A program made the translations under genes and the position numbers. 64,000 nt of DNA from Bordetella ansorpii (lineage in GTDB: Bacteria; Pseudomonadota; Gammaproteobacteria; Burkholderiales; Burkholderiaceae_B). Positions 1-64,000 of the stretch are shown one piece after another (within the stretch, counting starts at the first letter, position 1; every line of letters starts with the position of its first letter). The notes beneath the pieces are model-generated. The model saw only the letters and a list, made by a program, of their open reading frames with translations, did no database searches and was not told the origin of the DNA. The stretch lies in assembly GCF_900078705.1 (NCBI RefSeq), contig NZ_FKIF01000006.1, forward strand, positions 868,001-932,000. The letters run 5' to 3'.

Positions 1-633
1 CACCTTGATGCCCGAGGACACCACGTTGCCCAGCACCTTCTCGGCCATAAACGCTGTCTTGTTCCAGAGGGCAAACGGCACCAGCACGAAGCCCGCCAGC
101 GTGGTCAGCTTGAACTCGATCAACGTGACGAAGAGTTGCACCGCCAGCACGAAGAAGCTGACGATGACCACCAGCCAAGCGAGAAATAGCACGACGATGG
201 GCGCGATGTGGATGAAGACCTCCGGGAAGCCCGCCATCTCCCGGATCTGGTCGAGGATGGGCGCCGCTGCGTCGATACCGGCCTTGGCCAACCGTCCCGG
301 CTGCAGGAAGTTGCCCATGCTCAAGGTCGAGCCGCTGGCCGTCAGGCCCAGCCCGGCGAATGAGCGGAACAGGATGCCCGCCAGGGTGTTGAAATTGCCG
401 ATGATGTAGGCGAAGGCACCCACGTACAGCACCTTGCGGATCAGCTTGGCGATCACGTCCTCGCCCTGGCCGGTGGCATGCCCCATCGCCCAGAACAGCC
501 CGGCGAGCGTCATGTCGATGACGATCAACGTTGCGGTCAGGAACGCCACCTCGCCATGCAACAGTCCGAAGCCCGAGTCGATGTAGCGCGAGAAGATGTC
601 GAGGAAGCGGTCAATGACCGAAACGTCGTTCAT
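1..633 (-). CDS. trbL: TrbL, conjugative mating-pore membrane protein (3' part outside window)
   Basis: Polytopic inner-membrane protein of the type IV secretion channel used for conjugation (VirB6/TrbL family). The reading frame opens at the ATG complementary to 631-633 (MNDVSVIDRFLDIF) and stays open to the window edge, so about 211 residues are visible. Several hydrophobic stretches are seen, for example VAFLTATLIVIDMTLAGLFW and IVVLFLAWLVVIVSFFVLAV, as expected for TrbL. It lies 12 bp downstream of trbJ in the usual Tn4371/RK2 order trbB-C-D-E-J-L, so trbF, trbG and trbI are expected just to the left. Confidence 0.9.
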   Translation of the reverse strand, partial: MNDVSVIDRFLDIFSRYIDSGFGLLHGEVAFLTATLIVIDMTLAGLFWAMGHATGQGEDVIAKLIRKVLYVGAFAYIIGNFNTLAGILFRSFAGLGLTASGSTLSMGNFLQPGRLAKAGIDAAAPILDQIREMAGFPEVFIHIAPIVVLFLAWLVVIVSFFVLAVQLFVTLIEFKLTTLAGFVLVPFALWNKTAFMAEKVLGNVVSSGIKV

Positions 634-645
634 GGCCTGGCTCCG

Positions 646-1374
646 TCAACGACTGTAGAAATCGACGGACCGCGGCGTGTACGGCGTGCCCTCACCCAGG
701 AAGCGCCGGTTCACCTCGCGGCCCCGCTCCACGGCGGCGGCCTGCCGCGCCAGTTCCAGCGAGCCCGCGCGATCCTGCGTGATCTGCAGCCGCTGCGTTT
801 GGATCGACTGCTTGGCCTGCAGGGCCAGCAACTGGTTCGTGGCCTGCATCGCCTGCAAAGCGCCCACCGCCGATTGGCTCTTGCCCACGAGGTCGGCCAG
901 CACGCCTTCGTCGTCGCTCAGGTTCTGCGATGCCTGAGCCTGCATCTGCATGGTGGTCTGCAGGCCATCGAGCGTGTTCTTCCAGCGTTCCTGCGCGTCG
1001 CGGTACATCTGGTTGCCGCTCACGGTGGCGGCGTATTGCTCGGGGTACAGGCGCTGGAATTCCCGATCCAGATTCGTCACGTCATAGGCCAAGCCCTTGG
1101 CCTGCGCGATCAGCCGCTGGGTGGTCGCCAGATTGGCGCGCAGCTGGCCGACCACGCTGGATGGCAGACTGGCCAGGTTGCGCGCCTGGTTGATGAGCAT
1201 CTGCGCTTCGTTCTGGAGCTGCTTGATCTGGTTGTTGATCTGCTCCAGCGTGCGGATCGCGGTCAGCGTGTTCTGCACGAGGTTCGTGGGGTCGATCACG
1301 ACCCATTGCGCCTGCACGGCGGTAGCGGTGCAAAGCATGGCCGCGACGGCGGCGGCGAGAAGACGCTTTTTCAT
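646..1374 (-). CDS. trbJ: TrbJ, periplasmic conjugation protein
   Basis: VirB5/TrbJ-family protein of the mating channel, 242 residues. The start chosen is MKKRLLAAAVAAML, which gives a clear signal peptide (KKR, hydrophobic core, AVQAQ cleavage region near residue 22); the frame is open further upstream but those codons lie inside trbE. The mature part is helical and Gln-rich (NTLTAIRTLEQINNQIKQLQ), typical of TrbJ coiled coils. The start overlaps the trbE stop by 4 bp (ATGA), which implies translational coupling. Confidence 0.92.
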   Translation of the reverse strand: MKKRLLAAAVAAMLCTATAVQAQWVVIDPTNLVQNTLTAIRTLEQINNQIKQLQNEAQMLINQARNLASLPSSVVGQLRANLATTQRLIAQAKGLAYDVTNLDREFQRLYPEQYAATVSGNQMYRDAQERWKNTLDGLQTTMQMQAQASQNLSDDEGVLADLVGKSQSAVGALQAMQATNQLLALQAKQSIQTQRLQITQDRAGSLELARQAAAVERGREVNRRFLGEGTPYTPRSVDFYSR

Positions 1375-3809
1375 GATGGGTTCTCCTGGAGATGGGTGGA
1401 CGGGAACGAGGACAGCAGGTCGGCGGCCCAATTCAGGCCGCGATGGCGCAGCCACGCGGCTACGAACGGGGTGGAAGCGGATGAAGCGGCAGCGAGCACC
1501 GCGTCGATGTCGCGCTGGTCTTGCGGCGTGGACGTGCCCGCAAAGGCCAGCGTCGCGGCGCCCAGGTCGAGGTCGAACAGGCGGTTGCCGAGTCGGGATT
1601 GGTAGTAGTAGTCGCGCTTGGGCTGCGCGGTCGCCACGATCTCGATCTGGCGCGAGTTCAGCCCGAAGCCTTCGTAGATAACCCTGATCTGCGGCTCGGT
1701 CGCCTGTGGGTTGGGCAGGAAGATGCGGCTCGCGCAGCTCTCGATGATTGCGGGCGCGATGCTCGAATCCTTGATGTCCGCCAGGCTCTGCGTGGCGAAG
1801 ATGACGCTCACGTTCTTCTTGCGCAGCGTCTTGAGCCATTGGCGGATGCGCGCCGCAAACACCGGGTCATCGAGGAACAGCCACGCTTCATCGAGGATCA
1901 GCAGCGTGGGCGCACCGTCGAAGCGTTCATCGAAGCGCGCAAAGAGGTAATGCAGCACGGCCATGACGGCGGCCTTGCTGTGCATCAGTTCCTCCATCTC
2001 GAAGCACTGCACGGAGCCGGCGCCCAGGCGATCCGAATCCGCATCCAGCAGCTTGCCGTGGGCGCCGCCCAGCACGTACGGCGCGAGCGCCTGGCGCAGC
2101 GCATTCGATTGCAGCAGCACCGACAGGCCGGTCATCGTGCGCTGCTCCACCGGCGCACCGGCGAGACTGCCGAGCGCCGACCAGATGGCGGCCTTCTCTT
2201 CGGGGCCGACGGCTACACCCTCATGCCGCAAGCGCCCTTCGATCCATTCGGCGGCCCAGGTGCGGTAGCCCTCGCGGTCGATGCGGGCGAGAGGCTGAAA
2301 CGCGATCTCGCCATCCATCCCGAGGTCGTAGTGCTCGCCACCCAGCCCGAGGATGGTGGCGCGCATCGAGCGTCCCATGTCGAAGGCAAAGATGCGCGAG
2401 CCGCGATAGCGCCGAAACTGCATCGCCAATGTGGCGAGCAGCACCGACTTGCCCATGCCCGTAGGACCAGCCACCAGCGTGTGGCCCACGTCGCCGATGT
2501 GCGTCACCAGCCGGAACGGCGTCGCGCCCTCAGTGCGCGTGACGATCAGCGGCGGGCCGTCGAGGTGCGCGTTCTTCTCCGGCCCGGCCCATACCGCCGA
2601 CACCGGCATCAGGTGCGCCAGGTTCAACGTGGAGACAATGGGCTGGCGCACGTTCGCGTAGGCATGACCCGGAATGGACGACAGCCACGCATCCACGGCG
2701 TTGAGCGTTTCGGGGATGGTGACGAAGCCACGCCCCTGGATGACGCGCTCCACCCTGCGCAGCTTCTCGTCGGCCACGGCGGCATCCGCGTCCATGACGG
2801 TGACGGTCGCTGTCACGTAGCCGAAGGCCACTTGATCGCTGCCCAGCTCCTGCAAGGCGGCATCGGCATCGGTGGCCTTGTTGCTGGCGTCGGTATCGAC
2901 CAGCGGGCTTTCTTGCTGGAAGATCGTCTCGCGCAGCAGCGCGATGACGTTCTTGCGCTTGGCGAACCACTGGCGGCGCAAGCGCCCCAACTCCCGTTCC
3001 GCCTCGGATTTGTCGAGGCACAGAAAGCGCGTGCTCCAGCGATACCCAAATCCCAGGCGGTTGAGGTCGTCCAGAATCCCCGGCCAGGTCGAGGTCGGGA
3101 AACCGCGCACCGTCGCCACGCGCAGATGCTGGTCGCCCAGCATCGGTGCCAGGCCGCCGATCAGCGGCGCGTCGGCTAGCAGAGCGTCGAGGTGGAATGG
3201 CACCTCGGGCACGCCCACGCGGTAACGCCGCGTTGAAACGGTGGCATGCAGGTAGGTCAGCGTCTGGCTGTCATCGAGCCAGACGATCTCCGGCATCACG
3301 CCATCGAGCAGGTCAAAGATGCGATCCGTCTCCGCGACGAAGGCAGTTAGGCGCTCGCGCCAATCCACGCCTTCGGTGGGTCGGTTCTCATAGAGCAGCC
3401 CTGCTGCGCGGGCGCGCGACTCCTCGGCCGGCAGGTACACCAGCGTGAGGTGGTAGCCACTCTCGAAATGGTTGCCCGAGTCCTCGAAGGCGGCGCGGCG
3501 CTCCTCGTCCACCAGCCAGGACAGCGGCTCAGGAAACTCCGAGTGCGGGTAGCTGGCCGCGGGCCGGCGCTCGGCTTCGATGAACAGCGCCCAGCCCGAG
3601 CTCAGGCGGCGCAGCGCGTTGTTCAGCCGCGCCGACGTGGAGATCAACTCGCCCTGCGTCGCGCTGTCGAGGTCAGGCCCCCGAAAGCGCGCCGTGCGCT
3701 GGAAGGCGCCATCCTTGTTCAGCACGACGCCCGGCGCGATCAGCCCGGCCCAAGGCAGCCAGTCGGCCAGCAGCGCCGGCCGCTGGCGGTATTCGGCAAG
3801 GTTCAGCAT
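1371..3809 (-). CDS. trbE: TrbE, conjugation ATPase (VirB4 family)
   Basis: Cytoplasmic ATPase that energises pilus/channel assembly, 812 residues, normal for the family. The start is MLNLAEYRQRPALLADWLPW at 3809; an open 61-codon extension upstream runs into trbD and is rejected. Walker A (GPTGMGKS) lies near residue 447 and Walker B (LLILDEAW) near 635, followed by FATQSLADI, a usual VirB4/TrbE motif. The N-terminal half carries the CagE/TrbE/VirB4 domain. It starts 10 bp after trbD and overlaps trbJ by 4 bp. Confidence 0.95.
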   Translation of the reverse strand: MLNLAEYRQRPALLADWLPWAGLIAPGVVLNKDGAFQRTARFRGPDLDSATQGELISTSARLNNALRRLSSGWALFIEAERRPAASYPHSEFPEPLSWLVDEERRAAFEDSGNHFESGYHLTLVYLPAEESRARAAGLLYENRPTEGVDWRERLTAFVAETDRIFDLLDGVMPEIVWLDDSQTLTYLHATVSTRRYRVGVPEVPFHLDALLADAPLIGGLAPMLGDQHLRVATVRGFPTSTWPGILDDLNRLGFGYRWSTRFLCLDKSEAERELGRLRRQWFAKRKNVIALLRETIFQQESPLVDTDASNKATDADAALQELGSDQVAFGYVTATVTVMDADAAVADEKLRRVERVIQGRGFVTIPETLNAVDAWLSSIPGHAYANVRQPIVSTLNLAHLMPVSAVWAGPEKNAHLDGPPLIVTRTEGATPFRLVTHIGDVGHTLVAGPTGMGKSVLLATLAMQFRRYRGSRIFAFDMGRSMRATILGLGGEHYDLGMDGEIAFQPLARIDREGYRTWAAEWIEGRLRHEGVAVGPEEKAAIWSALGSLAGAPVEQRTMTGLSVLLQSNALRQALAPYVLGGAHGKLLDADSDRLGAGSVQCFEMEELMHSKAAVMAVLHYLFARFDERFDGAPTLLILDEAWLFLDDPVFAARIRQWLKTLRKKNVSVIFATQSLADIKDSSIAPAIIESCASRIFLPNPQATEPQIRVIYEGFGLNSRQIEIVATAQPKRDYYYQSRLGNRLFDLDLGAATLAFAGTSTPQDQRDIDAVLAAASSASTPFVAAWLRHRGLNWAADLLSSFPSTHLQENPS

Positions 3810-3819
3810 GGCATTCCCC

Positions 3820-4104
3820 TCACACGTCCAGCAGCGGCCGGTGCTTGATGTGGCGCGCGAAGACCTGCATGAACTGCGGATCGACACGCGCACCCCAGAC
3901 CGCCAGCGCATGGCCGGCGATCCAGAGCACCACGCCCGGAATCCACAGTTGCAGGCCCAAGCCCACGGCGGCGGCCAAGGTGCCATTGGCAATCGCCACT
4001 GTGCGCGGCGCGCCGCCCAGCAGGATCGGCTCGGTCAGCGAGCGATGCAGGGGCACCTCGAAACCTGGAGCGAACCCCTGCACGCCATCGTGGGCCGCGT
4101 TCAT
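3820..4104 (-). CDS. trbD: TrbD, conjugation membrane protein
   Basis: Small VirB3/TrbD-family inner-membrane protein of 94 residues. The start is MNAAHDGVQGFAPGF at 4104, overlapping the trbC stop by 4 bp. After an N-terminal segment typical of TrbD (EVPLHRSLTEPILLGGAPR) there are two adjacent hydrophobic segments, LAAAVGLGLQLWIPGVVLWI. Longer open frames over the same DNA are artefacts. The place between trbC and trbE is the standard one. Confidence 0.9.
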   Translation of the reverse strand: MNAAHDGVQGFAPGFEVPLHRSLTEPILLGGAPRTVAIANGTLAAAVGLGLQLWIPGVVLWIAGHALAVWGARVDPQFMQVFARHIKHRPLLDV

Positions 4105-4493
4105 ACGACGGCCCCGCCCGAGAAGCTGAAGAACGACAGGAAGAACGAGGACGCGGCAAACGCGATCGACAGACCGAAGACGATCTGGATCAGCTTGCGG
4201 AACCCGCCCGAGGTATCGCCGAAGGCCAGCGCCAGGCCCGTGGCGATGATGATGATGACCGCGATGATCCGGGCCACCGGACCCTGGATCGACTCCAGGA
4301 TGGATTGCAGCGGCCCCTCCCAGGGCATCGAGGAACCTGCGGCCTGCGCGGTGCCTGCGAGCAGCAGCATCAGCGCCGCGAGCATCAGACCCTGCAGGGC
4401 CGGGCGCGCCAAGCCATCCAGCCGCGCGGGGTGGCAGCGCAGGGCAAGCGGGTTTACAGAAATACGGAAAGCAGGAACGATCATCTGCGTCAT
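4101..4493 (-). CDS. trbC: TrbC, conjugative pilin precursor
   Basis: VirB2/TrbC-type pilin subunit, 130 residues. It shows a long signal region (LMLAALMLLLAGTAQAAGSS, with cleavage likely after AQA) and two later hydrophobic helices (RIIAVIIIIATGLALAFGD and the LIQIVFGLSIAFAASSF stretch), the pilin layout. In RK2, TrbC is cyclised by TraF; a TraF homologue is encoded at 32905-33492. The start overlaps the trbB stop by 4 bp. Confidence 0.92.
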   Translation of the reverse strand: MTQMIVPAFRISVNPLALRCHPARLDGLARPALQGLMLAALMLLLAGTAQAAGSSMPWEGPLQSILESIQGPVARIIAVIIIIATGLALAFGDTSGGFRKLIQIVFGLSIAFAASSFFLSFFSFSGGAVV

Positions 4494-5527
4494 GGCAGTT
4501 CTCCAGGTTGATCAGGGGACACGGAAGAAAGGTCGGACTGCGGCAGCAGCTCCGGGAATGGAGCCTCCAGCGCATCCGCCAGTTGGTAGCCCGAGCCGTC
4601 GAAGCCGACGACCCGAGCGATGCTCTCGATGCGGCGCTTGCGTCCGCGCCCGGCAATGTGGATGACCACGTTGACCGCTTCCGCGATCAGCGCACGGGGC
4701 GGGTTCACCGCCACTTCGAGAATCAGTTGCTCCAGGCGCAGCAGCGCGCCCAGCGCGGAGCCGGCGTGGATCGTGGCGATGCCGCCGGGGTGGCCGGTGC
4801 CCCAGACCTTGATGAGATCCAGTGCCTCGGCGCCGCGCACCTCGCCGACGACCACACGATCCGGGCGCAGGCGCATGGACGAACGCACCAGCTCGGTCAT
4901 GGACACGACGCCCTGGCGCGTGCGCAGCGGTACGTGATCGCGCGCCGCGCATTGCAGCTCCACCGTGTCTTCGAGCACCAGCACGCGGTCGCCCGTGGCG
5001 GCGATTTCGGCCAGCAGCGCATTCGCCAAGGTGGTCTTGCCGGTGCTGGTGCCGCCCGCGATCAGGATGTTCTGGCGCTCGCGCACGGCGCGCACCAGCA
5101 AACCAGCCTGTGCGGCGGTCATCATCCCGTCCTCGATGTAGCGCGACAGCGGGATCACACCAAAGGCACGCTTGCGCAAGGCGAAGGCTGGCCCCGGTGC
5201 AGCGGGCGGCAGGATGCCCTCGAAGCGTTCGCCGGTCTCGGGCAGCTCTGCCGTCAAAAGCGGCTGGCCGCGATGCACCTCGGCGCCGACGTGGGCGGCC
5301 ACGAGACGGATGATGCGTTCGCCATCAGCCTCGGACAGCTCCTCGCCCATCGGGGCGCGGCCCGTGGACAGACGATCCACCCAGAGCGTGCGGTCGGGGT
5401 TGAGCATGATTTCCACCACGTCCGGGTCTTCGAGCGCGGCGGCGATCAGCGGCCCCATGGCCGTGCGTAGCATCTGAATGCGGCGATCCAGCGAGGTGGC
5501 CGTGAAGGAGGAAAGAACGGCGCTCAT
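4490..5527 (-). CDS. trbB: TrbB, conjugation ATPase (VirB11 family)
   Basis: Hexameric traffic ATPase of the conjugation channel, 345 residues. Visible motifs are Walker [11 protein letters not shown] near residues 155-164, the Asp box ([12 protein letters not shown]), Walker B region [15 protein letters not shown] and the His box [16 protein letters not shown], all in VirB11 order. It is the first trb gene; its start overlaps the stop of the upstream CopG-type gene by 4 bp, so traG, copG-like and trb genes appear to be one transcript. Confidence 0.95.
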
Positions 5528-5988
5528 AAGGCACGCTCCTGGGCATCTGCAGCGGCCGCCGCGCCCTCCGATCGCGTCGGATCGGGGTGCAGTTCCTCCA
5601 CCACATCCCGCACCAGGCTGCGCCCGCGCAGCAAATGCCGTCCGAGCTGTTCGACGAACTGCTCGAAGCGGGCCTTGCCCTGGGCGCGAGCGGCGTCCTG
5701 ATGGGCCTCGGGCACGGGCGTGCTCACAGTGAGGAAATAGCGGATGAACAGCGCCAATGTTTCGATGGCAATGTTCTGGTCGCGCTCCAGACGCTCGGCG
5801 TGGCGCGACAGGCGATCCAGTCGCTTGGCAATCGCCGCCTCGCGCTGGTCGGCCGCATCGGGCGACAGCCAGGAGGCCAGGGCCGCCGCGACGATGCTGG
5901 ACTTGGACACGCCCTTCTTGGCGGCCAGTTCATCGAGCCGCTTGCTGTGCTCCGGCTGGATGAACACATTGAGGCGGTGTTGGGTCAT
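5524..5988 (-). CDS. CopG-family ribbon-helix-helix protein
   Basis: A 154-residue protein with an N-terminal ribbon-helix-helix domain (RLNVFIQPEHSKRLDELAAK, then GVSKSSIVAAALASWL), followed by a charged helical region. It is a standard member of Tn4371-type elements between traG and trbB. The family suggests DNA binding, either as a transcriptional regulator of the transfer operon or a relaxosome accessory factor; the sequence does not decide which. It overlaps traG and trbB by 4 bp each. Confidence 0.85.
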   Translation of the reverse strand: MTQHRLNVFIQPEHSKRLDELAAKKGVSKSSIVAAALASWLSPDAADQREAAIAKRLDRLSRHAERLERDQNIAIETLALFIRYFLTVSTPVPEAHQDAARAQGKARFEQFVEQLGRHLLRGRSLVRDVVEELHPDPTRSEGAAAAADAQERAL

Positions 5989-7985
5989 AGGTCGATTCCG
6001 TCGTCAGGGTCAAGGGAAGCCAGCCGGGCCGTGCGCTGCAGGGCCGGGTCGAGCTGGCGAGGAAGGGGAAGCTGCATGTCATCGTCATCGAGCAGCCCGA
6101 GGTCGGCTGCAGGCGCAGCCAGGTCGGGGTCGTAGGCGGCGGCTTCGGAGAGTTCGGGTTGGCGACGCGGGCCGCCGTCGTCAGCGGCAGAGGGGAAGCC
6201 TTCAACGGCTTCGGTTGCAGGCGCCACCGGAACGGGAGGAACCGTCAGCCCGCTCCAGTCGTCGGGCCGTAAGGGAGGCACGTCGGCGTAGCGCCCCGCA
6301 ACGAGTACAGGAGGCGGCAGCACGCGCCGCTGGAAGTTCGCGTCAGAGTAGTAGCGCAGCTTCTTGGCCTTGATCGGCGCGACGCTGGAAACCATCACCA
6401 CCGCCTCATCGGGCGGCAGCTGCATCACCTCGCCCGGCGTGAGCAGCGGGCGGGCGGTTTCTTGTCTCGACACCATTAGGTGCCCCAGCCACGGTGCGAG
6501 TCGATGTCCCGCGTAGTTGCGCTGCGCGCGCAGCTCGGTAGCGGTGCCAAGGGTTTCGGAAATCCGCTTGGCCGTGCGCTCGTCGTTGGTGGCGAACGTC
6601 ACGCGCACATGGCAGTTGTCGAGGATGGAATGGTTCTGGCCGTAGGCTTTGTCGATCTGATTGAGCGACTGCGCGATCAGGAAGCTGCGGATGCCGTAGC
6701 CCGCCATGAAGGCCAGCGCCGTCTCGAAGAAGTCCAGGCGCCCAAGCGCCGGGAATTCATCGAGCATCAGCAACAGCTTGTGACGGCGCTGGATGCCATC
6801 GCTGCCATCGAGTGATTCCGTCAGCCGCCGCCCGATTTGGTTGAGGATCAGGCGGATCAGCGGTTTGGTGCGGCTGATGTCCGAAGGCGGCACCACGAGA
6901 TACAGCGACACGGGATGCTCGGCCGCGATCAGGTCGGCAATGCGCCAGTCGCAGCGCGAGGTGACTTCGGCCACCGTGGGGTCTCGGTACAGGCCGAGGA
7001 ATGACATGGCGGTGCTCAACACGCCGGAACGCTCGTTGTCCGATTTGTTCAGGACTTCACGCGCTGCCGATGCCACCACCAGATGCGGTCCATCGCCGAT
7101 GTGCGGCGTGGTCATCATCCGATGCAGGGTAAGCTCGAAGGGACAGGCCGGGTCGCTGAGGAAGTTGGCGACACCGCGCAGCGTCTTGTCTTCGCCTGCG
7201 TAGAGCACATGCAGGATGGCCCCAACCAGCAGCGCATGCGAGGTCTTCTCCCAATGGTTGCGCCGCTCCAGTGCTCCTTCGGGATCGACCAGAATGTCTG
7301 CGATGTTCTGCACGTCGCGCACTTCGTGCGCGCCGCGCCTCACCTCCAGCAGCGGGTTGTAGGCCGCCGACTTCGCATCGGTCGGGTTGAACAGCAGGCA
7401 GTGCGAGAAGCGCGAGCGCCAGCCAGCGGTGATGCTCCAGTTCTCGCCCTTGATGTCGTGAATGACGGCCGATGCGGGCCAGCTCAACAAGGTGGGCACC
7501 ACTAGGCCCACGCCCTTGCCCGAGCGGGTAGGCGCGAAGGTCAGAACATGCTCCGGGCCTTCGTGCCGCAGGTACTGCTGGCGATGCAGGCCAAGGAATA
7601 CGCCCGCAGACCGGTCAAGACTCGCCTTGTGGATGTCCTCCGCATTGGCCCAGCGCGCCGTGCCGTAGGTCGTGACCAGCTTGGACTGGCGCGAGCGCCA
7701 GATCGACATGCCGACGGCAACCACCACCGCGATCAGGCCGCTGCCTGCGGCAATGGCACCGCCCACGTCGAATACATGCGGCGCGTAGGCGTCGAAGAAG
7801 AACCACCACTCGAACAGGCGCCAGGGGTGATAGACCGGCGTGCCGAGGAAATCGAACCAGGGCGAACCCAGGCGTAGCTGGTAGCCCAGCGCCGCTGCTG
7901 TCCATTGCGTGGCGCTCCATACGCCAGCGATCACGATGCCGAAGACAACGGCAATCTGACCGAACAGCACGTTCGTTCCTTGCAT
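5985..7985 (-). CDS. traG: TraG, type IV coupling protein (VirD4 family)
   Basis: Inner-membrane ATPase that links the relaxosome to the mating channel, 666 residues. The start is MQGTNVLFGQIAVVFG at 7985, preceded by GGGAGG 7 nt upstream; a longer open frame begins at 8036 but has no such ribosome site. Membrane segments are near the N-terminus. Walker A is in FAPTRSGKGVGLVVPTLL (about residue 149) and Walker B is LLMLDEFPALGRL (about 404). It heads a run of 4-bp overlapping genes continuing into trbB-L. Confidence 0.95.
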   Translation of the reverse strand: MQGTNVLFGQIAVVFGIVIAGVWSATQWTAAALGYQLRLGSPWFDFLGTPVYHPWRLFEWWFFFDAYAPHVFDVGGAIAAGSGLIAVVVAVGMSIWRSRQSKLVTTYGTARWANAEDIHKASLDRSAGVFLGLHRQQYLRHEGPEHVLTFAPTRSGKGVGLVVPTLLSWPASAVIHDIKGENWSITAGWRSRFSHCLLFNPTDAKSAAYNPLLEVRRGAHEVRDVQNIADILVDPEGALERRNHWEKTSHALLVGAILHVLYAGEDKTLRGVANFLSDPACPFELTLHRMMTTPHIGDGPHLVVASAAREVLNKSDNERSGVLSTAMSFLGLYRDPTVAEVTSRCDWRIADLIAAEHPVSLYLVVPPSDISRTKPLIRLILNQIGRRLTESLDGSDGIQRRHKLLLMLDEFPALGRLDFFETALAFMAGYGIRSFLIAQSLNQIDKAYGQNHSILDNCHVRVTFATNDERTAKRISETLGTATELRAQRNYAGHRLAPWLGHLMVSRQETARPLLTPGEVMQLPPDEAVVMVSSVAPIKAKKLRYYSDANFQRRVLPPPVLVAGRYADVPPLRPDDWSGLTVPPVPVAPATEAVEGFPSAADDGGPRRQPELSEAAAYDPDLAAPAADLGLLDDDDMQLPLPRQLDPALQRTARLASLDPDDGIDL

Positions 7986-7999
7986 TGGCCAACCTCCCG

Positions 8000-8023
8000 C
8001 TACGGCACAGGGACATGCCGTAG
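8000..8023 (-). other. hairpin in the traG leader
   Basis: An exact 8-bp inverted repeat (CTACGGCA, 8-nt spacer, TGCCGTAG) ends only a few bases before the traG ribosome-binding site on the minus strand. It could modulate translation or be a regulator site. Function is inferred only from position. Confidence 0.5.
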
Positions 8024-8115
8024 TGCCGAGGATCAAGGCGAGCGTGCAGGTCGGTCAAAGACCGTTATAGCGGGGATTCAGGCCAAAATGGCCAGACTTC
8101 TTGCTGTGGCGAAGG

Positions 8116-8150
8116 CAATAAAAATGCCGCATGCGCGAGCGCGCTGCGGC
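8116..8150 (-). terminator. rho-independent terminator after eexN-like gene
   Basis: On the minus strand the segment GCCGCAGCGCGC, a short loop and CGCATGCGGC form a strong GC stem (8126-8150) followed by ATTTTTATT. It lies between the EexN-like gene and traG, so traG probably has its own promoter in 7986-8115; a TATAAC-like -10 is seen on the minus strand near 8065-8070 without a convincing -35. Confidence 0.65.
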
Positions 8151-8202
8151 GTGATGAGGTAACAGCAAGAACTCTGTCGCGGCCAGGCGACGGCGCGGGG
8201 CG

Positions 8203-8430
8203 CTATTTGGATTGCTGTTCCGGCCGATCGCCGAAGAAACGCCGGTTGGCGGCTTCGGCCGCACGGCGGCAGAGTTCTTCTCCTGCCTTCGCGCGGTCTT
8301 CCTTGCACAGGCGCTGGACTTCTTTGAGGCGCTCGGGATGGGCAACGAGGAAGTCCACGGTTTCCGTCGGTTGGGATGGTCCACAGCCCGTCAGTGCGGC
8401 AACCATCAGCAGCGGCAGGAATCGGGTCAT
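8203..8430 (-). CDS. EexN-like entry-exclusion lipoprotein
   Basis: A 75-residue lipoprotein. The start MTRFLPLLMVAALTGCGPSQ gives a short signal sequence with lipobox LTGC (Cys16); the frame is open further upstream but without a signal. The mature part (TVDFLVAHPERLKEVQRLCK and following) matches the EexN-family pattern in which a lipoprotein blocks redundant entry of related conjugative elements. Its place just upstream of traG fits that role. The family is known; the exclusion function here is inferred. Confidence 0.8.
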   Translation of the reverse strand: MTRFLPLLMVAALTGCGPSQPTETVDFLVAHPERLKEVQRLCKEDRAKAGEELCRRAAEAANRRFFGDRPEQQSK

Positions 8431-8455
8431 GGCTTGGGTCCTTTCAGCAGGTGGA

Positions 8456-9382
8456 TCAGGAGTCCTCGGCGGCGCTGGAGCCATCCGCCGAATCAATGGA
8501 GGCCACTCGTTCGATGAACCGGGCCAGCATTTCGGAGGGCTCCACGTCACGGTGCAGCAGATACGTGGCCAGCATCTGCGGCTTGCCCGCCAAGCGCCGG
8601 GCCACAACACCTGGCCCACGGCCGGATGCAATGTGCGCGGCGCCCGCCAAACCGAGCGCCAATCCGGCTGAGACCAAGGTCATCATCACCTCATAGGACG
8701 CCACGCGCTGGGCGATCAGTGGCTGTTGCTCGTAGCGCTGCAAAACGCGATCAACTTGGCGTGCATGGCCTTCGCATATCGCCGGATCGCATAGCGCCAG
8801 CGGATAGCGCAACACTTCTTCCAACGGCACGTGCTTGTGGGCCAGAACAGGATGGCGAGCTGGGACCGCCACCATCAGTTCGTCTTCCCATGCAGGCCTG
8901 ACCACAATGCCGTCGCCCACCTCTTCGGCCATCGAAAAGCCGACGTCATACAGGTCATCGTGCAGACCCTTGATCTGTTGATCCAACGGCACCTCAAATA
9001 GCCGAACATCAATCTCTGGATCTTCCGCTCGGCACTGTGCCAGCAGCGTCGGCATTCGCGAGGGCGTGATGCCATCGGACAAAGCGATGCGCAACTGTCG
9101 CTGAAACCCACTGGCGGCGGACTTGACGCCGTCACACGCCTGTTTCAGAGCTTCGAAGATTCGCGGCACCCGCTCCAGGAATGCCATTCCGGCAAAGGTC
9201 AGGCGGGTGCTTCGCGTGGTTCGCGTGAACAGTTGCGCCCCGAGCTCTTCCTCTATCTCCTTGATGGTGCGCGACAAAGGGGACTGATCGATGTGCAGCT
9301 TTTCCGCTGCGCGGCCGAAGTGAAGTTCTTCGGCCACCGCTATAAAGCAACGTAAATGCCGAAGCTCCATGGTGTATCTCAT
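8456..9382 (-). CDS. LysR-family transcriptional regulator
   Basis: A 308-residue LysR-type regulator. The N-terminal winged helix-turn-helix is clear ([20 protein letters not shown], then [20 protein letters not shown]), with a C-terminal effector-binding domain. Translation may begin at 9382 (MRYTMELRH) or at the second ATG, 9370. It lies directly downstream of etfA (5 bp gap) and may be read from that operon. A LysR gene beside traG is usual in this ICE family, so it could belong to the backbone rather than to cargo 1; its target is unknown. Confidence 0.88.
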
Positions 9383-9387
9383 CCAAT

Positions 9388-10332
9388 TTAAAAGGCCTTG
9401 ACGAATTCCGGCACAACTGCGAAAAGGTCCGCCTCCAGCCCGTAGTCGGCCACGCTGAAGATCGGGGCCTCGGGGTCCTTGTTGATCGCCACGATCACCT
9501 TGGAGTCCTTCATGCCGGCCAGGTGCTGGATGGCGCCCGAGATGCCGGCGGCAATGTACAACTGCGGCGCGACGATCTTGCCCGTCTGGCCCACTTGCAG
9601 GTCGTTGGGGGCGTAGCCCGCATCCACGGCAGCACGGCTGGCGCCGATGGCAGCGCCCAGCTTGTCGGCCAGGGGGGTGATGACTTCGTCGAACTTTTCC
9701 TTGCTGCCCAGCGCACGGCCACCAGACACGATGATCTTGGCGGCGGTGAGTTCGGGGCGGTCGCTCTTGGCGATCTCGCTGCCCACGTAGCTGCTCTTGC
9801 CAGCGTCGGCGGCCGCAGCAGCGGTTTCGACAGCGGCGCTGCCACCCGTGGCGGCGGCGGCGTCAAAGCCGGTGGTGCGCACGGTGATGACCTTCACGGC
9901 ATCAGCAGACTGCACGGTGGCGATGGCGTTGCCGGCGTAGATGGGGCGCTCGAAGGTATCGGCGGAGATGACCTTGGTGATGTCGCTGATCTGGGCGACG
10001 TCGAGCTTGGCAGCCACGCGCGGGGCCACGTTCTTGCCGCTGGCGGTGGCGGGGAACAGGATGTGGCTGTAGTTGCCGGCACCACTGCCATGGAGTGCCA
10101 GCACCTGGGCGGCCACGTTCTCGGCGAGGCCGTGGGCCAGGCTGGCGCCGTCGGCGTGGATGACCTTGGCAACGCCGGCGATCTGGCTGGCTTGCTGTGC
10201 GGCAGCGCCGGCGTTGTGGCCGGCCACCAGCACGTGCACGTCGCCGCCGCAGGCTGCGGCGGCCGTCACGGTGTTGAGCGTCGCGCCCTTGATGGTCGCG
10301 TTGTCGTGTTCAGCGATTACGAGTACGGTCAT
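9388..10332 (-). CDS. etfA: electron transfer flavoprotein alpha subunit
   Basis: FAD-binding subunit of ETF, which carries electrons from acyl-CoA dehydrogenases to ETF:quinone oxidoreductase. 314 residues, full length. The C-terminal FAD domain is unmistakable: [56 protein letters not shown] and [20 protein letters not shown]. It follows etfB by 1 bp. No ETF:quinone oxidoreductase is in the window, so the host must supply it. Confidence 0.95.
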
Positions 10333-10333
10333 G

Positions 10334-11083
10334 TCAGATCACCTTCGCTTCGTTCTTGAGTTTCTCGACCAGGGCGGCCACGTCGGCCACCTTCACGCCG
10401 GCGCCGCGCTTGGCGGGTTCGCTGACCTTCAAGTTCTTCAGGCGCGGGGCCACGTCCACGCCGAGGTCTTCGGGCTTGACGGTGTCCAGCGGCTTTTTCT
10501 TGGCCTTCATGATGTTGGGCAGCGTGACGTAGCGCGGCTCGTTCAGGCGCAGGTCGGCGGTGATGACGGCGGGCAGCGTAAGGCTGAGGGTTTCCAGGCC
10601 GCCGTCCACTTCGCGGGTCACGGCTGCCTTGTCGCCGGCGATCTCGACCTTGGAGGCGAAGGTGGCTTGCGGCAGGTCGGCCAGCGCCGCCAGCATCTGG
10701 CCGGTCTGGTTGCAGTCGTCGTCGATGGCCTGCTTGCCCAGGATCACGAGGCCGGGCTGTTCATTGTCGATCAGGGCCTTGAGCAGCTTAGCCACGGCCA
10801 GCGGCTGCAGTTCTTCATTGGTCTCGACCAGGATGCCGCGGTCGGCACCGATGGCCATGGCGGTGCGCAGCGTCTCCTGGCATTGGGACACGCCGCACGA
10901 GACGGCGACGATCTCCGTTGCCGCGCCTTTCTCCTTGAGCCGCACAGCCTCTTCGACGGCAATCTCGTCGAAGGGGTTCATGCTCATTTTGACATTGGCG
11001 ATGTCCACGCCGCTGCCATCGCTCTGGACGCGGACCTTGACGTTGTAGTCAACCACCCGCTTGACGGGAACCAGGATTTTCAT
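10334..11083 (-). CDS. etfB: electron transfer flavoprotein beta subunit
   Basis: AMP-binding partner of EtfA, 249 residues. The start is [20 protein letters not shown] at 11083 with an AAGGAAA ribosome site upstream; eight extra in-frame codons exist further up. Family motifs include [39 protein letters not shown] and the C-terminal [18 protein letters not shown]. It is placed between the long acyl-CoA dehydrogenase and etfA, so dehydrogenase and electron acceptor are made together. Confidence 0.95.
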
Positions 11084-11107
11084 GGGAGGGTTTCCTTTCA
11101 GGATCAT

Positions 11108-12889
11108 TCAGAGTTGATCATCCGCCAGGGCCAGCGTGCTGGCGGCGCCGCCCGTGACGATGTCGCGCAACATCGGCGCCTGCACTAGGACATGCGCTGC
11201 GTAGTGGCTGGCCGTGGCACGCTTGGCGCCGAGAAAGCCCGCATCGCCAGATCTCGCCGCGAGTTGCGCAGTGGCGGCTTCGGCCATGCGCGCCGACAGC
11301 CAGCCGCCGATCACCGTGCCCGCCAGCCGCAAGAAGGGCACGGCGCCCGCCGCGCACTGCGCGGGTTGGTCGTCGTGGGCCAGCAGCCAGTCGGCCGCGT
11401 CCCCCAGCGCACGCGCCGAAGCCGCTAACACGCCGCCGATCTGCGCCAGCGCGGCATCGGGCATCTCGGCCAACCGGCGCGCATCGCCGTCGATGCGGCC
11501 CAGCAGTGCCTTCAGCGTGCGCCCGCCCTCGCGCGCCAGCTTGCGGCCAATCAGGTCGTTGGCCTGGATGCCCGTCGTGCCTTCGTAGATGGTCGTGATG
11601 CGCGCGTCGCGCAAGTGCTGTGAGGCGCCGGTTTCCTCGACGTAACCCATGCCGCCATGCACCTGCACACCATCGGACGTGATGCCCTGTGCGCTGTCGG
11701 TGCACCAGCCCTTGACCACCGGGATCAGCAGGCCGACCAGGGCCAGCGCCTGCTCGCGCTCTTGCGCGTCGGCGTGGCCTGCGGCGCGGTCCATCTGGCC
11801 GGCGCAGAAATAGGCCAATGCGCGCATGGCCTCGGTGCGGGCCTTCATGTCCATCAGCATGCGCCGCACGTCCGGGTGGCCGGCGATGGTGGTGCTGCCG
11901 CTGAGCAGTGGCTTGCCCTGCACCCGCTCCAGCGCGTAGGCGCGTGCGCGCTGGTAGGCGCGCTCGGCGATGCCCACGCCTTCAAGGCCGACGTTCAGCC
12001 GCGCATGGTTCATCATCGTGAACATGCAGGCCAGCCCCTGGTTCGGCTCGCCGACCAGGTAGCCGATCGCGCCCCCGCAGTCGCCAAAGCTCATCGACGC
12101 CGTGGGGCTGCCGTGGATGCCCATCTTGTGCTCGATGGAGGTGCAGGCCAGGTCGTTGCGTTCGCCCAGGGAGCCGTCGTCGTTGACCAGGTACTTCGGG
12201 CACAGGAACAGCGAGATGCCTTTCACGCCGGGCGGTGCATCGGGCAGGCGCGCCAGCACGAGGTGGACGATGTTCTCGGCCATGTCGTGCTCGCCCCAGG
12301 TGATGAAGATCTTGTTTCCGCTGACGCGGTAATGGTCGCCTTCGGGCACGGCGCGACTGCGCAGCGCGGCCAAGTCGGAGCCTGCTTGGGGCTCGGTGAG
12401 GTTCATGGTGCCGGTCCAGCGGCCCGCGACCATGGGCTCCAGGAAGCGGCGCTTGAGTGCGTCGCTGCCATGGTGCGCAATGGCTTCCACCGCGCCCAGC
12501 GTGAGCATCTGGCACAGGCTGAACGCGAGGTTGGACGACTTCCACATCTCCAGCACGGCTGTGGACACCAGCGTGGGCAGGCCCTGGCCGCCCCATTCGG
12601 TGGCAGCGGGCATGCCGTTCCAGCCGTTCTCGCAGAAGCTGGCCCAGGCTTCGCGAAAGCCATCGGCTGGCGTGACCTGGCCGTCGTGCCAGCGCGCGCC
12701 CTGCACGTCGCCGGTGCGGTTCAGCGGATCAAGCACGCCGGTGGCGTAGTGGGCAGCCTCCTGCAGGATGGCCTCGACCAGGTCGGGCGTGGTTTCTTCA
12801 TGGCCCGGCTGGGCACAGATCGCATCCAGGCCTCCGACTTCCTTCATCGTGAACAGCATGTCGCGCAAGGGCGCGGCGTAGGTAGACAT
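11108..12889 (-). CDS. acyl-CoA dehydrogenase, long form with C-terminal extension
   Basis: FAD enzyme introducing a 2,3-double bond in acyl-CoA, 593 residues, the size of the group that has an extra C-terminal acyl-CoA dehydrogenase domain. Core motifs are MNLTEPQAGSDLAALRSRAV (substrate/FAD loop), GISLFLCPKYLV, GGMGYVEETGASQHLRDARI and TTIYEGTTGIQANDLIGRKL. An AGGAGTAAGC ribosome site precedes the ATG. It is adjacent to etfBA, its likely electron acceptor. Substrate length cannot be read from the sequence. Confidence 0.92.
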   Translation of the reverse strand: MSTYAAPLRDMLFTMKEVGGLDAICAQPGHEETTPDLVEAILQEAAHYATGVLDPLNRTGDVQGARWHDGQVTPADGFREAWASFCENGWNGMPAATEWGGQGLPTLVSTAVLEMWKSSNLAFSLCQMLTLGAVEAIAHHGSDALKRRFLEPMVAGRWTGTMNLTEPQAGSDLAALRSRAVPEGDHYRVSGNKIFITWGEHDMAENIVHLVLARLPDAPPGVKGISLFLCPKYLVNDDGSLGERNDLACTSIEHKMGIHGSPTASMSFGDCGGAIGYLVGEPNQGLACMFTMMNHARLNVGLEGVGIAERAYQRARAYALERVQGKPLLSGSTTIAGHPDVRRMLMDMKARTEAMRALAYFCAGQMDRAAGHADAQEREQALALVGLLIPVVKGWCTDSAQGITSDGVQVHGGMGYVEETGASQHLRDARITTIYEGTTGIQANDLIGRKLAREGGRTLKALLGRIDGDARRLAEMPDAALAQIGGVLAASARALGDAADWLLAHDDQPAQCAAGAVPFLRLAGTVIGGWLSARMAEAATAQLAARSGDAGFLGAKRATASHYAAHVLVQAPMLRDIVTGGAASTLALADDQL

Positions 12890-13046
12890 TGCTTACTCCT
12901 CTTTGTGGGTTCAACCCGTCTGCCCCATAGGGCATACATCCATGCATGACCCTACCCACCAGGACAAGGCCCGGTCGATCAACCGCTTCAGGGCGGCTGA
13001 ATTTCTCAGGCGGCTTACGACGCGATTAGTTGGTATGACAAGATTT

Positions 13047-13748
13047 CTAGAAGCCGCTGAAGCGTGTGAAGTTCTCGACCGGCTCACGCTCGGTGCGCAC
13101 GCGGTTCACCACGGCCGCCGGGTCGGCATAGCCCAGTGCCATGCCGCACAGGACCATCTGCCCGTCCGGGATTTGCAGGGCTTCAGCCAGAAGGCGCGGG
13201 TAAAGGGTCCACGCCATCTGCGAACAGGTATCCAGGCCTCGTGCGCGGGCCGCCAGCATGATGTTCTGTAAGAACATCCCGTAGTCCACCCAACTGCTCT
13301 GCACCATGCGCCGGTCCAAGGTGAAGATCAAACCGACCGGCGCATCGAAGAAGGCAAAGTTGCGTGCATGTTGAGCGCGCATGGCATCCGTATCTCCCTT
13401 GGAGATTCCGACTGCGGCATAAAGAGCGAAACCGCACCGACGCCGCCTGGTCAGGTAGGGCTCGAAGAACTCGGCCGGGTAGATGTCGTATTCGGACTGG
13501 TGCTCTCCCTCTTCATGGTGAAAGGCGTGCAATACACGGTCGCATAGGCGCTTCCTCGCCTCGCCCGCCACGGCAATGACATGCCACGGCTGGGTGTTGG
13601 TGCCACTGGGCGCGCTGGCTGCCACCGACAGAATCTGGGCCACCGCTTCTTGCGACACCGGGGTCGGCAGAAAGGCGCGCACGGAACGACGTTCGCGCAT
13701 CACCGCATCAATCAGCATGTTGCGCAAAGGCACGGCGCAGACAGACAT
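13047..13748 (-). CDS. nitroreductase-family FMN protein
   Basis: A 233-residue flavin reductase of the nitroreductase fold. FMN-contact motifs are RRSVRAFLPTPVS near the N-terminus and SAPSGTNTQPWHVIAV, with the C-terminal GMALGYADPAAVVN pattern. Members reduce nitro groups, quinones or enoates with NAD(P)H; the substrate here is not known. It is the first gene of the leftward operon; the shared 62-bp element lies about 150 bp upstream. It is separated from the next dehydrogenase gene by 157 bp in which I see no clear gene. Confidence 0.88.
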   Translation of the reverse strand: MSVCAVPLRNMLIDAVMRERRSVRAFLPTPVSQEAVAQILSVAASAPSGTNTQPWHVIAVAGEARKRLCDRVLHAFHHEEGEHQSEYDIYPAEFFEPYLTRRRRCGFALYAAVGISKGDTDAMRAQHARNFAFFDAPVGLIFTLDRRMVQSSWVDYGMFLQNIMLAARARGLDTCSQMAWTLYPRLLAEALQIPDGQMVLCGMALGYADPAAVVNRVRTEREPVENFTRFSGF

Positions 13749-13895
13749 TCACTCTCTCCTGGTTGCTGGGCTATTCGGGTGAGCACACCGACATGCCGTT
13801 GCCGAAGAAGCATTCATGCGAATGCATCGATGCCGAACGTCCACGGGTCGTCCCTGGGTGTGCTACCAAGCGGTATTCTGGGCACTCGGCACATA

Positions 13896-13957
13896 CGCGT
13901 CTTGCCCGCCAGTGCATGGCGAGTTGACTTTGTATGCACAAGGCAAAATCCGGTTGA
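13896..13957 (-). promoter_or_regulatory. 62-bp regulatory element, left copy (inverted partner at 17110-17172)
   Basis: This segment is about 85% identical (53 of 62 by hand) to the reverse complement of 17110-17172; the first 37 positions differ at one base. It contains CTTGCC-N11-GGCGAG, an imperfect inverted repeat that is perfect in the other copy. It ends 147 bp before the nitroreductase start, while the other copy ends 157 bp before the rightward operon, in the same orientation relative to each operon. Probable operator for one of the two AraC-type regulators encoded between the copies. Confidence 0.7.
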
Positions 13958-14042
13958 CCGCAGCCGGACGCTACATCGTTAGCGGGCCGTTTTCTTGGTG
14001 TAATTTCGGATTCAGCGCCAGCTATCGTTGCTCCCTTTGACC

Positions 14043-15071
14043 ATGTTGAAACCCGTCGTCACTGTTCCTGTTTTTGCCGTGCATGGCCTGCTCGACGGCG
14101 CGCGCAGCAAAGGACTGGCCACCGAGTCCTGGCTGGATGGCGTTCTGGCGCAGGCCCGCATCGCCGAGTCGCTGCTGCATCTGGAGCAGTCGCGTGTGAC
14201 CATAGAGCAATACATCGCACTCTTCAGTGCCGTGAAGAACAGCTTGGACGACGAATGCCTAGGCCATCTACACGGTCGGCCGTTGCGCTGCGGCAGCTTT
14301 GCGCTGATGGCTCGCTCTACGCTCGGGGCCAAGACGCTGGCAGCCGCCTTGCAGCGCGTGAGTGCATCCTTCGCCCTGCTGCAGGACGACGTGGCGCTTG
14401 TGCCCGTCTCTGATGGCTTGCTCAAGGGTGCTGCTCTGGACGTGCGCCACGCCCTGGGCAAACATTCAGACTTCCTGCACGGGCTGCTGTTGCGCGTTTT
14501 CTGGCGTCTGCTGGTATGGCTGCACGGCGGCCGACTGGTGCCCAGAGGGCTCGATTTTGCCTTCGAGCCACCGCCGCGTGCCGCAGACTATGCCCAAATC
14601 TTCTCGGGCACGTTGCGGTTCGGGCAGGCGCGGTCGGCGGTCTGGTTCGAGGCATCCGCATTCACGCAGCCGATGCGCCGTGACACCGCCGCGCTCCAGA
14701 CCTTTTTGCGTGCCACACCGGGCAACCTGATCGGCCCGCGTCTAATCGAGCGGACAGCCAGCGCGCGGGTGCGCGCGCTATTGCAGCAAGCGTGCCCGGA
14801 GTGGCCCGATCTGACTGTCGCCGCGCAGCGCTTGCACATGTCGGTCAGCGCACTGCAGCGGCATCTGGCCGTGGAGGGCAAGTCCTTTCAGGTGCTGAAG
14901 GACGAGTTACGGCGCGACATGGCGATCGTTCGGTTGACCAGCACCGATGCCGCGCTGAGCGCCATCGCCGCCGAGTTGGGGTTCGCCGACGGCACCGCCT
15001 TCCAGCGGGCCTTCAAGTCATGGACCGGCAGCACGCCAGGCGTCTATCGTTCGCGCACCCAAAAAACGTAG
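14043..15071 (+). CDS. AraC-family transcriptional regulator (arabinose-binding-like N-domain)
   Basis: A 342-residue regulator. The ATG at 14043 (MLKPVVTVPVFAVHGLLDGA) is preferred over an in-frame TTG at 14028. The N-terminal part resembles the AraC sub-family with an arabinose-binding-like effector domain (OruR/ArgR-like). The C-terminus has the double helix-turn-helix: LTVAAQRLHMSVSALQRHLA, FQVLKDELRRDMAIVRLTST and AAELGFADGTAFQRAFKSWT. It is transcribed away from the left 62-bp element and is a candidate activator of the catabolic operons. Confidence 0.9.
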   Translation: MLKPVVTVPVFAVHGLLDGARSKGLATESWLDGVLAQARIAESLLHLEQSRVTIEQYIALFSAVKNSLDDECLGHLHGRPLRCGSFALMARSTLGAKTLAAALQRVSASFALLQDDVALVPVSDGLLKGAALDVRHALGKHSDFLHGLLLRVFWRLLVWLHGGRLVPRGLDFAFEPPPRAADYAQIFSGTLRFGQARSAVWFEASAFTQPMRRDTAALQTFLRATPGNLIGPRLIERTASARVRALLQQACPEWPDLTVAAQRLHMSVSALQRHLAVEGKSFQVLKDELRRDMAIVRLTSTDAALSAIAAELGFADGTAFQRAFKSWTGSTPGVYRSRTQKT

Positions 15072-15093
15072 CGCTGCTTCGACGCGGTCGCAC

Positions 15094-15867
15094 TCAAAGC
15101 GACGAGCACAGATGCCCGCCATCCACTGGCACGCAGGCGCCGGTCATCCACGACCCGGCCTCGGTCGCGAACAGCAGGAACAGACCGTTGAGCTCCTCCG
15201 GCTTACCCAGGCGGCGCATCGGGATGCGCTTGATAAGCGCCTTGCCATGGTCGGTATCCCACATGGCATCGGTCATCTCGGTGTCGATGTAGCCCGGCTC
15301 GATGGCATTGACGCGAATGCCGTGGCGCGCCCATTCGAGCGCCAGGCTCTTGGTCATGTGCACGACTGCAGCCTTGGACGTGGCATACAGCATGGCGCCC
15401 GGCATCACGCGTTCGCCCAGGATCGATGCGATGTTGATGACTGAGCCTCCCCGCCCCGCATCCACCCAGCGCTGCGCGGCACGCGCGGCCACCAGCCACA
15501 CGCCGCGCACGTTGGTCTCCATCAGCGAGTCGAAGTCGGACACAGGCAGCGTGAGCGACAAGGCGTCGTTGGAAGCCCCGGCGTTGTTAACCACCACGTC
15601 GAGGATGGTGCCCGAGGCGTCTATCTCGGCGAAGGCGTCGTCGATGGACTGCTCGGAAGCCACATCCATTTCCAGCACCGTGACCTGAGGCGAACCGAGC
15701 TTTTCGAGTTCCTGGGCGAGTTTGTCGAGCCGCGCCTTGCGCCGCGCCCCAATCACTACCTTGGCCTTGCAACCAGCAGCCAGCCGAGCGAAGTTCTCGC
15801 CCAGGCCCGACGAGGCCCCCGTGACCAGCACCCGCTTGCCTGCCAGCATTGCACCCAGATCCATCAT
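15094..15867 (-). CDS. short-chain dehydrogenase/reductase
   Basis: A classical SDR of 257 residues. NAD(P)-binding TGASSGLG is near residue 17, NNAG (VVVNNAGASND) follows, catalytic Ser is in NIASILGE and YATSK supplies Tyr and Lys; the C-terminus MTGACVPVDGGHLCSSL is typical. Translation may start at the second ATG (MDLGAML). It lies opposite in strand between the two AraC genes, so it is expressed apart from the two large operons. Likely substrate is a hydroxyacyl-CoA or another secondary alcohol; this is a family-level guess. Confidence 0.9.
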   Translation of the reverse strand: MMDLGAMLAGKRVLVTGASSGLGENFARLAAGCKAKVVIGARRKARLDKLAQELEKLGSPQVTVLEMDVASEQSIDDAFAEIDASGTILDVVVNNAGASNDALSLTLPVSDFDSLMETNVRGVWLVAARAAQRWVDAGRGGSVINIASILGERVMPGAMLYATSKAAVVHMTKSLALEWARHGIRVNAIEPGYIDTEMTDAMWDTDHGKALIKRIPMRRLGKPEELNGLFLLFATEAGSWMTGACVPVDGGHLCSSL

Positions 15868-16150
15868 CGTCTCCTTGCATCTTCAGTTCGCCGTCGATGC
15901 CGGGAGGTTAGCGCAGGGCCGCTCGGCTGCGGGGTTGCCTCGCTCCCCCATCCGTCGAAAGAGGTGCCTTGTCAGTTGATCGAGACCATCCGTCATTGCC
16001 GCGCCAAGCACCGCTGCCTACGATTGCCTGTATGCCTTGGGTACCCTGAGCGCCGCACGAAAGCACGCCACGGTGTCGACGCTCCGGTCCCGATGGGCTG
16101 CGGCGTCTGGGGGCAGATTCAGGAGACGACAAGTGCTGCAACAGTCACCC

Positions 16151-17182
16151 ATGGAATGGTCCATCGACCATGCGCCCATCGAGGGCAGGATAGATGCGAC
16201 GGAAGCGATCCTCAAGGACTCCTTCCAGCGCTGGAGTCTTTCCTCCCCGGCGAAGCCTGCTGCATTCCAGGCGAAGTTGCGGCGACACGAACTCGCCGGA
16301 GCCTCCTTGGTATGCACCGTGACCGGTGCTTGCGTCGAGCAGTCTCCTCCTGGACATTCGTCATTCGACGATGAGTTCTGCCTGGGGCTGCAGCTGAACC
16401 TGAGCGGCCGAGTACAGTTGCAGCAGTGGGACACGCCAATCTGCGAGGGCGACATGTTCCTCTGGCGTACCGATCAGCGGCAAGACTATGAGGTGCTGGA
16501 ACGAACCCACAGCGTGTCGTTGATGATTCCCTGGCAGCTCATGCGCGAGCATCTACCGGGCCGCAAGCAGCCGCCCGCAGCCTGCCGCATTGACAGTCAC
16601 ACAGGCGTGGGCTCACTGCTCAGCCAACACCTGATGGGGTTGGCAAAGGAGATCGGCGCCGTGCCGCCCTCCGCCCACGTCGCCCTTTGCCGCACGGTGA
16701 TCGGGCTTCTGGACATTGCGCTGCCAGAGCCGGAGAGCGCCACTCGATTCACGGCCATGGCCGCGTTGCGCGAACGAGTACTTGCCTACATCGCCCAGCA
16801 TTTTCAAGAGGATGACCTGAGTCCGGCACGCATCGCCGCGGCGCACGGTATTTCACTGCGTTACCTTCATGCGCTGTTTGCGCAGGGCGATACCACGGTG
16901 GTCGGCCACATCCTGGAAAGCCGATTGCAAGCGTGCTGGCGGACACTCGTTGACCCGGTCTGCCGGCATCTGCAGGTCTCGGCGATCGCCTTTCACTGGG
17001 GCTTCAACTCCACCAGCCATTTCTGCCGCGCATTCAAACAACGCTTTGGAGTGTCGCCCAGCGATGCACGCGGCATGACTGCTCACGGCTCCGCCATCGG
17101 CCCGGTCGAGTCAGCCGGGCTTTCCCTTGCACACGCAAAGTCAACTTGCCATGCACTGGCGGGCAAGACGCGCACGGGCTGA
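16151..17182 (+). CDS. AraC-family transcriptional regulator (AraC-binding-like N-domain)
   Basis: A 343-residue regulator if the ATG at 16151 (MEWSIDHAPIEGRIDATEAI) is used; an upstream in-frame TTG at 16037 adds 38 low-complexity residues and is less likely. The N-terminal part resembles the AraC-binding-like domain of FeaR-type activators. The C-terminal double helix-turn-helix is LSPARIAAAHGISLRYLHAL and IAFHWGFNSTSHFCRAFKQR, FGVSPSDARG. Its last 25 or so codons overlap the right copy of the 62-bp element, so the C-terminal tail is encoded by putative regulatory DNA. Confidence 0.9.
   Translation: MEWSIDHAPIEGRIDATEAILKDSFQRWSLSSPAKPAAFQAKLRRHELAGASLVCTVTGACVEQSPPGHSSFDDEFCLGLQLNLSGRVQLQQWDTPICEGDMFLWRTDQRQDYEVLERTHSVSLMIPWQLMREHLPGRKQPPAACRIDSHTGVGSLLSQHLMGLAKEIGAVPPSAHVALCRTVIGLLDIALPEPESATRFTAMAALRERVLAYIAQHFQEDDLSPARIAAAHGISLRYLHALFAQGDTTVVGHILESRLQACWRTLVDPVCRHLQVSAIAFHWGFNSTSHFCRAFKQRFGVSPSDARGMTAHGSAIGPVESAGLSLAHAKSTCHALAGKTRTG
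17110..17172 (+). promoter_or_regulatory. 62-bp regulatory element, right copy
   Basis: Inverted counterpart of 13896-13957. It includes CTTGCC-N11-GGCAAG, a perfect 6-bp inverted repeat with 11-bp spacer, the size of a regulator half-site pair. It overlaps the 3' end of the second AraC gene and ends 157 bp before the start of the rightward operon. Equal distance and orientation to both operons argue for a shared regulator. Confidence 0.7.
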
Positions 17183-17329
17183 ATGCCGACCATATGCCCT
17201 GGACAGACTGAGAACGCAGAGATTCGACGCTTCGCCCGCCCCGTTGTGGGTATGCGGGCATGACCCGGGGCCGCATCGCTGGCCAAGTTTTCAAACCTTC
17301 ATCGTACAAACCTTCTGAGGAGCGCTCCC

Positions 17330-18475
17330 ATGCTGCCGCAATTGCACCGTCAACCCTGGATGGACAGCGACATCGAGACCTTTCGCGACCAGGTGCGCCG
17401 CTACATCGCCGCCGAGATGGCTCCGCACCTGCCCGCTTGGCGCGAACAGGGCTACGTCCCGCGCGAGACCTGGCGGCCCTTCGGCGAGATGGGGTTCATG
17501 CTGCCCGAAATGCCCGAAGCCTACGGCGGCACCGGGGCCAGCATTGCCTACCAGCTGGTGGTACAGGATGAGTTGACCAGAGCGGAAATGCCCAACAACG
17601 TCCAGGTGAACAGCATCGCTGCGCACTACATCATGGACTACGGCACCGAGGAGCAGAAGCAGCGCTGGCTGCCCAAGCTGAGCAGCGGCGAGATGCTGCT
17701 CGGCATTGCGATGACCGAACCCGGCTGCGGGACGGACCTCAAGGCCATCGCCACCCGCGCGCGCCGTGATGGCGACCACTACGTGATCGACGGTGCCAAG
17801 ACCTTCATCACCAACGGCTACACCTGCAATCTGCTGATTGTGGTCGCACGCACCGGCGAGGCGGGCAGCCGAGGCCTTTCGCTGATCGTGGTGGAGACCG
17901 AGAACCTGCCAGGGTTCCGCGTGGGCCGCCTGCTCGACAAGATCGGCCTGCATGCGTCGGACACCGCCGAACTCTTCTTCGACGGGGTGCGCGTGCCGGT
18001 CGATCAAGTCCTGGGGGGCGTCGAAGGGCTTGGTTTCAAGCAGTTGATGGGCCAGTTGCCCTACGAACGCATGACCATCGCCGTGCCTGCGGCGGCCATC
18101 ATCGACCGGGCCCTGGAACTCACCGTCGAATACACGAAGGAGCGCAAGATTTTCGGCGCACCGCTGTTCGAGATGCAGACCACGCGCCACAAGCTGGCCG
18201 AGATCGCCACCACCGCTCACGTGGTGCGCACCTTCGTCAACGACTGCATCCAGCGGCTGCTGGACGGAAAGCTCGACGCCGAAGCCGCGTACATGGCCAA
18301 GTGGTGGTGCAGCGAGCAGCAGTGCCGCGTGGTGGACGAGTGCCTGCAGATGTTCGGCGGCTACGGCTACATGTACGAATACCCGATCGCGCGCATGTAC
18401 ACCACCTCGCGCGTGCAGAAGATCTACGGCGGCGCGAACGAGGTCATGAAAGAACTGATTGCGAGGAAGCTGTGA
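17330..18475 (+). CDS. acyl-CoA dehydrogenase
   Basis: A 381-residue medium/short-chain-type acyl-CoA dehydrogenase, first gene of the rightward operon, with a GAGGAG ribosome site 7 nt before the ATG. Motifs: AMTEPGCGTDLKAIATRARR (FAD/substrate loop), KTFITNGYTCNLLIVVART, GLSLIVVETENLPGFRVGR and MFGGYGYMYEYPIARMYTTS, ending in KIYGGANEVMKELIARKL, with Glu in the usual catalytic position. It works with the ETF of the leftward operon. The stop overlaps the next gene by 4 bp. Confidence 0.94.
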   Translation: MLPQLHRQPWMDSDIETFRDQVRRYIAAEMAPHLPAWREQGYVPRETWRPFGEMGFMLPEMPEAYGGTGASIAYQLVVQDELTRAEMPNNVQVNSIAAHYIMDYGTEEQKQRWLPKLSSGEMLLGIAMTEPGCGTDLKAIATRARRDGDHYVIDGAKTFITNGYTCNLLIVVARTGEAGSRGLSLIVVETENLPGFRVGRLLDKIGLHASDTAELFFDGVRVPVDQVLGGVEGLGFKQLMGQLPYERMTIAVPAAAIIDRALELTVEYTKERKIFGAPLFEMQTTRHKLAEIATTAHVVRTFVNDCIQRLLDGKLDAEAAYMAKWWCSEQQCRVVDECLQMFGGYGYMYEYPIARMYTTSRVQKIYGGANEVMKELIARKL

Positions 18476-19539
18476 ACGCCTCGCACATGCTGCAAAAGCC
18501 ACTGCACGGCGTCCGTGTGGTGGAGTTCGAAGGGATCGGGCCGGGCCCGCTGGCCGCCATGATGCTGACCGACATGGGTGCCGAGGTGATTGCGCTGACA
18601 CGGGCCGAGCAGGCCGCCGGGGCGCAGCCGCTGGGCGGGGCGGCGGCCAACCCGCTGCACCGGGGCAAGACGGTCGAGATCACCGACCTGAAGTCGCCCG
18701 GCGGCAAGGCGCGCGCCCTGGATCTGATCGGCCAGTCCGACGTTCTGATCGAAGGCTTTCGCCCCGGCGTGATGGAACGGCTGGGGTTCGGCCCCGCCGA
18801 ATGCGCGGCGCGCAACCCCAAGCTGGTCTATGGCCGGATGACGGGCTGGGGCCAGGACGGCCCGCTCTCCCGGGCCGCTGGCCACGACCTGAACTACGTG
18901 GCGCTGACGGGCCTGCTGTCGCTGTCGGCCCGCAAGGGGCAGATGCCCATCGTGCCGCCCTCGGTGCTCGGGGACGCGGCCGGGGCGCTGGGCATGGCCT
19001 TCGGTGTCGCCTGCGCGCTGGTCGATGCGCGCGGTAACGGTAGGGGCAGTGGCCGCGGCCGGGTCGTGGATGCCGCCATCATCGACATCGTGGCCATGAT
19101 GGGCACGCTGGTGCATTGGATTCGCGCCAATGGGCAGATCGACGGCACGAAGCCGAGCCCGTTTCACGATTCGCCGTTCTATGACGTGTACGCCTGTGCC
19201 GACGGCGGCTTCATCAGCCTCGCGGTGGTGGAGCCCGCGTTCCACGCACTGCTGCTGTCGAAGCTGGGCCTGACGGACGTGAACCCTGCCGACCAGTACG
19301 ACACGACGACGTGGCCAGCGCTGAAGGAGCGCATTGCGGCCCTCATCCGCAGCCAACCCAGGGCGCACTGGTGCGCGTTGCTCGAAGGCAGCGACGCCTG
19401 CTTCGCGCCCGTGCTCAGCCTGGCCGAGGCGGCGCGGCATCCGCACAACGCGGCACGGGGTATCTACCAGACCACCCCCTCCGGCGCCATCGAGGCGGCC
19501 CCGGCCCCACGGTTCCAGGCACTCAACGCAACCACATAG
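18472..19539 (+). CDS. alpha-methylacyl-CoA racemase-like CoA-transferase-family III protein
   Basis: 355 residues from the GTG at 18472 (GTGA overlap with the dehydrogenase stop); an ATG follows at 18487. The N-terminus GVRVVEFEGIGPGPLAAMML matches AMACR/MCR rather than formyl- or carnitine CoA-transferases. Residues at the MCR catalytic positions are present: His138 (AGHDLNYVALTG), Asp168 (VLGDAAGA) and Glu254 (VVEPAFHAL), with spacings of 30 and 86 that mirror His126, Asp156 and Glu241 of the mycobacterial enzyme. The role inferred is epimerisation of (R)-2-methylacyl-CoA to the (S)-form accepted by acyl-CoA dehydrogenases. Confidence 0.88.
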   Translation: MNASHMLQKPLHGVRVVEFEGIGPGPLAAMMLTDMGAEVIALTRAEQAAGAQPLGGAAANPLHRGKTVEITDLKSPGGKARALDLIGQSDVLIEGFRPGVMERLGFGPAECAARNPKLVYGRMTGWGQDGPLSRAAGHDLNYVALTGLLSLSARKGQMPIVPPSVLGDAAGALGMAFGVACALVDARGNGRGSGRGRVVDAAIIDIVAMMGTLVHWIRANGQIDGTKPSPFHDSPFYDVYACADGGFISLAVVEPAFHALLLSKLGLTDVNPADQYDTTTWPALKERIAALIRSQPRAHWCALLEGSDACFAPVLSLAEAARHPHNAARGIYQTTPSGAIEAAPAPRFQALNATT

Positions 19540-19550
19540 GAGACCAGAGA

Positions 19551-21218
19551 ATGACCAACACCACCAAGATCGTGCGCGGCTGCCCGTCTACCTCGGGCAA
19601 CGACCGCCAGCTCAACACCACGACGCTCATCCGGCACGCCGCGCGCACCCACGGAGACCAGGAGATCGTCTACCGCACGCCCGATGGCGGCTGGGACCGC
19701 TACACCTATGCCGACTGCTACGCGCGCGTCTGCCGCAGCGCCAATGCGCTGCGCGCGCTCGGTGTCGAACCTGGCGACCGGGTCGGCATCCTGGACTGGA
19801 ACAGCCGACGCCATTTCGAGCTGTACTGGTCCATCCCTGGCCTGGGCGCGGTCATGCTGCAGATGAACCTGCGCCTGGGCGCCGAAGACCTGGGCTACGT
19901 GGTCGGCCACAGCCAAGTGTCCTACGTATGCGTGGACGAATCATTGCTGCCCATCGCCGAATCCGTCGCGGCGAATTCGCCCCAGATCAAGGGCTGGATC
20001 GTCATGACCGACAAGCCGCTGGACCAGATTAAGACCACGCTGAAACCGCTGCTGCACTACGAAGACCTGCTGGCCGCCGCCGACCCCAAGATCGACTGGC
20101 CCGAGATCGACGAAACCTCGGCCTACAGCGCCTGCTACACCACCGGCACCACGGGCAAGCCCAAGGGCGTGTACTACTCGCACCGCTGCATCTACCTGCA
20201 CTCCACGGGCATGGCCACCAATCTGGGCATGACGCTGAGCGACTGCGTGATGCTCATCACGCCCATGTTCCACGGGCAATGCTGGGGCCTGCCGCAGGCC
20301 GCCACGCTGCTGGGCGACAAGATCGTGCTGCCGGGCCGCTATGTCGCCGAGGACACCAAGCCCCTGGTTGACGCCATGATCGCCGAGGGCGTGACGGTCG
20401 CCAACGGCGCACCGGCCATCTTTCAGCCCATGCTGCAGTACATCGAAACGATGCCGGTCAAGCCGGACTTCAGCAGCATGCGCATGCTGTCCGGCGCCTC
20501 CGAGCCGCCGCTGTCGATGATGATCGGTTTCTACAAACTCACCGGTGCCGAGGTGGTCCACGGCTACGGTGCCACCGAAGCCACGACGCTGGTGACCATG
20601 AACCGCCTCAAGTCCACGCTCAAGAAGCGCCTGACCGAGGAAGAGCGCTGGAACCTCAAGCGCAAGCAGGGTCTGGTGCTGACCGGGGTGGACATCCGCA
20701 TCCTCGATGCCGATGACAAGGACTTGCCGCATGACGGAAAGTCGGCGGGCGAGATTTGCGTGCGCGGCCCCTGGATCACGGCCAGCTACCACGACATGCC
20801 CGATTCCGCAGACCGCTTCCTGGAGGGTGGCTGGTGGCGCTCGGGCGATGTCGGCACGGTGGACGAGAACGGCTACCTCAAGGTCACCGACCGCATCAAG
20901 GACGTGATCAAGAGCGGCGGCGAATGGATTTCTTCCATCGACATGGAAAACCTGCTCATGGGCCACCCCGCCGTGCGCGACGCCGCCGTGGTCGGCGTTC
21001 CGCATCCGAAGTGGCAGGAGCGGCCGCTGGCCCTGGTGGTGCTCAAGCCCGGCCAGCAGGCGACCCAGGAACAACTGAAGGAGCACCTGGGCAGCGCCTT
21101 CGCCAAGTGGCAGTGGCCGGATCAGGTTCTGTTCGTCGAGGCCATCCCCAAGACCAGCGTCGGCAAGCTCGACAAGAAGCGCATACGCGTCGAGCAGGCA
21201 GACCGCTATTCCGCCTGA
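19551..21218 (+). CDS. acyl-CoA synthetase (AMP-forming)
   Basis: A 555-residue adenylate-forming ligase that makes acyl-CoA from acid, ATP and CoA. The start is MTNTTKIVRGCPSTSGNDRQ at 19551; an AGGAG lies about 10 nt upstream. Core motifs: YTTGTTGKPKGVYYSH (P-loop), HGYGATEATTLVTMN, WRSGDVGTVDENGYLKVTDR, IKDVIKSGGEWISSIDMENL and the C-terminal catalytic Lys in PKTSVGKLDKKRIR. It resembles medium/long-chain fatty-acyl ligases. Position between the racemase and thiolase genes indicates activation of the substrate acid. Confidence 0.94.
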   Translation: MTNTTKIVRGCPSTSGNDRQLNTTTLIRHAARTHGDQEIVYRTPDGGWDRYTYADCYARVCRSANALRALGVEPGDRVGILDWNSRRHFELYWSIPGLGAVMLQMNLRLGAEDLGYVVGHSQVSYVCVDESLLPIAESVAANSPQIKGWIVMTDKPLDQIKTTLKPLLHYEDLLAAADPKIDWPEIDETSAYSACYTTGTTGKPKGVYYSHRCIYLHSTGMATNLGMTLSDCVMLITPMFHGQCWGLPQAATLLGDKIVLPGRYVAEDTKPLVDAMIAEGVTVANGAPAIFQPMLQYIETMPVKPDFSSMRMLSGASEPPLSMMIGFYKLTGAEVVHGYGATEATTLVTMNRLKSTLKKRLTEEERWNLKRKQGLVLTGVDIRILDADDKDLPHDGKSAGEICVRGPWITASYHDMPDSADRFLEGGWWRSGDVGTVDENGYLKVTDRIKDVIKSGGEWISSIDMENLLMGHPAVRDAAVVGVPHPKWQERPLALVVLKPGQQATQEQLKEHLGSAFAKWQWPDQVLFVEAIPKTSVGKLDKKRIRVEQADRYSA

Positions 21219-21261
21219 CACCCGCTTTGCATGACCCCCAGTTTCTTACCAGGAGAACCAC

Positions 21262-22443
21262 ATGAATGACCATGAACCCGTGATCGTCGGCGCGCTGCGC
21301 ACCCCCGTGGGCAAGCGCGGCGGGCGCCTGCAAAAATGGCACCCCGTCGATCTGATGGCCGAGACGCTGCGCCAGCTGGTCGAACAGTCCGGCGTCAACC
21401 CCTCCGATCTGGACGACGTGATCGTCGGCTGTGTGCTGCAGTGGGACCAGCAGCATGGCAACCTGGCCCGCCATGCCGTGCTGGCGGCGGGGCTGCCCGA
21501 ATCCGTCCCGGCTGTGACGGTGGACCGGCAATGCGGCTCCGGCCAGCAGGCGGTGAGTTTTGCCGTGCATGGCATCCAGGCGGGGGCCTACCAGCTGGCC
21601 ATCGGCGGGGGGGTGGAGTCGATGTCGCAGGCGCCGCTGCCGCCGTCGTTCAAGCCCGGCGCGCCGCTGGGCGCGCAATACAGCCCGCGCGAACTGGCGC
21701 GCTACCAGGACAACCCGCTGATACCGCAAGGCGTTTCGTCGGAGTTGCTGAACTCGCGCTTCGGCCTGACCCGTGAAGTCCTGGATGCATCCGCCGTGCG
21801 CAGCCACAAGCGCGCCGCCGAGGCGATTCAGGCCGGTCGCATCAAGGATCAACTGGTGCATCTGACCGAGGACCCGGCCGACCCGAACAGCCCCGTCGTC
21901 GCCGCCGACGAGGGCGTGCGCGCCAACCCCGACCCCGAGAAGCTGGCCACGCTGAAAGCCGTGTTTGCCGCCAACGGCACCACCACCGCCGGCAACTCGT
22001 CGCAGATCAGCGACGGCGCCGCCGCACTGCTGATCGCCAGCCGTGCCTATGCCAAAAAGCATGGCCTCAAGCCGCGTGCGCGCTTCGTCAGCACCGCCGT
22101 GGCCGCCGCCGACCCGGTGATCCAGTTCACCGCCGTGCTCGACTCCACCCGCAAGGCATTGAAGGAATCGGGCCTGACCATCAACGACATCGACCTGTTC
22201 GAAGTCAACGAGGCTTTCGGCGGCGTGCCGCTGATGTTCCAGCAGGAATTCGGCATCCCGGACGACCGCCTGAATGTCAACGGCGGCTCGATGGCCATTG
22301 GCCATCCGCTGGGTTCCACCGGCGCGCGCATGCTCACCGACCTGCTGTACGAACTGGAGCGCCGGGGCGGCCGCTATGGCCTGCAAACCATCTGCGAGGC
22401 TTCGGGCACGGCCAACACCACCATCATCGAGCGGCTTGCATGA
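21262..22443 (+). CDS. acetyl-CoA acetyltransferase-type thiolase
   Basis: A 393-residue thiolase cleaving 3-ketoacyl-CoA. Nucleophile Cys91 is in VDRQCGSGQQAVSF, the NEAFGG segment contains the usual Asn, GHPLGSTGARML contains the catalytic His, and a second Cys is in QTICEASGTANTTIIERL. The usual Cys-x-Gly-Gly-Gly is changed to CEASG here, which is unusual. The stop overlaps the enoyl-CoA hydratase start (ATGA). With a 2-methyl substrate the products would be propionyl-CoA and a shortened acyl-CoA (inference). Confidence 0.93.
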   Translation: MNDHEPVIVGALRTPVGKRGGRLQKWHPVDLMAETLRQLVEQSGVNPSDLDDVIVGCVLQWDQQHGNLARHAVLAAGLPESVPAVTVDRQCGSGQQAVSFAVHGIQAGAYQLAIGGGVESMSQAPLPPSFKPGAPLGAQYSPRELARYQDNPLIPQGVSSELLNSRFGLTREVLDASAVRSHKRAAEAIQAGRIKDQLVHLTEDPADPNSPVVAADEGVRANPDPEKLATLKAVFAANGTTTAGNSSQISDGAAALLIASRAYAKKHGLKPRARFVSTAVAAADPVIQFTAVLDSTRKALKESGLTINDIDLFEVNEAFGGVPLMFQQEFGIPDDRLNVNGGSMAIGHPLGSTGARMLTDLLYELERRGGRYGLQTICEASGTANTTIIERLA

Positions 22444-23240
22444 GCGGGGCCACCATGAGCGAAGCCAGTGAAGTGCTCGTCAGCCGTGACGGCGCCGTCG
22501 TCACCCTGACCATCAACCGCCCGCGTGCGAAGAACAGCCTGAACCGCGCGGTGTTCGATGGCCTGTCCGCACAGCTTGCGCAACTGCGCGACGACGATGT
22601 CGTGCGGGTCGTCGTCATCACCGGCGCCGAGGGCGTGTTTTGCGCGGGCGCCGACATCACGGCCTTTGAAGTGCTGCGCGCCGCGCCGCTGCTGGGCGAC
22701 CGCTCGGCGACCGGCTGGGACTTCTTTGCGGCGCTGGGGCGCTTCCCCAAGCCCGTCATCGCGGCGGTGGAAAAGGTCGCGCTGGGCGGCGGCACGGAAC
22801 TGGCGCTGGCCTGCGACATCGTGATCGCGGGCGAGTCCGCCAAGTTCGGCGTGCCGGAAGTCAAGCTGGGCGCCATCCCCGGTGCGGGCGGCACCCAGCG
22901 CTTGATTCATGCCATCGGCAAGTCCAAAGCCATGGCGCTGTTGCTGACCGGCGATTTCATGGATGCCCGCAAGGCTTGCGACGTCGGCATCGTCGCCGAA
23001 GTGACGGCGGACGGCCAGGCCCTGCCGACGGCGTTGGCGATGGCCAGCCGGATTGCGGCCAATTCGCCGCTGGCCGTGGCGCTGGCCAAGGATGCGGCCC
23101 TGGCCAGCTTTGAAACCCCGCTCGCGCAGGGCCTGGAGCATGAGAAGCGCAATTTCGTTGTCGCTTTGCGTTCGGCCGACAACCTGGAAGGGCAAGCGGC
23201 ATTCCTGGGCAAGCGCACCCCCAAATTCACCGGCCAATAA
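22440..23240 (+). CDS. enoyl-CoA hydratase/isomerase family protein
   Basis: 266-residue crotonase-fold protein. The CoA-binding signature is VFCAGADITAFEVL and the oxyanion-hole region is VEKVALGGGTELALACDIVI, AKFGVPEVKLGAIPGAGGTQ. Both acidic residues usual for hydratases are in place (Glu in GGTELAL, and Glu in GVPEVKLG). A second ATG at 22455 could be the start. It follows the thiolase with a 4-bp overlap and provides the hydration step of beta-oxidation. Confidence 0.93.
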   Translation: MSGATMSEASEVLVSRDGAVVTLTINRPRAKNSLNRAVFDGLSAQLAQLRDDDVVRVVVITGAEGVFCAGADITAFEVLRAAPLLGDRSATGWDFFAALGRFPKPVIAAVEKVALGGGTELALACDIVIAGESAKFGVPEVKLGAIPGAGGTQRLIHAIGKSKAMALLLTGDFMDARKACDVGIVAEVTADGQALPTALAMASRIAANSPLAVALAKDAALASFETPLAQGLEHEKRNFVVALRSADNLEGQAAFLGKRTPKFTGQ

Positions 23241-23269
23241 CGCCTGTCTGTCATCTTCAAGGAAAAACC

Positions 23270-24052
23270 ATGCAACTCAATTCCGGCATTTCTGCCGTCA
23301 TCACCGGGGGGGCTTCCGGCCTGGGGGCCGCCACGGCCCGGCGTTTGGCCAGCCATGGCGTCAAGGTCGCCATCTTCGACATGAACGAAGCCGTCGGCCA
23401 GGCGTTGGCCAGCGAGCTTGGCGGCGTTTACTGCAACGTGGACGTAACGTCCGAGGAGCAGGTGGACGCAGCCTTCGCCAAGGCCCGCGCCGCGATCGGG
23501 CAGGAACGCGTTTTGGTCAACTGCGCCGGCACGGCCGACGCCGTCAAGACTGTCAGCCGCGATCGGAAAACGGGTGAGATCCGCCCGAGTGCGGTGGATC
23601 GCTTCAACCGCATCGTGCAGATCAACCTGGTGGGCACGTTCCGCTGCATTGCCAAATCGACGGCGGGCATGCTGGCGCTGGAACCGCTGGCCGACGGCGA
23701 CCGCGGCGTCGTGGTCAACACCGCTTCGGCCGCTGCGGTGGACGGCCAGGTCGGCCAGGCCAGCTATGCCGCCAGCAAGGCCGCCGTCATGGGCATGACC
23801 TTGCCGATCGCACGCGACCTGATGGACGAAGGCGTTCGCGTCAACACCATCCTGCCGGGGATCTTCGGCACCCCCTTGCTGCTGGCCCTGCCGGACAACG
23901 TCAAGCAAGCGCTGGCGGCCAGCGTGCCCTTTCCCAAGCGTTTGGGCGACCCCGATGAATTCGCGCAGGCCGTCGAGTTTCTGGTCACTTGCGGCTACAT
24001 GAACGCCGAGTCCATCCGCGTGGATGGGGCCCTCCGCATGGCGCCGCGCTGA
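23270..24052 (+). CDS. SDR-type 3-hydroxyacyl-CoA dehydrogenase (HSD10-like)
   Basis: 260-residue SDR. TGGASGLG binds NAD, LVNCAGTAD replaces NNAG, catalytic Ser is in NTASAAAVDGQVGQ and Tyr/Lys in YAASKAAVMG. The motif ILPGIFGTPLL and the C-terminal sequence match 2-methyl-3-hydroxyacyl-CoA dehydrogenases (HSD17B10 type). Beta-oxidation context and the adjacent hydratase and thiolase support this role. This family accepts 2-methyl-branched substrates, which fits the racemase-like gene upstream. Confidence 0.9.
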   Translation: MQLNSGISAVITGGASGLGAATARRLASHGVKVAIFDMNEAVGQALASELGGVYCNVDVTSEEQVDAAFAKARAAIGQERVLVNCAGTADAVKTVSRDRKTGEIRPSAVDRFNRIVQINLVGTFRCIAKSTAGMLALEPLADGDRGVVVNTASAAAVDGQVGQASYAASKAAVMGMTLPIARDLMDEGVRVNTILPGIFGTPLLLALPDNVKQALAASVPFPKRLGDPDEFAQAVEFLVTCGYMNAESIRVDGALRMAPR

Positions 24053-24199
24053 CGCCTTGAACCCTCGAAGAGCTGCGCATGATGTCGTCAACCCGAGAAA
24101 GCCGCGCGACGGGAGCCTGGAATGTCAGGGGGCCGGCCACGGGTGACTGCAAGTCATGGCGTGATGTCGATCCGCAGCTCGCCAGGAGCGTCATTCGCC

Positions 24200-24931
24200 A
24201 TGATTGACCTGCATTACGCACCGACACCCAACGGCTGGAAGATCTCCATCCTGCTTGAGGAACTCGGACTTCCCTATACGGTGACTCCGGTCAACATCCG
24301 CGCTGGCGAGCAATTCAAGCCGGAATTTCTGGCGATCAGCCCGAACAACCGCATTCCGGCCATAGTGGACCATGCGCCGCTCGACGGCGGCGGCCCGCTT
24401 TCGGTGTTCGAGACCGGCGCCATCCTGGTCTATCTGGCCCAGAAAACCAACCGCTTCCTGCCCACGGATCTGCGCGGCTTCACCCAAACCATGCAATGGG
24501 TGATGTGGCAGGTGAGCGGACTGGGGCCCATGCTCGGCCAGCATGGTCACTTTGCGCTGTATGCGCAGGAAAAGATCGCCTACGCGATCGAGCGTTACCG
24601 CGACGAAGCGGCGCGGCTGTATCGCGTGCTCGATACCCAGCTCGGCAAGACCGGCGCCTATGTCGCCGGCGCCGAGTACGGCATCGCCGACATCGCCTGC
24701 TTTCCCTGGGCCATGACCCACAAGGCGCAAGGCTTCACGCTCGACGATTTTCCCCACATCAAGCGCTGGTACGCCAGCGTGCGCGCCCGGCCGCAAGTGC
24801 AGGCGGGACTGGCGGTCGGCAAATTCGAGAAGGAGCCGCTGGACGACGAAGCAAGAAAGAACATGTTCGGCCAGAAGGCCAAGGAGATGGCACACCGCAT
24901 GTCGCCCAACAACCAGCGAGAAACACCATGA
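24200..24931 (+). CDS. glutathione S-transferase, YfcG/YghU-like
   Basis: 243 residues from MIDLHYAPTPNGWKISILLE; an AGGAG ribosome site lies upstream of 24200, while an open extension to 24122 is not convincing. The TPNGWK motif characterises Nu-class/Ure2p-like GSTs (YfcG, YghU), which bind two glutathiones and act as disulfide-bond reductases. The C-terminal all-helical domain is complete (VAGAEYGIADIACFPWAM). It overlaps the next gene by 4 bp. It could detoxify a reactive intermediate; its substrate is unknown. Confidence 0.9.
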   Translation: MIDLHYAPTPNGWKISILLEELGLPYTVTPVNIRAGEQFKPEFLAISPNNRIPAIVDHAPLDGGGPLSVFETGAILVYLAQKTNRFLPTDLRGFTQTMQWVMWQVSGLGPMLGQHGHFALYAQEKIAYAIERYRDEAARLYRVLDTQLGKTGAYVAGAEYGIADIACFPWAMTHKAQGFTLDDFPHIKRWYASVRARPQVQAGLAVGKFEKEPLDDEARKNMFGQKAKEMAHRMSPNNQRETP

Positions 24932-25536
24932 TCGAATTCTTCTTCGACTGCTCCAGCCCCTGGACCTATCTCGCCTTCCACAACATCCAGCCGCTCGCCG
25001 ACGAACTGGGCGTCGAGGTCACATGGCGGCCCATCCTGGTCGGCGGCATCTTCAACACGATCAATCCGACCGTCTACGCCTCGCGCGAGACGCCGGTGCC
25101 GCAGAAGGCCCGCTACCTGAAAAAGGATCTGGCAGATTGGGCCCGCTCGACGGGGCTTGCGATCAAGATGCCGCCGACGGTGTTTCCCGTCAACAGCGTG
25201 AAGGCGATGCGCGGCTGCGTCTGGCTCGGCAACGACATGGTGCCGTTTGCCCGCGCCATATTTGAAGCCTATTGGGGCGAGGACCAGGACATCTCGCAGG
25301 ATTCGGTGCTGACCCATGTGTGCCAGCGCATTGGCATCGATCCCGCCCCATTCTTTGCAGGCATCGGCGAGCAGGCGATCAAGGATCAGCTCAAGGCCAA
25401 CACCGATGAGGTGGTCGCGCGCGGCGGCTTTGGCTCGCCGACCATCTTTGTGGACAAGACCGACATGTATTTCGGCAACGACCGCATGCCGCTGATCCGC
25501 GAAGCCGTGCTGCGCCTGCAAGGGAAGACGGCCTGA
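24928..25536 (+). CDS. 2-hydroxychromene-2-carboxylate isomerase/DsbA-family protein
   Basis: 202-residue DsbA-fold protein. The N-terminal IEFFFDCSSPWTYLAFHNIQ has Ser-Pro in place of the Cys-x-x-Cys of oxidoreductases, as in HCCA isomerase and kappa-class GSTs, which use glutathione. The C-terminal ARGGFGSPTIFVDKTDMYFG has the family cis-Pro (GSPT). It is coupled to the GST gene by ATGA. The pair suggests a glutathione-dependent isomerisation or conjugation step next to beta-oxidation; no naphthalene-type genes are present, so an HCCA substrate is not implied. Confidence 0.88.
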   Translation: MIEFFFDCSSPWTYLAFHNIQPLADELGVEVTWRPILVGGIFNTINPTVYASRETPVPQKARYLKKDLADWARSTGLAIKMPPTVFPVNSVKAMRGCVWLGNDMVPFARAIFEAYWGEDQDISQDSVLTHVCQRIGIDPAPFFAGIGEQAIKDQLKANTDEVVARGGFGSPTIFVDKTDMYFGNDRMPLIREAVLRLQGKTA

Positions 25537-25591
25537 TACCGCAAGCAGGGTTCACCCATCCATTCATCTCACCACCACCACAGGAGACATC

Positions 25592-26782
25592 ATGCAAAAA
25601 AGACAATTCATCACCATGCTTTCCGGCGCCATGCTGACCGGCGTTTCTGGCCTGGTCCGCGCGCAGGGCGCAGGCACCCCGGGCGTGACGGATCGCGAGA
25701 TCAAGATCGGCTCGACCGGGCCGCTCAGCGGCCCGGCCGCAGGCTATGGCGTCGTCGGCAAGACCATGTCTGCATGGTTTGACCTGGTCAACGCCGAGGG
25801 CGGCGTGAATGGGCGCCAGCTCAAGCTGGTGCTGGCCGACGATGGCTACAGCCCGCCGAAAACCCTGGAGCAATCGCGCCGCCTGGTGGAGCGCGATCAG
25901 GTGGCTTTTCTCGCGGCGCAGATAGGCTCGTCCACTGGGCTGGCGTCGCGCAGCTATCTCAACAACGCCAAAGTACCGCAACTCTTCGTTTCGTCCGGCT
26001 CTGCCACGTGGCTGGATGATGCGGCTAAGTTCCCCTGGAGCATGGGCTGGCTGCCCCTGTACACCGACGAAGGGCGCATCCTGGCCAGGCACATCCTGCA
26101 GACGCGGCCCAACGCGAAGATCGCCATGTTCTACCAGAACGACGACGCCGGCAAGGATGTGCTGCGTGGCGTGAAGGAGGTTCTGGCTGCCGCCGGGAAG
26201 AAGCTCATCAGCGAAGAGTCGCATGAAGTGTCGGATCCGACGGTGGACTCGCAGATCGTCTCCATGCATGCCTCGGGCGCGGACGTGCTGGTGGCGTGGG
26301 GTTCGCCCAAAGCCACCCTCCAGTCGCTGCGCAAGACCCACGACATCGGCTGGCGCCCGGCCATCTACATCAACCCGAGCGCATCTTCGGTGCCCGCGGT
26401 GCTGACTCCGGTGGGGCTGGACAAGGTCAAGGGCATCATGAGCGCCGCGTTCCTCAAGGATCCGAGCGATCCGACCTGGAAGGACGACCCTGGTGTCCTG
26501 GCCTGGCATGCCTTCATGGACAAATACAACAAAGGCGCGGCCAAGGAGTACCTCACCGTGCTCGGTGCCTGCCTTGGGCAAGTGACAGTGCAGTTGCTCA
26601 AGCAGTGCGGCAACGACCTCTCGCGCGAGAACATCATGCGGCAGTCGCGCCGCCTGGACATGGATTTGCCCATGATGCTGCCGGGCCTGCGTGTCAAGAC
26701 CAGCGACGCCCGCCCTCACCCGATACCGGACATGCGCATCCAGCAGTTCGACGGCACGAGCTGGAAGGTGATGCCGTCCTGA
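25592..26782 (+). CDS. branched-chain-type ABC transporter substrate-binding protein
   Basis: A 396-residue periplasmic binding protein (type 1, LivK-like). Signal peptide MQKRQFITMLSGAMLTGVSG ends near VRAQG. The ligand-binding core starts REIKIGSTGPLSGPAAGYGV and includes YQNDDAGKDVLRGVKEVLAA, typical of this class. ABC transporters of this type near CoA ligases often import aromatic or aliphatic acids rather than amino acids. It is followed by the four other transporter genes, completing one importer. Confidence 0.93.
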   Translation: MQKRQFITMLSGAMLTGVSGLVRAQGAGTPGVTDREIKIGSTGPLSGPAAGYGVVGKTMSAWFDLVNAEGGVNGRQLKLVLADDGYSPPKTLEQSRRLVERDQVAFLAAQIGSSTGLASRSYLNNAKVPQLFVSSGSATWLDDAAKFPWSMGWLPLYTDEGRILARHILQTRPNAKIAMFYQNDDAGKDVLRGVKEVLAAAGKKLISEESHEVSDPTVDSQIVSMHASGADVLVAWGSPKATLQSLRKTHDIGWRPAIYINPSASSVPAVLTPVGLDKVKGIMSAAFLKDPSDPTWKDDPGVLAWHAFMDKYNKGAAKEYLTVLGACLGQVTVQLLKQCGNDLSRENIMRQSRRLDMDLPMMLPGLRVKTSDARPHPIPDMRIQQFDGTSWKVMPS

Positions 26783-26798
26783 CGGGGCGAGCGCAGCG

Positions 26799-27566
26799 AT
26801 GGAACCCATTCTTTCCGTACGCGACCTGACGATCCGCTTCGGCGGTGTCGTCGCGCTGGACGCCTTCTCGATGGACGTGCCCGAGGGCTGCATCTTCGGC
26901 CTGATCGGGCCGAACGGCGCTGGCAAGACGACCTGCTTCAACTGCATCAGCGGCCTGTACCGGCCCACCCACGGCAGCGTGCGCTTCGGCCAGGCCGAGT
27001 TGACGCGCCTGCCGCGCCACGGCGTGGCACGGCTGGGTCTGAGCCGCACCTTCCAGAACGTGGCGCTCTACCCCTCGCTCACGGTGCGCGAAAACGTGAT
27101 GGTGGGTGCGCACGCGCGGCTGCCGGTGTCGATGCTGGGTGCCGCGCTGCGCTCGCGCGCCGTCCGTGCCGCCGAGGAAGAAATCGCGCACTCGGCTGAC
27201 GCGGCCCTGGCCACGCTGCGGCTGTCCGACTATGCCGACCGGGGCGTGGCGGAACTGCCGGTGGGCATCCAGCACCGCGTGGAAATCGCGCGGGCGCTGG
27301 TGACGCGGCCCAAGCTGCTGCTGCTTGACGAACCCGCCGCTGGCCTCACCGCTGGCGAGGTCGATGAACTGCGCGACGTGCTGCTGCGCCTGCACGAGGA
27401 ATTGAAGCTGACCATGGTGATCGTGGAGCACAACATGCGCTTCGTGATGAAGACCTGCTCCGACCTCGCGGTACTGAGCTTTGGCCGCAAGCTCGCCCAG
27501 GGCTCGCCCGAGGAAGTGGCCAACAACGACGCCGTGCTCGATGCCTATCTGGGAGGTGTGCTGTGA
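26799..27566 (+). CDS. ABC transporter ATPase, LivG type
   Basis: 255 residues. Walker A GPNGAGKTT lies near residues 37-45, the signature region is ELPVGIQHRVEIARALVTRP (PVGIQ in place of the common SYGQQ), Walker B is LLLLDEPAAGL and the switch His is in MVIVEHNMRFVM. It shows the LivG N-terminus with a long insert (YPSLTVRENVMVGAHARLPV). It starts 16 bp after the binding protein and overlaps the next ATPase by 4 bp (GTGA). Confidence 0.93.
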   Translation: MEPILSVRDLTIRFGGVVALDAFSMDVPEGCIFGLIGPNGAGKTTCFNCISGLYRPTHGSVRFGQAELTRLPRHGVARLGLSRTFQNVALYPSLTVRENVMVGAHARLPVSMLGAALRSRAVRAAEEEIAHSADAALATLRLSDYADRGVAELPVGIQHRVEIARALVTRPKLLLLDEPAAGLTAGEVDELRDVLLRLHEELKLTMVIVEHNMRFVMKTCSDLAVLSFGRKLAQGSPEEVANNDAVLDAYLGGVL

Positions 27567-28279
27567 CCCAACGGCTTGAAATCCGCAACCTCGCGGTGGC
27601 CTACGGCCGAACGGCGGTGGTGCATGGCATCGACCTGCACGTGCAGGCCGGCGAGATGGTGGCGCTGCTCGGCGCCAACGGCGCGGGAAAGACCTCCATC
27701 CTGCGCGCCATCAGCCACCAGCAGGTGACTGCCAAGGGCACGCTGCGCTTCGAGGGCCAGGACATCATCGACATGGCCGCGCCCGCCATCGCCTCGCTGG
27801 GCATCGCCCACGTGCCCGAAGGGCGCGGCACCTTTGGCGACCTGACGGTGCTGGAAAACCTGCGCGTGGGCGCCATCCACCGCCGCGACAAGGACGGCAT
27901 CGAGCAGGACATCGCCCGGATGCAGACGCTGTTTCCCAAGCTGTCCAGCCGCGCGAAGCAGGCGGCGGGCACGCTCAGCGGCGGCGAGCAGCAGATGCTG
28001 GCCATCGCGCGCGCGCTGATGACGCGCCCCAAGATGCTGCTGCTGGACGAGCCTTCGTTCGGCATCGCGCCGCGCGTGACGCAGGAGATCTACGAACTCC
28101 TGCACCAGTTGCGCGAAACCGAGCACCTCACGGCGCTCATCGTGGAGCAGAACGCCCAGGTCGCGCTGAACCTAGTCAACCGGGCCTATGTGCTCGAAAG
28201 CGGGCGCGTCACTGCCCAGGGCACCGCAGCCGAGCTGCGCGAAGACGACGCCGTGCGCCGCAGCTACCTCGGCCACTGA
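27563..28279 (+). CDS. ABC transporter ATPase, LivF type
   Basis: 238 residues with a GTG start overlapping the LivG stop. Walker A GANGAGKTS, signature TLSGGEQQMLAIARALMTRP, Walker B LLLDEPSFGIAP and switch LIVEQNAQVALNLVNRAYVL. It forms the nucleotide-binding pair with the preceding gene. Confidence 0.93.
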   Translation: MTQRLEIRNLAVAYGRTAVVHGIDLHVQAGEMVALLGANGAGKTSILRAISHQQVTAKGTLRFEGQDIIDMAAPAIASLGIAHVPEGRGTFGDLTVLENLRVGAIHRRDKDGIEQDIARMQTLFPKLSSRAKQAAGTLSGGEQQMLAIARALMTRPKMLLLDEPSFGIAPRVTQEIYELLHQLRETEHLTALIVEQNAQVALNLVNRAYVLESGRVTAQGTAAELREDDAVRRSYLGH

Positions 28280-28298
28280 TCAAAAAAGGTTCATCACC

Positions 28299-29171
28299 AT
28301 GCAAGCATTCCTTCACCAGATAGCTTCGGGCCTGGCGGCGGGCGGCATCTATGCCAGCCTCGCCATCGCGCTTGTGCTCATCTATCGCTGCACTTCGTCC
28401 GTCAACTTCGCGCAGGGCGAACTGGCGATGTTCTCCACCTATATGAGCTGGGCGTTGGTTCAGGCGGGCGCATCATGGTGGGTGGCCTTCGCCGTCGTGG
28501 TCGTGGGTTCCTTCCTGCTCGGGCTGGCGCTGGAACGGGTCATCTTCCAGCCCCTGCGGCACAAGCCGGTGCTCTCGGTCGTGGCGGCCAGCATCGCGCT
28601 GCTCATCATCTTGAACAGCCTGGTCGGCTGGCTGTTCGGGCATGAGATGCTGGAGTTCGCCACGCCGTTCGGTGGCGTCCTCAGCCGTGCCGAACCCTAT
28701 CTGTCGGCCCACGAGGTCGGCGTTCTGCTCGTCACCCTGGCCGAACTGGCGGCGGTATTCGCGTTCTTCCGCTTCACCCGGTTCGGCCTGGCGATGCGTG
28801 CGGTGGCGGTGAACGCGCCGTCGGCGGAACTGTCGGGCATCAGCACCAACAAGGTGCTGGCCGTGGGCTGGGGTCTTGCAGCGGTGGCCGGTGCCGTGGC
28901 GGGGCTGATGGCCGCGCCCATCGTGTTCCTGGAGCCGTCGATGATGATGGGGCCGCTGATCTACGCACTGGCGGGCGCGCTGCTGGGCGGCATCGCCAGC
29001 CCTGTGGGCGCCGTGGCCGGGGGCTTCGCCGTCGGGGTACTGGAGAACCTGCTGGGCGCCTACGTGGTCGGCAACGACCTGAAACTGACCTGCATCATGC
29101 TGTTGATCATCGCGATGCTGGTCTTGCGGCCCGCCGGTATCTTCGGCAAGACGGCCCAGGTGAGGGTGTGA
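28299..29171 (+). CDS. ABC transporter permease, LivH type
   Basis: 290-residue polytopic membrane protein, start MQAFLHQIASGLAAGGIYAS at 28299 with AAAAAAGG upstream. LivH hallmarks are SSVNFAQGELAMFSTYMSWA near the N-terminus and ALAGALLGGIASPVGAVAGG near the C-terminus. It ends in a 4-bp overlap with the next permease. Confidence 0.93.
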   Translation: MQAFLHQIASGLAAGGIYASLAIALVLIYRCTSSVNFAQGELAMFSTYMSWALVQAGASWWVAFAVVVVGSFLLGLALERVIFQPLRHKPVLSVVAASIALLIILNSLVGWLFGHEMLEFATPFGGVLSRAEPYLSAHEVGVLLVTLAELAAVFAFFRFTRFGLAMRAVAVNAPSAELSGISTNKVLAVGWGLAAVAGAVAGLMAAPIVFLEPSMMMGPLIYALAGALLGGIASPVGAVAGGFAVGVLENLLGAYVVGNDLKLTCIMLLIIAMLVLRPAGIFGKTAQVRV

Positions 29172-30178
29172 GCATGAGTACCATGAACGCCCCACTCAAC
29201 ATCCGCCCGGCGGCATCGCCCACCTGGTTGCGCTGGACGGCCTCGGTGGTCGGGCTCGCGCTGCTGGCCTGGTCCTTTAGTTGGCAAAGTTATCCGTTGT
29301 ACGTGATGACGCAGGTGCTGATCTATGGCATCGCCATCATGGGCCTGAACCTGCTCACCGGCTACACGGGCCAGATCTCGCTCGGCCACAGCGCCTTCTT
29401 CGCCATCGGTGCCTATACTGCGGCGGTGCTCTCGCATCACCTGGGCTGGCCATTCTACGTGGGCGTGCCGGTGGCGGCGCTGTTGTGCTTCGTGGCGGGT
29501 TTCCTCTTCGGCTTCCCGGCGCTGCGGCTGCCCATGCTTTATCTGGCGCTGTCCACCTTCGCGGTGGCGGTGGTGACACCGCAGGCGCTCAAGTGGAAAA
29601 AGATCGAGTGGCTGACCGGCGGCGTGGCGGGGATCGTCCTGGAAAAACCTGTGTTCCCAGGAGTGCTGGCCGACCGGGCGGACTGGGCCATCATGGCCTG
29701 CGTTGCGGCCTGCGCGCTCTGCGCCTTCCTGCTGGCGCGGCGGATTCTCGGCTCGCAGTTCGGCCGCCTGGTGGACGCCTCGCGCGACCAGCCGCTCGCG
29801 GCGGCGGCGGGCGGGCTCGACATCACCGCCCTGCGCACGCAGATGTTCGGCCTCAGCGCGGCGTTCACCGGCCTGGCCGGTGCCCTGAGCGTGGTGGCGG
29901 GCCAGTTCGTCGCGCCCGAGAACTTTCCCTTCCTGCTCTCGGTGTCCCTGCTGGTGGGCAGCTTCGTGGGCGGGGTGCGCAGCCTGTGGGGCGCCTTCCT
30001 GGGGGCTGCCTTCATCGTGCTCACGCCCAACTTGGCCGAGAGCGTGTCGCAATCCGCGCCGTGGATGATCTTCGGCTTCGCACTGCTCGCGGTGGTCTTC
30101 CTGGCCCCCAATGGCTTGAGCGGCTGGATCACCAGCCTCCGGCGCAGGCGTGCAAATTCCTCATCCGCCCAGTCTTAG
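29168..30178 (+). CDS. ABC transporter permease, LivM type
   Basis: 336 residues from the GTG at 29168 or 334 from the ATG at 29174. LivM hallmarks are YGIAIMGLNLLTGYTGQISL, GHSAFFAIGAYTAAVLSHHL and SLLVGSFVGGVRSLWGAFLG. It completes the transporter. The stop directly abuts the truncated thiolase at the end of the cargo. Confidence 0.93.
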   Translation: MSMSTMNAPLNIRPAASPTWLRWTASVVGLALLAWSFSWQSYPLYVMTQVLIYGIAIMGLNLLTGYTGQISLGHSAFFAIGAYTAAVLSHHLGWPFYVGVPVAALLCFVAGFLFGFPALRLPMLYLALSTFAVAVVTPQALKWKKIEWLTGGVAGIVLEKPVFPGVLADRADWAIMACVAACALCAFLLARRILGSQFGRLVDASRDQPLAAAAGGLDITALRTQMFGLSAAFTGLAGALSVVAGQFVAPENFPFLLSVSLLVGSFVGGVRSLWGAFLGAAFIVLTPNLAESVSQSAPWMIFGFALLAVVFLAPNGLSGWITSLRRRRANSSSAQS

Positions 30179-30493
30179 ATGCTTTCCATGCAGCCCGTCT
30201 TCGTCGCTGGCACGGGCATGACCCGTTCCGGCAAGCACATTGACTGCGGTCTCAAATCGCTCACCGCCGAGGCGATTGGCGAAGCCATTGCCGATGCAGG
30301 CATCACCCCGTCCCAACTGCAGGCGCCCCACATGCGCAACGCCGCTGCTGGTGTCATGGCCGACCAGGTGCTGATCCCCGGAAAGGTGGCGTTGCGCGGC
30401 ATGGGCATCAGGCGCATTCCGGTCGTCAACATCGAGAACGCTTGTAGACGCATCCTTGCAGTGGGTGCTCGATATGCTGCTGGCTTCAGATAA
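30179..30493 (+). pseudogene. thiolase, SCP-x type, 3'-truncated
   Basis: The N-terminal portion of a thiolase of the sterol-carrier-protein-X group: QPVFVAGTGMTRSGKHIDCG, LTAEAIGEAIADAGITPSQL and IRRIPVVNIENAC, ending at the Cys that would be the nucleophile. After about 30,444 the frame continues for 16 unrelated residues to a stop. A full enzyme needs about 390 residues (compare 50665-51852). The truncation coincides with the start of backbone DNA behind the relaxase gene, so it marks the right border of cargo 1. Confidence 0.82.
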
Positions 30494-32468
30494 CAGATAA
30501 GCCCTGTTGCCGTCGGATTTGCCAGGATACGCGGCCGTCATGTACCTGCGCAGAAATCGGCATACCGAGTCGTTGTTCGATGACAGGCCTCCATGGCACC
30601 AGGCTGAACCCCATGCCGTCATCGAGCATGGCGTAGCGCCCGCTGGCCAGCATGACGCTGCGGCGGTAGATGCCCGCCACGCGCTGGCCATCGGCCACGG
30701 GCCGATGCTCCAGGCCAGTTTCGGCGGCCAAGTCCTTCGCGGCATGCGCTACATCCCGGCTGCGCAGCGTTGCCAGCAGATTGCGCGCCAGGATGACGCG
30801 TTGGCCGCGCCGCTCGGCCAGCCCCTGTTCGGCCAGGAAGTCGGTGCGCTGTTGCATTGCCTGCTTGGCCTCACCGCCAAAGCCCAGGTCGCCCAGGCCA
30901 GAGCCGCCGCCGATCAACTGCTGGTCAAGCCAGGTGGCCCCGATCACGCGGGCCTGCCGCTCGATGGGCAGGTGCGATTTCAGCTCCACGGCCACGCCGC
31001 CCAGGCGCTGCGCGTCGTAGCGACGGCCCTGATCGGGCAGGTCGCCCGGCACCTTCCATAGCCCTTCGGCCACGCGCTCCACGATGCCTGCCCGGCGCAG
31101 GGCTTCCAAGCGCCGGACGTGGGCCGCGACGACTTCCTGCGGATCGCGGCCCGGCACGGCCTGGCCCTGCGCGATAGCAAGGTGGTGGTCGGTGCGGTAC
31201 AGACCATCGCTCGCCAGCACGGCGATGTTCTTGTCGGCCGCGCGCACGTCGGCCGATCCCTTCACCTCCACCACGGCGCCGGTGGGATAGTTCGCCAGCT
31301 CGTCGCGGGTGTTGAGCGCGACGTAGTGGGCCTTGCCGTCCACCCCGTCGATGACCAGATAGCCACGGTCGCGCAGCTCGTCGGCCAGCCCCTTCGCGGC
31401 TACGCGGCCGAGAATGGTTCGGCCATCGTCGCCCGGCTCGAACACCGCCAGTTCGCGCGGCTCGCCGCGCATGGCACGCTGCATGGTGCGGATGATGTCG
31501 CCACGCTCGCCCAGGGCGCGCAGGGTCTTCTCGGCATCGGCATGGACGGCCCAGGTGCCCGGCTGCGTCTCGTCGGCCAGCCCCAGGCGCTGCAAGCGTT
31601 GCAGGCGGCCGATCAGCAGCAGGCGTTGGCGTTGCAGCTTCGGTTCGTTGAAGCGTTCGATCTGCACCCGGCCGTCTTCGCCGGCCTCGCGTTTCAGCGT
31701 GCGATCCAGGCTCGTCCACCGCTCCTGCTCCACCTCGCGTTGCAAGGTCTGCTGGATCTCCAGTTCGGTGCGCGGCCCCAGCCATTCGGTCGCCAGCTCG
31801 GATGCGCGATGCCGAAAGCCATCGGCGATGTAGTCACCCGCGATGATGAGGTCTTTGCTGGTATCGTCGCGCCCGCGCACGATCAGGTGGGCGTGGGGGT
31901 TGTCGGTGTTCCAGTGATCAACGGCCACCCATTCCAGCCGTGTGCCCAGGTCAGCTTCCATGCGGTTCATCAGATGCCGTGTATAGGTGCGCAGGTCTTC
32001 CAGCTCCGCGCCGTCCTCGGGCGAGACGATGAAGCGGAAGTGATGCCGGTCGTCGGCGCAGCGTTCCTTGAAGGCGTCGAGGTCGGCGGTATCGGTCTGC
32101 GGCCCGTAGGCTTGGCCTGGCTCGCCGTCGCGGCCCACGCCGTCGCGCTCGATGTAGCGTAGGTGCTTGGCGAGCGATTGCGGGCTGGCCCGCTGCTGGT
32201 TCACCAGTAGGGTCTTGATGGTCACGCGCCGCGACATGGGTGTCAGCTTCGCGCCCGCAAACCGCGCCGCCGTATGGCCGCGCCCCAGGCGTGAGCCGGG
32301 CCGCTGGCCGGTGGCCTTGCCGCCGACGGCCGATGCCGGACGGCGCACCGAGGACTTGCCGCCACTGGCCTTGCCGGCCTGCTGGAGCACCTTGGAAACG
32401 AAGCCCTGGCCGCGGTTTTTTGGCGCGCTGGGGCGGATGTGGAAATCGTCGTCGCGGCGGTTGATCAT
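30486..32468 (-). CDS. rlxS: relaxase of the VirD2/DUF3363 type
   Basis: Conjugative relaxase that nicks oriT, 660 residues from MINRRDDDFHIRPSAPKNRG, with GGGAGAGAAG upstream; the frame is open further up but lacks a ribosome site. The metal-binding motif is in VDHWNTDNPHAHLIVRG (His-His with NPHAH, about residues 183-195), after RHHFRFIVSPEDGAELEDLR. The long C-terminal part corresponds to DUF3363. It is placed beside traF as in Tn4371. Symbol follows Tn4371 usage. Confidence 0.9.
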   Translation of the reverse strand: MINRRDDDFHIRPSAPKNRGQGFVSKVLQQAGKASGGKSSVRRPASAVGGKATGQRPGSRLGRGHTAARFAGAKLTPMSRRVTIKTLLVNQQRASPQSLAKHLRYIERDGVGRDGEPGQAYGPQTDTADLDAFKERCADDRHHFRFIVSPEDGAELEDLRTYTRHLMNRMEADLGTRLEWVAVDHWNTDNPHAHLIVRGRDDTSKDLIIAGDYIADGFRHRASELATEWLGPRTELEIQQTLQREVEQERWTSLDRTLKREAGEDGRVQIERFNEPKLQRQRLLLIGRLQRLQRLGLADETQPGTWAVHADAEKTLRALGERGDIIRTMQRAMRGEPRELAVFEPGDDGRTILGRVAAKGLADELRDRGYLVIDGVDGKAHYVALNTRDELANYPTGAVVEVKGSADVRAADKNIAVLASDGLYRTDHHLAIAQGQAVPGRDPQEVVAAHVRRLEALRRAGIVERVAEGLWKVPGDLPDQGRRYDAQRLGGVAVELKSHLPIERQARVIGATWLDQQLIGGGSGLGDLGFGGEAKQAMQQRTDFLAEQGLAERRGQRVILARNLLATLRSRDVAHAAKDLAAETGLEHRPVADGQRVAGIYRRSVMLASGRYAMLDDGMGFSLVPWRPVIEQRLGMPISAQVHDGRVSWQIRRQQGLSVI

Positions 32469-32904
32469 GACTTCTCTCCCTGAAAGCTGGGGCGTAGTCC
32501 GTCGTGCGAAGCACGCGAACAAGCCCATATCGACGCGGGCCACGCGCCACAAGCAGCACGGCGGCGAAGCCGCTGCGTGCCGCGCCACCCCCACGTGCAG
32601 ACTGGCTTTGCGGGCCGACAGGTGCCGCCCCCTTTTGTCTTGCCTTCCGCATTTGCCTCCCGCATCCGCTCCAGGCAACTGCGGCCCGGCGGCAAGGCTG
32701 CACCGGCAGCCAGCGCACCGGCGAACACGGCGATGGCCGCAGGCCATCCGTGTTCGAGACAAGACGCCTGCACGTGGGACGGCTGCGCCGGAGGCAGCGT
32801 GAAGTGCGGCGCGGATGCGCTCGCACTGCATGTGCGACGACACACGGAACGCCGCCGGAACGACACGCCCGATAGCACGATGATGCACAGCGAATCAGCG
32901 GCCA
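32469..32904. other. 436-bp non-coding region with hairpins, candidate oriT
   Basis: No convincing gene. It holds a strong hairpin at 32722-32756 (15 paired bases with a 2-nt bulge around a GCA loop), an 11-bp inverted repeat CCCACGTGCAG at 32590-32600 with its complement at 32768-32778, and one copy of the 17-bp iteron at 32864-32880. Structured DNA just upstream of a relaxase gene is typical for oriT; I did not find a recognisable nic consensus, so this stays a candidate. Confidence 0.45.
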
Positions 32905-33492
32905 TCATGGGCGCGACTCCAGCCAAACCGGGCGCGCAACGCCAACCACGGCGGCTGCGCTGACCGGCCCGAAATACCGGCTGTCGAAAGACGCCGGATT
33001 GGTCGCGCTGAGCAGGAACAGCTCGCCAGGCTGAAGGCGACGGCACTGCTGCCAGGATGGCAGCGGCCGGCCCCAGCGATCGGCAGGCAACACGGCGGCT
33101 GAAGGCACGCCGTCGATGCGGACTTTGCCGTCAGCGATACACACCTCTTGCGGCGCCATCGCGCCCACGCGCTTGAGCAACGGGATGCGCGTCGGTAGGT
33201 AGCCGCGCTGCGCAGCCAGCGCGGCGGCCTCGGCGGGCAGCGGCACCAACACGATGCTACCCACGGACAACGGACGTGGCGGCGAGCTGGTGCGATGGTC
33301 GAGCGGATCGACGCGATACCATCCGACCGCCACGCTGTCGGATGGGTTGTAGGTCAGGCGCGGCAGCGGATGCACGAAGGACGCCCAGGCAAGCGCAGCG
33401 AGGCCGCAGGTGGACAGGCCCGCCAGCATGAGGCGAGCGCGCAGGCGCGAGCGTGGATGCGTGACAGCAGTGGGAACAGAAATCGTGCTCAT
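32905..33492 (-). CDS. traF: TraF, S26-family conjugation peptidase
   Basis: 195-residue membrane-anchored serine peptidase related to signal peptidases; in RK2 TraF processes and cyclises the pilin TrbC. One N-terminal membrane helix (LMLAGLSTCGLAALAWASFV), then NPSDSVAVGWYRVDP with the putative catalytic Ser, the LLKRVGAMAPQEVCIADGKV segment carrying the basic residue, and a C-terminal LFLLSATNPASFDSRYFGPV matching the S26 box. The start overlaps the DUF2840 stop by 4 bp. Confidence 0.9.
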   Translation of the reverse strand: MSTISVPTAVTHPRSRLRARLMLAGLSTCGLAALAWASFVHPLPRLTYNPSDSVAVGWYRVDPLDHRTSSPPRPLSVGSIVLVPLPAEAAALAAQRGYLPTRIPLLKRVGAMAPQEVCIADGKVRIDGVPSAAVLPADRWGRPLPSWQQCRRLQPGELFLLSATNPASFDSRYFGPVSAAAVVGVARPVWLESRP

Positions 33493-34013
33493 GACAGCGC
33501 CCTCACGGCCAGCCAGGCGGCGTGCCGCTCGGCGCTGTATTCGGGCAGCGGCAAGCGCGCCGCGAGCCGGTTGCCCAGCGTGCGCCAGTACGCGGGCGAG
33601 GCGGTAGCAGGCGTGATGCCCAGCGCTTCGATGCCGTCGATGCGTTCCAGCACGGCACGCACCGATTGCTCACCCTCGGCGTGCAGCAACAGGCGCGCGC
33701 CCGGCTGCACGCCGGGGATGCGCTGCGCGCCATCCATCGGCATGCACGCCTGCATCACCATGAGCTGCCAGCGGATCGTGCCGTAGTCGTTGGCCTGCCA
33801 GCGGATGCGGCAGAGAACCGCGTTCGGCGTGAACACCGCGCAGCGACGCCAGCGGTCGAATCGGATGATGCGCGAGGGATCGCCGAAGCGCAGATAGAGG
33901 TCGAAGCGTTGGTCGATGTAGGCGAGCGCAACGCGCGTCAGCGGCACGCCATCGGCTCGGCCGACTGGCGGGGCAGATGACGTCGGCAATGCTGTCGAAA
34001 CGGGTGTGATCAT
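33489..34013 (-). CDS. DUF2840-family protein
   Basis: 174 residues, no signal or membrane segment. The central part (RFDLYLRFGDPSRIIRFDRW, then AVFTPNAVLCRIRWQANDYG) matches the DUF2840 pattern found between parA and traF in this ICE family. Function unknown. It overlaps traF and the upstream ribbon-helix-helix gene by 4 bp each, so it is co-translated with transfer and partition genes. Confidence 0.82.
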   Translation of the reverse strand: MITPVSTALPTSSAPPVGRADGVPLTRVALAYIDQRFDLYLRFGDPSRIIRFDRWRRCAVFTPNAVLCRIRWQANDYGTIRWQLMVMQACMPMDGAQRIPGVQPGARLLLHAEGEQSVRAVLERIDGIEALGITPATASPAYWRTLGNRLAARLPLPEYSAERHAAWLAVRALS

Positions 34014-34273
34014 GGAGACTTCTCCGGGAATTCCCGCTTCAGCAGCGCGCGCAACAGATCAGCCACCGTCACGCCTTGCGTGAAGGCCGATACCTTGATG
34101 CGCGCCCGCATGGCGGGCGTGATGTCGAGGGTCAGGCGGGCCGTGTAGAGGTCGCCTTTCTGGAGGTCATCGGCGCTGCCCTGGCGAATCCACGCCTCGG
34201 CGTGCGGATTCGCGGGCGGGCGCGCGCCGATGCCCACGCGCTTGCCCGTGCGTTTGCTGGCGGGACTGCTCAT
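34010..34273 (-). CDS. small ribbon-helix-helix-like protein beside ParA
   Basis: 87 residues from MSSPASKRTGKRVGIGARPP. The C-terminal half (LYTARLTLDITPAMRARIKV, then FTQGVTVADLLRALLKREF) fits a ribbon-helix-helix DNA-binding fold. It overlaps parA by 4 bp. By position it may be the ParA partner that binds a centromere-like site, or an autoregulator of the par operon. Confidence 0.8.
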   Translation of the reverse strand: MSSPASKRTGKRVGIGARPPANPHAEAWIRQGSADDLQKGDLYTARLTLDITPAMRARIKVSAFTQGVTVADLLRALLKREFPEKSP

Positions 34274-34908
34274 GACGGCCACCGCAGCAGTTCGTCCACC
34301 AGCGCGGTGATTTCGCTGGCGGCGGCGCTGTCGGGCGCCGTCTCGCGCGCCAGTCGGCCAGCGGCCACGCTGTCGGCGAACACGATGCGTTGATGCACTT
34401 CCGCGCGCAGCGCGGGCAGCGGCTGCTCGGCCAGCGCTCCGCGTGCTTCGCGTCCGATCACCGTGGTGCTGACGCGCCGGTTGATGACAAACGCCGCGCG
34501 CAGCGCAGGCCGAAACACCTGCGCCTCGCGGATCAGCGCCACCATCTCGGCACTGGCCCACAGGTCGTAGGGACTGGGCTGCACGGGAATCAGCACCCGC
34601 TCGGCCGCCAGCAGCGCGGAGCGCGCCAGCGCCGCGATGCGTGGTGGCCCGTCGATGACGACGTGATCGGCCCGCCTGGCGAGTTCTGGCGCTTCCTGGT
34701 GCAGGGTTTCGCGAGCAAGGCCCACAGCGCTGAACAGCCTTGGCAAGCCTTGCTGGCTGCGGCGCTGCGTCCAGTCCAGCGCGGAGCCCTGCGGATCGGC
34801 ATCCAGCAGGACGACGTGCTGGCCGCGCATCGCCAGCTCGCCGGCGATGTGCGTTGCGAGCGTGGTCTTGCCCACGCCGCCTTTCTGGTTGAGCAGCGCG
34901 ACGATCAT
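34270..34908 (-). CDS. parA: ParA-family partition ATPase
   Basis: 212 residues. The start is MIVALLNQKGGVGKTTLATH at 34908, giving the deviant Walker A (KGGVGKTT) at residues 9-16; open codons upstream are ignored. Further motifs are VVLLDADPQGSALDWTQRR and HVVIDGPPRIAALARSALLA. The short form without an N-terminal HTH suits small-type partition systems. It lies next to the iteron origin and repA. Confidence 0.92.
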   Translation of the reverse strand: MIVALLNQKGGVGKTTLATHIAGELAMRGQHVVLLDADPQGSALDWTQRRSQQGLPRLFSAVGLARETLHQEAPELARRADHVVIDGPPRIAALARSALLAAERVLIPVQPSPYDLWASAEMVALIREAQVFRPALRAAFVINRRVSTTVIGREARGALAEQPLPALRAEVHQRIVFADSVAAGRLARETAPDSAAASEITALVDELLRWPS

Positions 34909-35000
34909 GGCCTGGCCCTCCGCGTTGGAAAGCCCGGCTGTTGCCGCTGCGCTTCGCGTCCTGTGGCGGTTGTCCACCGAGACGCGGCGCTGCTACTACC

Positions 35001-35137
35001 AGTTAGAGTATTTAAGTTAGGGAAGTTAAGGGAGACCGAAACCCGCGCCAGCATTGGCTTTGCGGCCGATGGACACGCCTGATAGCACGATAGTCCCACG
35101 CCCGATAGCACGATACCTGGCACGCCTGATAGCACGA
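35001..35137. repeat. iteron-type replication origin (oriV candidate)
   Basis: Three direct repeats of the 17-mer CACGCCYGATAGCACGA start at 35074, 35097 and 35121 (23-24 bp spacing, about two helical turns). Beside them lies an AT-rich stretch with AGTTAG/AGTTAA at 35001, 35015 and 35024 that could be the melting region. The array lies between repA and parA. RepA binding to the iterons is inferred from the general iteron-plasmid model. A fourth copy lies far away at 32864-32880. Confidence 0.75.
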
Positions 35138-35161
35138 GCCCGTCCACAGGACGCGCACCGT

Positions 35162-36022
35162 TTATCCCCGTGCCGTGGACGGCACGGGACGCCCTGGCCG
35201 GAAGGTCAGCAGCTCGGCGCCATCCAGCCGTTCGATGCCCAGGACGTAGCCCGGCAGTGACTGCCGCGCGACCAGCGCACGCAGGTCGCAGGCAAAGTCG
35301 TAGGGCTTGGCCGTGCTGCCCGACTTGCGGTACAGGTGCTGGAAGTCGAACTGCCACCCGCCCGGCTGCCGCCCACCGTGCTTGCGCACCAGGCGGTACA
35401 GCCAGCGCTCGATCCCGCCCGTCAGCCGGAAGTACGCCGGGTCGATGGTCAGCACCAGGGCGGCATCGAGCACGCCCGCATAGAACCAGTCCGGCAGGAT
35501 CAGCTCCAGTCCCAAGGGCGTTCCCCTGGCATCGGCCAGCTCCTTCCACTCGTTGATCCACGAGAAGCGGTGCAGCCGCCTTCCCGTGGTCTCCCGGATG
35601 GACGTGGCCACCGTCGTGGATTGCAGGCGATCCAGCGCGGCCTTGAGGCGCTGGTAGTCGCGCAGCGATGTACCGCGCCCGATGAAGCGCAGGATCTCGT
35701 AGGGCGTGGCCTGCATCAGCCGCGACGGGCGCAAGCCCGCGTCGCGCGCCTCCACGATCTGCGAGGCCGCCCAGATCAGCACGTCGGCATCCCAGATCGT
35801 GGCGATGCCGTGTTCCTGCGTGCCTTCCACGCGGATCGTGATGCCGCCGGCCTGAAAGTCGATCGGCGTCGTGCGCCGCGACTTCGCCAGCGAGAAGAAC
35901 GGAAAGGCCATCAAGTCCTGGCTGTCGCGCGGCGCCATGTCGCCCGGCAAGGCGCGAAACAGATCGAGCTGTTCGCGCTCCTGCCTGACTGCCCCGGATG
36001 GGCTGAACATGGCGAAGGCCAC
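35162..36022 (-). CDS. repA: RepA replication initiator
   Basis: 286 residues from the GTG at 36022; an ATG at 36010 (MFSPSGAVRQEREQLDLFRA) is an alternative. Family segments are FPFFSLAKSRRTTPIDFQAG, ATIWDADVLIWAASQIVEAR and YFRLTGGIERWLYRLVRKHG, as in the RepA of Tn4371-type ICEs and broad-host-range plasmids. It is expected to start replication at the adjacent iterons, giving the excised element a replicative phase. Confidence 0.88.
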   Translation of the reverse strand: MAFAMFSPSGAVRQEREQLDLFRALPGDMAPRDSQDLMAFPFFSLAKSRRTTPIDFQAGGITIRVEGTQEHGIATIWDADVLIWAASQIVEARDAGLRPSRLMQATPYEILRFIGRGTSLRDYQRLKAALDRLQSTTVATSIRETTGRRLHRFSWINEWKELADARGTPLGLELILPDWFYAGVLDAALVLTIDPAYFRLTGGIERWLYRLVRKHGGRQPGGWQFDFQHLYRKSGSTAKPYDFACDLRALVARQSLPGYVLGIERLDGAELLTFRPGRPVPSTARG

Positions 36023-36036
36023 CCGCGCGCCAGTGA

Positions 36037-36327
36037 TCAGCGCGCACGGCTGTCCGCCGAGTGCTGCTCGGCGTATTCGGGATCGGACGTGCTCTCGAAG
36101 CTGCGCTCGGCGGCCCAGGCATCGAGGTCGGCCACGGCGTACATGACGCGGCGGCCGAACTTGCGGAACTTGGGGCCGCCACCCAGCACGCGCTGCTTTT
36201 CCAGCGTGCGCGGCGACAGCCGCAGGTAGTCGGCAGCCTCGTCGTTGGTGAGATAACGCTGCGGCTGTGCAGCAGCGGCCGGGGTAGCTGCGGGTGCGGC
36301 GGCAGGCCGCAAGGGAGCAGGACGCAT
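36037..36327 (-). CDS. AlpA/excisionase-type helix-turn-helix protein
   Basis: 96 residues; the ATG at 36327 (MRPAPLRPAAAPAATPAAAA) is chosen because GGAGG sits 8 nt upstream. After an Ala/Pro-rich leader comes RYLTNDEAADYLRLSPRTLE, KQRVLGGGPKFRKFGRRVMY and DLDAWAAERSF, the MerR-like winged helix of AlpA/Xis proteins. A role in excision or in control of repA is likely. Confidence 0.85.
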   Translation of the reverse strand: MRPAPLRPAAAPAATPAAAAQPQRYLTNDEAADYLRLSPRTLEKQRVLGGGPKFRKFGRRVMYAVADLDAWAAERSFESTSDPEYAEQHSADSRAR

Positions 36328-36410
36328 GGTGAGAACCTCCATCGGTTGCAGGGCTCCGGCCACACAGCGCAACCGGATGGAGGCAGTCTCAGAAAACGAA
36401 GCGCTCCTGC

Positions 36411-37172
36411 TCAGGGTCGTTTTGCGTCCTCTTCAAAACGACCCTTCTCAAGCGGCGCAAGCTGTGCTAGGCGGCGATAGCCGCCGCGCATCAGCGCATC
36501 GCCGCGCCGCACCAGGCGGCGCACCTTGGAGCGCAGGCCGCCGTCGCTGTACCAGCCGGCCGCGGCGTCCGCACCGAACAAGCCCTCGGCCACGTCGCGC
36601 AAGGACGCGCCCGCCAGGGTGGCGTCGAGCGCCTGCAGGGTGTGCAGCTCCAGCAGCGCCGCAGGGGGCGGTCGGGGGCGAGCCATCGGCGCTGGCGTGT
36701 CAGGCACGTGGGTGGCCCCACGGCCACGGTAGGCATGGGCCACGGCCATGCCGTCCTCAAGGCCAGGCGCCAGCGCATAGCGCTGGCAAAGGCCGGGGCT
36801 GCGCGCGATCAGCGCCAGGCCCTTGCCGTCGTGGAGCAGTTGCTTGTGGCCGGGAATGCGCCAAAACGCGAACGGCTCGGCATCCGGTGGCGGATCGGCA
36901 TCGGGGTGAAGCTGCACCACGGCCTCATGGCCGGGGAGCCAGGCCGGATGCGCGTCACGCGCGTCCAAGGCCGGGTCTTCCAGCAGACGCAGGCCCCAGC
37001 GATGCGCAGCCTCATGCATTGCTTGTGCTTGGCGATGACGGCGCAGCCAGTCGAGCCGGTAGTCGGGATGGCGACGCAGGTACTCCCAGGCCAGTGCGAG
37101 CGTGTCCAGGCACAGGACGTAGAGGTAGGCGGCGGTCGGATACCAGTGCGCGAAGTGGTGCGGCTCGGCCAT
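36411..37172 (-). CDS. DUF2285-family protein
   Basis: 253 residues with no membrane segment. The N-terminal DUF6499-like part (FAHWYPTAAYLYVLCLDTLA, LAWEYLRRHPDYRLDW) and C-terminal DUF2285 (ASLRDVAEGLFGADAAAGWY, GGLRSKVRRLVRRGDALMRG) are typical of a putative DNA-binding regulator found with AlpA in ICEs. A GGAG lies 9 nt before the ATG. Confidence 0.82.
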   Translation of the reverse strand: MAEPHHFAHWYPTAAYLYVLCLDTLALAWEYLRRHPDYRLDWLRRHRQAQAMHEAAHRWGLRLLEDPALDARDAHPAWLPGHEAVVQLHPDADPPPDAEPFAFWRIPGHKQLLHDGKGLALIARSPGLCQRYALAPGLEDGMAVAHAYRGRGATHVPDTPAPMARPRPPPAALLELHTLQALDATLAGASLRDVAEGLFGADAAAGWYSDGGLRSKVRRLVRRGDALMRGGYRRLAQLAPLEKGRFEEDAKRP

Positions 37173-37514
37173 GACGCAAGCTCCCGTAGAGCAGGACGGC
37201 CGTCACCGGTTTCACACGCAAACGTCACCGCATCAAACTTGCATCCAATCGTGAATAAGCTGGTAGATTGGTAACTTGCGTGTCAAGACGAAATGCATCG
37301 GATGGGTTGCATGGATCGTCTGAATGCGACGGTGGCGCGCGAGGACATACGCGCCTCCTGCGATATCCACCGTGCCCGATGCCACGGCCGGCATCATGAC
37401 CGATTGCGCCACGATGGCACCGATTTGGTGCGATAGTGCGGACTAAGACCGGACGGGTCTGGAGCAAGACCGAAATAGTCTCAATGCGCCCGGCTTGGCC
37501 TGGGCGCGAACGGC
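37173..37514. other. 342-bp intergenic region with small palindromes
   Basis: No gene seen. It holds short inverted repeats: GATGCC-N6-GGCATC (about 37378-37395), GCACC-N5-GGTGC (about 37420-37434) and two AGACC/GGTCT-type pairs near 37445-37485. A minus-strand TTGACA (37281-37286) may be the -35 of the DUF2285 gene, but no good -10 follows. Probably the control region of the flanking genes. Confidence 0.4.
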
Positions 37515-37862
37515 TCAATCGAGGATGGAGCCGTTCTCCTGGGCCAGCCGCAGGTACTCCGACAACGGGCGCACCGCCCGGAAATACCGGTCCCGCATCA
37601 CGGGCTGTTTGCTCGGCCCGACGATGGATGCGAGGTCGGACAGCTTGATCTCGCCTAGCTCGGGCATGCCGATCCCCAAGTCGATCAGGCCATGGGCCGT
37701 ATCGCCGTCGGCGGGGTCGAGCGACACCAACAGCCAGGTGGCGTGTGCATCCGGCGTGAACAGCCGCACCACGGGCAGCGGGTCGATGACCCGGCCAGCG
37801 GCGCGGGCTTGGCCGTGTTCCAGCAACAGCCTGCGCTCGTCCTCGGTGATGAGCTGGTTCAT
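37515..37862 (-). CDS. DUF2958-family protein, copy 1
   Basis: 115 residues from MNQLITEDERRLLLEHGQAR. The core PVVRLFTPDAHATWLLVSLD and LIDLGIGMPELGEIKLSDLA matches DUF2958, which is common on plasmids and ICEs and of unknown function. A paralogue is encoded at 58390-58740 in the same element (shared LFTPDA-ATWLL, DLG-GMPELG). Confidence 0.85.
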   Translation of the reverse strand: MNQLITEDERRLLLEHGQARAAGRVIDPLPVVRLFTPDAHATWLLVSLDPADGDTAHGLIDLGIGMPELGEIKLSDLASIVGPSKQPVMRDRYFRAVRPLSEYLRLAQENGSILD

Positions 37863-38015
37863 GGGCGTCCCCTCATTCGCACAAAACCGCCGAAGCGTGA
37901 AAGCGCAAAACCGCATTGGCGGGTTTGTGGAAAGGCACGGATGCGGCTTTGCGCTTCTGTGAGAAGCCGCAGATACGGATTTCCGTAAAAGCACAAAAGC
38001 GGCAGGCAGGCATAG

Positions 38016-38044
38016 TTGAACACTATAGATTGTAGCCCTATAGG
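38016..38044 (+). promoter_or_regulatory. sigma70-type promoter of the XRE gene
   Basis: TTGAAC (38016-38021), 17-bp spacer, TATAGG (38039-38044). The start codon follows about 40 bp after the -10. The AT-rich palindromic surroundings (CTATAG-N9-CTATAG) could be an autoregulatory operator. Confidence 0.6.
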
Positions 38045-38085
38045 GCGCAATCGGCTGTCATCTTGGATTTTGGGGAGATCCAGGG

Positions 38086-38379
38086 TTGGCAGCGAAACAT
38101 ACATTGTCGGAGGCACTAAAGACCATCAGGAAAGCGCGTGGATTGAGCCAGGAGGCGTTCTCCGACGTGTCCAGCCGCACCTACATGAGCACGCTGGAGC
38201 GCGACCTCAAAAGCCCCACCCTGAACAAGCTGGCCGAGCTGTGCGAGGTCATGGAGGTGCACCCGCTCACGCTGCTGACGCTGGCCTATGCCGGCGACGA
38301 CCTGCAGCAGGTTGATCAGCTTCTGGTGCAGGTGCGCCAGGAGTTGGAGACTGTGGCGAAGAAGAGTGACACGCCATAG
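38086..38379 (+). CDS. XRE-family helix-turn-helix regulator
   Basis: 97 residues beginning with a TTG (38086) that has GGGGAG 8 nt upstream. LSEALKTIRKARGLSQEAFS, SSRTYMSTLERDLKSPTLNK and LAELCEVMEVHPLTLL form a complete Cro/C1-type domain. It is one of few rightward backbone genes and probably a repressor of its own or of neighbouring ICE genes. Confidence 0.9.
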   Translation: MAAKHTLSEALKTIRKARGLSQEAFSDVSSRTYMSTLERDLKSPTLNKLAELCEVMEVHPLTLLTLAYAGDDLQQVDQLLVQVRQELETVAKKSDTP

Positions 38380-38398
38380 CGTGCGACGTTGCTGGCGT

Positions 38399-38460
38399 GG
38401 CCGATCCGGCTCAGCCGGTTCGGGGACTGCAGGGGCGCCAAGCATCGCGCGGCGGGGATA
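38399..38460 (+). repeat. about 60-bp direct repeat, copy 1
   Basis: Shares GATCCGGC, GCCGGTTCGG, GGGGCGCCAAGC and CGCGCGGCGGGGAT, in the same order and spacing, with 39625-39685. It lies just after the XRE gene. The rest of the 38380-38743 gap has no gene; it includes the 18-mer repeat at 38483-38500 described with the 130-bp repeats. Confidence 0.65.
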
Positions 38461-38482
38461 GGCCACAGGGCTTTCCCCAGGA

Positions 38483-38516
38483 GGCAAGCGAAGCGCGCAG
38501 CGCCGCAGGCGCGAAG
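38483..38516 (+). repeat. 18-mer repeat GGCAAGCGAAGCGCGCAG with flank, one of four copies
   Basis: The 18-mer recurs at 57895-57912, 58926-58943 and, with one change, 59624-59641. The copy here matches the 58926 copy over 34 positions with about four differences. Role unknown; all copies lie in non-coding gaps between small conserved backbone genes. Confidence 0.6.
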
Positions 38517-38743
38517 GCGTGAGGGATTGCAGCCGGATGGCCGTGACGGCGAAGTCGGCACGGGGCGCAGCCCGTAAAGCCCGGCGGTGCAACGCACCGA
38601 CACGCCCGGCCACCGCTTGCGGCGGGCAACTCAACACATGCGAAAGCCGCTCGACACGGCGCAGCCTTGGCGATGGTGTTGCCTCCTTGAAGTGCCGCGA
38701 AGGCAGCACAGCGCCCCGCCACGTGGGCGGGGCGCTGTGGCGG

Positions 38744-39058
38744 TCACGCCGCCTGGGGCTTGCTGCGCGACCAGATCAGGTCGTGCGTGCCGTCCTCGCC
38801 TTCGATCAGGCGGGCATAGACCGTGGCCGGGAACGAAGGATCGTCAAGGGTCACGGAGATGTACTCCCGCCCGGCCTCGCTGGTCTTCTTCCACGCCGCG
38901 CCGATATCGTGGCTGGCGGCCTGCAGGCGAAAGTCCGGGGCCTTCTCGTTGTCCCCCTTGTCGTTGGGCACCAGCTTGACCTTGACGTTGAGCGTCAGGG
39001 TGCGAAGCGTGCCGGTGTAGCCGTCTTTGTCTGCGGTGAAGCTGCCGATGTTGGCCAT
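38744..39058 (-). CDS. DUF736-family protein
   Basis: 104 residues from MANIGSFTADKDGYTGTLRT. LNVKVKLVPNDKGDNEKAPD, FRLQAASHDIGAAWKKTSEA and REYISVTLDDPSFPATVYAR are the DUF736 signature. The family is frequent on conjugative elements, with unknown function. AAAAGGAG precedes the ATG. Confidence 0.9.
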   Translation of the reverse strand: MANIGSFTADKDGYTGTLRTLTLNVKVKLVPNDKGDNEKAPDFRLQAASHDIGAAWKKTSEAGREYISVTLDDPSFPATVYARLIEGEDGTHDLIWSRSKPQAA

Positions 39059-39624
39059 GATGAAACTCCTTTTGGTGGAACAAGGTTCGCGCCCATCGCG
39101 TCCTTGTTGTGATCCGGCCGGCGGGGGACGGGCGGGCTGCACCGCTTGCGGTCGAAACGCAGTGGAGAGCCGGGAGGCGAAAAGAATTTGCTGCGCGAGG
39201 AAGCCGCGCAGCGGCGGGGAAATTGTTTTCGCTGGACGGTTGCAGCCATGAAGCCCGAGGCGCAGCCGCGCCCCCGCCAGGATTCACAACAACACAAGGA
39301 CGCCTTGGGCCGAACCGCACCGAAAAGAGACAGGGCCGACTCGGCATCCCCGCACGAAGGCTGCACCGGCTCGCCCACTGACGCGGGCCGGGTCAACCAC
39401 CCGACGACAAGCGAGAACGCCCCGGCCGCACCTTGCGGCGCCGGTCTTGAGGCGTGGCGTGGAAGCTCCATGGCGATGCCGGGCGGGATGTCCGTGAACC
39501 GTCCTTCGTGACGTGATGGGCGAGAACCGCCAGCGTTGAGGACGGCACGCATTCGTACAACCTGCCGCAGTAAGCGCCAGCGTGTTCGCCAGCGCCTCGT
39601 CCATCGTGGCGGGGCGTTGGCCGG
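39059..39624. other. non-coding gap with a perfect 8-bp hairpin
   Basis: No reliable gene in this stretch; open frames on both strands lack family features. It holds GCTGCGCG-N7-CGCGCAGC near 39192-39214 and the DUF736 leader. It may be what remains after loss of the 5' part of the helicase gene that follows. Confidence 0.4.
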
Positions 39625-39685
39625 GTCGATCCGGCATCGCCGGTTCGGCGGTATTTGAGGGGCGCCAAGCTCGCGCGGCGGGGAT
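39625..39685 (+). repeat. about 60-bp direct repeat, copy 2, at helicase junction
   Basis: Second copy of the repeat at 38399-38460. Helicase-like coding sequence starts exactly where the repeat ends (TGTCCGACGCAGTGCTGG follows), which suggests the deletion or fusion endpoint lies at the repeat. Confidence 0.65.
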
Positions 39686-40418
39686 GTCCGACGCAGTGCT
39701 GGAACACATGCGCACGCGCTACCGTGTCGATGCACATTGGCTCCCCAACCGACAATCCGCGCAAACCTTGGCGGACCAGGCTACTGCGTGGGGCCGCATG
39801 GCGGGACCGGCCGACAGCAAGACGTGGGTGGGGTTGCCGTTGGCCGTGCACCGGCGCTGCGACAAGCCGATGCACGGACTGGCCAACCGCATCGCCTACG
39901 ACGGTGCGATGGTGTACGGCACCATCGCACCGCGAGCCGACAAGGAAACCCCCGCCCGACTGCCTACGGGGTGGATTCACGCCAGTGGAACATCCGACGG
40001 GAACTGGGTGCCGGCTGAAGGAAAAGCCCTGCGGGCGCTGCTGGCCTTGCTTCATGAGGACGGAGTGAATGCAGCCGACATTTCGGTCATCACGCCCTTC
40101 AAGAATGTCCTGGAGAACCTCAAACGCTTGCTCGGCGACACGATGGTTTCCGGAACCATCCACACCATGCAGGGAAAGGAAGCGCCGGTTGTCATCATGG
40201 TGTTGGGCGGAAATACCGACGGTCCCGGCGCACGCGACTGGGCGGTCTCGGAGCCCAACCTGCTGAACGTGGCGGCAACGCGGGCGAAGCGGCGCTTCTA
40301 TGTGATCGGCGACCGCAACGACTGGCAGAACCGCGCTCTGTTTTGTGATGTCATGGATCTCTTGCCGCTCCAGCGTCTTCCCGAACATGAAGCCGTGGCG
40401 ATGACTCAACCTCAATAA
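39684..40418 (+). pseudogene. superfamily 1 DNA helicase, C-terminal fragment
   Basis: About 244 residues from MSDAVLEHMRTRYRVDAHWL. It contains the C-terminal helicase motifs: VPAEGKALRALLALLHEDGV, ISVITPFKNVLENLKRLL, IHTMQGKEAPVVIMVLGG and NVAATRAKRRFYVIGDRNDW (motifs IV-VI of AAA_12/UvrD-like helicases). Walker A and B regions are absent, so the protein cannot hydrolyse ATP alone. The 5' end is lost at the direct repeat. A terminator follows. Confidence 0.78.
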
Positions 40419-40512
40419 TTGTGCAGGCTGAGACCGTGCATGCACAGGTCATACTGGCGGCAAGCCTTGACTTCCCTGCAACTACCGAGTGTGCCGCCCG
40501 GCCACCTCCTGA

Positions 40513-40645
40513 CACTGGCCCTGGACGGGCCAGTGCCCGAAGGCATTGCGCAATGCAGCAATGCCTTCGACACCGGGCGCGGCCACCGCCGCGCCCGGAT
40601 TTTTGAAGCTCACCGCGCCTAGGGCGAAACGACCTAGGCGCGGTG
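40513..40645. other. array of four perfect hairpins
   Basis: Four inverted repeats without mismatch lie one after another: 40513-40535 (9-bp stem), 40538-40569 (11-bp stem), 40573-40598 (11-bp stem, CACC loop) and 40611-40645 (13-bp stem, 9-nt loop). Only the third has a T-tract. They fill the gap between the helicase fragment and the small leftward gene. Confidence 0.75.
40573..40605 (+). terminator. rho-independent terminator after helicase fragment
   Basis: CCGGGCGCGGC, CACC loop, GCCGCGCCCGG and then ATTTTTG. A strong intrinsic terminator for rightward transcription. Confidence 0.85.
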
Positions 40646-40655
40646 CTGACGATGG

Positions 40656-40868
40656 TTATTCCTTTGTCTCAATGATCCACCACACGGCCCGCGCTAAGGC
40701 ACGGCCCGTGATGGGATGAATGTCGGTGAGATCGGCTCGGGCCATCCAGCCCGAGGGCGGACGGTAACCGCGCACATCGCCCTCGCCGTGCCAGCGGCGG
40801 GCGCGTACCGTGCCGGGCGCGTAGACCGCCGCCATGCGCGGGCCACTGGTGATGTTGATGGTGGGCAT
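40656..40868 (-). CDS. small conserved hypothetical protein
   Basis: 70 residues from MPTINITSGPRMAAVYAPGT, preceded by a CAGGGAGCC ribosome site. Contains ADLTDIHPITGRALARAVWW near the C-terminus. No family recognised with certainty; the compact, non-repetitive sequence and good start suggest a real gene of the backbone. Confidence 0.6.
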   Translation of the reverse strand: MPTINITSGPRMAAVYAPGTVRARRWHGEGDVRGYRPPSGWMARADLTDIHPITGRALARAVWWIIETKE

Positions 40869-40984
40869 GGTTCGGCTCCCTGCGGCAAAGCGCTCCGGCC
40901 TTGGCCCGGGCGCTTGCCTGCGGCATGGGTCAGGCGGCCAATGCCTCGGCAGGTTCATGCATCACGGTGGCTATTCTGGGCAAT

Positions 40985-41068
40985 TAAAGTCGTAAACACC
41001 CACCCAGCATCCATGCGGCTGTTCGCAATGCCCAGCCAGGCCGCTGCCTATCTAAAGTCGTAAACACC
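40985..41068 (+). repeat. 16-bp direct repeat at the left border of cargo 2
   Basis: TAAAGTCGTAAACACC occurs at 40985-41000 and again at 41053-41068, 68 bp apart. It lies in the 255-bp gap between the backbone hypothetical gene and the first cargo gene. It could be a regulator site or an insertion footprint. Confidence 0.6.
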
Positions 41069-41123
41069 AGCGTGGACTGCCCTCTCAATGAATGAGGTAG
41101 CTGAGGCCGGAGATGGTGCGGCC

Positions 41124-42176
41124 TCACGACTTCAGCTCATACCATGCGACGCCGCTCCCATCCACGGTGCACCCTACGGCGCTTTCCGCGATGAAGTAAT
41201 TCATACAGGCCACGGCCTCGCCCGTGGCGAGACTCAGTTGCTGCCCGTCCTGCTCATCGATGGCACGGTGGAACAAGGCGGGGAACACGTCCACGATGCG
41301 CTGCGGCCCGCCCGTCAGCGACTGGCGCAGCCGTTCCAGCGCCCGCTCCTGACCGGCGCGCAGCGAGCCCAGGCGTTCGTGCAGCCCGTAGAAGGGTTCA
41401 TTGTGCGAGGGCAGCACCAGCACATCGGCGGGCACTTCCCGCGCCAGCTTGTCCAGCGACTCGAACCACTCCTTGAGCGGATTGGCCTGCGGCTCGGTGG
41501 CGAACACCGACACGTTCGACGAGATGCGCGGCAGCACCTGGTCGCCCGCAACCAGCAGTTTCAGGCCGGGGCAGTACAGGCAGGCATGCTCCGGCGAATG
41601 GCCGCCGGTGGTGATGACCCGCCAGGCGTGCGCGCCCAACTGCAGCAGGTCGCCATCCTGCAGGCGCCGGAAGCTCTCGGGCAGCGCATGGATGTGCTTG
41701 CCGAAGCTGCCGAAGCGGCTGCGGTAGCCCTCGATGGCTGCCTCCGACCAGCCCGCGCGGCGGTGGAACAGCACGCCGTCGGGCGGCGCCTCGCGGTTCG
41801 TGTCGGCGTGCATCACGCGGCAGCTCAGGTATTCCAGGCGGCTCATGTGCAGCGGCACGCCAGCGCGGCGCGTGAACCAGCCTGCCAGCCCGATGTGGTC
41901 GGGGTGCATGTGCGTGGTGTACACGCCCTGCAGCGGTCGCGCCAGCGGCCCCTCACCCATCAGCGCCAGCCAGTCGGCCACGGTGGTGGGGTTGTTCAGG
42001 CCGGTGTCCACCAGCACCCAGCCATCGTGCGTGTCGATGGCCCAGACGTTGATGTGGTCGAGCCGGAACGGCATGGACAGCCGGATCCAGCGCACGCCGG
42101 GGGCGACCTCGACCGTGTGGTGCGACGCCGGGGGCTCGAAGGGGTAGGTCAGCGCGGGGGTGTCTGGCTTCGTCAT
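41124..42176 (-). CDS. metallo-beta-lactamase-fold hydrolase
   Basis: 350 residues. All metal ligands of the glyoxalase II-like group are present: THMHPDHIG (His-x-His-x-Asp-His), GGHSPEHACLYC, LLVAGDQVLPRISSN and a late PSHNEPFYG. A C-terminal region of the type seen in the BLACT/LACTB2-like group follows. It is the last gene of the 12-gene leftward run. It could hydrolyse a thioester (CoA or glutathione) produced by the pathway; the substrate is inferred only from context. Confidence 0.9.
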   Translation of the reverse strand: MTKPDTPALTYPFEPPASHHTVEVAPGVRWIRLSMPFRLDHINVWAIDTHDGWVLVDTGLNNPTTVADWLALMGEGPLARPLQGVYTTHMHPDHIGLAGWFTRRAGVPLHMSRLEYLSCRVMHADTNREAPPDGVLFHRRAGWSEAAIEGYRSRFGSFGKHIHALPESFRRLQDGDLLQLGAHAWRVITTGGHSPEHACLYCPGLKLLVAGDQVLPRISSNVSVFATEPQANPLKEWFESLDKLAREVPADVLVLPSHNEPFYGLHERLGSLRAGQERALERLRQSLTGGPQRIVDVFPALFHRAIDEQDGQQLSLATGEAVACMNYFIAESAVGCTVDGSGVAWYELKS

Positions 42177-42185
42177 CGCATCAGG

Positions 42186-43019
42186 TTATATGCCAGTGAG
42201 CCCGCCCGTGCACAGCAGGGTCTGGCCGCTCACGTAGTCGGACTCGGGAATGCAGAACAGGTAGGCCGCGCCGGCGGCCTCCTCGGGCGTGCCGGCCCGG
42301 CCCAGCGGAATGTTCCGCTCCATCGCTGCCATCAGGTCCGGGTTCACGCCCACCTTGATCTCGCGTCCCTCGACCTGGATGGCGGCGTCGGAATCGGCGG
42401 TGGCCTCGGTCATGCGGGTGCGGATGAGGCCGTAGGCCACGCAATTGACCGTGGTGTTCAGGCGCCCCCACTCCTTGGCCAGCGCCATGGTCAGGCCCAC
42501 GATGCCCGCCTTGGCGGCGGAGTAGTTGACCTGCCCCGCATTGCCGAAGACGCCCGAGACCGAGGAGACGTTGACCACCTTGCGCACCACACGGCGGCCG
42601 GCCTCGGCGTCGGCCCGGCTCAGCGCGCGGACCACCGGCTGCGCCGCGCGCAGGATGCGGAACGGCGCGGTCAGGTGCACGTCGATCATCGCGTCCCACT
42701 GCGCGTCGCTCATCTTCTGGATGACGTTGTCCCAGGTGTAGCCCGCGTTGTTGATGAGGATGTCCAGCCCGCCAAACGCGCCGGTGGCCGTGCCGATCAG
42801 CCGGTCGGCGAAACCGGCTTCGGCCACGCTGCCGCAGCAGGCCACCGCCTCGCCGCCCAGCGCGATGATCTCCTCGCGCACGGCCATGGCGGGTTCGTCG
42901 TCGAGGTCGTTGAGGACGAGCCGGGCCCCTTCGCCCGCGAGCTTGAGGGCCATCGCCCGGCCAATACCCCGGCCCGAGCCGGTGACCACGGCCACCTTGC
43001 CGCGCAGTTTTTCCGACAT
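42186..43019 (-). CDS. short-chain dehydrogenase/reductase
   Basis: 277-residue SDR. TGSGRGIG binds the cofactor, LINNAGYTWD, Ser in NVSSVSGVFGNAGQVN and YSAAKAG complete the active site. LNDLDDEPAM with Asp at the end of beta-2 suggests NAD preference. Close to hydroxyacyl-CoA dehydrogenases of the FabG/HSD17B type; probably oxidises a 3-hydroxyacyl-CoA. It lies 16 bp after the CoA ligase. Confidence 0.9.
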   Translation of the reverse strand: MSEKLRGKVAVVTGSGRGIGRAMALKLAGEGARLVLNDLDDEPAMAVREEIIALGGEAVACCGSVAEAGFADRLIGTATGAFGGLDILINNAGYTWDNVIQKMSDAQWDAMIDVHLTAPFRILRAAQPVVRALSRADAEAGRRVVRKVVNVSSVSGVFGNAGQVNYSAAKAGIVGLTMALAKEWGRLNTTVNCVAYGLIRTRMTEATADSDAAIQVEGREIKVGVNPDLMAAMERNIPLGRAGTPEEAAGAAYLFCIPESDYVSGQTLLCTGGLTGI

Positions 43020-43035
43020 GGTGTGCTCCTCCTGT

Positions 43036-44640
43036 TTACCGGGCGGGTGCCGCCTCGGCGTCGTAGGCGCCGGCGCTGCCTTGCTGGCGCAGGACGGCGC
43101 GCTGGATCTTGCCGGTCGCCGTCTTGGGCAGGCTGTCCATCTGGCGCAGGTAGCGCGGCTTGGCGAAGCGTGGCAGTTGGGCGCTGGCCTGGCGGACGAT
43201 GTCCGCCATGTCCAGCGCCGCTCCCTCGCTGGGCACCAGGGCGAGCATCACCTCGTCCTCCCCGCCCGCGCCCTGCGCCGGAACGGCGTAGGCCGCCACT
43301 TCATGGACGCCGGGCAACTGGCCCACCACGACCTCGACCTCGGTGGCCGAGATGTTCTCGCCCCGGCGGCGGATGCAGTCCTTGATGCGGTCCACGAAGG
43401 TGATAAGCCCCTGTTCGTCCCGCGTGCCTGCATCGCCCGTGTGGAACCAGAGGTTGCGCCAGGCCTCGACCGTTTTCGCCGGGACGTTCAGGTAGCCCGC
43501 CATGAAGCCGAAGGGCACCTTGGGCCGCACCAGGATTTCGCCCACTTGCCCGGCCAGCACCGGCACATCGGTCTCGGGGTCGGCGATGCAGATCTCGAAA
43601 CGGTCCTCGTGCGCCCAGCCGGCCGCGTTCGGCGCAGCGTGCCCGATGCGCCCCCAGATGGGAATGCCGACCTCGGTCATGCCGAACCCAGACAGCACGT
43701 CCTTCACGCCGAAGCGCTCGCGGAACACGGCCTCGTGCTGGGCCGGGTTGGGCGCGCTCAGGCTGGCGCGCAGGCGGTGGTCGCGGTCCTGCTCCGTGGG
43801 CGGCTGGTTGATGACGAACATGGCCGTCGTGCCCAGGTGGTTGGTCAGCGTGGCGCCGCTGCGGCGGATGTCGGCCAGCCAAGTGCTGGCGCTGAACCGC
43901 TGCTTGAGGAAGGCCGGTATGCCCGCCAGCACCGTCGCCCCCAGTTGCATGAACAGACCGTTGGCATGGAACAGGGGCAGGCAAATGTAGTACTTGTCGG
44001 CCTCGGTGATCTCCAGGCTGCGTATCGCCCCCAGCCCGAGCAGGGCGCAGTGGCAGTGCGGCATCAGCACGCCCTTACTGGGCCCGGTAGTGCCGGAGGT
44101 GTACATGATGCAGAAGATGTCCTCGGGCCGGGGCGCGGGGCCTTCCCACGGCGCGCAGGCGCTGCTGTCCATCCAGGCCACCTGCCGCCAGCGTTCGGGC
44201 ACGGCGGCGGGCGCGTCGCCCACCACGACCAGGGTGCGCAGGTGGGGCAGCTCATCCGCCAGGCTGGCGACGTGCTCGACCAGCGCGGAGTCCACCACGA
44301 TGGTGGCCAGTTGGCAATCGTTCAACTGGTGGCGGAGGAAGGAGGAACGCAGCTCGGTGTTGAGCATCACCGCCGTGGCCCGCAGGTAGCCGATGCCGAA
44401 CGTGGTCGCCACCATGGCGCAGCTGTTGGACATGAAGACGCCAACGCGCTCTTCGGGCTGCACGCCCAGTTGGTGGTGCAGGAAGCTCGCAAACCGCTGG
44501 CTGCTGGTGAACGCCTGCCCCACGGTGAAGGCGATGCCCTGGCTGTCCTCCAGCCAGGGCGCTGCGGGGCGGCTGGCGGCCCATTCGCGCAGGGCATCGG
44601 TCAGCGTGCATGCGTGGGGTTCGTGGATGCGGCTGTACAT
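43036..44640 (-). CDS. acyl-CoA synthetase (AMP-forming)
   Basis: 534 residues. Motifs: IMYTSGTTGPSKGVLMPHCH, GFGMTEVGIPIWGR, FHTGDAGTRDEQGLITFVDR, IKDCIRRRGENISATEVEVV and catalytic Lys in LPKTATGKIQRAVLR. Similar in style to crotonobetaine/carnitine-CoA ligases and other CaiC-like enzymes. It is the second CoA ligase of the same operon, which suggests two acids are activated or one acid and a later free-acid intermediate. Confidence 0.92.
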   Translation of the reverse strand: MYSRIHEPHACTLTDALREWAASRPAAPWLEDSQGIAFTVGQAFTSSQRFASFLHHQLGVQPEERVGVFMSNSCAMVATTFGIGYLRATAVMLNTELRSSFLRHQLNDCQLATIVVDSALVEHVASLADELPHLRTLVVVGDAPAAVPERWRQVAWMDSSACAPWEGPAPRPEDIFCIMYTSGTTGPSKGVLMPHCHCALLGLGAIRSLEITEADKYYICLPLFHANGLFMQLGATVLAGIPAFLKQRFSASTWLADIRRSGATLTNHLGTTAMFVINQPPTEQDRDHRLRASLSAPNPAQHEAVFRERFGVKDVLSGFGMTEVGIPIWGRIGHAAPNAAGWAHEDRFEICIADPETDVPVLAGQVGEILVRPKVPFGFMAGYLNVPAKTVEAWRNLWFHTGDAGTRDEQGLITFVDRIKDCIRRRGENISATEVEVVVGQLPGVHEVAAYAVPAQGAGGEDEVMLALVPSEGAALDMADIVRQASAQLPRFAKPRYLRQMDSLPKTATGKIQRAVLRQQGSAGAYDAEAAPAR

Positions 44641-44651
44641 GGCCTTCTCTT

Positions 44652-45272
44652 TCAGACTTCGAGATCCTGGAGCCAGGGAACGTGGGCCAGCGCCTCCGAG
44701 GGCATGGGCTCCAGCTCCGAGCCCATCAGGCCGTTCCAGCGATTGAACCAGCCGACCATGGCCACGCAGGACACGATCTCGACGATTTCCTCCTCGGAGA
44801 AGACCTGCCGGGCCTGGTCGATGGCCTGGCCCGGTTCGCGCACCGGCAGGCTGCCGCCTGCGGTGGCGATGGCCAGCGCCTTGCGCTCCTGCTCGGTGTA
44901 CCGAGGGTCGTCCCGGTAGGACGGCAGCGCGGCCAGCTTGTCCCAGCCCACGCCCAGGTGGTGGGCGGCGTGGACGAGGTGCGTCGTCGTATAGCGACAG
45001 CGCGCACCGCGCGCGGCTTCCGCGGCGATCAGGAAGCGCAGCGCCTGGGTGAGCTGCCCGTCGCCGCGCAGCGTCACGCTCAACAGCTTGAGCAGCGCGG
45101 GCACCACGCCGGGTTTGCGCGCCATGGTCAGCAGCGCATTCGGGCGGTAGCCGACGAAATCCACCAGCTCTTCGAGCACGGGGTCGCGCGAGCGGGGGTC
45201 GCTTTCATGCAGGGGCGCGATGCGCGCGGCGGTGCGGGCGTTCATGGGCATGCCTTGGATTGGGGTTTGCAT
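44652..45272 (-). CDS. AhpD-like carboxymuconolactone decarboxylase-family protein
   Basis: 206 residues from MQTPIQGMPMNARTAARIAP; another start, MNARTA, lies 10 codons in. ALRFLIAAEAARGARCRYTT and THLVHAAHHLGVGWDKLAAL is the AhpD region, but the usual Cys-x-x-Cys is reduced to CRYT, so the peroxidase-type disulfide cannot form. It may be an enzyme of the CMD fold with other chemistry. Ribosome sites and gaps fit operon membership. Confidence 0.82.
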   Translation of the reverse strand: MQTPIQGMPMNARTAARIAPLHESDPRSRDPVLEELVDFVGYRPNALLTMARKPGVVPALLKLLSVTLRGDGQLTQALRFLIAAEAARGARCRYTTTHLVHAAHHLGVGWDKLAALPSYRDDPRYTEQERKALAIATAGGSLPVREPGQAIDQARQVFSEEEIVEIVSCVAMVGWFNRWNGLMGSELEPMPSEALAHVPWLQDLEV

Positions 45273-45285
45273 GGGCACGGAGCGG

Positions 45286-45993
45286 TCACGCCGCTGCGCC
45301 CGTCGTGATGAGGCCCTCGACGTGGGCGCGCTGCGCGTCCAGTTCCTGGGCCGTGCCGGACCAGGCGACCTGGCCATGGTCCAGCACGTACTGGCGGTGG
45401 GCCAGCTTCAGGGGCACCTTGAGGTTCTGCTCCACCAGCACGATGCCGGTGCCCTGGCGATGGACTTCGCTGAACACGCGGACCAGTTGGTCCACGATGA
45501 CCGGCGCCAGCCCCTCGGTGGGTTCGTCGAGCAGCAGCATGCGCGGGTTGCCCAGCAGGGCGCGCCCGATCGACAGCATCTGCTGCTCGCCGCCGGAGAG
45601 CTGGTCGCCGCCGAAGTCCAGCCGTTCCCGCAGGCGCGGGAAGGCGTCCAGCACCCGGTCGAGGGTCCAGTGCCCCGGCTGGTGGGCCAGCGCGCCGATC
45701 TTGAGGTTCTCCAGCACCGACAGGTTGGGGAAGATGCGGCGCGTGTCCGGCACCAGCGCCACGCCGAGCTTGGCGATGGCCTCCACGCCCAGGCCCGAAA
45801 TGTCCTGCTCGCCCAGCAGGCGCCGGCCGGCCACCAGGGGCATCAGGCCGACCAGGGCCTTGAGCAGCGTGGTTTTGCCTGCGCCGTTGCGCCCGACGAT
45901 GGCGACGATTTCATGGAAATCGATCCGCACGGAGATTTCTTCCAGCGCCAGGGCCTGGCCGTACCTGACGCTGGCTTTTTCGAGTTCGATCAC
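45286..45993 (-). CDS. ABC transporter ATPase, LivF type
   Basis: 235 residues. Walker A GRNGAGKTT, signature DQLSGGEQQMLSIGRALLGN, Walker B MLLLDEPTEGLAP, switch IVLVEQNLKVPLKLAHRQYV. It overlaps the LivG-type gene by 4 bp and forms the importer with the next four genes upstream. Confidence 0.93.
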   Translation of the reverse strand: MIELEKASVRYGQALALEEISVRIDFHEIVAIVGRNGAGKTTLLKALVGLMPLVAGRRLLGEQDISGLGVEAIAKLGVALVPDTRRIFPNLSVLENLKIGALAHQPGHWTLDRVLDAFPRLRERLDFGGDQLSGGEQQMLSIGRALLGNPRMLLLDEPTEGLAPVIVDQLVRVFSEVHRQGTGIVLVEQNLKVPLKLAHRQYVLDHGQVAWSGTAQELDAQRAHVEGLITTGAAA

Positions 45994-46742
45994 TGCGCGT
46001 CCTCCCCAAGGTAAATCGACCGCACCGCTTCGTTCCTGCGGATGTCCTCGGGGGCGCCGCAGGCGATGACCGAGCCGTTGCTCATGACCACGATTTCGTG
46101 GGACAGCGACATCACCGCATCCATGTTGTGCTCGATCAGCAGCACCGTGCGCCCCTGCGCGGCCTTGCGGATCAGGGCCAGCGCGGCCTGGATCTCGTGG
46201 TGGCCGATGCCCGCCAGCGGTTCGTCCAGCAGCAAAATCCTGGGATCGGGCAGCAGGGTCACGCCCAGTTCCAGCGAGCGCTGCAGGCCGTAGGGCAGCG
46301 TGCCCGCGACGTCGTCGCGGTGGGCCGCCAGCCCCGTCAGCTCCAGGATGGCATCCAGCTGCTCGCGGAACTGCCGGTCGAAGTGGCGGCTCATCCAGAA
46401 GGGCTGGAACCCGGGCCGGCGGGACTGGGCCGCGACCAGCAGGTTCTCGGCCACCGTCATTTCGCCGAAGATCTTGATGATCTGGAAGCTGCGCCCGATG
46501 CCCATGCGGGCCCGTTCGTAGGCGGGGCGCTGGCTGATCTCCCGGCCGCCGCAGTACACCTTGCCCGCATGGCGCATCTGCCGCCCGGCCAGCACGTTCA
46601 GCAGCGTGGTCTTGCCCGCGCCGTTGGGTCCGATCAGGCCGTAGATGCAGCCCTCCAGGAATTCATGGCTGACGTCGTTGACCGCCTTCAGGGCGCCGTA
46701 GCTGACAGTCACGCCCTCGCACCGCAGTGCTGCCTGGCTCAT
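45990..46742 (-). CDS. ABC transporter ATPase, LivG type
   Basis: 250 residues from MSQAALRCEGVTVSYGALKA, overlapping the LivM stop by 4 bp; a longer open frame to 46931 is rejected because it runs into livM. Walker A GPNGAGKTT, signature LPYGLQRSLELGVTLLPDPR, Walker B ILLLDEPLAGI, switch VLLIEHNMDAVMSL. Confidence 0.93.
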   Translation of the reverse strand: MSQAALRCEGVTVSYGALKAVNDVSHEFLEGCIYGLIGPNGAGKTTLLNVLAGRQMRHAGKVYCGGREISQRPAYERARMGIGRSFQIIKIFGEMTVAENLLVAAQSRRPGFQPFWMSRHFDRQFREQLDAILELTGLAAHRDDVAGTLPYGLQRSLELGVTLLPDPRILLLDEPLAGIGHHEIQAALALIRKAAQGRTVLLIEHNMDAVMSLSHEIVVMSNGSVIACGAPEDIRRNEAVRSIYLGEDAQ

Positions 46743-47707
46743 CGCGCACCTCCGCGCCGGTTCTTCTGGTAGGCCGCGAAACCCTGCTCCAGCTCGCCAA
46801 CGATGCCGCGCGGGAAGAAGATGGTTGCAAGGATGAACACCAGGCCCAGCACGCCGTACCAGTACTCGGTCCAGCTGCTCAGCCATTCCTTGAGCACCTC
46901 GAAGGCGATCACGCCGACGGTGGCGCCCCACAGCGAGCCGGAGCCGCCCAGCAGGGTCATGATGATCACGTCCCCCGAGGTGGTCCAGTGCAGCATCTGC
47001 GGGTTCATGTACATCAGCAGCGAGGCCAGCAGCGCCCCCGCCAGGCCGCTCAGGCCGCCCGAGATCACGAAGGTGATCTGCTTGTAGCGGTTGACGTTGA
47101 AGCCCAGTTGGTCGGCGCGGGTCTCGTTGCCACGGATCGCCGCGATCACGCGGCCGAACGGCGAACTGCGCAGCGAGATCACCGCCAGCATGACCAGGGC
47201 ATACACGCCCAGCACGAACCAGTAGTAGTGGACGGGGTCGTAGAAGTCGATGCCCAGGAAGCCCGGGCGCTCCACGCCCGAGATGCCGTCCGACCCGCCA
47301 GTGAAGCCGCGCAGCTTGCTGTCCGCCAGGATGAAGATCAGCTGGGACAGCGCCAGGGTCACCAGCGCGAAGAAGATGCCGGACACCCGCAGCGCGAAGA
47401 AGCTGAACAGCAGGGCGAACGCAGCCCCCACGATGATGGCCAGGCCCACGCCGGCGGAGAAAGGCAGCCCGTATTTCTGCGTCGCCAGGGCCACGGCGTA
47501 GCCGCCCACCCCGAGGAAGGTGGCGTGCCCGAAGGACACCATGCCCAAAGCGCCGAACACGAAGTCGAAGCCGATGGCGAAGATCGCCCAGATGGCCGCC
47601 AGGGTGACCAGCTGGATCAGCGCTTCACTCGGGTTGAGGAAGGGCAGCAGGATGCCGGCCGCGGCCAGCAGCAGGCCGAAGCAGATGTCGAACAGGGAGA
47701 GTTTCAT
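46739..47707 (-). CDS. ABC transporter permease, LivM type
   Basis: 322-residue membrane protein. WAIFAIGFDFVFGALGMVSF, GHATFLGVGGYAVALATQKY and MTLLGGSGSLWGATVGVIAF are LivM features. The start overlaps the LivH stop by 4 bp. In contrast to cargo 1, both permeases here precede the ATPases. Confidence 0.93.
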   Translation of the reverse strand: MKLSLFDICFGLLLAAAGILLPFLNPSEALIQLVTLAAIWAIFAIGFDFVFGALGMVSFGHATFLGVGGYAVALATQKYGLPFSAGVGLAIIVGAAFALLFSFFALRVSGIFFALVTLALSQLIFILADSKLRGFTGGSDGISGVERPGFLGIDFYDPVHYYWFVLGVYALVMLAVISLRSSPFGRVIAAIRGNETRADQLGFNVNRYKQITFVISGGLSGLAGALLASLLMYMNPQMLHWTTSGDVIIMTLLGGSGSLWGATVGVIAFEVLKEWLSSWTEYWYGVLGLVFILATIFFPRGIVGELEQGFAAYQKNRRGGAR

Positions 47708-48561
47708 GCCGTCCTCGCCGCGCGGTAGAACAAGCCCTGCGGGCGCGTCAAGAGGGTGCCGATCAGCAGCACGAAGGTCATGATGTCCACCCAGCCGGGC
47801 AGGTACACGTAGCCCAGGGCACGCACCATGCCGATCAGCATGGACGCCGCGATCGCCCCCCGGATGTTCCCCAGCCCACCCAGGATCACGACGATGAAGC
47901 AGTCGATGATGGTGTTGGTCGCCATACCCAGCTCGATGGGGAACAGCGGCGCCGCGATCGCGCCCGCCAGGCCCGACAGGCCACAGCCCGTGGCGAAGAC
48001 CGCCATGCGGATCGCGCCCACTGGCAGGCCCAGGATGCGCACCATTTCCGCGTCGCTGCTGGCGGCCCGCACGAGCATGCCGAAAGTGCTCTTCTCAAGC
48101 ACCAAGTACAGGCCCGCCGAGACGAGAGCGCCGAACCCGATCACGAACAGCCGGTACATCGGGATCGTGCTGCCCAGCATGTCCACGGTGCCGTTCCACA
48201 GCGGCGGAATCGCCACCTCCTGGTAGCCGGGGCCCCAGACGAAGCGCACCACGTCGCTCAGGATCAGGATCAGGCCGAAGGTCAGGATCAGCTGGTAGAA
48301 GTGCGGGCGCTCGTAGAGCGGTCGCAGCGCCAGCTTCTCGATCACCGCGCCCGCCAGCGCGGTGAAGAACGTAGCGGCCAGCACGCCCATGAGGAACGAG
48401 CCCGTGCGCCGCCCCGTTTCATACGAGACGTAGGCGCCCAACATATAGATGGCACCGTGGGCAAAATTGATCACACCCAGCATGCCGAAGATGAGCGTCA
48501 GGCCCGCCGCCAGCAAAAACAGCAGCATGCCCAGGCTCAAGCCGATCACGATAGTTGACAT
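47704..48561 (-). CDS. ABC transporter permease, LivH type
   Basis: 285-residue membrane protein, starting MSTIVIGLSLGMLLFLLAAG. LIFGMLGVINFAHGAIYMLG, AYVSYETGRR and VVILGGLGNIRGAIAASMLI are LivH features. It lies 48 bp after the binding-protein gene. Confidence 0.93.
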   Translation of the reverse strand: MSTIVIGLSLGMLLFLLAAGLTLIFGMLGVINFAHGAIYMLGAYVSYETGRRTGSFLMGVLAATFFTALAGAVIEKLALRPLYERPHFYQLILTFGLILILSDVVRFVWGPGYQEVAIPPLWNGTVDMLGSTIPMYRLFVIGFGALVSAGLYLVLEKSTFGMLVRAASSDAEMVRILGLPVGAIRMAVFATGCGLSGLAGAIAAPLFPIELGMATNTIIDCFIVVILGGLGNIRGAIAASMLIGMVRALGYVYLPGWVDIMTFVLLIGTLLTRPQGLFYRAARTA

Positions 48562-48609
48562 AGCGATTCACCGAGTGCGGAAGGCCGGGGCGGCCTCCCG
48601 CTGCGGCCT

Positions 48610-49806
48610 TCAGTTCTTGCAGGCCTCGAACAGCTTCTCTTCGGGAAAGACCTTGGTGATCTTCATCGTCAGCGCGGGGGCTGGCGGGGTGCCCTGCACC
48701 ACCTCGCCCCAGAAGCCCGGCTGCAGGGCCTGGTGGTCGCAGGCACGCATGGTCTTCTTGCCTTCCACGGAGTTCTCGCGGACGCTGGCGGCGAAGGCGT
48801 CCACCCACTTCTCCTTGTCCCAGGAGCCGGTCTTTTCCACCGTGTCCAGCCACCACGCCATGCCGTCGTAGGCCTCCCCGGCCGTCATGCTGGGGAAGAT
48901 GCCGAACTTCTTGCGGTAGGCCTCGACGAACTTGCGGTTGGCGGCGGTGTCGATGGTGTGGTCGTAGCGCAGGCCGGAATTGACGCCCAGCGAGGCCGGC
49001 CCCACGGCCGCCGCCATGGTTTCATCGGCGGCCACGGGTCCGAAAAGCACCTTGCTCTTGCCCAGGTTCACCTGGCCGGCCTGCTTGAGCAAAGTAACCA
49101 CGTCCGAGCCCGTCAGCATCAGCAGCACGCCGTCGGCGTCGGACTTGGCGATCTTGTCCACGATGGACGAATAGTCGCGGTTGCCCAGGGGCGGGAAGTC
49201 CTCACCCACGATCTGGATACCGTTGGGGCCGGTCTGCTGCTTGATCCACTCGTAGCCGTCACGGGTGGCCTGGTAGTCGGCGGTAACGATGTAGATCTTC
49301 TTGAGCTTCCTGTCCTGCATGTACGCCAGCGCCATGCGGTTTTCCATGCCCAGGTTGTTCGATGTACGGAAGGTGTAGCGGGAGCCGCCGGGCACGGTGA
49401 TCTTGTCGTCCGCCGAGATGGTGACGAGGTGGGGCACCTTGCGCTGCTTGGCCAGGTTCATGACCGCCAGCGTGGAGGCGGAGCTGAGCGCACCGAAGAT
49501 CATGTGCGAGCCCTCGGAGATCAGCTTGGTGGCCTTCTGCACGGCGGGCTGGGGCTTGGTTTCGTCGTCCTCCCAGGTGACTTCGATGGGCACGCCCATC
49601 ACCTTGCCGCCGCGCTCCTCGACGGCGATCTGCACGCCCCGGCGCATGTCCTCGCCCAGCAGCCCGTAGGGACCGGAGAGCGACAGCACGCCGCCGATCT
49701 TGAACTTCTCGGGCTTGGACTGGGCATGCCCGTTGGACACCAGCCCCATGGCCGCCGCCGCGGCGACCACCATGCCCTTTTTAAACCATTTCGCAACGCT
49801 AACCAT
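48610..49806 (-). CDS. branched-chain-type ABC transporter substrate-binding protein
   Basis: 398 residues. The start MVSVAKWFKKGMVVAAAAAM at 49806 has AGGAG 7 nt upstream and yields a signal peptide cleaved near NGHAQ. EKFKIGGVLSLSGPYGLLGE and YIVTADYQATRDGYEWIKQQ are typical of LivK-like ABC binding proteins. Sequence differs clearly from the cargo 1 protein, so the two importers probably take different compounds. Confidence 0.93.
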   Translation of the reverse strand: MVSVAKWFKKGMVVAAAAAMGLVSNGHAQSKPEKFKIGGVLSLSGPYGLLGEDMRRGVQIAVEERGGKVMGVPIEVTWEDDETKPQPAVQKATKLISEGSHMIFGALSSASTLAVMNLAKQRKVPHLVTISADDKITVPGGSRYTFRTSNNLGMENRMALAYMQDRKLKKIYIVTADYQATRDGYEWIKQQTGPNGIQIVGEDFPPLGNRDYSSIVDKIAKSDADGVLLMLTGSDVVTLLKQAGQVNLGKSKVLFGPVAADETMAAAVGPASLGVNSGLRYDHTIDTAANRKFVEAYRKKFGIFPSMTAGEAYDGMAWWLDTVEKTGSWDKEKWVDAFAASVRENSVEGKKTMRACDHQALQPGFWGEVVQGTPPAPALTMKITKVFPEEKLFEACKN

Positions 49807-49843
49807 GATGTGTCTCCTGTCGTTGATTTGCATGTATTCCAGG

Positions 49844-50653
49844 TCAGCCGATGCGGGCGGAAATACCGCCATCGACCATGATTTCGGCGGACGTGACGTA
49901 CTTGGATTCGTCACTCGCCAGCCACAGGGCCGTGGTGGCCACGTCCCATGCGTCTCCCATGTGGCCCATGGGGCACTGCCGGTCCCGCTTGGCCAGCATT
50001 TCCTCCTGCGACGCTTCCCGGTACCCGTCCGCCAGCGACAGCACGGGCTGTCGGACCATGGGCGTATTCATCAGGCCCGGCATCAGCACGTTCGAGCGGA
50101 TGCCCCGCTTGGCGTATTCCAGGGCGACGCTGCGGGAGAAGCCGAGCACCGCGGCCTTCGAGGCGCTGTAGGACACGTAGGCCACGCCGCTGTCGCGCAC
50201 GCCGGCTACCGAGCCGATGTTGACGATGCTCCCCCGGCCTTTCCGGAGCATGGAGGGGATCGCATGCTTGCAGGTCAGGAACATGGAGGTGAGGTTGATG
50301 TCGAAGACCAGGCGCCAGTCCTCCAGGCTCTGCTCGACGACCCCACCCAGGCGGGCGGTGCCGACGTTGTTCACCAGGATGTCGATGTCGCCATAGGTGG
50401 TCACGCAATCCTGGACCAGCGCTTCCACCGCGCCGGGGTCGGTCACGTCGCACTGGGCCACGCTCATGGCCCCGCCCTCTTCCCGCACGATCGACTCGGT
50501 CTCGCGCGCTGCGTCCAGGTGGATGTCGCAGCCATAGACCTTCGCCCCTTCGCGGGCGAACAACACGGCCATGGCCTTGCCATTGCCCCAGCCGGGCCCC
50601 GATGATCCGCAACCGGTGACCAGGGCCACCTTGCCTTCCAGGCGTTTCACCAT
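49844..50653 (-). CDS. short-chain dehydrogenase/reductase
   Basis: 269 residues from MVKRLEGKVALVTGCGSSGP at 50653; the frame continues upstream into the thiolase gene, out of its frame, and is not used. The cofactor loop is longer than usual (TGCGSSGPGWGNGKA). ILVNNVGTARLGG, Ser in NIGSVAGVRDSGVAYV and YSASKAAVLG complete the active site. It lies 11 bp after the thiolase, whose substrate it may generate. Confidence 0.9.
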   Translation of the reverse strand: MVKRLEGKVALVTGCGSSGPGWGNGKAMAVLFAREGAKVYGCDIHLDAARETESIVREEGGAMSVAQCDVTDPGAVEALVQDCVTTYGDIDILVNNVGTARLGGVVEQSLEDWRLVFDINLTSMFLTCKHAIPSMLRKGRGSIVNIGSVAGVRDSGVAYVSYSASKAAVLGFSRSVALEYAKRGIRSNVLMPGLMNTPMVRQPVLSLADGYREASQEEMLAKRDRQCPMGHMGDAWDVATTALWLASDESKYVTSAEIMVDGGISARIG

Positions 50654-50664
50654 GATCTCGTCCC

Positions 50665-51852
50665 TCAGTCCGCGCGCCCGTACAGGGTCACCACGGTGGC
50701 GCCGCCCAGGCCCGCGTTGTGCTGCAAGGCCAGGCGTGCACCCTCCACTTGGCGTGCTTCGGCGCTGCCGCGCAGTTGGTGGGTCAGCTCGTAGCACTGC
50801 GCCAAGCCGGTCGCGCCCAGCGGATGGCCCTTGGACAGCAGCCCGCCCGAGGGGTTGACGACGACCGCGCCGCCATAGGTGTTGCTGTCCGACTCGACGA
50901 AGGCCCGGCCCTCGCCGACGGCGCAGAAACCCAGGCCCTCGTAGCTGAGCAGCTCGTTCTGCGCAAAGCAGTCGTGCAGCTCGCACACGTCGATGTCCTG
51001 CGGTCCCACGCCTGCCGCCTCGTAGACCTGGCGGGCGGCCTCGCGCGTCATGTCGAAGCCCACAACGGAAATCGCGGACTTGTCGGCGAACGCGCCGGGG
51101 CGGTCGGACACCAGCGACTGCGCCAACACCTGCACGTTGGCGGAGAGGCCCATCTTCTGGGCGAACTTCTTGCTCACGAAGACGGCGGCAGCGGCGCCGC
51201 AGGTCGGCGGGCAGGCCATCAGGCGGGTCATGGCGCCGGGCACCAGGGGCGAGCTGGCCAGCACCTCCTCCACCGTCACCTCCTTGCGGAACAGCGCCAG
51301 CGGATTGCGCGCAGCGTGGCGGCTGGCCTTGGCGCGGATCCTGGCGAAGGTGTCCAGCGGGGTGCCGTACCGCTCCATGTGCTCGCGGCCCGCCGCGCCG
51401 AAGTAGCGGATCGCCATGGGCAGCTCGGGGTGGCCGAAGATCTCGTCCATGACCCCGTTGAAGTGGTCGAGCGGATCGGGCCGGTCGTCCCAGTACGCCC
51501 TCAGGGCGCCGGCGGGCATCTGTTCGAAACCCACCGCCAGCGCGCAGTCCGCCGAGCCGTTGGCCACGGCCTTGCGCGCCATGTACAGGGCCGTGGAGCC
51601 GGAGGAGCAGTTGTTGTTGACGTTGATCACCGGCACCCCGGTCATGCCGACCTCGTAGACCGCGCGCTGGCCGCTGGCCGAGTCGCCATAGACGTAGCCC
51701 GCATAGACGTCCTGCACGTCGGAGTAGGTGAGGCCCGCGTCCTGCAGCGCCTCGCGGATCGCCTGCGCAGCCATTTCCGGGTACGGCAGGTTGTCGCCGG
51801 GTTTCTTGAAAGGGGTCATGCCGACACCGGCAACGAGAACGGGCTCTTGCAT
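50665..51852 (-). CDS. SCP-x-type thiolase
   Basis: 395 residues. Nucleophile Cys in INVNNNCSSGSTALYMARKA, catalytic segments VCELHDCFAQNELLSYEGLG and NPSGGLLSKGHPLGATGLAQ, and the C-terminal ALQHNAGLGGATVVTLYGRA. The layout (HDCF in place of NEAF) marks the sterol carrier protein X group, often used on branched or steroid side-chain ketoacyl-CoA. The related but truncated gene at 30179 ends cargo 1. Confidence 0.92.
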   Translation of the reverse strand: MQEPVLVAGVGMTPFKKPGDNLPYPEMAAQAIREALQDAGLTYSDVQDVYAGYVYGDSASGQRAVYEVGMTGVPVINVNNNCSSGSTALYMARKAVANGSADCALAVGFEQMPAGALRAYWDDRPDPLDHFNGVMDEIFGHPELPMAIRYFGAAGREHMERYGTPLDTFARIRAKASRHAARNPLALFRKEVTVEEVLASSPLVPGAMTRLMACPPTCGAAAAVFVSKKFAQKMGLSANVQVLAQSLVSDRPGAFADKSAISVVGFDMTREAARQVYEAAGVGPQDIDVCELHDCFAQNELLSYEGLGFCAVGEGRAFVESDSNTYGGAVVVNPSGGLLSKGHPLGATGLAQCYELTHQLRGSAEARQVEGARLALQHNAGLGGATVVTLYGRAD

Positions 51853-51887
51853 TGCGATACCTCCGGGGTTGAATCACCAAACGTGCG

Positions 51888-53453
51888 TCAGGAAACCATG
51901 CGCTCCTGCGCGTGCCAATACTTCTTGCGGACTTCTTTCTTCAAGACCTTGCCCACCGCACTGCGCGGCAGCTGCGCGACGATCTCGACCTCCTTGGGCG
52001 CCTTGATGCTGCCCAGGCGGTCCTTGACGAACTGGATGAGCGCCTGCGGCTCCACGGACTGGCCCGGGCGCAGCTCGATGACCGCCCTGACGGCCTCGCC
52101 CCACTTGTCGTCGGGCACGCCGATGACGGCGCAGTCCTTCACGGCCGGGTGGGCCATGACGGCGGCCTCGACCTCGGACGAGAAGACGTTGAAGCCGCCC
52201 GTGACGATCATGTCCTTCTTGCGGTCAACGATGAACAGGAAGCCCTGCTCGTCGAAATAGCCCACGTCGCCCGTGCAGTGCCAGCCGTGGCGCTGCACTT
52301 CAGCCGTGGCCTCGGGGTTCTTGTAGTAGCCCTCGGTCACGATGTCGCCCTGCGCGACGATCTCGCCCACGGCCCCCGGCTGGGTGAGCAGGCTGCCGTC
52401 GTCGTCCATGACCGCCACCCGCGTGAAGGGGAAGCGGCGCCCCGCGCTCAGCAGGCGCTGGCGGGGCGCCACCTGCCCGTCGATGAAATGGTCCTCGACC
52501 CGCAGCACGGAGATCGCGCCAGGCACTTCCGCCTGGCCATAGATCTGCAGCATGACGGGGCCGAACACATCGATGGCCTCCGCCAGTTTGTCGGGCGACA
52601 TGGGTGCGGCGCCGTACATGAGGTAGCGCAGCGCGGAAAAGTCGAAATCGCGGACGTTGGGCTGCGCCAGTAGCGTATAGATGACTGTTGGGGGCAGGAA
52701 CAGCATGTTGACCCGCTCCTGCTCGATCACCTTGAGCAGGTTCTGCGGATCAATCCCGTCCATCAGGACAACGCGGCCACCGCGCGCCATGAAGGGCAGC
52801 GACACCAGCCCCGCCGTGTGGGTGATAGGTGCCGCCGCCAGCACGGTCATGCAGTCGGTAATGTTCATGGCCGACATATGGTTGGCCATGGTCGCCGTCA
52901 GGTTGCGGTGGCTGAGCATGACGCCCTTCGAGCGCCCCGTGGTGCCACCGGTACCCATGATCATGGCCAGCCCCCGCGGCTGCAGCGGCGCTGCGTACAT
53001 CTCGGGCGGCTGGCCTTGGATCAACCGAGCAATCGACAGATCCGCCCCATCGGCCTCTTCCAGAGCTATGTAGTGACGAATGCGGGGGACCTTGCCGCGG
53101 ATCTCGGCGACCTGGCTGATATAGCGGGCCTGATAGAAAAGGACGTCGCAGTCCATGTCCTGCAGGAACTCGATGTTGGTCTCCACGCTGTTGCGCGCAT
53201 TAACGGGCAGCCAGACACCCCCTCCGCGCAACACCCCCAGCAGCGCCACGAAAGCAGCCCCGGCATTGCCGCTCAGCACTGCGCCGTGAAAACCAGGTGC
53301 GAGTCCCAAGGCCTGTAGCCCCCGTGCGATCTGGCACGTGAGCGCTCCCGCTTGCGCATAGGTGACGGCCGGGGTATCACGCCCGCAGTCCACGAAACAA
53401 GGCGCATCCGGATGGCTGGTAGCACCAGCATCGAAATAGTCCAGCAGATTCAT
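51888..53453 (-). CDS. acyl-CoA synthetase (AMP-forming), first gene of cargo 2 operon
   Basis: 521 residues. Motifs: MIMGTGGTTGRSKGVMLSHR, LQIYGQAEVPGAISVLR (Gln-Ala-Glu in place of the usual Thr-Glu), HCTGDVGYFDEQGFLFIVDR, KKDMIVTGGFNVFSSEVEAA and Lys in LPRSAVGKVLKKEVR. Resembles fatty-acid/aryl-CoA ligases. It is transcribed from the predicted promoter at 53611-53640, under the TetR operators. Confidence 0.92.
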   Translation of the reverse strand: MNLLDYFDAGATSHPDAPCFVDCGRDTPAVTYAQAGALTCQIARGLQALGLAPGFHGAVLSGNAGAAFVALLGVLRGGGVWLPVNARNSVETNIEFLQDMDCDVLFYQARYISQVAEIRGKVPRIRHYIALEEADGADLSIARLIQGQPPEMYAAPLQPRGLAMIMGTGGTTGRSKGVMLSHRNLTATMANHMSAMNITDCMTVLAAAPITHTAGLVSLPFMARGGRVVLMDGIDPQNLLKVIEQERVNMLFLPPTVIYTLLAQPNVRDFDFSALRYLMYGAAPMSPDKLAEAIDVFGPVMLQIYGQAEVPGAISVLRVEDHFIDGQVAPRQRLLSAGRRFPFTRVAVMDDDGSLLTQPGAVGEIVAQGDIVTEGYYKNPEATAEVQRHGWHCTGDVGYFDEQGFLFIVDRKKDMIVTGGFNVFSSEVEAAVMAHPAVKDCAVIGVPDDKWGEAVRAVIELRPGQSVEPQALIQFVKDRLGSIKAPKEVEIVAQLPRSAVGKVLKKEVRKKYWHAQERMVS

Positions 53454-53584
53454 TGCTGTGCTTCTCCGTTCAAGTCAAGTCTGGTTCGGTGGAACAGCTA
53501 TCGCAGACAATTCACATGCCTGCGGCGGCGGCGTTCAGCTGGAGGCCTCTGCATTCGGTGATGCCCCTTGCATGCTGTTCAAGC

Positions 53585-53654
53585 GGTACCATTTCTTTTA
53601 AATTGGTACCATTAGACGCGCTCGATTGGTACCAAGTCAATTGACTTGGTACCA
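53585..53654. promoter_or_regulatory. TetR operator region with four GGTACC sites and promoter
   Basis: GGTACC occurs at 53585, 53605, 53628 and 53648 (intervals 20, 23 and 20 bp). The last two are arms of a perfect 28-bp palindrome (53627-53654, centre between 53640 and 53641); the first two form a near-palindrome. On the minus strand TTGACT (complement of 53635-53640), 18 bp, TCTAAT (complement of 53611-53616) is a good promoter for the ligase operon and is overlapped by the palindrome. The region separates the ligase gene from the divergent TetR gene, its likely ligand. Confidence 0.85.
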
Positions 53655-53676
53655 TGTCTCATTAGGAGAAACCCGC

Positions 53677-54372
53677 ATGAAAAAGAAGCTCACAGACGAA
53701 GAGTTCTTCGATGCGCTGACCCATCTGCTCCTGACGGAGGGGGTCAAAGGCCTGACCGTGGGTGAAATCGCCGCACGGCTGCACTGCTCGCGGCGGCGCC
53801 TCTACGACATTGCGCAGACGAAGGAAGAGATCTTCTGCGCCGTCGTGCAACGCTTTTTCGATAGCCTCCTGAGACAGGGCGAAGCACTGATCCACCGTGA
53901 ACAGGATTTGACGACAGCACTCGCTGCCTACCTGGACGTAGGCGTCCAGGCGGCTAGTCGCATCGGTGTCCAGTTCCTGAAGGACGTCGAAGATTCAGCA
54001 GTTGCCAGAGGTATCTTCGATCACTACCAGCAGGTCCGTACCCTTAGGCTATCCCAACTCATCGACGATGGGGTACACCAGGGTGTCTTCGCACCCTGCC
54101 ATGGGCTGGTCGTATCCGAACTCATTCTGGGAGCCGCACTAAGGCTGCGCCGCCCGGCATTCCTTGCCCAGGCCAATCTCACCCTTGAGGACGCATTCCA
54201 AGAGTTCTACCGGGTGCTGCTAGGTGGGCTACTGATCGACTCAGCCACACCAAAAGCGGCTCGTAGGGGCGTACGGGCAAGCCGAGCCACTTCGCAGCGC
54301 ACCGTCACAAAGAAAGATACAGACCCTGATGAAGTCGGCACGATGCTAATTGCCGCCTGGAATCGCGGTTAG
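53677..54372 (+). CDS. TetR-family transcriptional regulator
   Basis: 231 residues from MKKKLTDEEFFDALTHLLLT at 53677, with AGGAG upstream; in-frame TTG codons within the operators are rejected. The HTH is VKGLTVGEIAARLHCSRRRL, YDIAQTKEEIFCAVVQRFF. The C-terminal effector domain is followed by a basic tail (KAARRGVRASRATSQRTVTK). It is divergent from the 12-gene operon and adjacent to the palindromic sites, so it is the probable local repressor, with a CoA ester or free acid as possible inducer. Confidence 0.9.
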   Translation: MKKKLTDEEFFDALTHLLLTEGVKGLTVGEIAARLHCSRRRLYDIAQTKEEIFCAVVQRFFDSLLRQGEALIHREQDLTTALAAYLDVGVQAASRIGVQFLKDVEDSAVARGIFDHYQQVRTLRLSQLIDDGVHQGVFAPCHGLVVSELILGAALRLRRPAFLAQANLTLEDAFQEFYRVLLGGLLIDSATPKAARRGVRASRATSQRTVTKKDTDPDEVGTMLIAAWNRG

Positions 54373-54477
54373 GGAAGGTCTGCACAACACCCGCTGCGAC
54401 AAGCGCCGGCACGTGATGTTTCAAGACCTGCACGTTTTCCTAGTGGTTGAAGCTGGCAGTACTATGGTTGCCTGCCC

Positions 54478-54655
54478 GCTTCAAGCGCCTGATGCGCGCT
54501 GCGCCCCGGCCGGAAGCCGTAGCTGTGCTCGCTGAAGGTCGGATCGATGAGCGGTTGCAGCACCTGCAGCAGGGCCTGCTGGATCAACCTGTCCACCACG
54601 GTGGGAATCCCCAATTCCCGCGTCCCTCCGCCCGGCTTGGGTACCCGGAATAGTG
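54478..54655 (-). mobile_element. group II intron reverse-transcriptase fragment
   Basis: In a frame different from parB, the minus strand encodes FRVPKPGGGTRELGIPTVVD, RLIQQALLQVLQPLIDPTFS and EHSYGFRPGRSAHQAL, which is the first reverse-transcriptase block of bacterial group II intron maturases. Both ends are missing: no catalytic YADD, no maturase domain, no intron RNA ends. It is a relic fused to the 3' end of parB at the border to cargo 2. Confidence 0.85.
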
Positions 54656-56676
54656 GCGGCTTCTTCCGCGCCGTTCTGCTGCGCAACCTGCGGGCTTTCC
54701 TCGGGTACGTCTGCCTTCGTGAAGATGGTAGGCATCCAGCCGGTGCCCTTCGCCAGCCGCTCGGCCTCGCTGGCAATGTCGGCCTTCTTGAGCTTTGCCA
54801 GCCGGTGGACGCTCTCGGGCGCGAACTCGCCCACGGCTTGCAAAACCGCCGCCTTCGCAACGTGCTTGAAATAGCCTTCCGCCGTGGGTTGCCACCATAC
54901 GGCCATGTCGAGGCCCACGGCCTGCGCCAGTTCCGCGCCGGGCTGCTGCGCCGTGCCGCGCGGCGTCACCACGTCCACCGTCGAAGCCACGCACACGGCC
55001 AGCAGCTTGACCAACTCGCCTTGCTCCATCGCCAGCAGCGCGACGAACAGTGCGGCGCTGTCCTCGGGCAACTTGCCGCCCCACGCCTGCTGCAATTCGC
55101 GGAGCGCTACGGCGGCGGGTGACTCGGGCCAGTCCGGTGCCATGCCTTCCAGCCGGTCTTGAATTTTCAGGCTCACGCCCAGCGGAATATCGTGGCCGTA
55201 GTAGCGGCCCTGCAAGACGGTCTGCACCATGCCATGCACCAGCACGGCCAGCGCCACATGTGGATGCTGGGCCACCTCGATTTGCAGCGCCGCCGTGCGG
55301 TGCGCGCTCAGGCGTTGGGCCAGCCGGTCGGAAATCGCTGCGGCCTTGGGCTGCTCGTCTTCCTCGCCTTCGTCATCGTTCGCGGCGTCCGGGTCGCTAA
55401 AGCCTTGGCGCAACTTCTCCAGCGTGCGAAGGGCTTTCGCCTCGGCCTCGCGCAGCAGCCCTCGATGAATCACGGCCTCGCCGTTGCGGTCGATGGTGAC
55501 GATGGCACCGGCTGCGGCCTTCACATTCGCGCCGTATCCCTGCAAGCCTTCTTCCAGTGCCTGCAACTGCTCGCCCAGGGCTTCGCCTTCCTCCTGCAAG
55601 GCATCGGCCTTGTCCTCGTCGTCGGCGTCCATCGCGGCATCCACCGCTTCGGCCACCTCCTGCATCTTGGCTTGCAGCTTCTCGATGCGCTGCGCTTCGC
55701 GCTTGTTGGGTTCGCGCCGCTCCCTCGGGGCGCGCTGGAAGGCGTGCAGGTCGGCATGGGTCATGCCCGGCGTGGCATCGGCCCAAGCCCAGCCCTCGGC
55801 CTTCACCTCGGCGGCGATGCCCGCCAGCTTGTCCTGTGCCAGCCGTTCCAGCAATGCAGCATCAGTCAGGTACACGCCCGCGTCATCCTCCGCGAACAGG
55901 TCGCGGCGGATACCGCCGCCCTCCTGCTCGTAGGCGTCCAGCCCGACGAAGCGCACCAACGGATGCCGGTAAGCGTCGATTTCCCGTTCGGTGAGGCGTT
56001 CGCGCAAATGCGAAGGGTGGCGTTGCCACTGCGGGGCGTCGTAGAAAGCGGCTTCCTGCGCCGCGTGGTCATCCGTTCCGGCCAGGGCCATCAGCTGGTC
56101 CAGGCTCACGGCGTCGGCCCGATAGTCGGCCATCAGGCGCGGGGAGACATTCGCCAGCTTCAAGCGGCGCTGCACGACCAGCGGCGTGACACTGAAATCC
56201 GCCGCAATGTCCTCGATGGGCCGGCCTTCGGCCACCAGTGTCGCGAAGGCTTCAAATTGGTCTGCCGGGTGCATGGCTTCACGCTGCACGTTCTCGGTGA
56301 GGCTGGCCGTGCGCGCAGTGCCATCGGCCACCTGCAGGCAAGGCACGTCCCAATCCTTGGCGATGCGGTGCTTCTTCGCCAGCAGCTTCAACGCGGCCAG
56401 CCTGCGCCCACCGGCCACCACCTCGTAATGCAGGCCATCGGCGGCGGGAATCACGATCAGGTTTTGCAGCAGGCCCACGCGCTGGATGGATGCGGCCAGT
56501 TCAGGGATGGACATGCGCGGGGTCTTGCGCACGTTGCGGCCCGTGCGGCGCAGCACCAGACGCGACAGCGGCACCAGGATCATGTACTTGCTCGGGTCGG
56601 CGGCTTGCAGCACGTTCGCGGCGCTGCTGGCTGCGGTGTTGACGGCGCGGGCTTCGGTGGTGGTAACGGCGTTCAT
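54481..56676 (-). CDS. parB: ParB/RepB-family partition protein with disrupted C-terminus
   Basis: A long ParB-like protein; start MNAVTTTEARAVNTAASSAA at 56676. The ParB/Srx-like core is evident: MILVPLSRLVLRRTGRNVRK, IPELAASIQRVGLLQNLIVI, YEVVAGGRRLAALKLLAKKH, TASLTENVQREAMHPADQFE and DIAADFSVTPLVVQRRLKLA (HTH). A Glu-rich helical region (EDKADALQEEGEALGEQLQA) follows. The last 60 or so residues, after QQNGAEEAA, are read out of frame through the intron fragment, so the native end is lost or replaced. The core is intact and may still function. Confidence 0.82.
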   Translation of the reverse strand: MNAVTTTEARAVNTAASSAANVLQAADPSKYMILVPLSRLVLRRTGRNVRKTPRMSIPELAASIQRVGLLQNLIVIPAADGLHYEVVAGGRRLAALKLLAKKHRIAKDWDVPCLQVADGTARTASLTENVQREAMHPADQFEAFATLVAEGRPIEDIAADFSVTPLVVQRRLKLANVSPRLMADYRADAVSLDQLMALAGTDDHAAQEAAFYDAPQWQRHPSHLRERLTEREIDAYRHPLVRFVGLDAYEQEGGGIRRDLFAEDDAGVYLTDAALLERLAQDKLAGIAAEVKAEGWAWADATPGMTHADLHAFQRAPRERREPNKREAQRIEKLQAKMQEVAEAVDAAMDADDEDKADALQEEGEALGEQLQALEEGLQGYGANVKAAAGAIVTIDRNGEAVIHRGLLREAEAKALRTLEKLRQGFSDPDAANDDEGEEDEQPKAAAISDRLAQRLSAHRTAALQIEVAQHPHVALAVLVHGMVQTVLQGRYYGHDIPLGVSLKIQDRLEGMAPDWPESPAAVALRELQQAWGGKLPEDSAALFVALLAMEQGELVKLLAVCVASTVDVVTPRGTAQQPGAELAQAVGLDMAVWWQPTAEGYFKHVAKAAVLQAVGEFAPESVHRLAKLKKADIASEAERLAKGTGWMPTIFTKADVPEESPQVAQQNGAEEAATIPGTQAGRRDAGIGDSHRGGQVDPAGPAAGAATAHRSDLQRAQLRLPAGAQRASGA

Positions 56677-56741
56677 GGCGAATCTCCAATCAAGTGAAAC
56701 AAGGGAATGGAGGGGAACCGCCCCTCCGGCGGGGGAACGGT

Positions 56742-57566
56742 TCAGGCCTTGAGGGCGCGCATGCCATCGGCCAGCAGCCACAGGGCGCGATTCAGGCGAA
56801 TGTCGGAATCAATGCCCTGCACGGGGCGGGTTTGCTGCCTGCGGCCATTGGCGGCGCGGCCATGCAATCCGCCCTTGGTCAGGTTCTCCTGCGTGCGGTT
56901 AAACACGCTCCACAAGTCGGGGCGGCGATCCTCGAAGCGGCGCGGCATCAGGATTTGCGATTCCGTGACGGGCGCGGGCTTGTTCGGGTCGTCGTACTTC
57001 AAAGCCAGCGCGGCACGGGCGAACACTTCGGATTCGCCATCGTCCAAGGTGATGCCGCGCATCAGGTCGCGGGACTCCTGCACCCGGTCAAAGCCGCGCA
57101 GAACCTCGAAGGCGCCTTCGATGACTTGGCCCGCCACGTCGCCTTTGTGAGGCACGCGCACATCGGCAAAGGTGTCGCCGCACACCAGCCCATTGGCGCA
57201 GATAAATCTGAATTGCCCGGCCAGCATCTGATAGCTGCTGGTGCCATCGTGCGAGTTCAGCAGCACGATTTCGTTAGCTTCCGCGCCGTTGATCTGGCTG
57301 GCGTGGCGTAGGCGCAGCAGGTGTTTCGTGTGTTCGCGCCGCCTCTCGTTGCGTACACGGGTCTGGCACACCATGAAGGGCTGGAAGCCTTCTTTGCGAA
57401 GCTCAGTCAAAACCGTAGCCGTGGGGATGTAGCTGTATCGCTCCGAACGGCTCTCATGCGGGGAGTCCGCGAAGATGGACGGGGCCACGCGCCGGATTTG
57501 GTCATCCGACAGGGGATAGTCGGAACGCAGTGCGGGGGAATGGTTTGCGAAACGGGATGCGAGCAT
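56742..57566 (-). CDS. DUF932-family protein
   Basis: 274 residues from MLASRFANHSPALRSDYPLS. YSYIPTATVLTELRKEGFQP, EIVLLNSHDGTSSYQMLAGQ, FRFICANGLVCGDTFADVRV and a late GRRQQTRPVQGIDSDIRLNR are the DUF932 signature (phage/plasmid-related protein, unknown role). AGGAGAAAG lies before the ATG. It is upstream of parB in the same direction with a 65-bp gap. Confidence 0.9.
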   Translation of the reverse strand: MLASRFANHSPALRSDYPLSDDQIRRVAPSIFADSPHESRSERYSYIPTATVLTELRKEGFQPFMVCQTRVRNERRREHTKHLLRLRHASQINGAEANEIVLLNSHDGTSSYQMLAGQFRFICANGLVCGDTFADVRVPHKGDVAGQVIEGAFEVLRGFDRVQESRDLMRGITLDDGESEVFARAALALKYDDPNKPAPVTESQILMPRRFEDRRPDLWSVFNRTQENLTKGGLHGRAANGRRQQTRPVQGIDSDIRLNRALWLLADGMRALKA

Positions 57567-57894
57567 GTCTTTCTCCTGACTTGGCTGTTGAAGAAACACC
57601 GGATTCCTAGATTCGGAGCCCAGCCTTTCGGCTGTTCGGTGCAGTCGGCACGAGGAACCCGGTTGGCCCTGTTGCCACCGTCTTTCCTGAGTTCATCGCC
57701 CGCGACGGTCAGGAGCGCGCGGACGGGGGCCGTCAAGGAGACAAGCGCAGGGTTGGTGCGGCCCGCAGGCGCAGCCGAGGACACGGCCCTGCGCGCCTTG
57801 ACGGCACACGGCCGCGGGCTACAGTCGCGGACAAGGTGATGAGTCAGGGAAGACGGCTGGACAAGGCAACGGCCCCTCAACACGCCGACCGCAC
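57567..57894. other. non-coding gap upstream of DUF932
   Basis: No gene seen. Contains a rightward TTGACGGC motif near 57799 that recurs in the 46-bp repeats at 58854 and 59541, and the DUF932 leader. Confidence 0.4.
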
Positions 57895-58024
57895 GGCAAG
57901 CGAAGCGCGCAGGCCCGAAGCTGGAAGCCGGGCCGGAGGCGTCAGCCGACCGGAGGGAGGGGACGATGGAAGCCCGTCAGGGGCGAAACCCCGCAGGGGG
58001 TTCGATGCGCAGCACGACAGCGCG
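57895..58024 (+). repeat. about 130-bp direct repeat, copy A
   Basis: Highly similar, without large gaps, to 59624-59754 on the same strand. Both begin with the 18-mer GGCAAGCGAAGCGCGCAG (one change in copy B), pass GCCGGGCCGGAGGCGTCAGC and GGGGCGAAACCCCGCAGGGG, and end TTCGATGCGCAGCACGACAG. Several short stems are possible (GGGG-CGAAA-CCCC). It ends about 100 bp before the small rightward gene at 58121. Confidence 0.75.
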
Positions 58025-58120
58025 ACCGGCCATCTCCCAGGTGGCCGGGGACGTCCACATGACTTCAACGAAATCCCCTTGGACTGCTACTCGCCCAGCC
58101 ATCGGCACAATGGCAATGAC

Positions 58121-58342
58121 ATGGACATACGAGCCCTACAAGACGATGAACTGATGGCCCAGGCCCGAGACTGGCGGCAACGGGCACTGCGCGGAGAAAA
58201 AAACGCACGCGGCTTTGCGCACGAACTGGAATGCGAAGTGCGTCGGCGCTTCCCCAAGAACGACAGGCCCTTGACGCTGCCGCCCGTGCGCCTGCTGGGC
58301 ACGGTGTCGCAGCCTATCCAGCGTCGATGGAAGCCCTGGTGA
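58121..58342 (+). CDS. small conserved hypothetical protein
   Basis: 73 residues from MDIRALQDDELMAQARDWRQ. The segment RGEKNARGFAHELECEVRRR is rich in charged residues and helical. It ends VRLLGTVSQPIQRRWKPW. No known domain recognised. Its conserved-looking start and position after repeat copy A suggest a real short gene of the ICE. Confidence 0.6.
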   Translation: MDIRALQDDELMAQARDWRQRALRGEKNARGFAHELECEVRRRFPKNDRPLTLPPVRLLGTVSQPIQRRWKPW

Positions 58343-58389
58343 ACGCCCAGGGGGAGTAGAGAAAAGGGGCGTGGCGCCCCTTGACAGAA

Positions 58390-58740
58390 TCAGAAGACGA
58401 TCCGCCCCGCCAGCCGCGCATCCCGCGCATAGGCACTCAGCCGCTTCTCGGCACGAAAGTGCAGATCGCGCTCGATCGGCAACCCCAGCCGCCCGCGCAC
58501 GGTCGCCAGTTCCTGCAGGCTGACCCAGCCCAGCTCGGGCATCCCCAGGCCCAGATCGCACAGACCGAAAGCATGGTCGTGATCGTCCGGGTCGATCTCG
58601 GTCAGCAGCCAGGTCGCGCCGGCATCCGGTGTGAACAGCTTGAGCACAGGGGCCGGATCAAAGTCCGACGTTTCGGTGGATTGCCGGCCGTTGGCCAGCA
58701 GCAGCGCACGCTGCTCGTCGGTGATGAATGCGCAGTTCAT
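58390..58740 (-). CDS. DUF2958-family protein, copy 2
   Basis: 116 residues from MNCAFITDEQRALLLANGRQ. Paralogue of 37515-37862: VLKLFTPDAGATWLLTEIDP and LCDLGLGMPELGWVSLQELA. The leader (about 58,758-58,899) is repeated before the neighbouring Cys-rich gene, so both may be under the same control. Confidence 0.85.
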   Translation of the reverse strand: MNCAFITDEQRALLLANGRQSTETSDFDPAPVLKLFTPDAGATWLLTEIDPDDHDHAFGLCDLGLGMPELGWVSLQELATVRGRLGLPIERDLHFRAEKRLSAYARDARLAGRIVF

Positions 58741-58853
58741 GGTGAACTCCTGAAGGATGCCGGGCGGAATTGCCCAGCCCTTCCGGGGCACGGCGCAGCG
58801 CAAGCAGTCAAGGGTCATCGACGGCCGCAGGCCGCAAGCGCCATCGGCGCGCA

Positions 58854-58899
58854 GCCCTTGACGGCGAGCACGCCGTGGCACGATGAAGGAAACAGCAAG
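58854..58899 (-). repeat. 46-bp leader repeat, copy 1
   Basis: About five differences from 59541-59586. Weaker similarity extends to the start of each downstream leftward gene (GGGCGGAATTGCCC shared near 58,762 and 59,444), so the repeat unit is a gene leader of roughly 140 bp. A shared promoter or regulator site is likely. Confidence 0.65.
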
Positions 58900-59033
58900 C
58901 CGCCCCTCCAACGAAGGCACGGACTGGCAAGCGAAGCGCGCAGCGCCACAGGCGCGGAGAAACCCGCACCGGGCGCAGCAGAAAAAATGCGCCGCCCCCG
59001 CAAGGACGACGCACCGAAGGCTGCGCAGCGCGA

Positions 59034-59426
59034 TCAGTTCGCCGCCGGCACCGTCATCGACTGCAACTGCTCGATCACGCCAGGCTCAACGAACACGCAA
59101 GCCTGCTCGTCCGCGATCGGCACGTTGAACAACTGCGCGAACACCGTGCGTCGCAGATGGGCCAGCCGGCCCGTCCGGTATACCTGTTCGGGCTTCATGC
59201 GCCCGCCGGCCTGCGAGCCGCTGCGCTGCGGATCGCATTCGACCAGCGCGACAAAGCCATCGTCGGACAGCTTCTGATGCTCGGGGCACAGACCCCAGCC
59301 CGTCTTCGTATGGCGCTCCATGCTGGCGCGCAGGCGCTTGTCCAGCAGGATGGTGCCGGTATCGAACGCCGTGCCGCAAACGAGGCAAACGTGCTGTTCG
59401 AGGGAAACGTGTGATTTATCGTTCAT
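59034..59426 (-). CDS. Cys-rich conserved hypothetical protein (putative zinc site)
   Basis: 130 residues from MNDKSHVSLEQHVCLVCGTA. Cys-x-x-Cys (CLVC) and a later GLCPEHQ (Cys-x-x-His) could bind one zinc. The C-terminal half (VYRTGRLAHLRRTVFAQLFN) has no recognised domain. Found here as part of the small-gene region of the ICE; function unknown. Confidence 0.72.
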   Translation of the reverse strand: MNDKSHVSLEQHVCLVCGTAFDTGTILLDKRLRASMERHTKTGWGLCPEHQKLSDDGFVALVECDPQRSGSQAGGRMKPEQVYRTGRLAHLRRTVFAQLFNVPIADEQACVFVEPGVIEQLQSMTVPAAN

Positions 59427-59540
59427 GACGATCTCCGGTTGCACGGGCGGAATTGCCCGGAACCGTCGCCCCCACGGCGTAGCGCAGCAGTCAGGGGTCG
59501 CAGACGGCCGCCAGGACGCAAGCGCGCACAAGCGCGCGCC

Positions 59541-59586
59541 GCCCTTGACGGCGAGAACGCCGTGATACGGTGAAGGGAACAGCAAG
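59541..59586 (-). repeat. 46-bp leader repeat, copy 2
   Basis: Partner of 58854-58899, at a similar distance upstream of the Cys-rich gene (59426) as copy 1 is from DUF2958 copy 2 (58740). Confidence 0.65.
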
Positions 59587-59623
59587 ACCGCTCACACCCG
59601 CCCACTGCAAACACCCACCTTTA

Positions 59624-59754
59624 GGCAAGCGCAGCGCGCAGGCCCGGATCAGCGAGCCGGGCCGGAGGCGTCAGCCGAGTGAAGCGAGGGAACGATGAAA
59701 GCCCGAATGGGGCGAAACCCCGCAGGGGATTCGATGCGCAGCACGACAGCGCGA
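59624..59754 (+). repeat. about 130-bp direct repeat, copy B
   Basis: Partner of 57895-58024. It fills most of the 366-bp gap between the Cys-rich gene and the nuclease gene. No open frame inside is convincing. Confidence 0.75.
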
Positions 59755-59792
59755 CGACGGCACGCCGGGACGCCCGAATGCGAGGAACAGAA

Positions 59793-60857
59793 CTACTCGC
59801 TGTCCGTCTTGCGCTGCTCGATTTGCAACCGCGCCCGCTCGGTCGCCTGCTGCAACCGCTCGCCCAGCACGGCGCGCGGTGGCAAGCTGGTCAGGTACTC
59901 GGCCACGTGGATGCCCGACTTGTCCAGTTCCAGCAGCTCGATCTGCTCGGACTTCTTGCCGGTGCAGAGGATGATCCCCAGCGGTGAGGCTTCTTCGGAC
60001 TCCCGCTCGTGCAGGTCGAGCCAGCGCAGGTACAGCTCCATCTGCCCCTTGTAAGCGGCCTTGAACTCGCCGACTTTCAACTCCACTGCCACCAGCCGCC
60101 GCAGCTTGCGGTTGTAGAACAGCAGGTCGAGGTGAAAGTCGTCGCCGTCGATCTGGATGCGCTTCTGACGGGCAACGAACGTGAAGCCCACGCCCAGCTC
60201 CAGCAGGAAGGATTCCATTTCGCGGATGATCGCGGCCTCCAAGTCGCCTTCCTGCCAGGTGTCTCGCAGGCCCAGGAAATCGAGGATGTACGGGTCTCGC
60301 ATGACCAGAGCGGGCGACATGCGCTGCGCATCGCGCATCCTCGCCAGCTCTTGCGCAATCGTCTCGTCCGGCTTTTGAGATAGCGCCGTGCGCTCGTACA
60401 GCATCGAGTCGATGCGCTCGCGCAGCGTCCGCACGCTCCAGCGCTCGATGTTGGCCATCTGTGCGTAGTAGTCTCGCTGGAGCGGGTCTTTCAGCGGCAG
60501 CAAGGCCACGAAATGCGACCAGCTCAATTGTCGTGACAGCGTCACGACAATTGGCTCGTCCGTGTAGGTAGCCGCGAACTGCACCATCCGGCGCAGGTTC
60601 TTGTCCGCGAAGCTGCGGCCGTAGTCCTGCACAAGCTGCGCAGCCAAGGTCGGCAGGATCTCATCACCGTATCCGGCCCGCTGACCAGCCAGCACTTCCG
60701 TGTGGATGCGCTGGCCGATGCGCCAAAACAGCAAGGTCAGCTCGGCGTTGACCGCTGACGCGGCGCGCTGCCGCGCCGCGTCGATCAGTACTCGAATGTC
60801 GCCCAGCAGCGTGGCTGGTGCCACAGATGACGCCACGGCTGCTTTGCGCCTGTTCAT
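59793..60857 (-). CDS. DUF1016 / PDDEXK nuclease-domain protein (YhcG-like)
   Basis: 354 residues. The N-terminal DUF1016 part (LLFWRIGQRIHTEVLAGQRA, YGRSFADKNLRRMVQFAATY, LSWSHFVALLPLKDPLQRDY) precedes the PDDEXK core: DDFHLDLLFYNRKLRRLVAV then ELKVGEF (Asp and Glu-x-Lys of the nuclease site), with FKAAYKGQMELYLRWLDLHE after. The family occurs in mobile elements and defence-related loci. The start overlaps the integrase stop by 4 bp, so nuclease and integrase are coupled. Confidence 0.92.
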   Translation of the reverse strand: MNRRKAAVASSVAPATLLGDIRVLIDAARQRAASAVNAELTLLFWRIGQRIHTEVLAGQRAGYGDEILPTLAAQLVQDYGRSFADKNLRRMVQFAATYTDEPIVVTLSRQLSWSHFVALLPLKDPLQRDYYAQMANIERWSVRTLRERIDSMLYERTALSQKPDETIAQELARMRDAQRMSPALVMRDPYILDFLGLRDTWQEGDLEAAIIREMESFLLELGVGFTFVARQKRIQIDGDDFHLDLLFYNRKLRRLVAVELKVGEFKAAYKGQMELYLRWLDLHERESEEASPLGIILCTGKKSEQIELLELDKSGIHVAEYLTSLPPRAVLGERLQQATERARLQIEQRKTDSE

Positions 60858-62206
60858 GCCGTGACCTCCTTCTGGTCCTGCATCAGATTCGGCGCAGCCC
60901 GCTTGGAATCAGGCGGCACGGCGCGCGTGGCGGCTTTGCGATGCCGGAATGGACGGTAGTTACCCAGGCTGGTGCGGGTCTTGTCGTCGTCCGTGACCAC
61001 AGGAGACGGCTTCGGCAGCGCAGCCGGCGCATGGCCGTCGATGGCGCCCCGGCGTAGGGTGGCCACTTTCTCGGCAGCGGCACGCACCGGGTCATCCTCT
61101 GCATGGACATACGCCATGAACTGCGTGACGGTCTTGTGCGCAGTCAGCGCCATGCCGACCTTGATGGGGATACCGGAGTTGGCAATGTCGGTCGCCGCAC
61201 GATGACGGATGCCGTGTGTTCCGACATGCGCTACCTCTGCGCGGCCTAAGATGCGCTTCCAGCCGTTGTAGTACGTGCTCTCGGGCAATGGCTTCTTGGC
61301 ATCAAAGATGGCTGGACACACGTAAGGCGAGTTGTCGATGCGGGGCGCATTGCGCAGCAACTGGTACGCCGCCTCGCTCATCGGCTTGGACATATCGCCC
61401 GTCTTGCTGTCAGACCAGACGACCCGGCGATTCTCGAAATCCACCCAAGCCCATTCGAGCGTGCGGATTTCGGTCATCCGCGCGGAAAACTCGAATTGCA
61501 GGCGAACCGCCAGCGTCACGGTCGGATGCTCCAACCCCAGGGCATCCGCACGGTCGAGGTAAGCATAGAGCCGCCCCAGTTCCTCGTTGTTGATATACCG
61601 CGTCTCGCCGTCCTCGCGGTACTTGGGGACGTGTCGGCATGGATTGGAGCCGTCAGGCCGGTAGCCCCACACCTCGGCCATGTTGAACATCTTGCGCAAA
61701 CAGGCCAGAACCCGATTGGCCGTAACGCCGATCTTTGCCTTGTCCTTCATCAGCGTGGTGATGTGCGCCCGCGTTACGTCCGGCACCTTGAGCTTGCCCA
61801 GGGTAGGCAGGATGTGGCGGTCGATGTAGCCCTGGTAGGAATCGACCGTCCGGGGCTTGTTGCGCGGCTTGGAGTATTCCTCGATGAACTGCCCGCACAG
61901 TTCCTTGACCGTCGGGGCCATGCGGGCAGCCAGCTTGGCGGCGCTGGGGTCGTCGCCCTTGCGCACGTCGGCCAGCCAGTCCTGTGCGATCGACCGCGCT
62001 TGCTCGACGGTCAGCTCGCCGAACTGGCCGATCTTCGGCTTGCGGCGCTCGCCCCAGTTCGTGCGGTACTGGAGCATGAAGACCTTGCGGCCGTGGGCGG
62101 TGACTTTGCAGAGAAAGCCGGGGACAATGGTATCCCGCAGTTCGTAATCCTTGCCGGTGACTTCTGCCGTATCGACAGCGGATTTGGTGAGTTTGATCTT
62201 AGCCAT
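60854..62206 (-). CDS. int: tyrosine recombinase, ICE integrase
   Basis: 450 residues from MAKIKLTKSAVDTAEVTGKD, with a strong AGGAGG 4 nt upstream. The N-terminal arm-binding domain (P4/DUF4102-like) covers about residues 1-90, the core-binding domain about 100-190. Catalytic residues are in order: Arg243 (SARMTEIRTLEW), Lys268, His331 and Arg334 (GTHGIRHRAA), His357 (LTAHKTV) and Tyr366 (FMAYVHAE). A basic tail follows. It directs integration at the tRNA-Leu fragment 180 bp upstream. Confidence 0.93.
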   Translation of the reverse strand: MAKIKLTKSAVDTAEVTGKDYELRDTIVPGFLCKVTAHGRKVFMLQYRTNWGERRKPKIGQFGELTVEQARSIAQDWLADVRKGDDPSAAKLAARMAPTVKELCGQFIEEYSKPRNKPRTVDSYQGYIDRHILPTLGKLKVPDVTRAHITTLMKDKAKIGVTANRVLACLRKMFNMAEVWGYRPDGSNPCRHVPKYREDGETRYINNEELGRLYAYLDRADALGLEHPTVTLAVRLQFEFSARMTEIRTLEWAWVDFENRRVVWSDSKTGDMSKPMSEAAYQLLRNAPRIDNSPYVCPAIFDAKKPLPESTYYNGWKRILGRAEVAHVGTHGIRHRAATDIANSGIPIKVGMALTAHKTVTQFMAYVHAEDDPVRAAAEKVATLRRGAIDGHAPAALPKPSPVVTDDDKTRTSLGNYRPFRHRKAATRAVPPDSKRAAPNLMQDQKEVTA

Positions 62207-62217
62207 GACGCCTCCTA

Positions 62218-62231
62218 GTTCGAGATCGAAC
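62218..62231. promoter_or_regulatory. palindrome in the integrase leader
   Basis: GTTCGA-GA-TCGAAC lies directly upstream of the integrase AGGAGG. Site and symmetry suit an operator controlling int. Confidence 0.5.
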
Positions 62232-62383
62232 GCAGGAACCAGCCAGGAGCCACGGCATCAGAATGTCTGCCGCAATCGGTCTGGTCTAGGCGTAAGGCTA
62301 AACGGGACTAGCCTCTTGGAAAACCAAGCGCAGCAAGGCTCTGCGGGTTCCAGCGTGGTCTCATGCTAGTCTCGGGACTCAAT

Positions 62384-62436
62384 CTCAAAATCCCCCGCCG
62401 CAAGGCGTGCCGGTTCGATTCCGGCCTCGGGCACCA
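62384..62436 (+). other. attR candidate: 3' half of tRNA-Leu(CAA)
   Basis: From the anticodon loop (CTCAAAA, 62384-62390) through the variable arm (GCCGCAAGGCGTG), the T arm (CCGGTTCGATTCCGG) to the acceptor strand CTCGGGC and ACCA (62426-62436), the DNA matches the 3' part of tRNA-Leu(CAA). The 5' half with GCCCGAG is missing upstream, so this is not a gene but the repeat left by integration at the anticodon loop. The intact tRNA-Leu is expected at the other end of the element, left of this window. Confidence 0.82.
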
Positions 62437-62534
62437 TCTGGCCTTCCCTTCAAGGCCTATAGTCAAAAAATTCGCTTTTAGATCAGCGAGTTGGCGCTGG
62501 AAAAATATCCCGGCGAGTCCCATGGATTCCCGCT

Positions 62535-62609
62535 GGGTACACCGAAGCCCGCGTTTCTGGGCTCCCTGGCGTGTACCCAGAATGCTCTCCGAATTCCTCG
62601 TGGGTACAC
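62535..62609. repeat. GGGTACAC repeats (putative integrase arm sites)
   Basis: GGGTACAC at 62535-62542 and 62602-62609 and its complement GTGTACCC at 62571-62578. Such octamers are common between tRNA attachment sites and P4-type integrase genes, and here precede an integrase relic. Confidence 0.55.
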
Positions 62610-62626
62610 CCCTTTCTGAAGAGCAT

Positions 62627-62795
62627 ATGAAGCTTACGGCCAAGCAATGCGCGGTGGTCTTTACCTACGCCTGCGCCGGCCGAACGCATGACCGCCGAAG
62701 CGGCGCTGGCCCGCTACCTCAAGGAAGTCACGCCCACCAAGCTGGCGTCGACCCACACTGGTGAACACAGGAAAGCGCGGGTCATCATCCGGCAT
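62627..62795 (+). pseudogene. relic of a second tyrosine integrase
   Basis: ATG at 62627 opens MKLTAKQ, a usual start of P4-like integrases, then after a frame change the DNA encodes EAALARYLKEVTPTKLAS, the beginning of a core-binding domain. Nothing of the catalytic domain follows. Probably the remains of an older island that used the same tRNA-Leu. Confidence 0.55.
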
Positions 62796-63111
62796 CCTGG
62801 TTGCCTGTTTTCTCGACAAATCCCCAAAAAAACCCACCTTGTAAAAGACGGTCGCCCGTTGACGGTTCTCCGACCCATCACTCCGACAGGGGGATCCCGA
62901 TACGTCAGCATCCGCTATAGCGCGCGCTTGGCCGAGACCGGCACCGAGCCGTTCCGCCACGAACGGCCGTGGTCTGCCCCATTGGCGCCATGTCGCGCGA
63001 CACGTATCGCCTCGCGGATTCCCCTCCCCCAGCACGGTACCGGTCCGCCGTCTCCACCCCAAGCCTGCCCCCAAGCGGGTCAAACATCGTCCGCCCCCTC
63101 AAGGACCGCCC
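62796..63111. other. non-coding stretch between integrase relic and host gene
   Basis: No gene that I can support. Open frames on both strands are Arg/Pro-rich and without family features. Confidence 0.4.
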
Positions 63112-63138
63112 GAAAAGTTTCTTTTATAGAAACTTTTC
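63112..63138. promoter_or_regulatory. perfect palindrome upstream of the thiolase-like gene
   Basis: GAAAAGTTTC, 7-nt loop TTTTATA, GAAACTTTTC: an exact 10-bp inverted repeat in an AT-rich patch of an otherwise GC-rich region, 220 bp before the start at 63358. Likely an operator; a terminator is less likely because the stem is AT-rich and no T-tract follows. Confidence 0.55.
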
Positions 63139-63357
63139 TTGGATAAAAAGCGATAAAACACACCAAACGTTGATGCAAGTGAAAATATCTCTTAGACTCG
63201 GCGGACGGGTCGAGAGGCGTTGACTACTGGCAATCGTCGGCATCGAAGACCAACGCGGGTTGCGTCCACCTCGCCTGGAAACCGCGGTGCCGGGGCACAT
63301 GCCGATCACAAAAAATGAAATCCCGGCGCCATCCGAACTTTTCAAGGGAAACCTGAC

Positions 63358-64000
63358 GTGGGAAATTGGTCGTTGAGAGATAAAGCCTGCATGGTGGGAG
63401 TCGGCACCACTGACTATGGAAGCTTCCCGGACACGGACGCTTATGGCCTTGGCGCGATTGCCCTGAACCGAGCGCTCGACGACGCGGGGCTTCGCCACGA
63501 CGAGCTCGACGGACTGATCGTGTGCAGGATCCCGTCCTATGAGCGGTTTGCAGAGATCACGCGCCTGAATCCGCAGTACTGCCACCAGATGGAAGCGCCC
63601 GGCCGCTTCTCCGGCGTGTCGCTGATGCTGGCCGCGCAAGCCCTTGCTACCGGCGCGGCGAAGAACATCGCCCTCGTCTACGCCAACAACGGGCGGTCGG
63701 CAGGCGCCACCTATGGCGGCAACGAAAGTGCGTTGTGGGCGCCCTGGGGATTCACCTCGCCTGGCGCATCCCACGCGATGATGTTCCGGCGACACATGGA
63801 GCAGTTTGGAACGTCGTCGGAAGACTTGGCGCACATCGCGATGGCCATGCGCAGGCATGCCACCTTAAACCCGCAAGCCGTGCGGCGCGACCCCATGACG
63901 GTGGCCGATCATCAAAACTCCCGGTACGTGTGCGACCCGCTACGCCTGTACGACTATTGCCAAATCAATGATGGAGGGGTCGCCTGGATCATGACGACGG
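63358..64000 (+). CDS. thiolase-like protein of the SCP-x group (3' part outside window)
   Basis: 214 codons are visible from a GTG with AAGGGAA upstream. KACMVGVGTTDYGSFPDTDA, LGAIALNRALDDAGLRHDEL and VSLMLAAQALATGAAKNIAL align with SCP-x thiolases. In the segment where the catalytic Cys is expected (NNNCSSG in the enzyme at 50665) this protein has PGRFSG, so no nucleophilic Cys. Thiolase-fold proteins without Cys include retro-aldolases of the Ltp2 type that act with a DUF35 partner. It probably belongs to the chromosome beside the ICE. Confidence 0.8.
   Translation, partial: MGNWSLRDKACMVGVGTTDYGSFPDTDAYGLGAIALNRALDDAGLRHDELDGLIVCRIPSYERFAEITRLNPQYCHQMEAPGRFSGVSLMLAAQALATGAAKNIALVYANNGRSAGATYGGNESALWAPWGFTSPGASHAMMFRRHMEQFGTSSEDLAHIAMAMRRHATLNPQAVRRDPMTVADHQNSRYVCDPLRLYDYCQINDGGVAWIMTT

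Follow-up and report, generated by a model that had tools for sequence, protein, structure and literature searches.

A paired GGTACC-type element as the very probable operator of a TetR-family regulator at an acyl-CoA ligase promoter in Bordetella ansorpii

Introduction

The window analyzed here, a stretch of 64,000 nucleotides from Bordetella ansorpii (contig NZ_FKIF01000006.1, positions 868,001 to 932,000), contains a 223-bp intergenic region in which the hexamer GGTACC occurs four times, between the gene for a TetR-fold regulator and an operon on the opposite strand that opens with an acyl-CoA ligase gene. Do these hexamers form a control element, and if so, which protein would read them, what is the unit that is read, and which genes would be governed? 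The explanation that best accounts for the whole of the evidence, and that we hold to be very probable, is that the array serves as the operator of the adjacent TetR-family repressor, shutting the ligase operon until a CoA thioester releases TetR. The genes concerned are the following.

53677..54372, plus strand: TetR-fold regulator, 231 aa, presumed repressor (TetR_N 21.5 bits; model pLDDT 81; TetR-family structure matches)
51888..53453, minus strand: acyl-CoA ligase, 521 aa, first operon gene (AMP-binding Pfam matches; ATG at 53453)
50665..51852, minus strand: thiolase / lipid-transfer protein (PRK08256 model above cutoff)
49844..50593, minus strand: short-chain dehydrogenase (domain match; start not settled)
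48610..49812, minus strand: periplasmic binding protein of a branched-chain-amino-acid type ABC transporter (Peripla_BP_6; start not settled)
45990..48561, minus strand: ABC transporter block (BPD_transp_2 and ABC_tran)
47704-48561 and 46739-47707, minus strand: ABC permeases (BPD_transp_2)
45990-46931, minus strand: ABC ATPase (ABC_tran)

From gene order and strand, we infer that the ABC transporter genes are co-transcribed with the ligase gene.

Results

The regulator

With its N-terminal HTH and an all-helical predicted fold, the window protein is assigned to the TetR family. Its TetR_N match falls under the Pfam cutoff of 24 bits, and its predicted structure matches TetR-family structures over ~180 residues, the best query TM being 0.63 and the best Z 15.9, a value to be read against the Z of about 13 that helical bundles alone can score. 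Fold neighbours include FadR, PfmR, AibR, KstR2, QacR and MbdR, and likeness of fold to FadR, MbdR and the others is no proof of function. The start of tetR was taken as the ATG at 53677; a TTG upstream at 53626, at the operator edge, is an alternative in the list of open reading frames. Identity to the window TetR ranges from 34 to 56% in 18 aligned relatives and reaches 81% and 100% in genomes G581 and G607, respectively, and a CSxRRxY signature in the recognition region is invariant in 19 aligned rows.

The four-site array

Direct reading of the sequence places GGTACC at 53585, 53605, 53628 and 53648, such that the array consists of two pairs, each spaced 20 bp, with 23 bp between the pairs. 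These coordinates and spacings reproduce those of a first-pass annotation of the locus, as does the exact 28-bp palindrome at 53627-53654. The promoter whose −35 the annotation placed beneath the palindrome, a TTGACT −35 and a TCTAAT −10 with an 18-bp spacer, is likewise read on the minus strand (53640-53635 and 53616-53611), and the outer pair does lie just past the −10, since the site at 53605-53610 abuts TCTAAT.

53585..53610, no strand: putative outer operator unit, GGTACC-N14-GGTACC (abuts the −10; covers the inferred start and first transcribed bases)
53611..53616, minus strand: −10 TCTAAT, ATTAGA on the plus strand (kept in locus L047; TCTAAT also in L040 and L048)
53627..53654, no strand: putative inner operator unit, 28-bp palindrome around GGTACC-N14-GGTACC (contains the −35)
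53635..53640, minus strand: −35 TTGACT, AGTCAA on the plus strand (read from the sequence; TTGAC in the same place in relatives)

The centres of the two pairs are 43 bp apart, about four helical turns, and 23 bp separate the end of the array from the ATG of tetR.

Could such an arrangement arise by chance? GGTACC is the recognition site of KpnI, and the hexamer by itself is not out of the ordinary in the window (9 copies versus 4.86 expected, with at least 9 in 6 of 100 shuffles). Pairs at 20 bp number two in the window versus none in 100 window shuffles, and when the intergenic region of 223 bp was dinucleotide-shuffled 20,000 times, neither four GGTACC nor any 20-bp pair appeared. The palindrome is the longest perfect one of the window at 28 bp, versus 14-22 bp for the longest per shuffle in 20 whole-window dinucleotide shuffles. 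Array and palindrome thus exceed chance expectation. Clustering of KpnI-like hexamers by chance is ruled out by these shuffles and by the recurrence of 20-bp pairs in relatives, which is described below.

The conserved unit

A scan of GTDB genome contigs with the TetR protein gave 21 loci, among them loci of Achromobacter, Advenella, Cupriavidus, Sheuella and Verticiella. Across the 211,246 bp of these loci there are 28 RGTACY pairs at 20 bp, spread over 19 of the 21 loci, while spacings of 14-19, 24-30 and 34-37 bp are not represented and 21 bp is found twice; the remaining counts, one at 22 bp, five at 23 bp and four at 31-33 bp, are between-pair distances. Both 21-bp pairs sit in L040, the most distant relative (34% identity), as units at 4603-4629 and 5940-5966, from which it may be that unit spacing follows the protein. 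When the window and loci L046, L047, L048, L049 and L050 are added and L040 is counted, the element is present in 26 of 27 loci, all of which were reached via the TetR protein or lie in the window. The one locus without it, L029 (C. necator UYPR2.512), has a TetR relative and no element in its 10.6-kb stretch. At 5616-5849 of L029 the TetR relative adjoins only a 78-residue piece of ligase similarity; this is possibly a decayed locus. The missing element of L029 and the 21-bp spacing of L040 both count against the operator reading.

A second pair is present in 12 loci, with L046 left out of this and the other unit comparisons as an identical copy. The two pairs are 23 bp apart in the window, L047 and five Achromobacter loci, 22 bp apart in L020, and 31-33 bp apart in three Advenella loci and L039. 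The centres of doubled pairs are therefore 42-43 or 51-53 bp apart, equivalent to 4.0-4.1 or 4.9-5.05 turns if one turn takes 10.5 bp. In Achromobacter pulmonis (L028, 3652-5001), the four-site array lies ~1.3 kb from tetR, unlike in the other Achromobacter loci, and the extra DNA there looks like an insertion.

What, then, is the unit that is conserved? Across 25 inner pairs (24 with TTGAC, and two of the 25 from L048) and 12 outer pairs, the hexamer ends differ from GGTACC in 25 cases on the partner-facing side and in none on the outer side (sign test 6e-8, computed on related loci). The invariance of the GTAC core is partly built in, since the pattern demanded GTAC (GTGC being allowed in the left site); the test of inner against outer ends is symmetric in the search pattern. 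The Achromobacter and Advenella loci are near relatives and do not count as independent. Deviation on the partner-facing side alone defines the unit as an inverted repeat, GGTACY-N14-RGTACC, and comparison of the loci shows this to be the candidate recognition unit, with half-site centres 20 bp apart, placed once or twice ahead of the target operon. For this reason the four single GGTACC operators of the first-pass annotation give way to pairs.

The comparison with L047, whose operon is 84.8% identical, separates the palindrome from the unit. In L047 the palindrome is broken, and the four sites, the −35 and TCTAAT all persist; the bases between the sites diverge while the sites and the promoter stay. 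The perfect palindrome is thereby ruled out as the functional unit. The element accompanies TetR in relatives; the perfect palindrome is a local feature. The same divergence bears on whether the repeats merely reflect shared descent or a restriction-like GGTACC motif with no regulatory role, for which the unremarkable frequency of the single hexamer in the window would speak. A motif of that kind would not be expected to keep its sites and promoter while the intervening bases change, to stay with the target gene where tetR is kilobases off, or to occur twice in L048 and in L040 ahead of different genes, and we give this explanation next to no credence.

The promoter

Within the unfiltered list, GTCAA, the complement of TTGAC, lies within one pair in 17 of 19 relative loci. 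The two others are L020 and L038; the inner pair of the latter contains GGTGCC and was detected with a looser pattern. The corresponding count in the unit list, 24 of 25, is partly built in, as that list was filtered for GTCAA or TGTCA and L020 was added by hand. Downstream of TTGAC, agreement with TATAAT averages 3.62 of 6 positions when the spacer is 17 bp and does not exceed 2.79 for any other spacer from 8 to 39 (24 loci). These comparisons show a promoter of sigma-70 type that faces the target and has its −35 within one unit; TTGAC is followed after 17-18 bp by a weak −10, for example TACATT or TCTAAT. A strict promoter scan of the window returned no promoter at the array, because it accepts a −10 only with A as the second base and TCTAAT has C there; the promoter call draws instead on conservation across relatives. 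In the window, the ligase transcript would start near 53603-53604, giving a leader of ~150 nt, and the distance from −35 to ATG is 187 nt versus 61-89 nt in most relatives, a point against the favoured reading. On the plus strand, no promoter for tetR was identifiable by eye.

Is GTCAA read by the polymerase or by the repressor? It is found in none of the 12 outer pairs, and L020 retains its array (20-22-20) without TTGAC. These observations make GTCAA part of the promoter and leave the hexamers as the contacts of the repressor, which are separable from the promoter. GTCAA is thereby ruled out as the main repressor contact; given its near-invariance in inner pairs, a secondary contact is possible.

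Co-occurrence of element and regulator

The pair searches began from TetR-bearing loci; genome scans with the GTCAA pattern did not. The regulator was detected in 15 of 268 genomes of the same family (protein search, E at most 1e-15) and in 5 of 399 genomes of the order (profile search, E at most 1e-25), the own genome being counted in both; at most 10 (family) or 8 (order) candidates were scored per genome, and weaker relatives may escape. The pattern GGTACY-N2-GTCAA-N7-RGTACC matched 14 of the 268 family genomes, all within the 15 TetR-positive ones, and the TetR-positive genome that had no match (G045) has an inner pair with GGTGCC. In the order set it matched 5 of 399, exactly the five TetR-positive genomes. 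As the sets overlap by 13 genomes, 654 distinct genomes are covered, of which 19 have TetR and 18 have the promoter-bearing element, all 18 inside the 19 (hypergeometric 3e-34, with independence overstated because the genomes are related). The reversed control pattern gave one match in the order set and none in the family set. That every one of the 18 element-bearing genomes carries TetR supports the earlier proposal that the adjacent TetR would use these sites as its operator.

Without GTCAA, the looser pattern GGTACY-N14-RGTACC gives 22 matches in 13 TetR-positive genomes, all at most 3.4 kb from tetR, versus 35 for its reversed control. In the own genome, RGTACY-N14-RGTACY gives 3 true matches versus 9 for the reversed control. 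Match counts alone prove nothing, and it is position near tetR that argues for function. A wider regulon in the own genome was considered and rejected, as the sole third match is weak and the control gave 9; judged by sequence, the array is the only convincing site there.

The target

Which gene does the element govern? A ligase homologue is the first long gene past the promoter in 20 of 25 entries (window counted), and this, together with the conserved TTGAC and −10, supports the earlier placement of the sites over the promoter of the ligase ("cargo") operon. The five other entries belong to L028, L020, L048 (two elements) and L040. L028 falls outside the 20 through automatic choice of the open reading frame, though a ligase is present there. 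The L020 array (1587-1654; TetR 55% identical) precedes the gene for a TRAP transporter DctQ subunit, with no ligase. L048 has separate single units at 7666 and 9095, ahead of periplasmic-binding-protein and thiolase genes, such that genes of the window's operon type are divided between two controlled transcripts. In L040, one 21-bp unit with GTCAA precedes a gene of the tannase/feruloyl-esterase family (Pfam) and the second, at 5940-5966, is followed by thiolase, dehydrogenase and ABC-ATPase matches. The non-ligase targets thus appear to be mostly still gene kinds found in the window's operon.

The array stops 23 bp short of the tetR ATG in the window, and it could be argued from this that its chief role is autoregulation of tetR and not control of the ligase operon. 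However, ten loci (Cupriavidus, Sheuella, Verticiella and others) have 2.2-8.6 kb between the element and the tetR start, and in all ten the first long gene beyond the element is a ligase homologue. An element so far from tetR and directly ahead of the ligase belongs to the target; moreover, the conserved promoter faces the target, which leaves chief autoregulation of tetR a quite improbable account.

Mobility of the locus

Genome G607, from another family of the order, is 99.8-100% identical to the window over 1-62437 (also seen in L046 and L052-L055). This identity points to the recent transfer of a large element, with contamination of one assembly a possible explanation, and the ligase operon is probably mobile. 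The identity ends near 62437, perhaps an element boundary. To the right of tetR there is a 132-bp direct repeat (57895-58026 and 59624-59755, 88% identity). A blastn search of PLSDB found no plasmid copies of the intergenic region.

Discussion

How would the array act as a switch? In the model that we favour, TetR without inducer would cover the −35 from the inner unit and the −10 edge and the start from the outer unit, with both units on the same helical face, and the bound protein would block RNA polymerase. An organic acid imported by the ABC transporter would be activated by leaky expression of the ligase, and the resulting CoA thioester would bind TetR, release it and so induce the operon. 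In the window, where the array lies between both genes, tetR is likely to be autorepressed as well. Both polymerase block and release by a CoA thioester are inferred by analogy with MbdR of Azoarcus sp. CIB, described in the available part of PMC4424350 as a TetR repressor of 3-methylbenzoate metabolism whose inducer, 3-methylbenzoyl-CoA, is the CoA product of the ligase. An alternative hypothesis is that TetR activates the ligase promoter; sequence by itself shows no direction of effect, and some TetR proteins activate, the accessible text of PMC3511530 giving AtrA as an example. The sites, however, overlap the −35, the spacer and the start region, and a protein bound at these positions should obstruct polymerase; relatives with a single unit retain it over the −35, so that only a slight chance attaches to activation.

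At 3.4 angstrom per base, 20 bp corresponds to ~68 angstrom. In TetR-family complexes, as far as the available text of PMC4150764 goes, recognition helices are separated by 31-38 angstrom and two dimers occupy operators of 22-32 bp, and the comparison of this head spacing with half-sites 20 bp apart suggests, by analogy, two dimers per pair. Each 26-bp unit would then probably take two dimers in a QacR-like manner, up to four in all. A competing arrangement within the same model has each pair bridged by one TetR dimer with heads two turns apart, making the array two dimers, as assumed in the first-pass annotation, which proposed that their cooperation would give a tight switch. The degeneracy on the inner side does mark each pair as one dyad unit, and no motif common to the N14 of the 12 outer pairs is seen by eye, but both the known helix distances and the known dimer occupancy run counter to such a span, and we regard a single bridging dimer as unlikely. 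A broader reading, offered tentatively and with doubt, is that a TetR subfamily marked by CSxRRxY reads half-sites separated by two full turns of the helix. Two units stacked over one promoter in integral-turn register would then let the −35 and the −10 edge be read jointly, by a phase-locked array of dimers or by an unusually wide dimer, and the whole switch would travel on a mobile element between bacterial families.

In the 13 regulator-bearing genomes checked, the looser address is found nowhere else. If the favoured model of TetR repression holds, the locus offers as one set a repressor, the precise DNA address that it reads and the operon under its control. Such a set would make a clean, portable switch and a route to the acid degraded by the operon. 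The doubled, phased form here and the single form in relatives offer a natural case in which to compare TetR repression by one unit and by two.

The type of switch is already known, and for the address GGTACY-N14-RGTACC no published description was found. The search for a GGTACC TetR operator covered titles and the starts of abstracts in mostly open-access literature, where identity with the KpnI site makes a motif search noisy; one GGTACC match, in the available part of PMC9430723, is a primer. As in the tet system (PMC3511530, available part), two palindromic operators lie between divergent regulator and target, although the tet operators are 15 bp long and bound by dimeric TetR. The dimer-of-dimers complexes of QacR, CprB, CgmR and Ms6564 have operators of 22-32 bp in the text at hand of PMC4150764, similar to the 26-28-bp unit here, but two units stand in tandem in the present case. 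FadP and LiuQ are, according to the portion available of PMC5343134, TetR regulators predicted in betaproteobacteria to govern the catabolism of fatty and branched-chain acids; class, family and acyl-CoA catabolism are shared, whereas FadP regulons average 17.9 genes per genome and a single locus is seen here. The closest comparison is with MbdR, which is no more than a structural neighbour of the window TetR (Z 13.4, 16% identity in the structure alignment). As far as the available text of PMC4424350 goes, MbdR is likewise a TetR repressor from a betaproteobacterium; the operon it controls also encodes an ABC transporter and an acid-CoA ligase, and the palindromic operator of MbdR, with a TAC...GTA half-site core, covers −35, −10 and start as well. 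The MbdR operator there, ATAC-N10-GTAT (18 bp, half-site spacing 6 bp shorter), differs from GGTACY-N14-RGTACC, such that the window TetR lacks the operator expected of an MbdR orthologue, and it is the two phased units that further set the present switch apart from MbdR.
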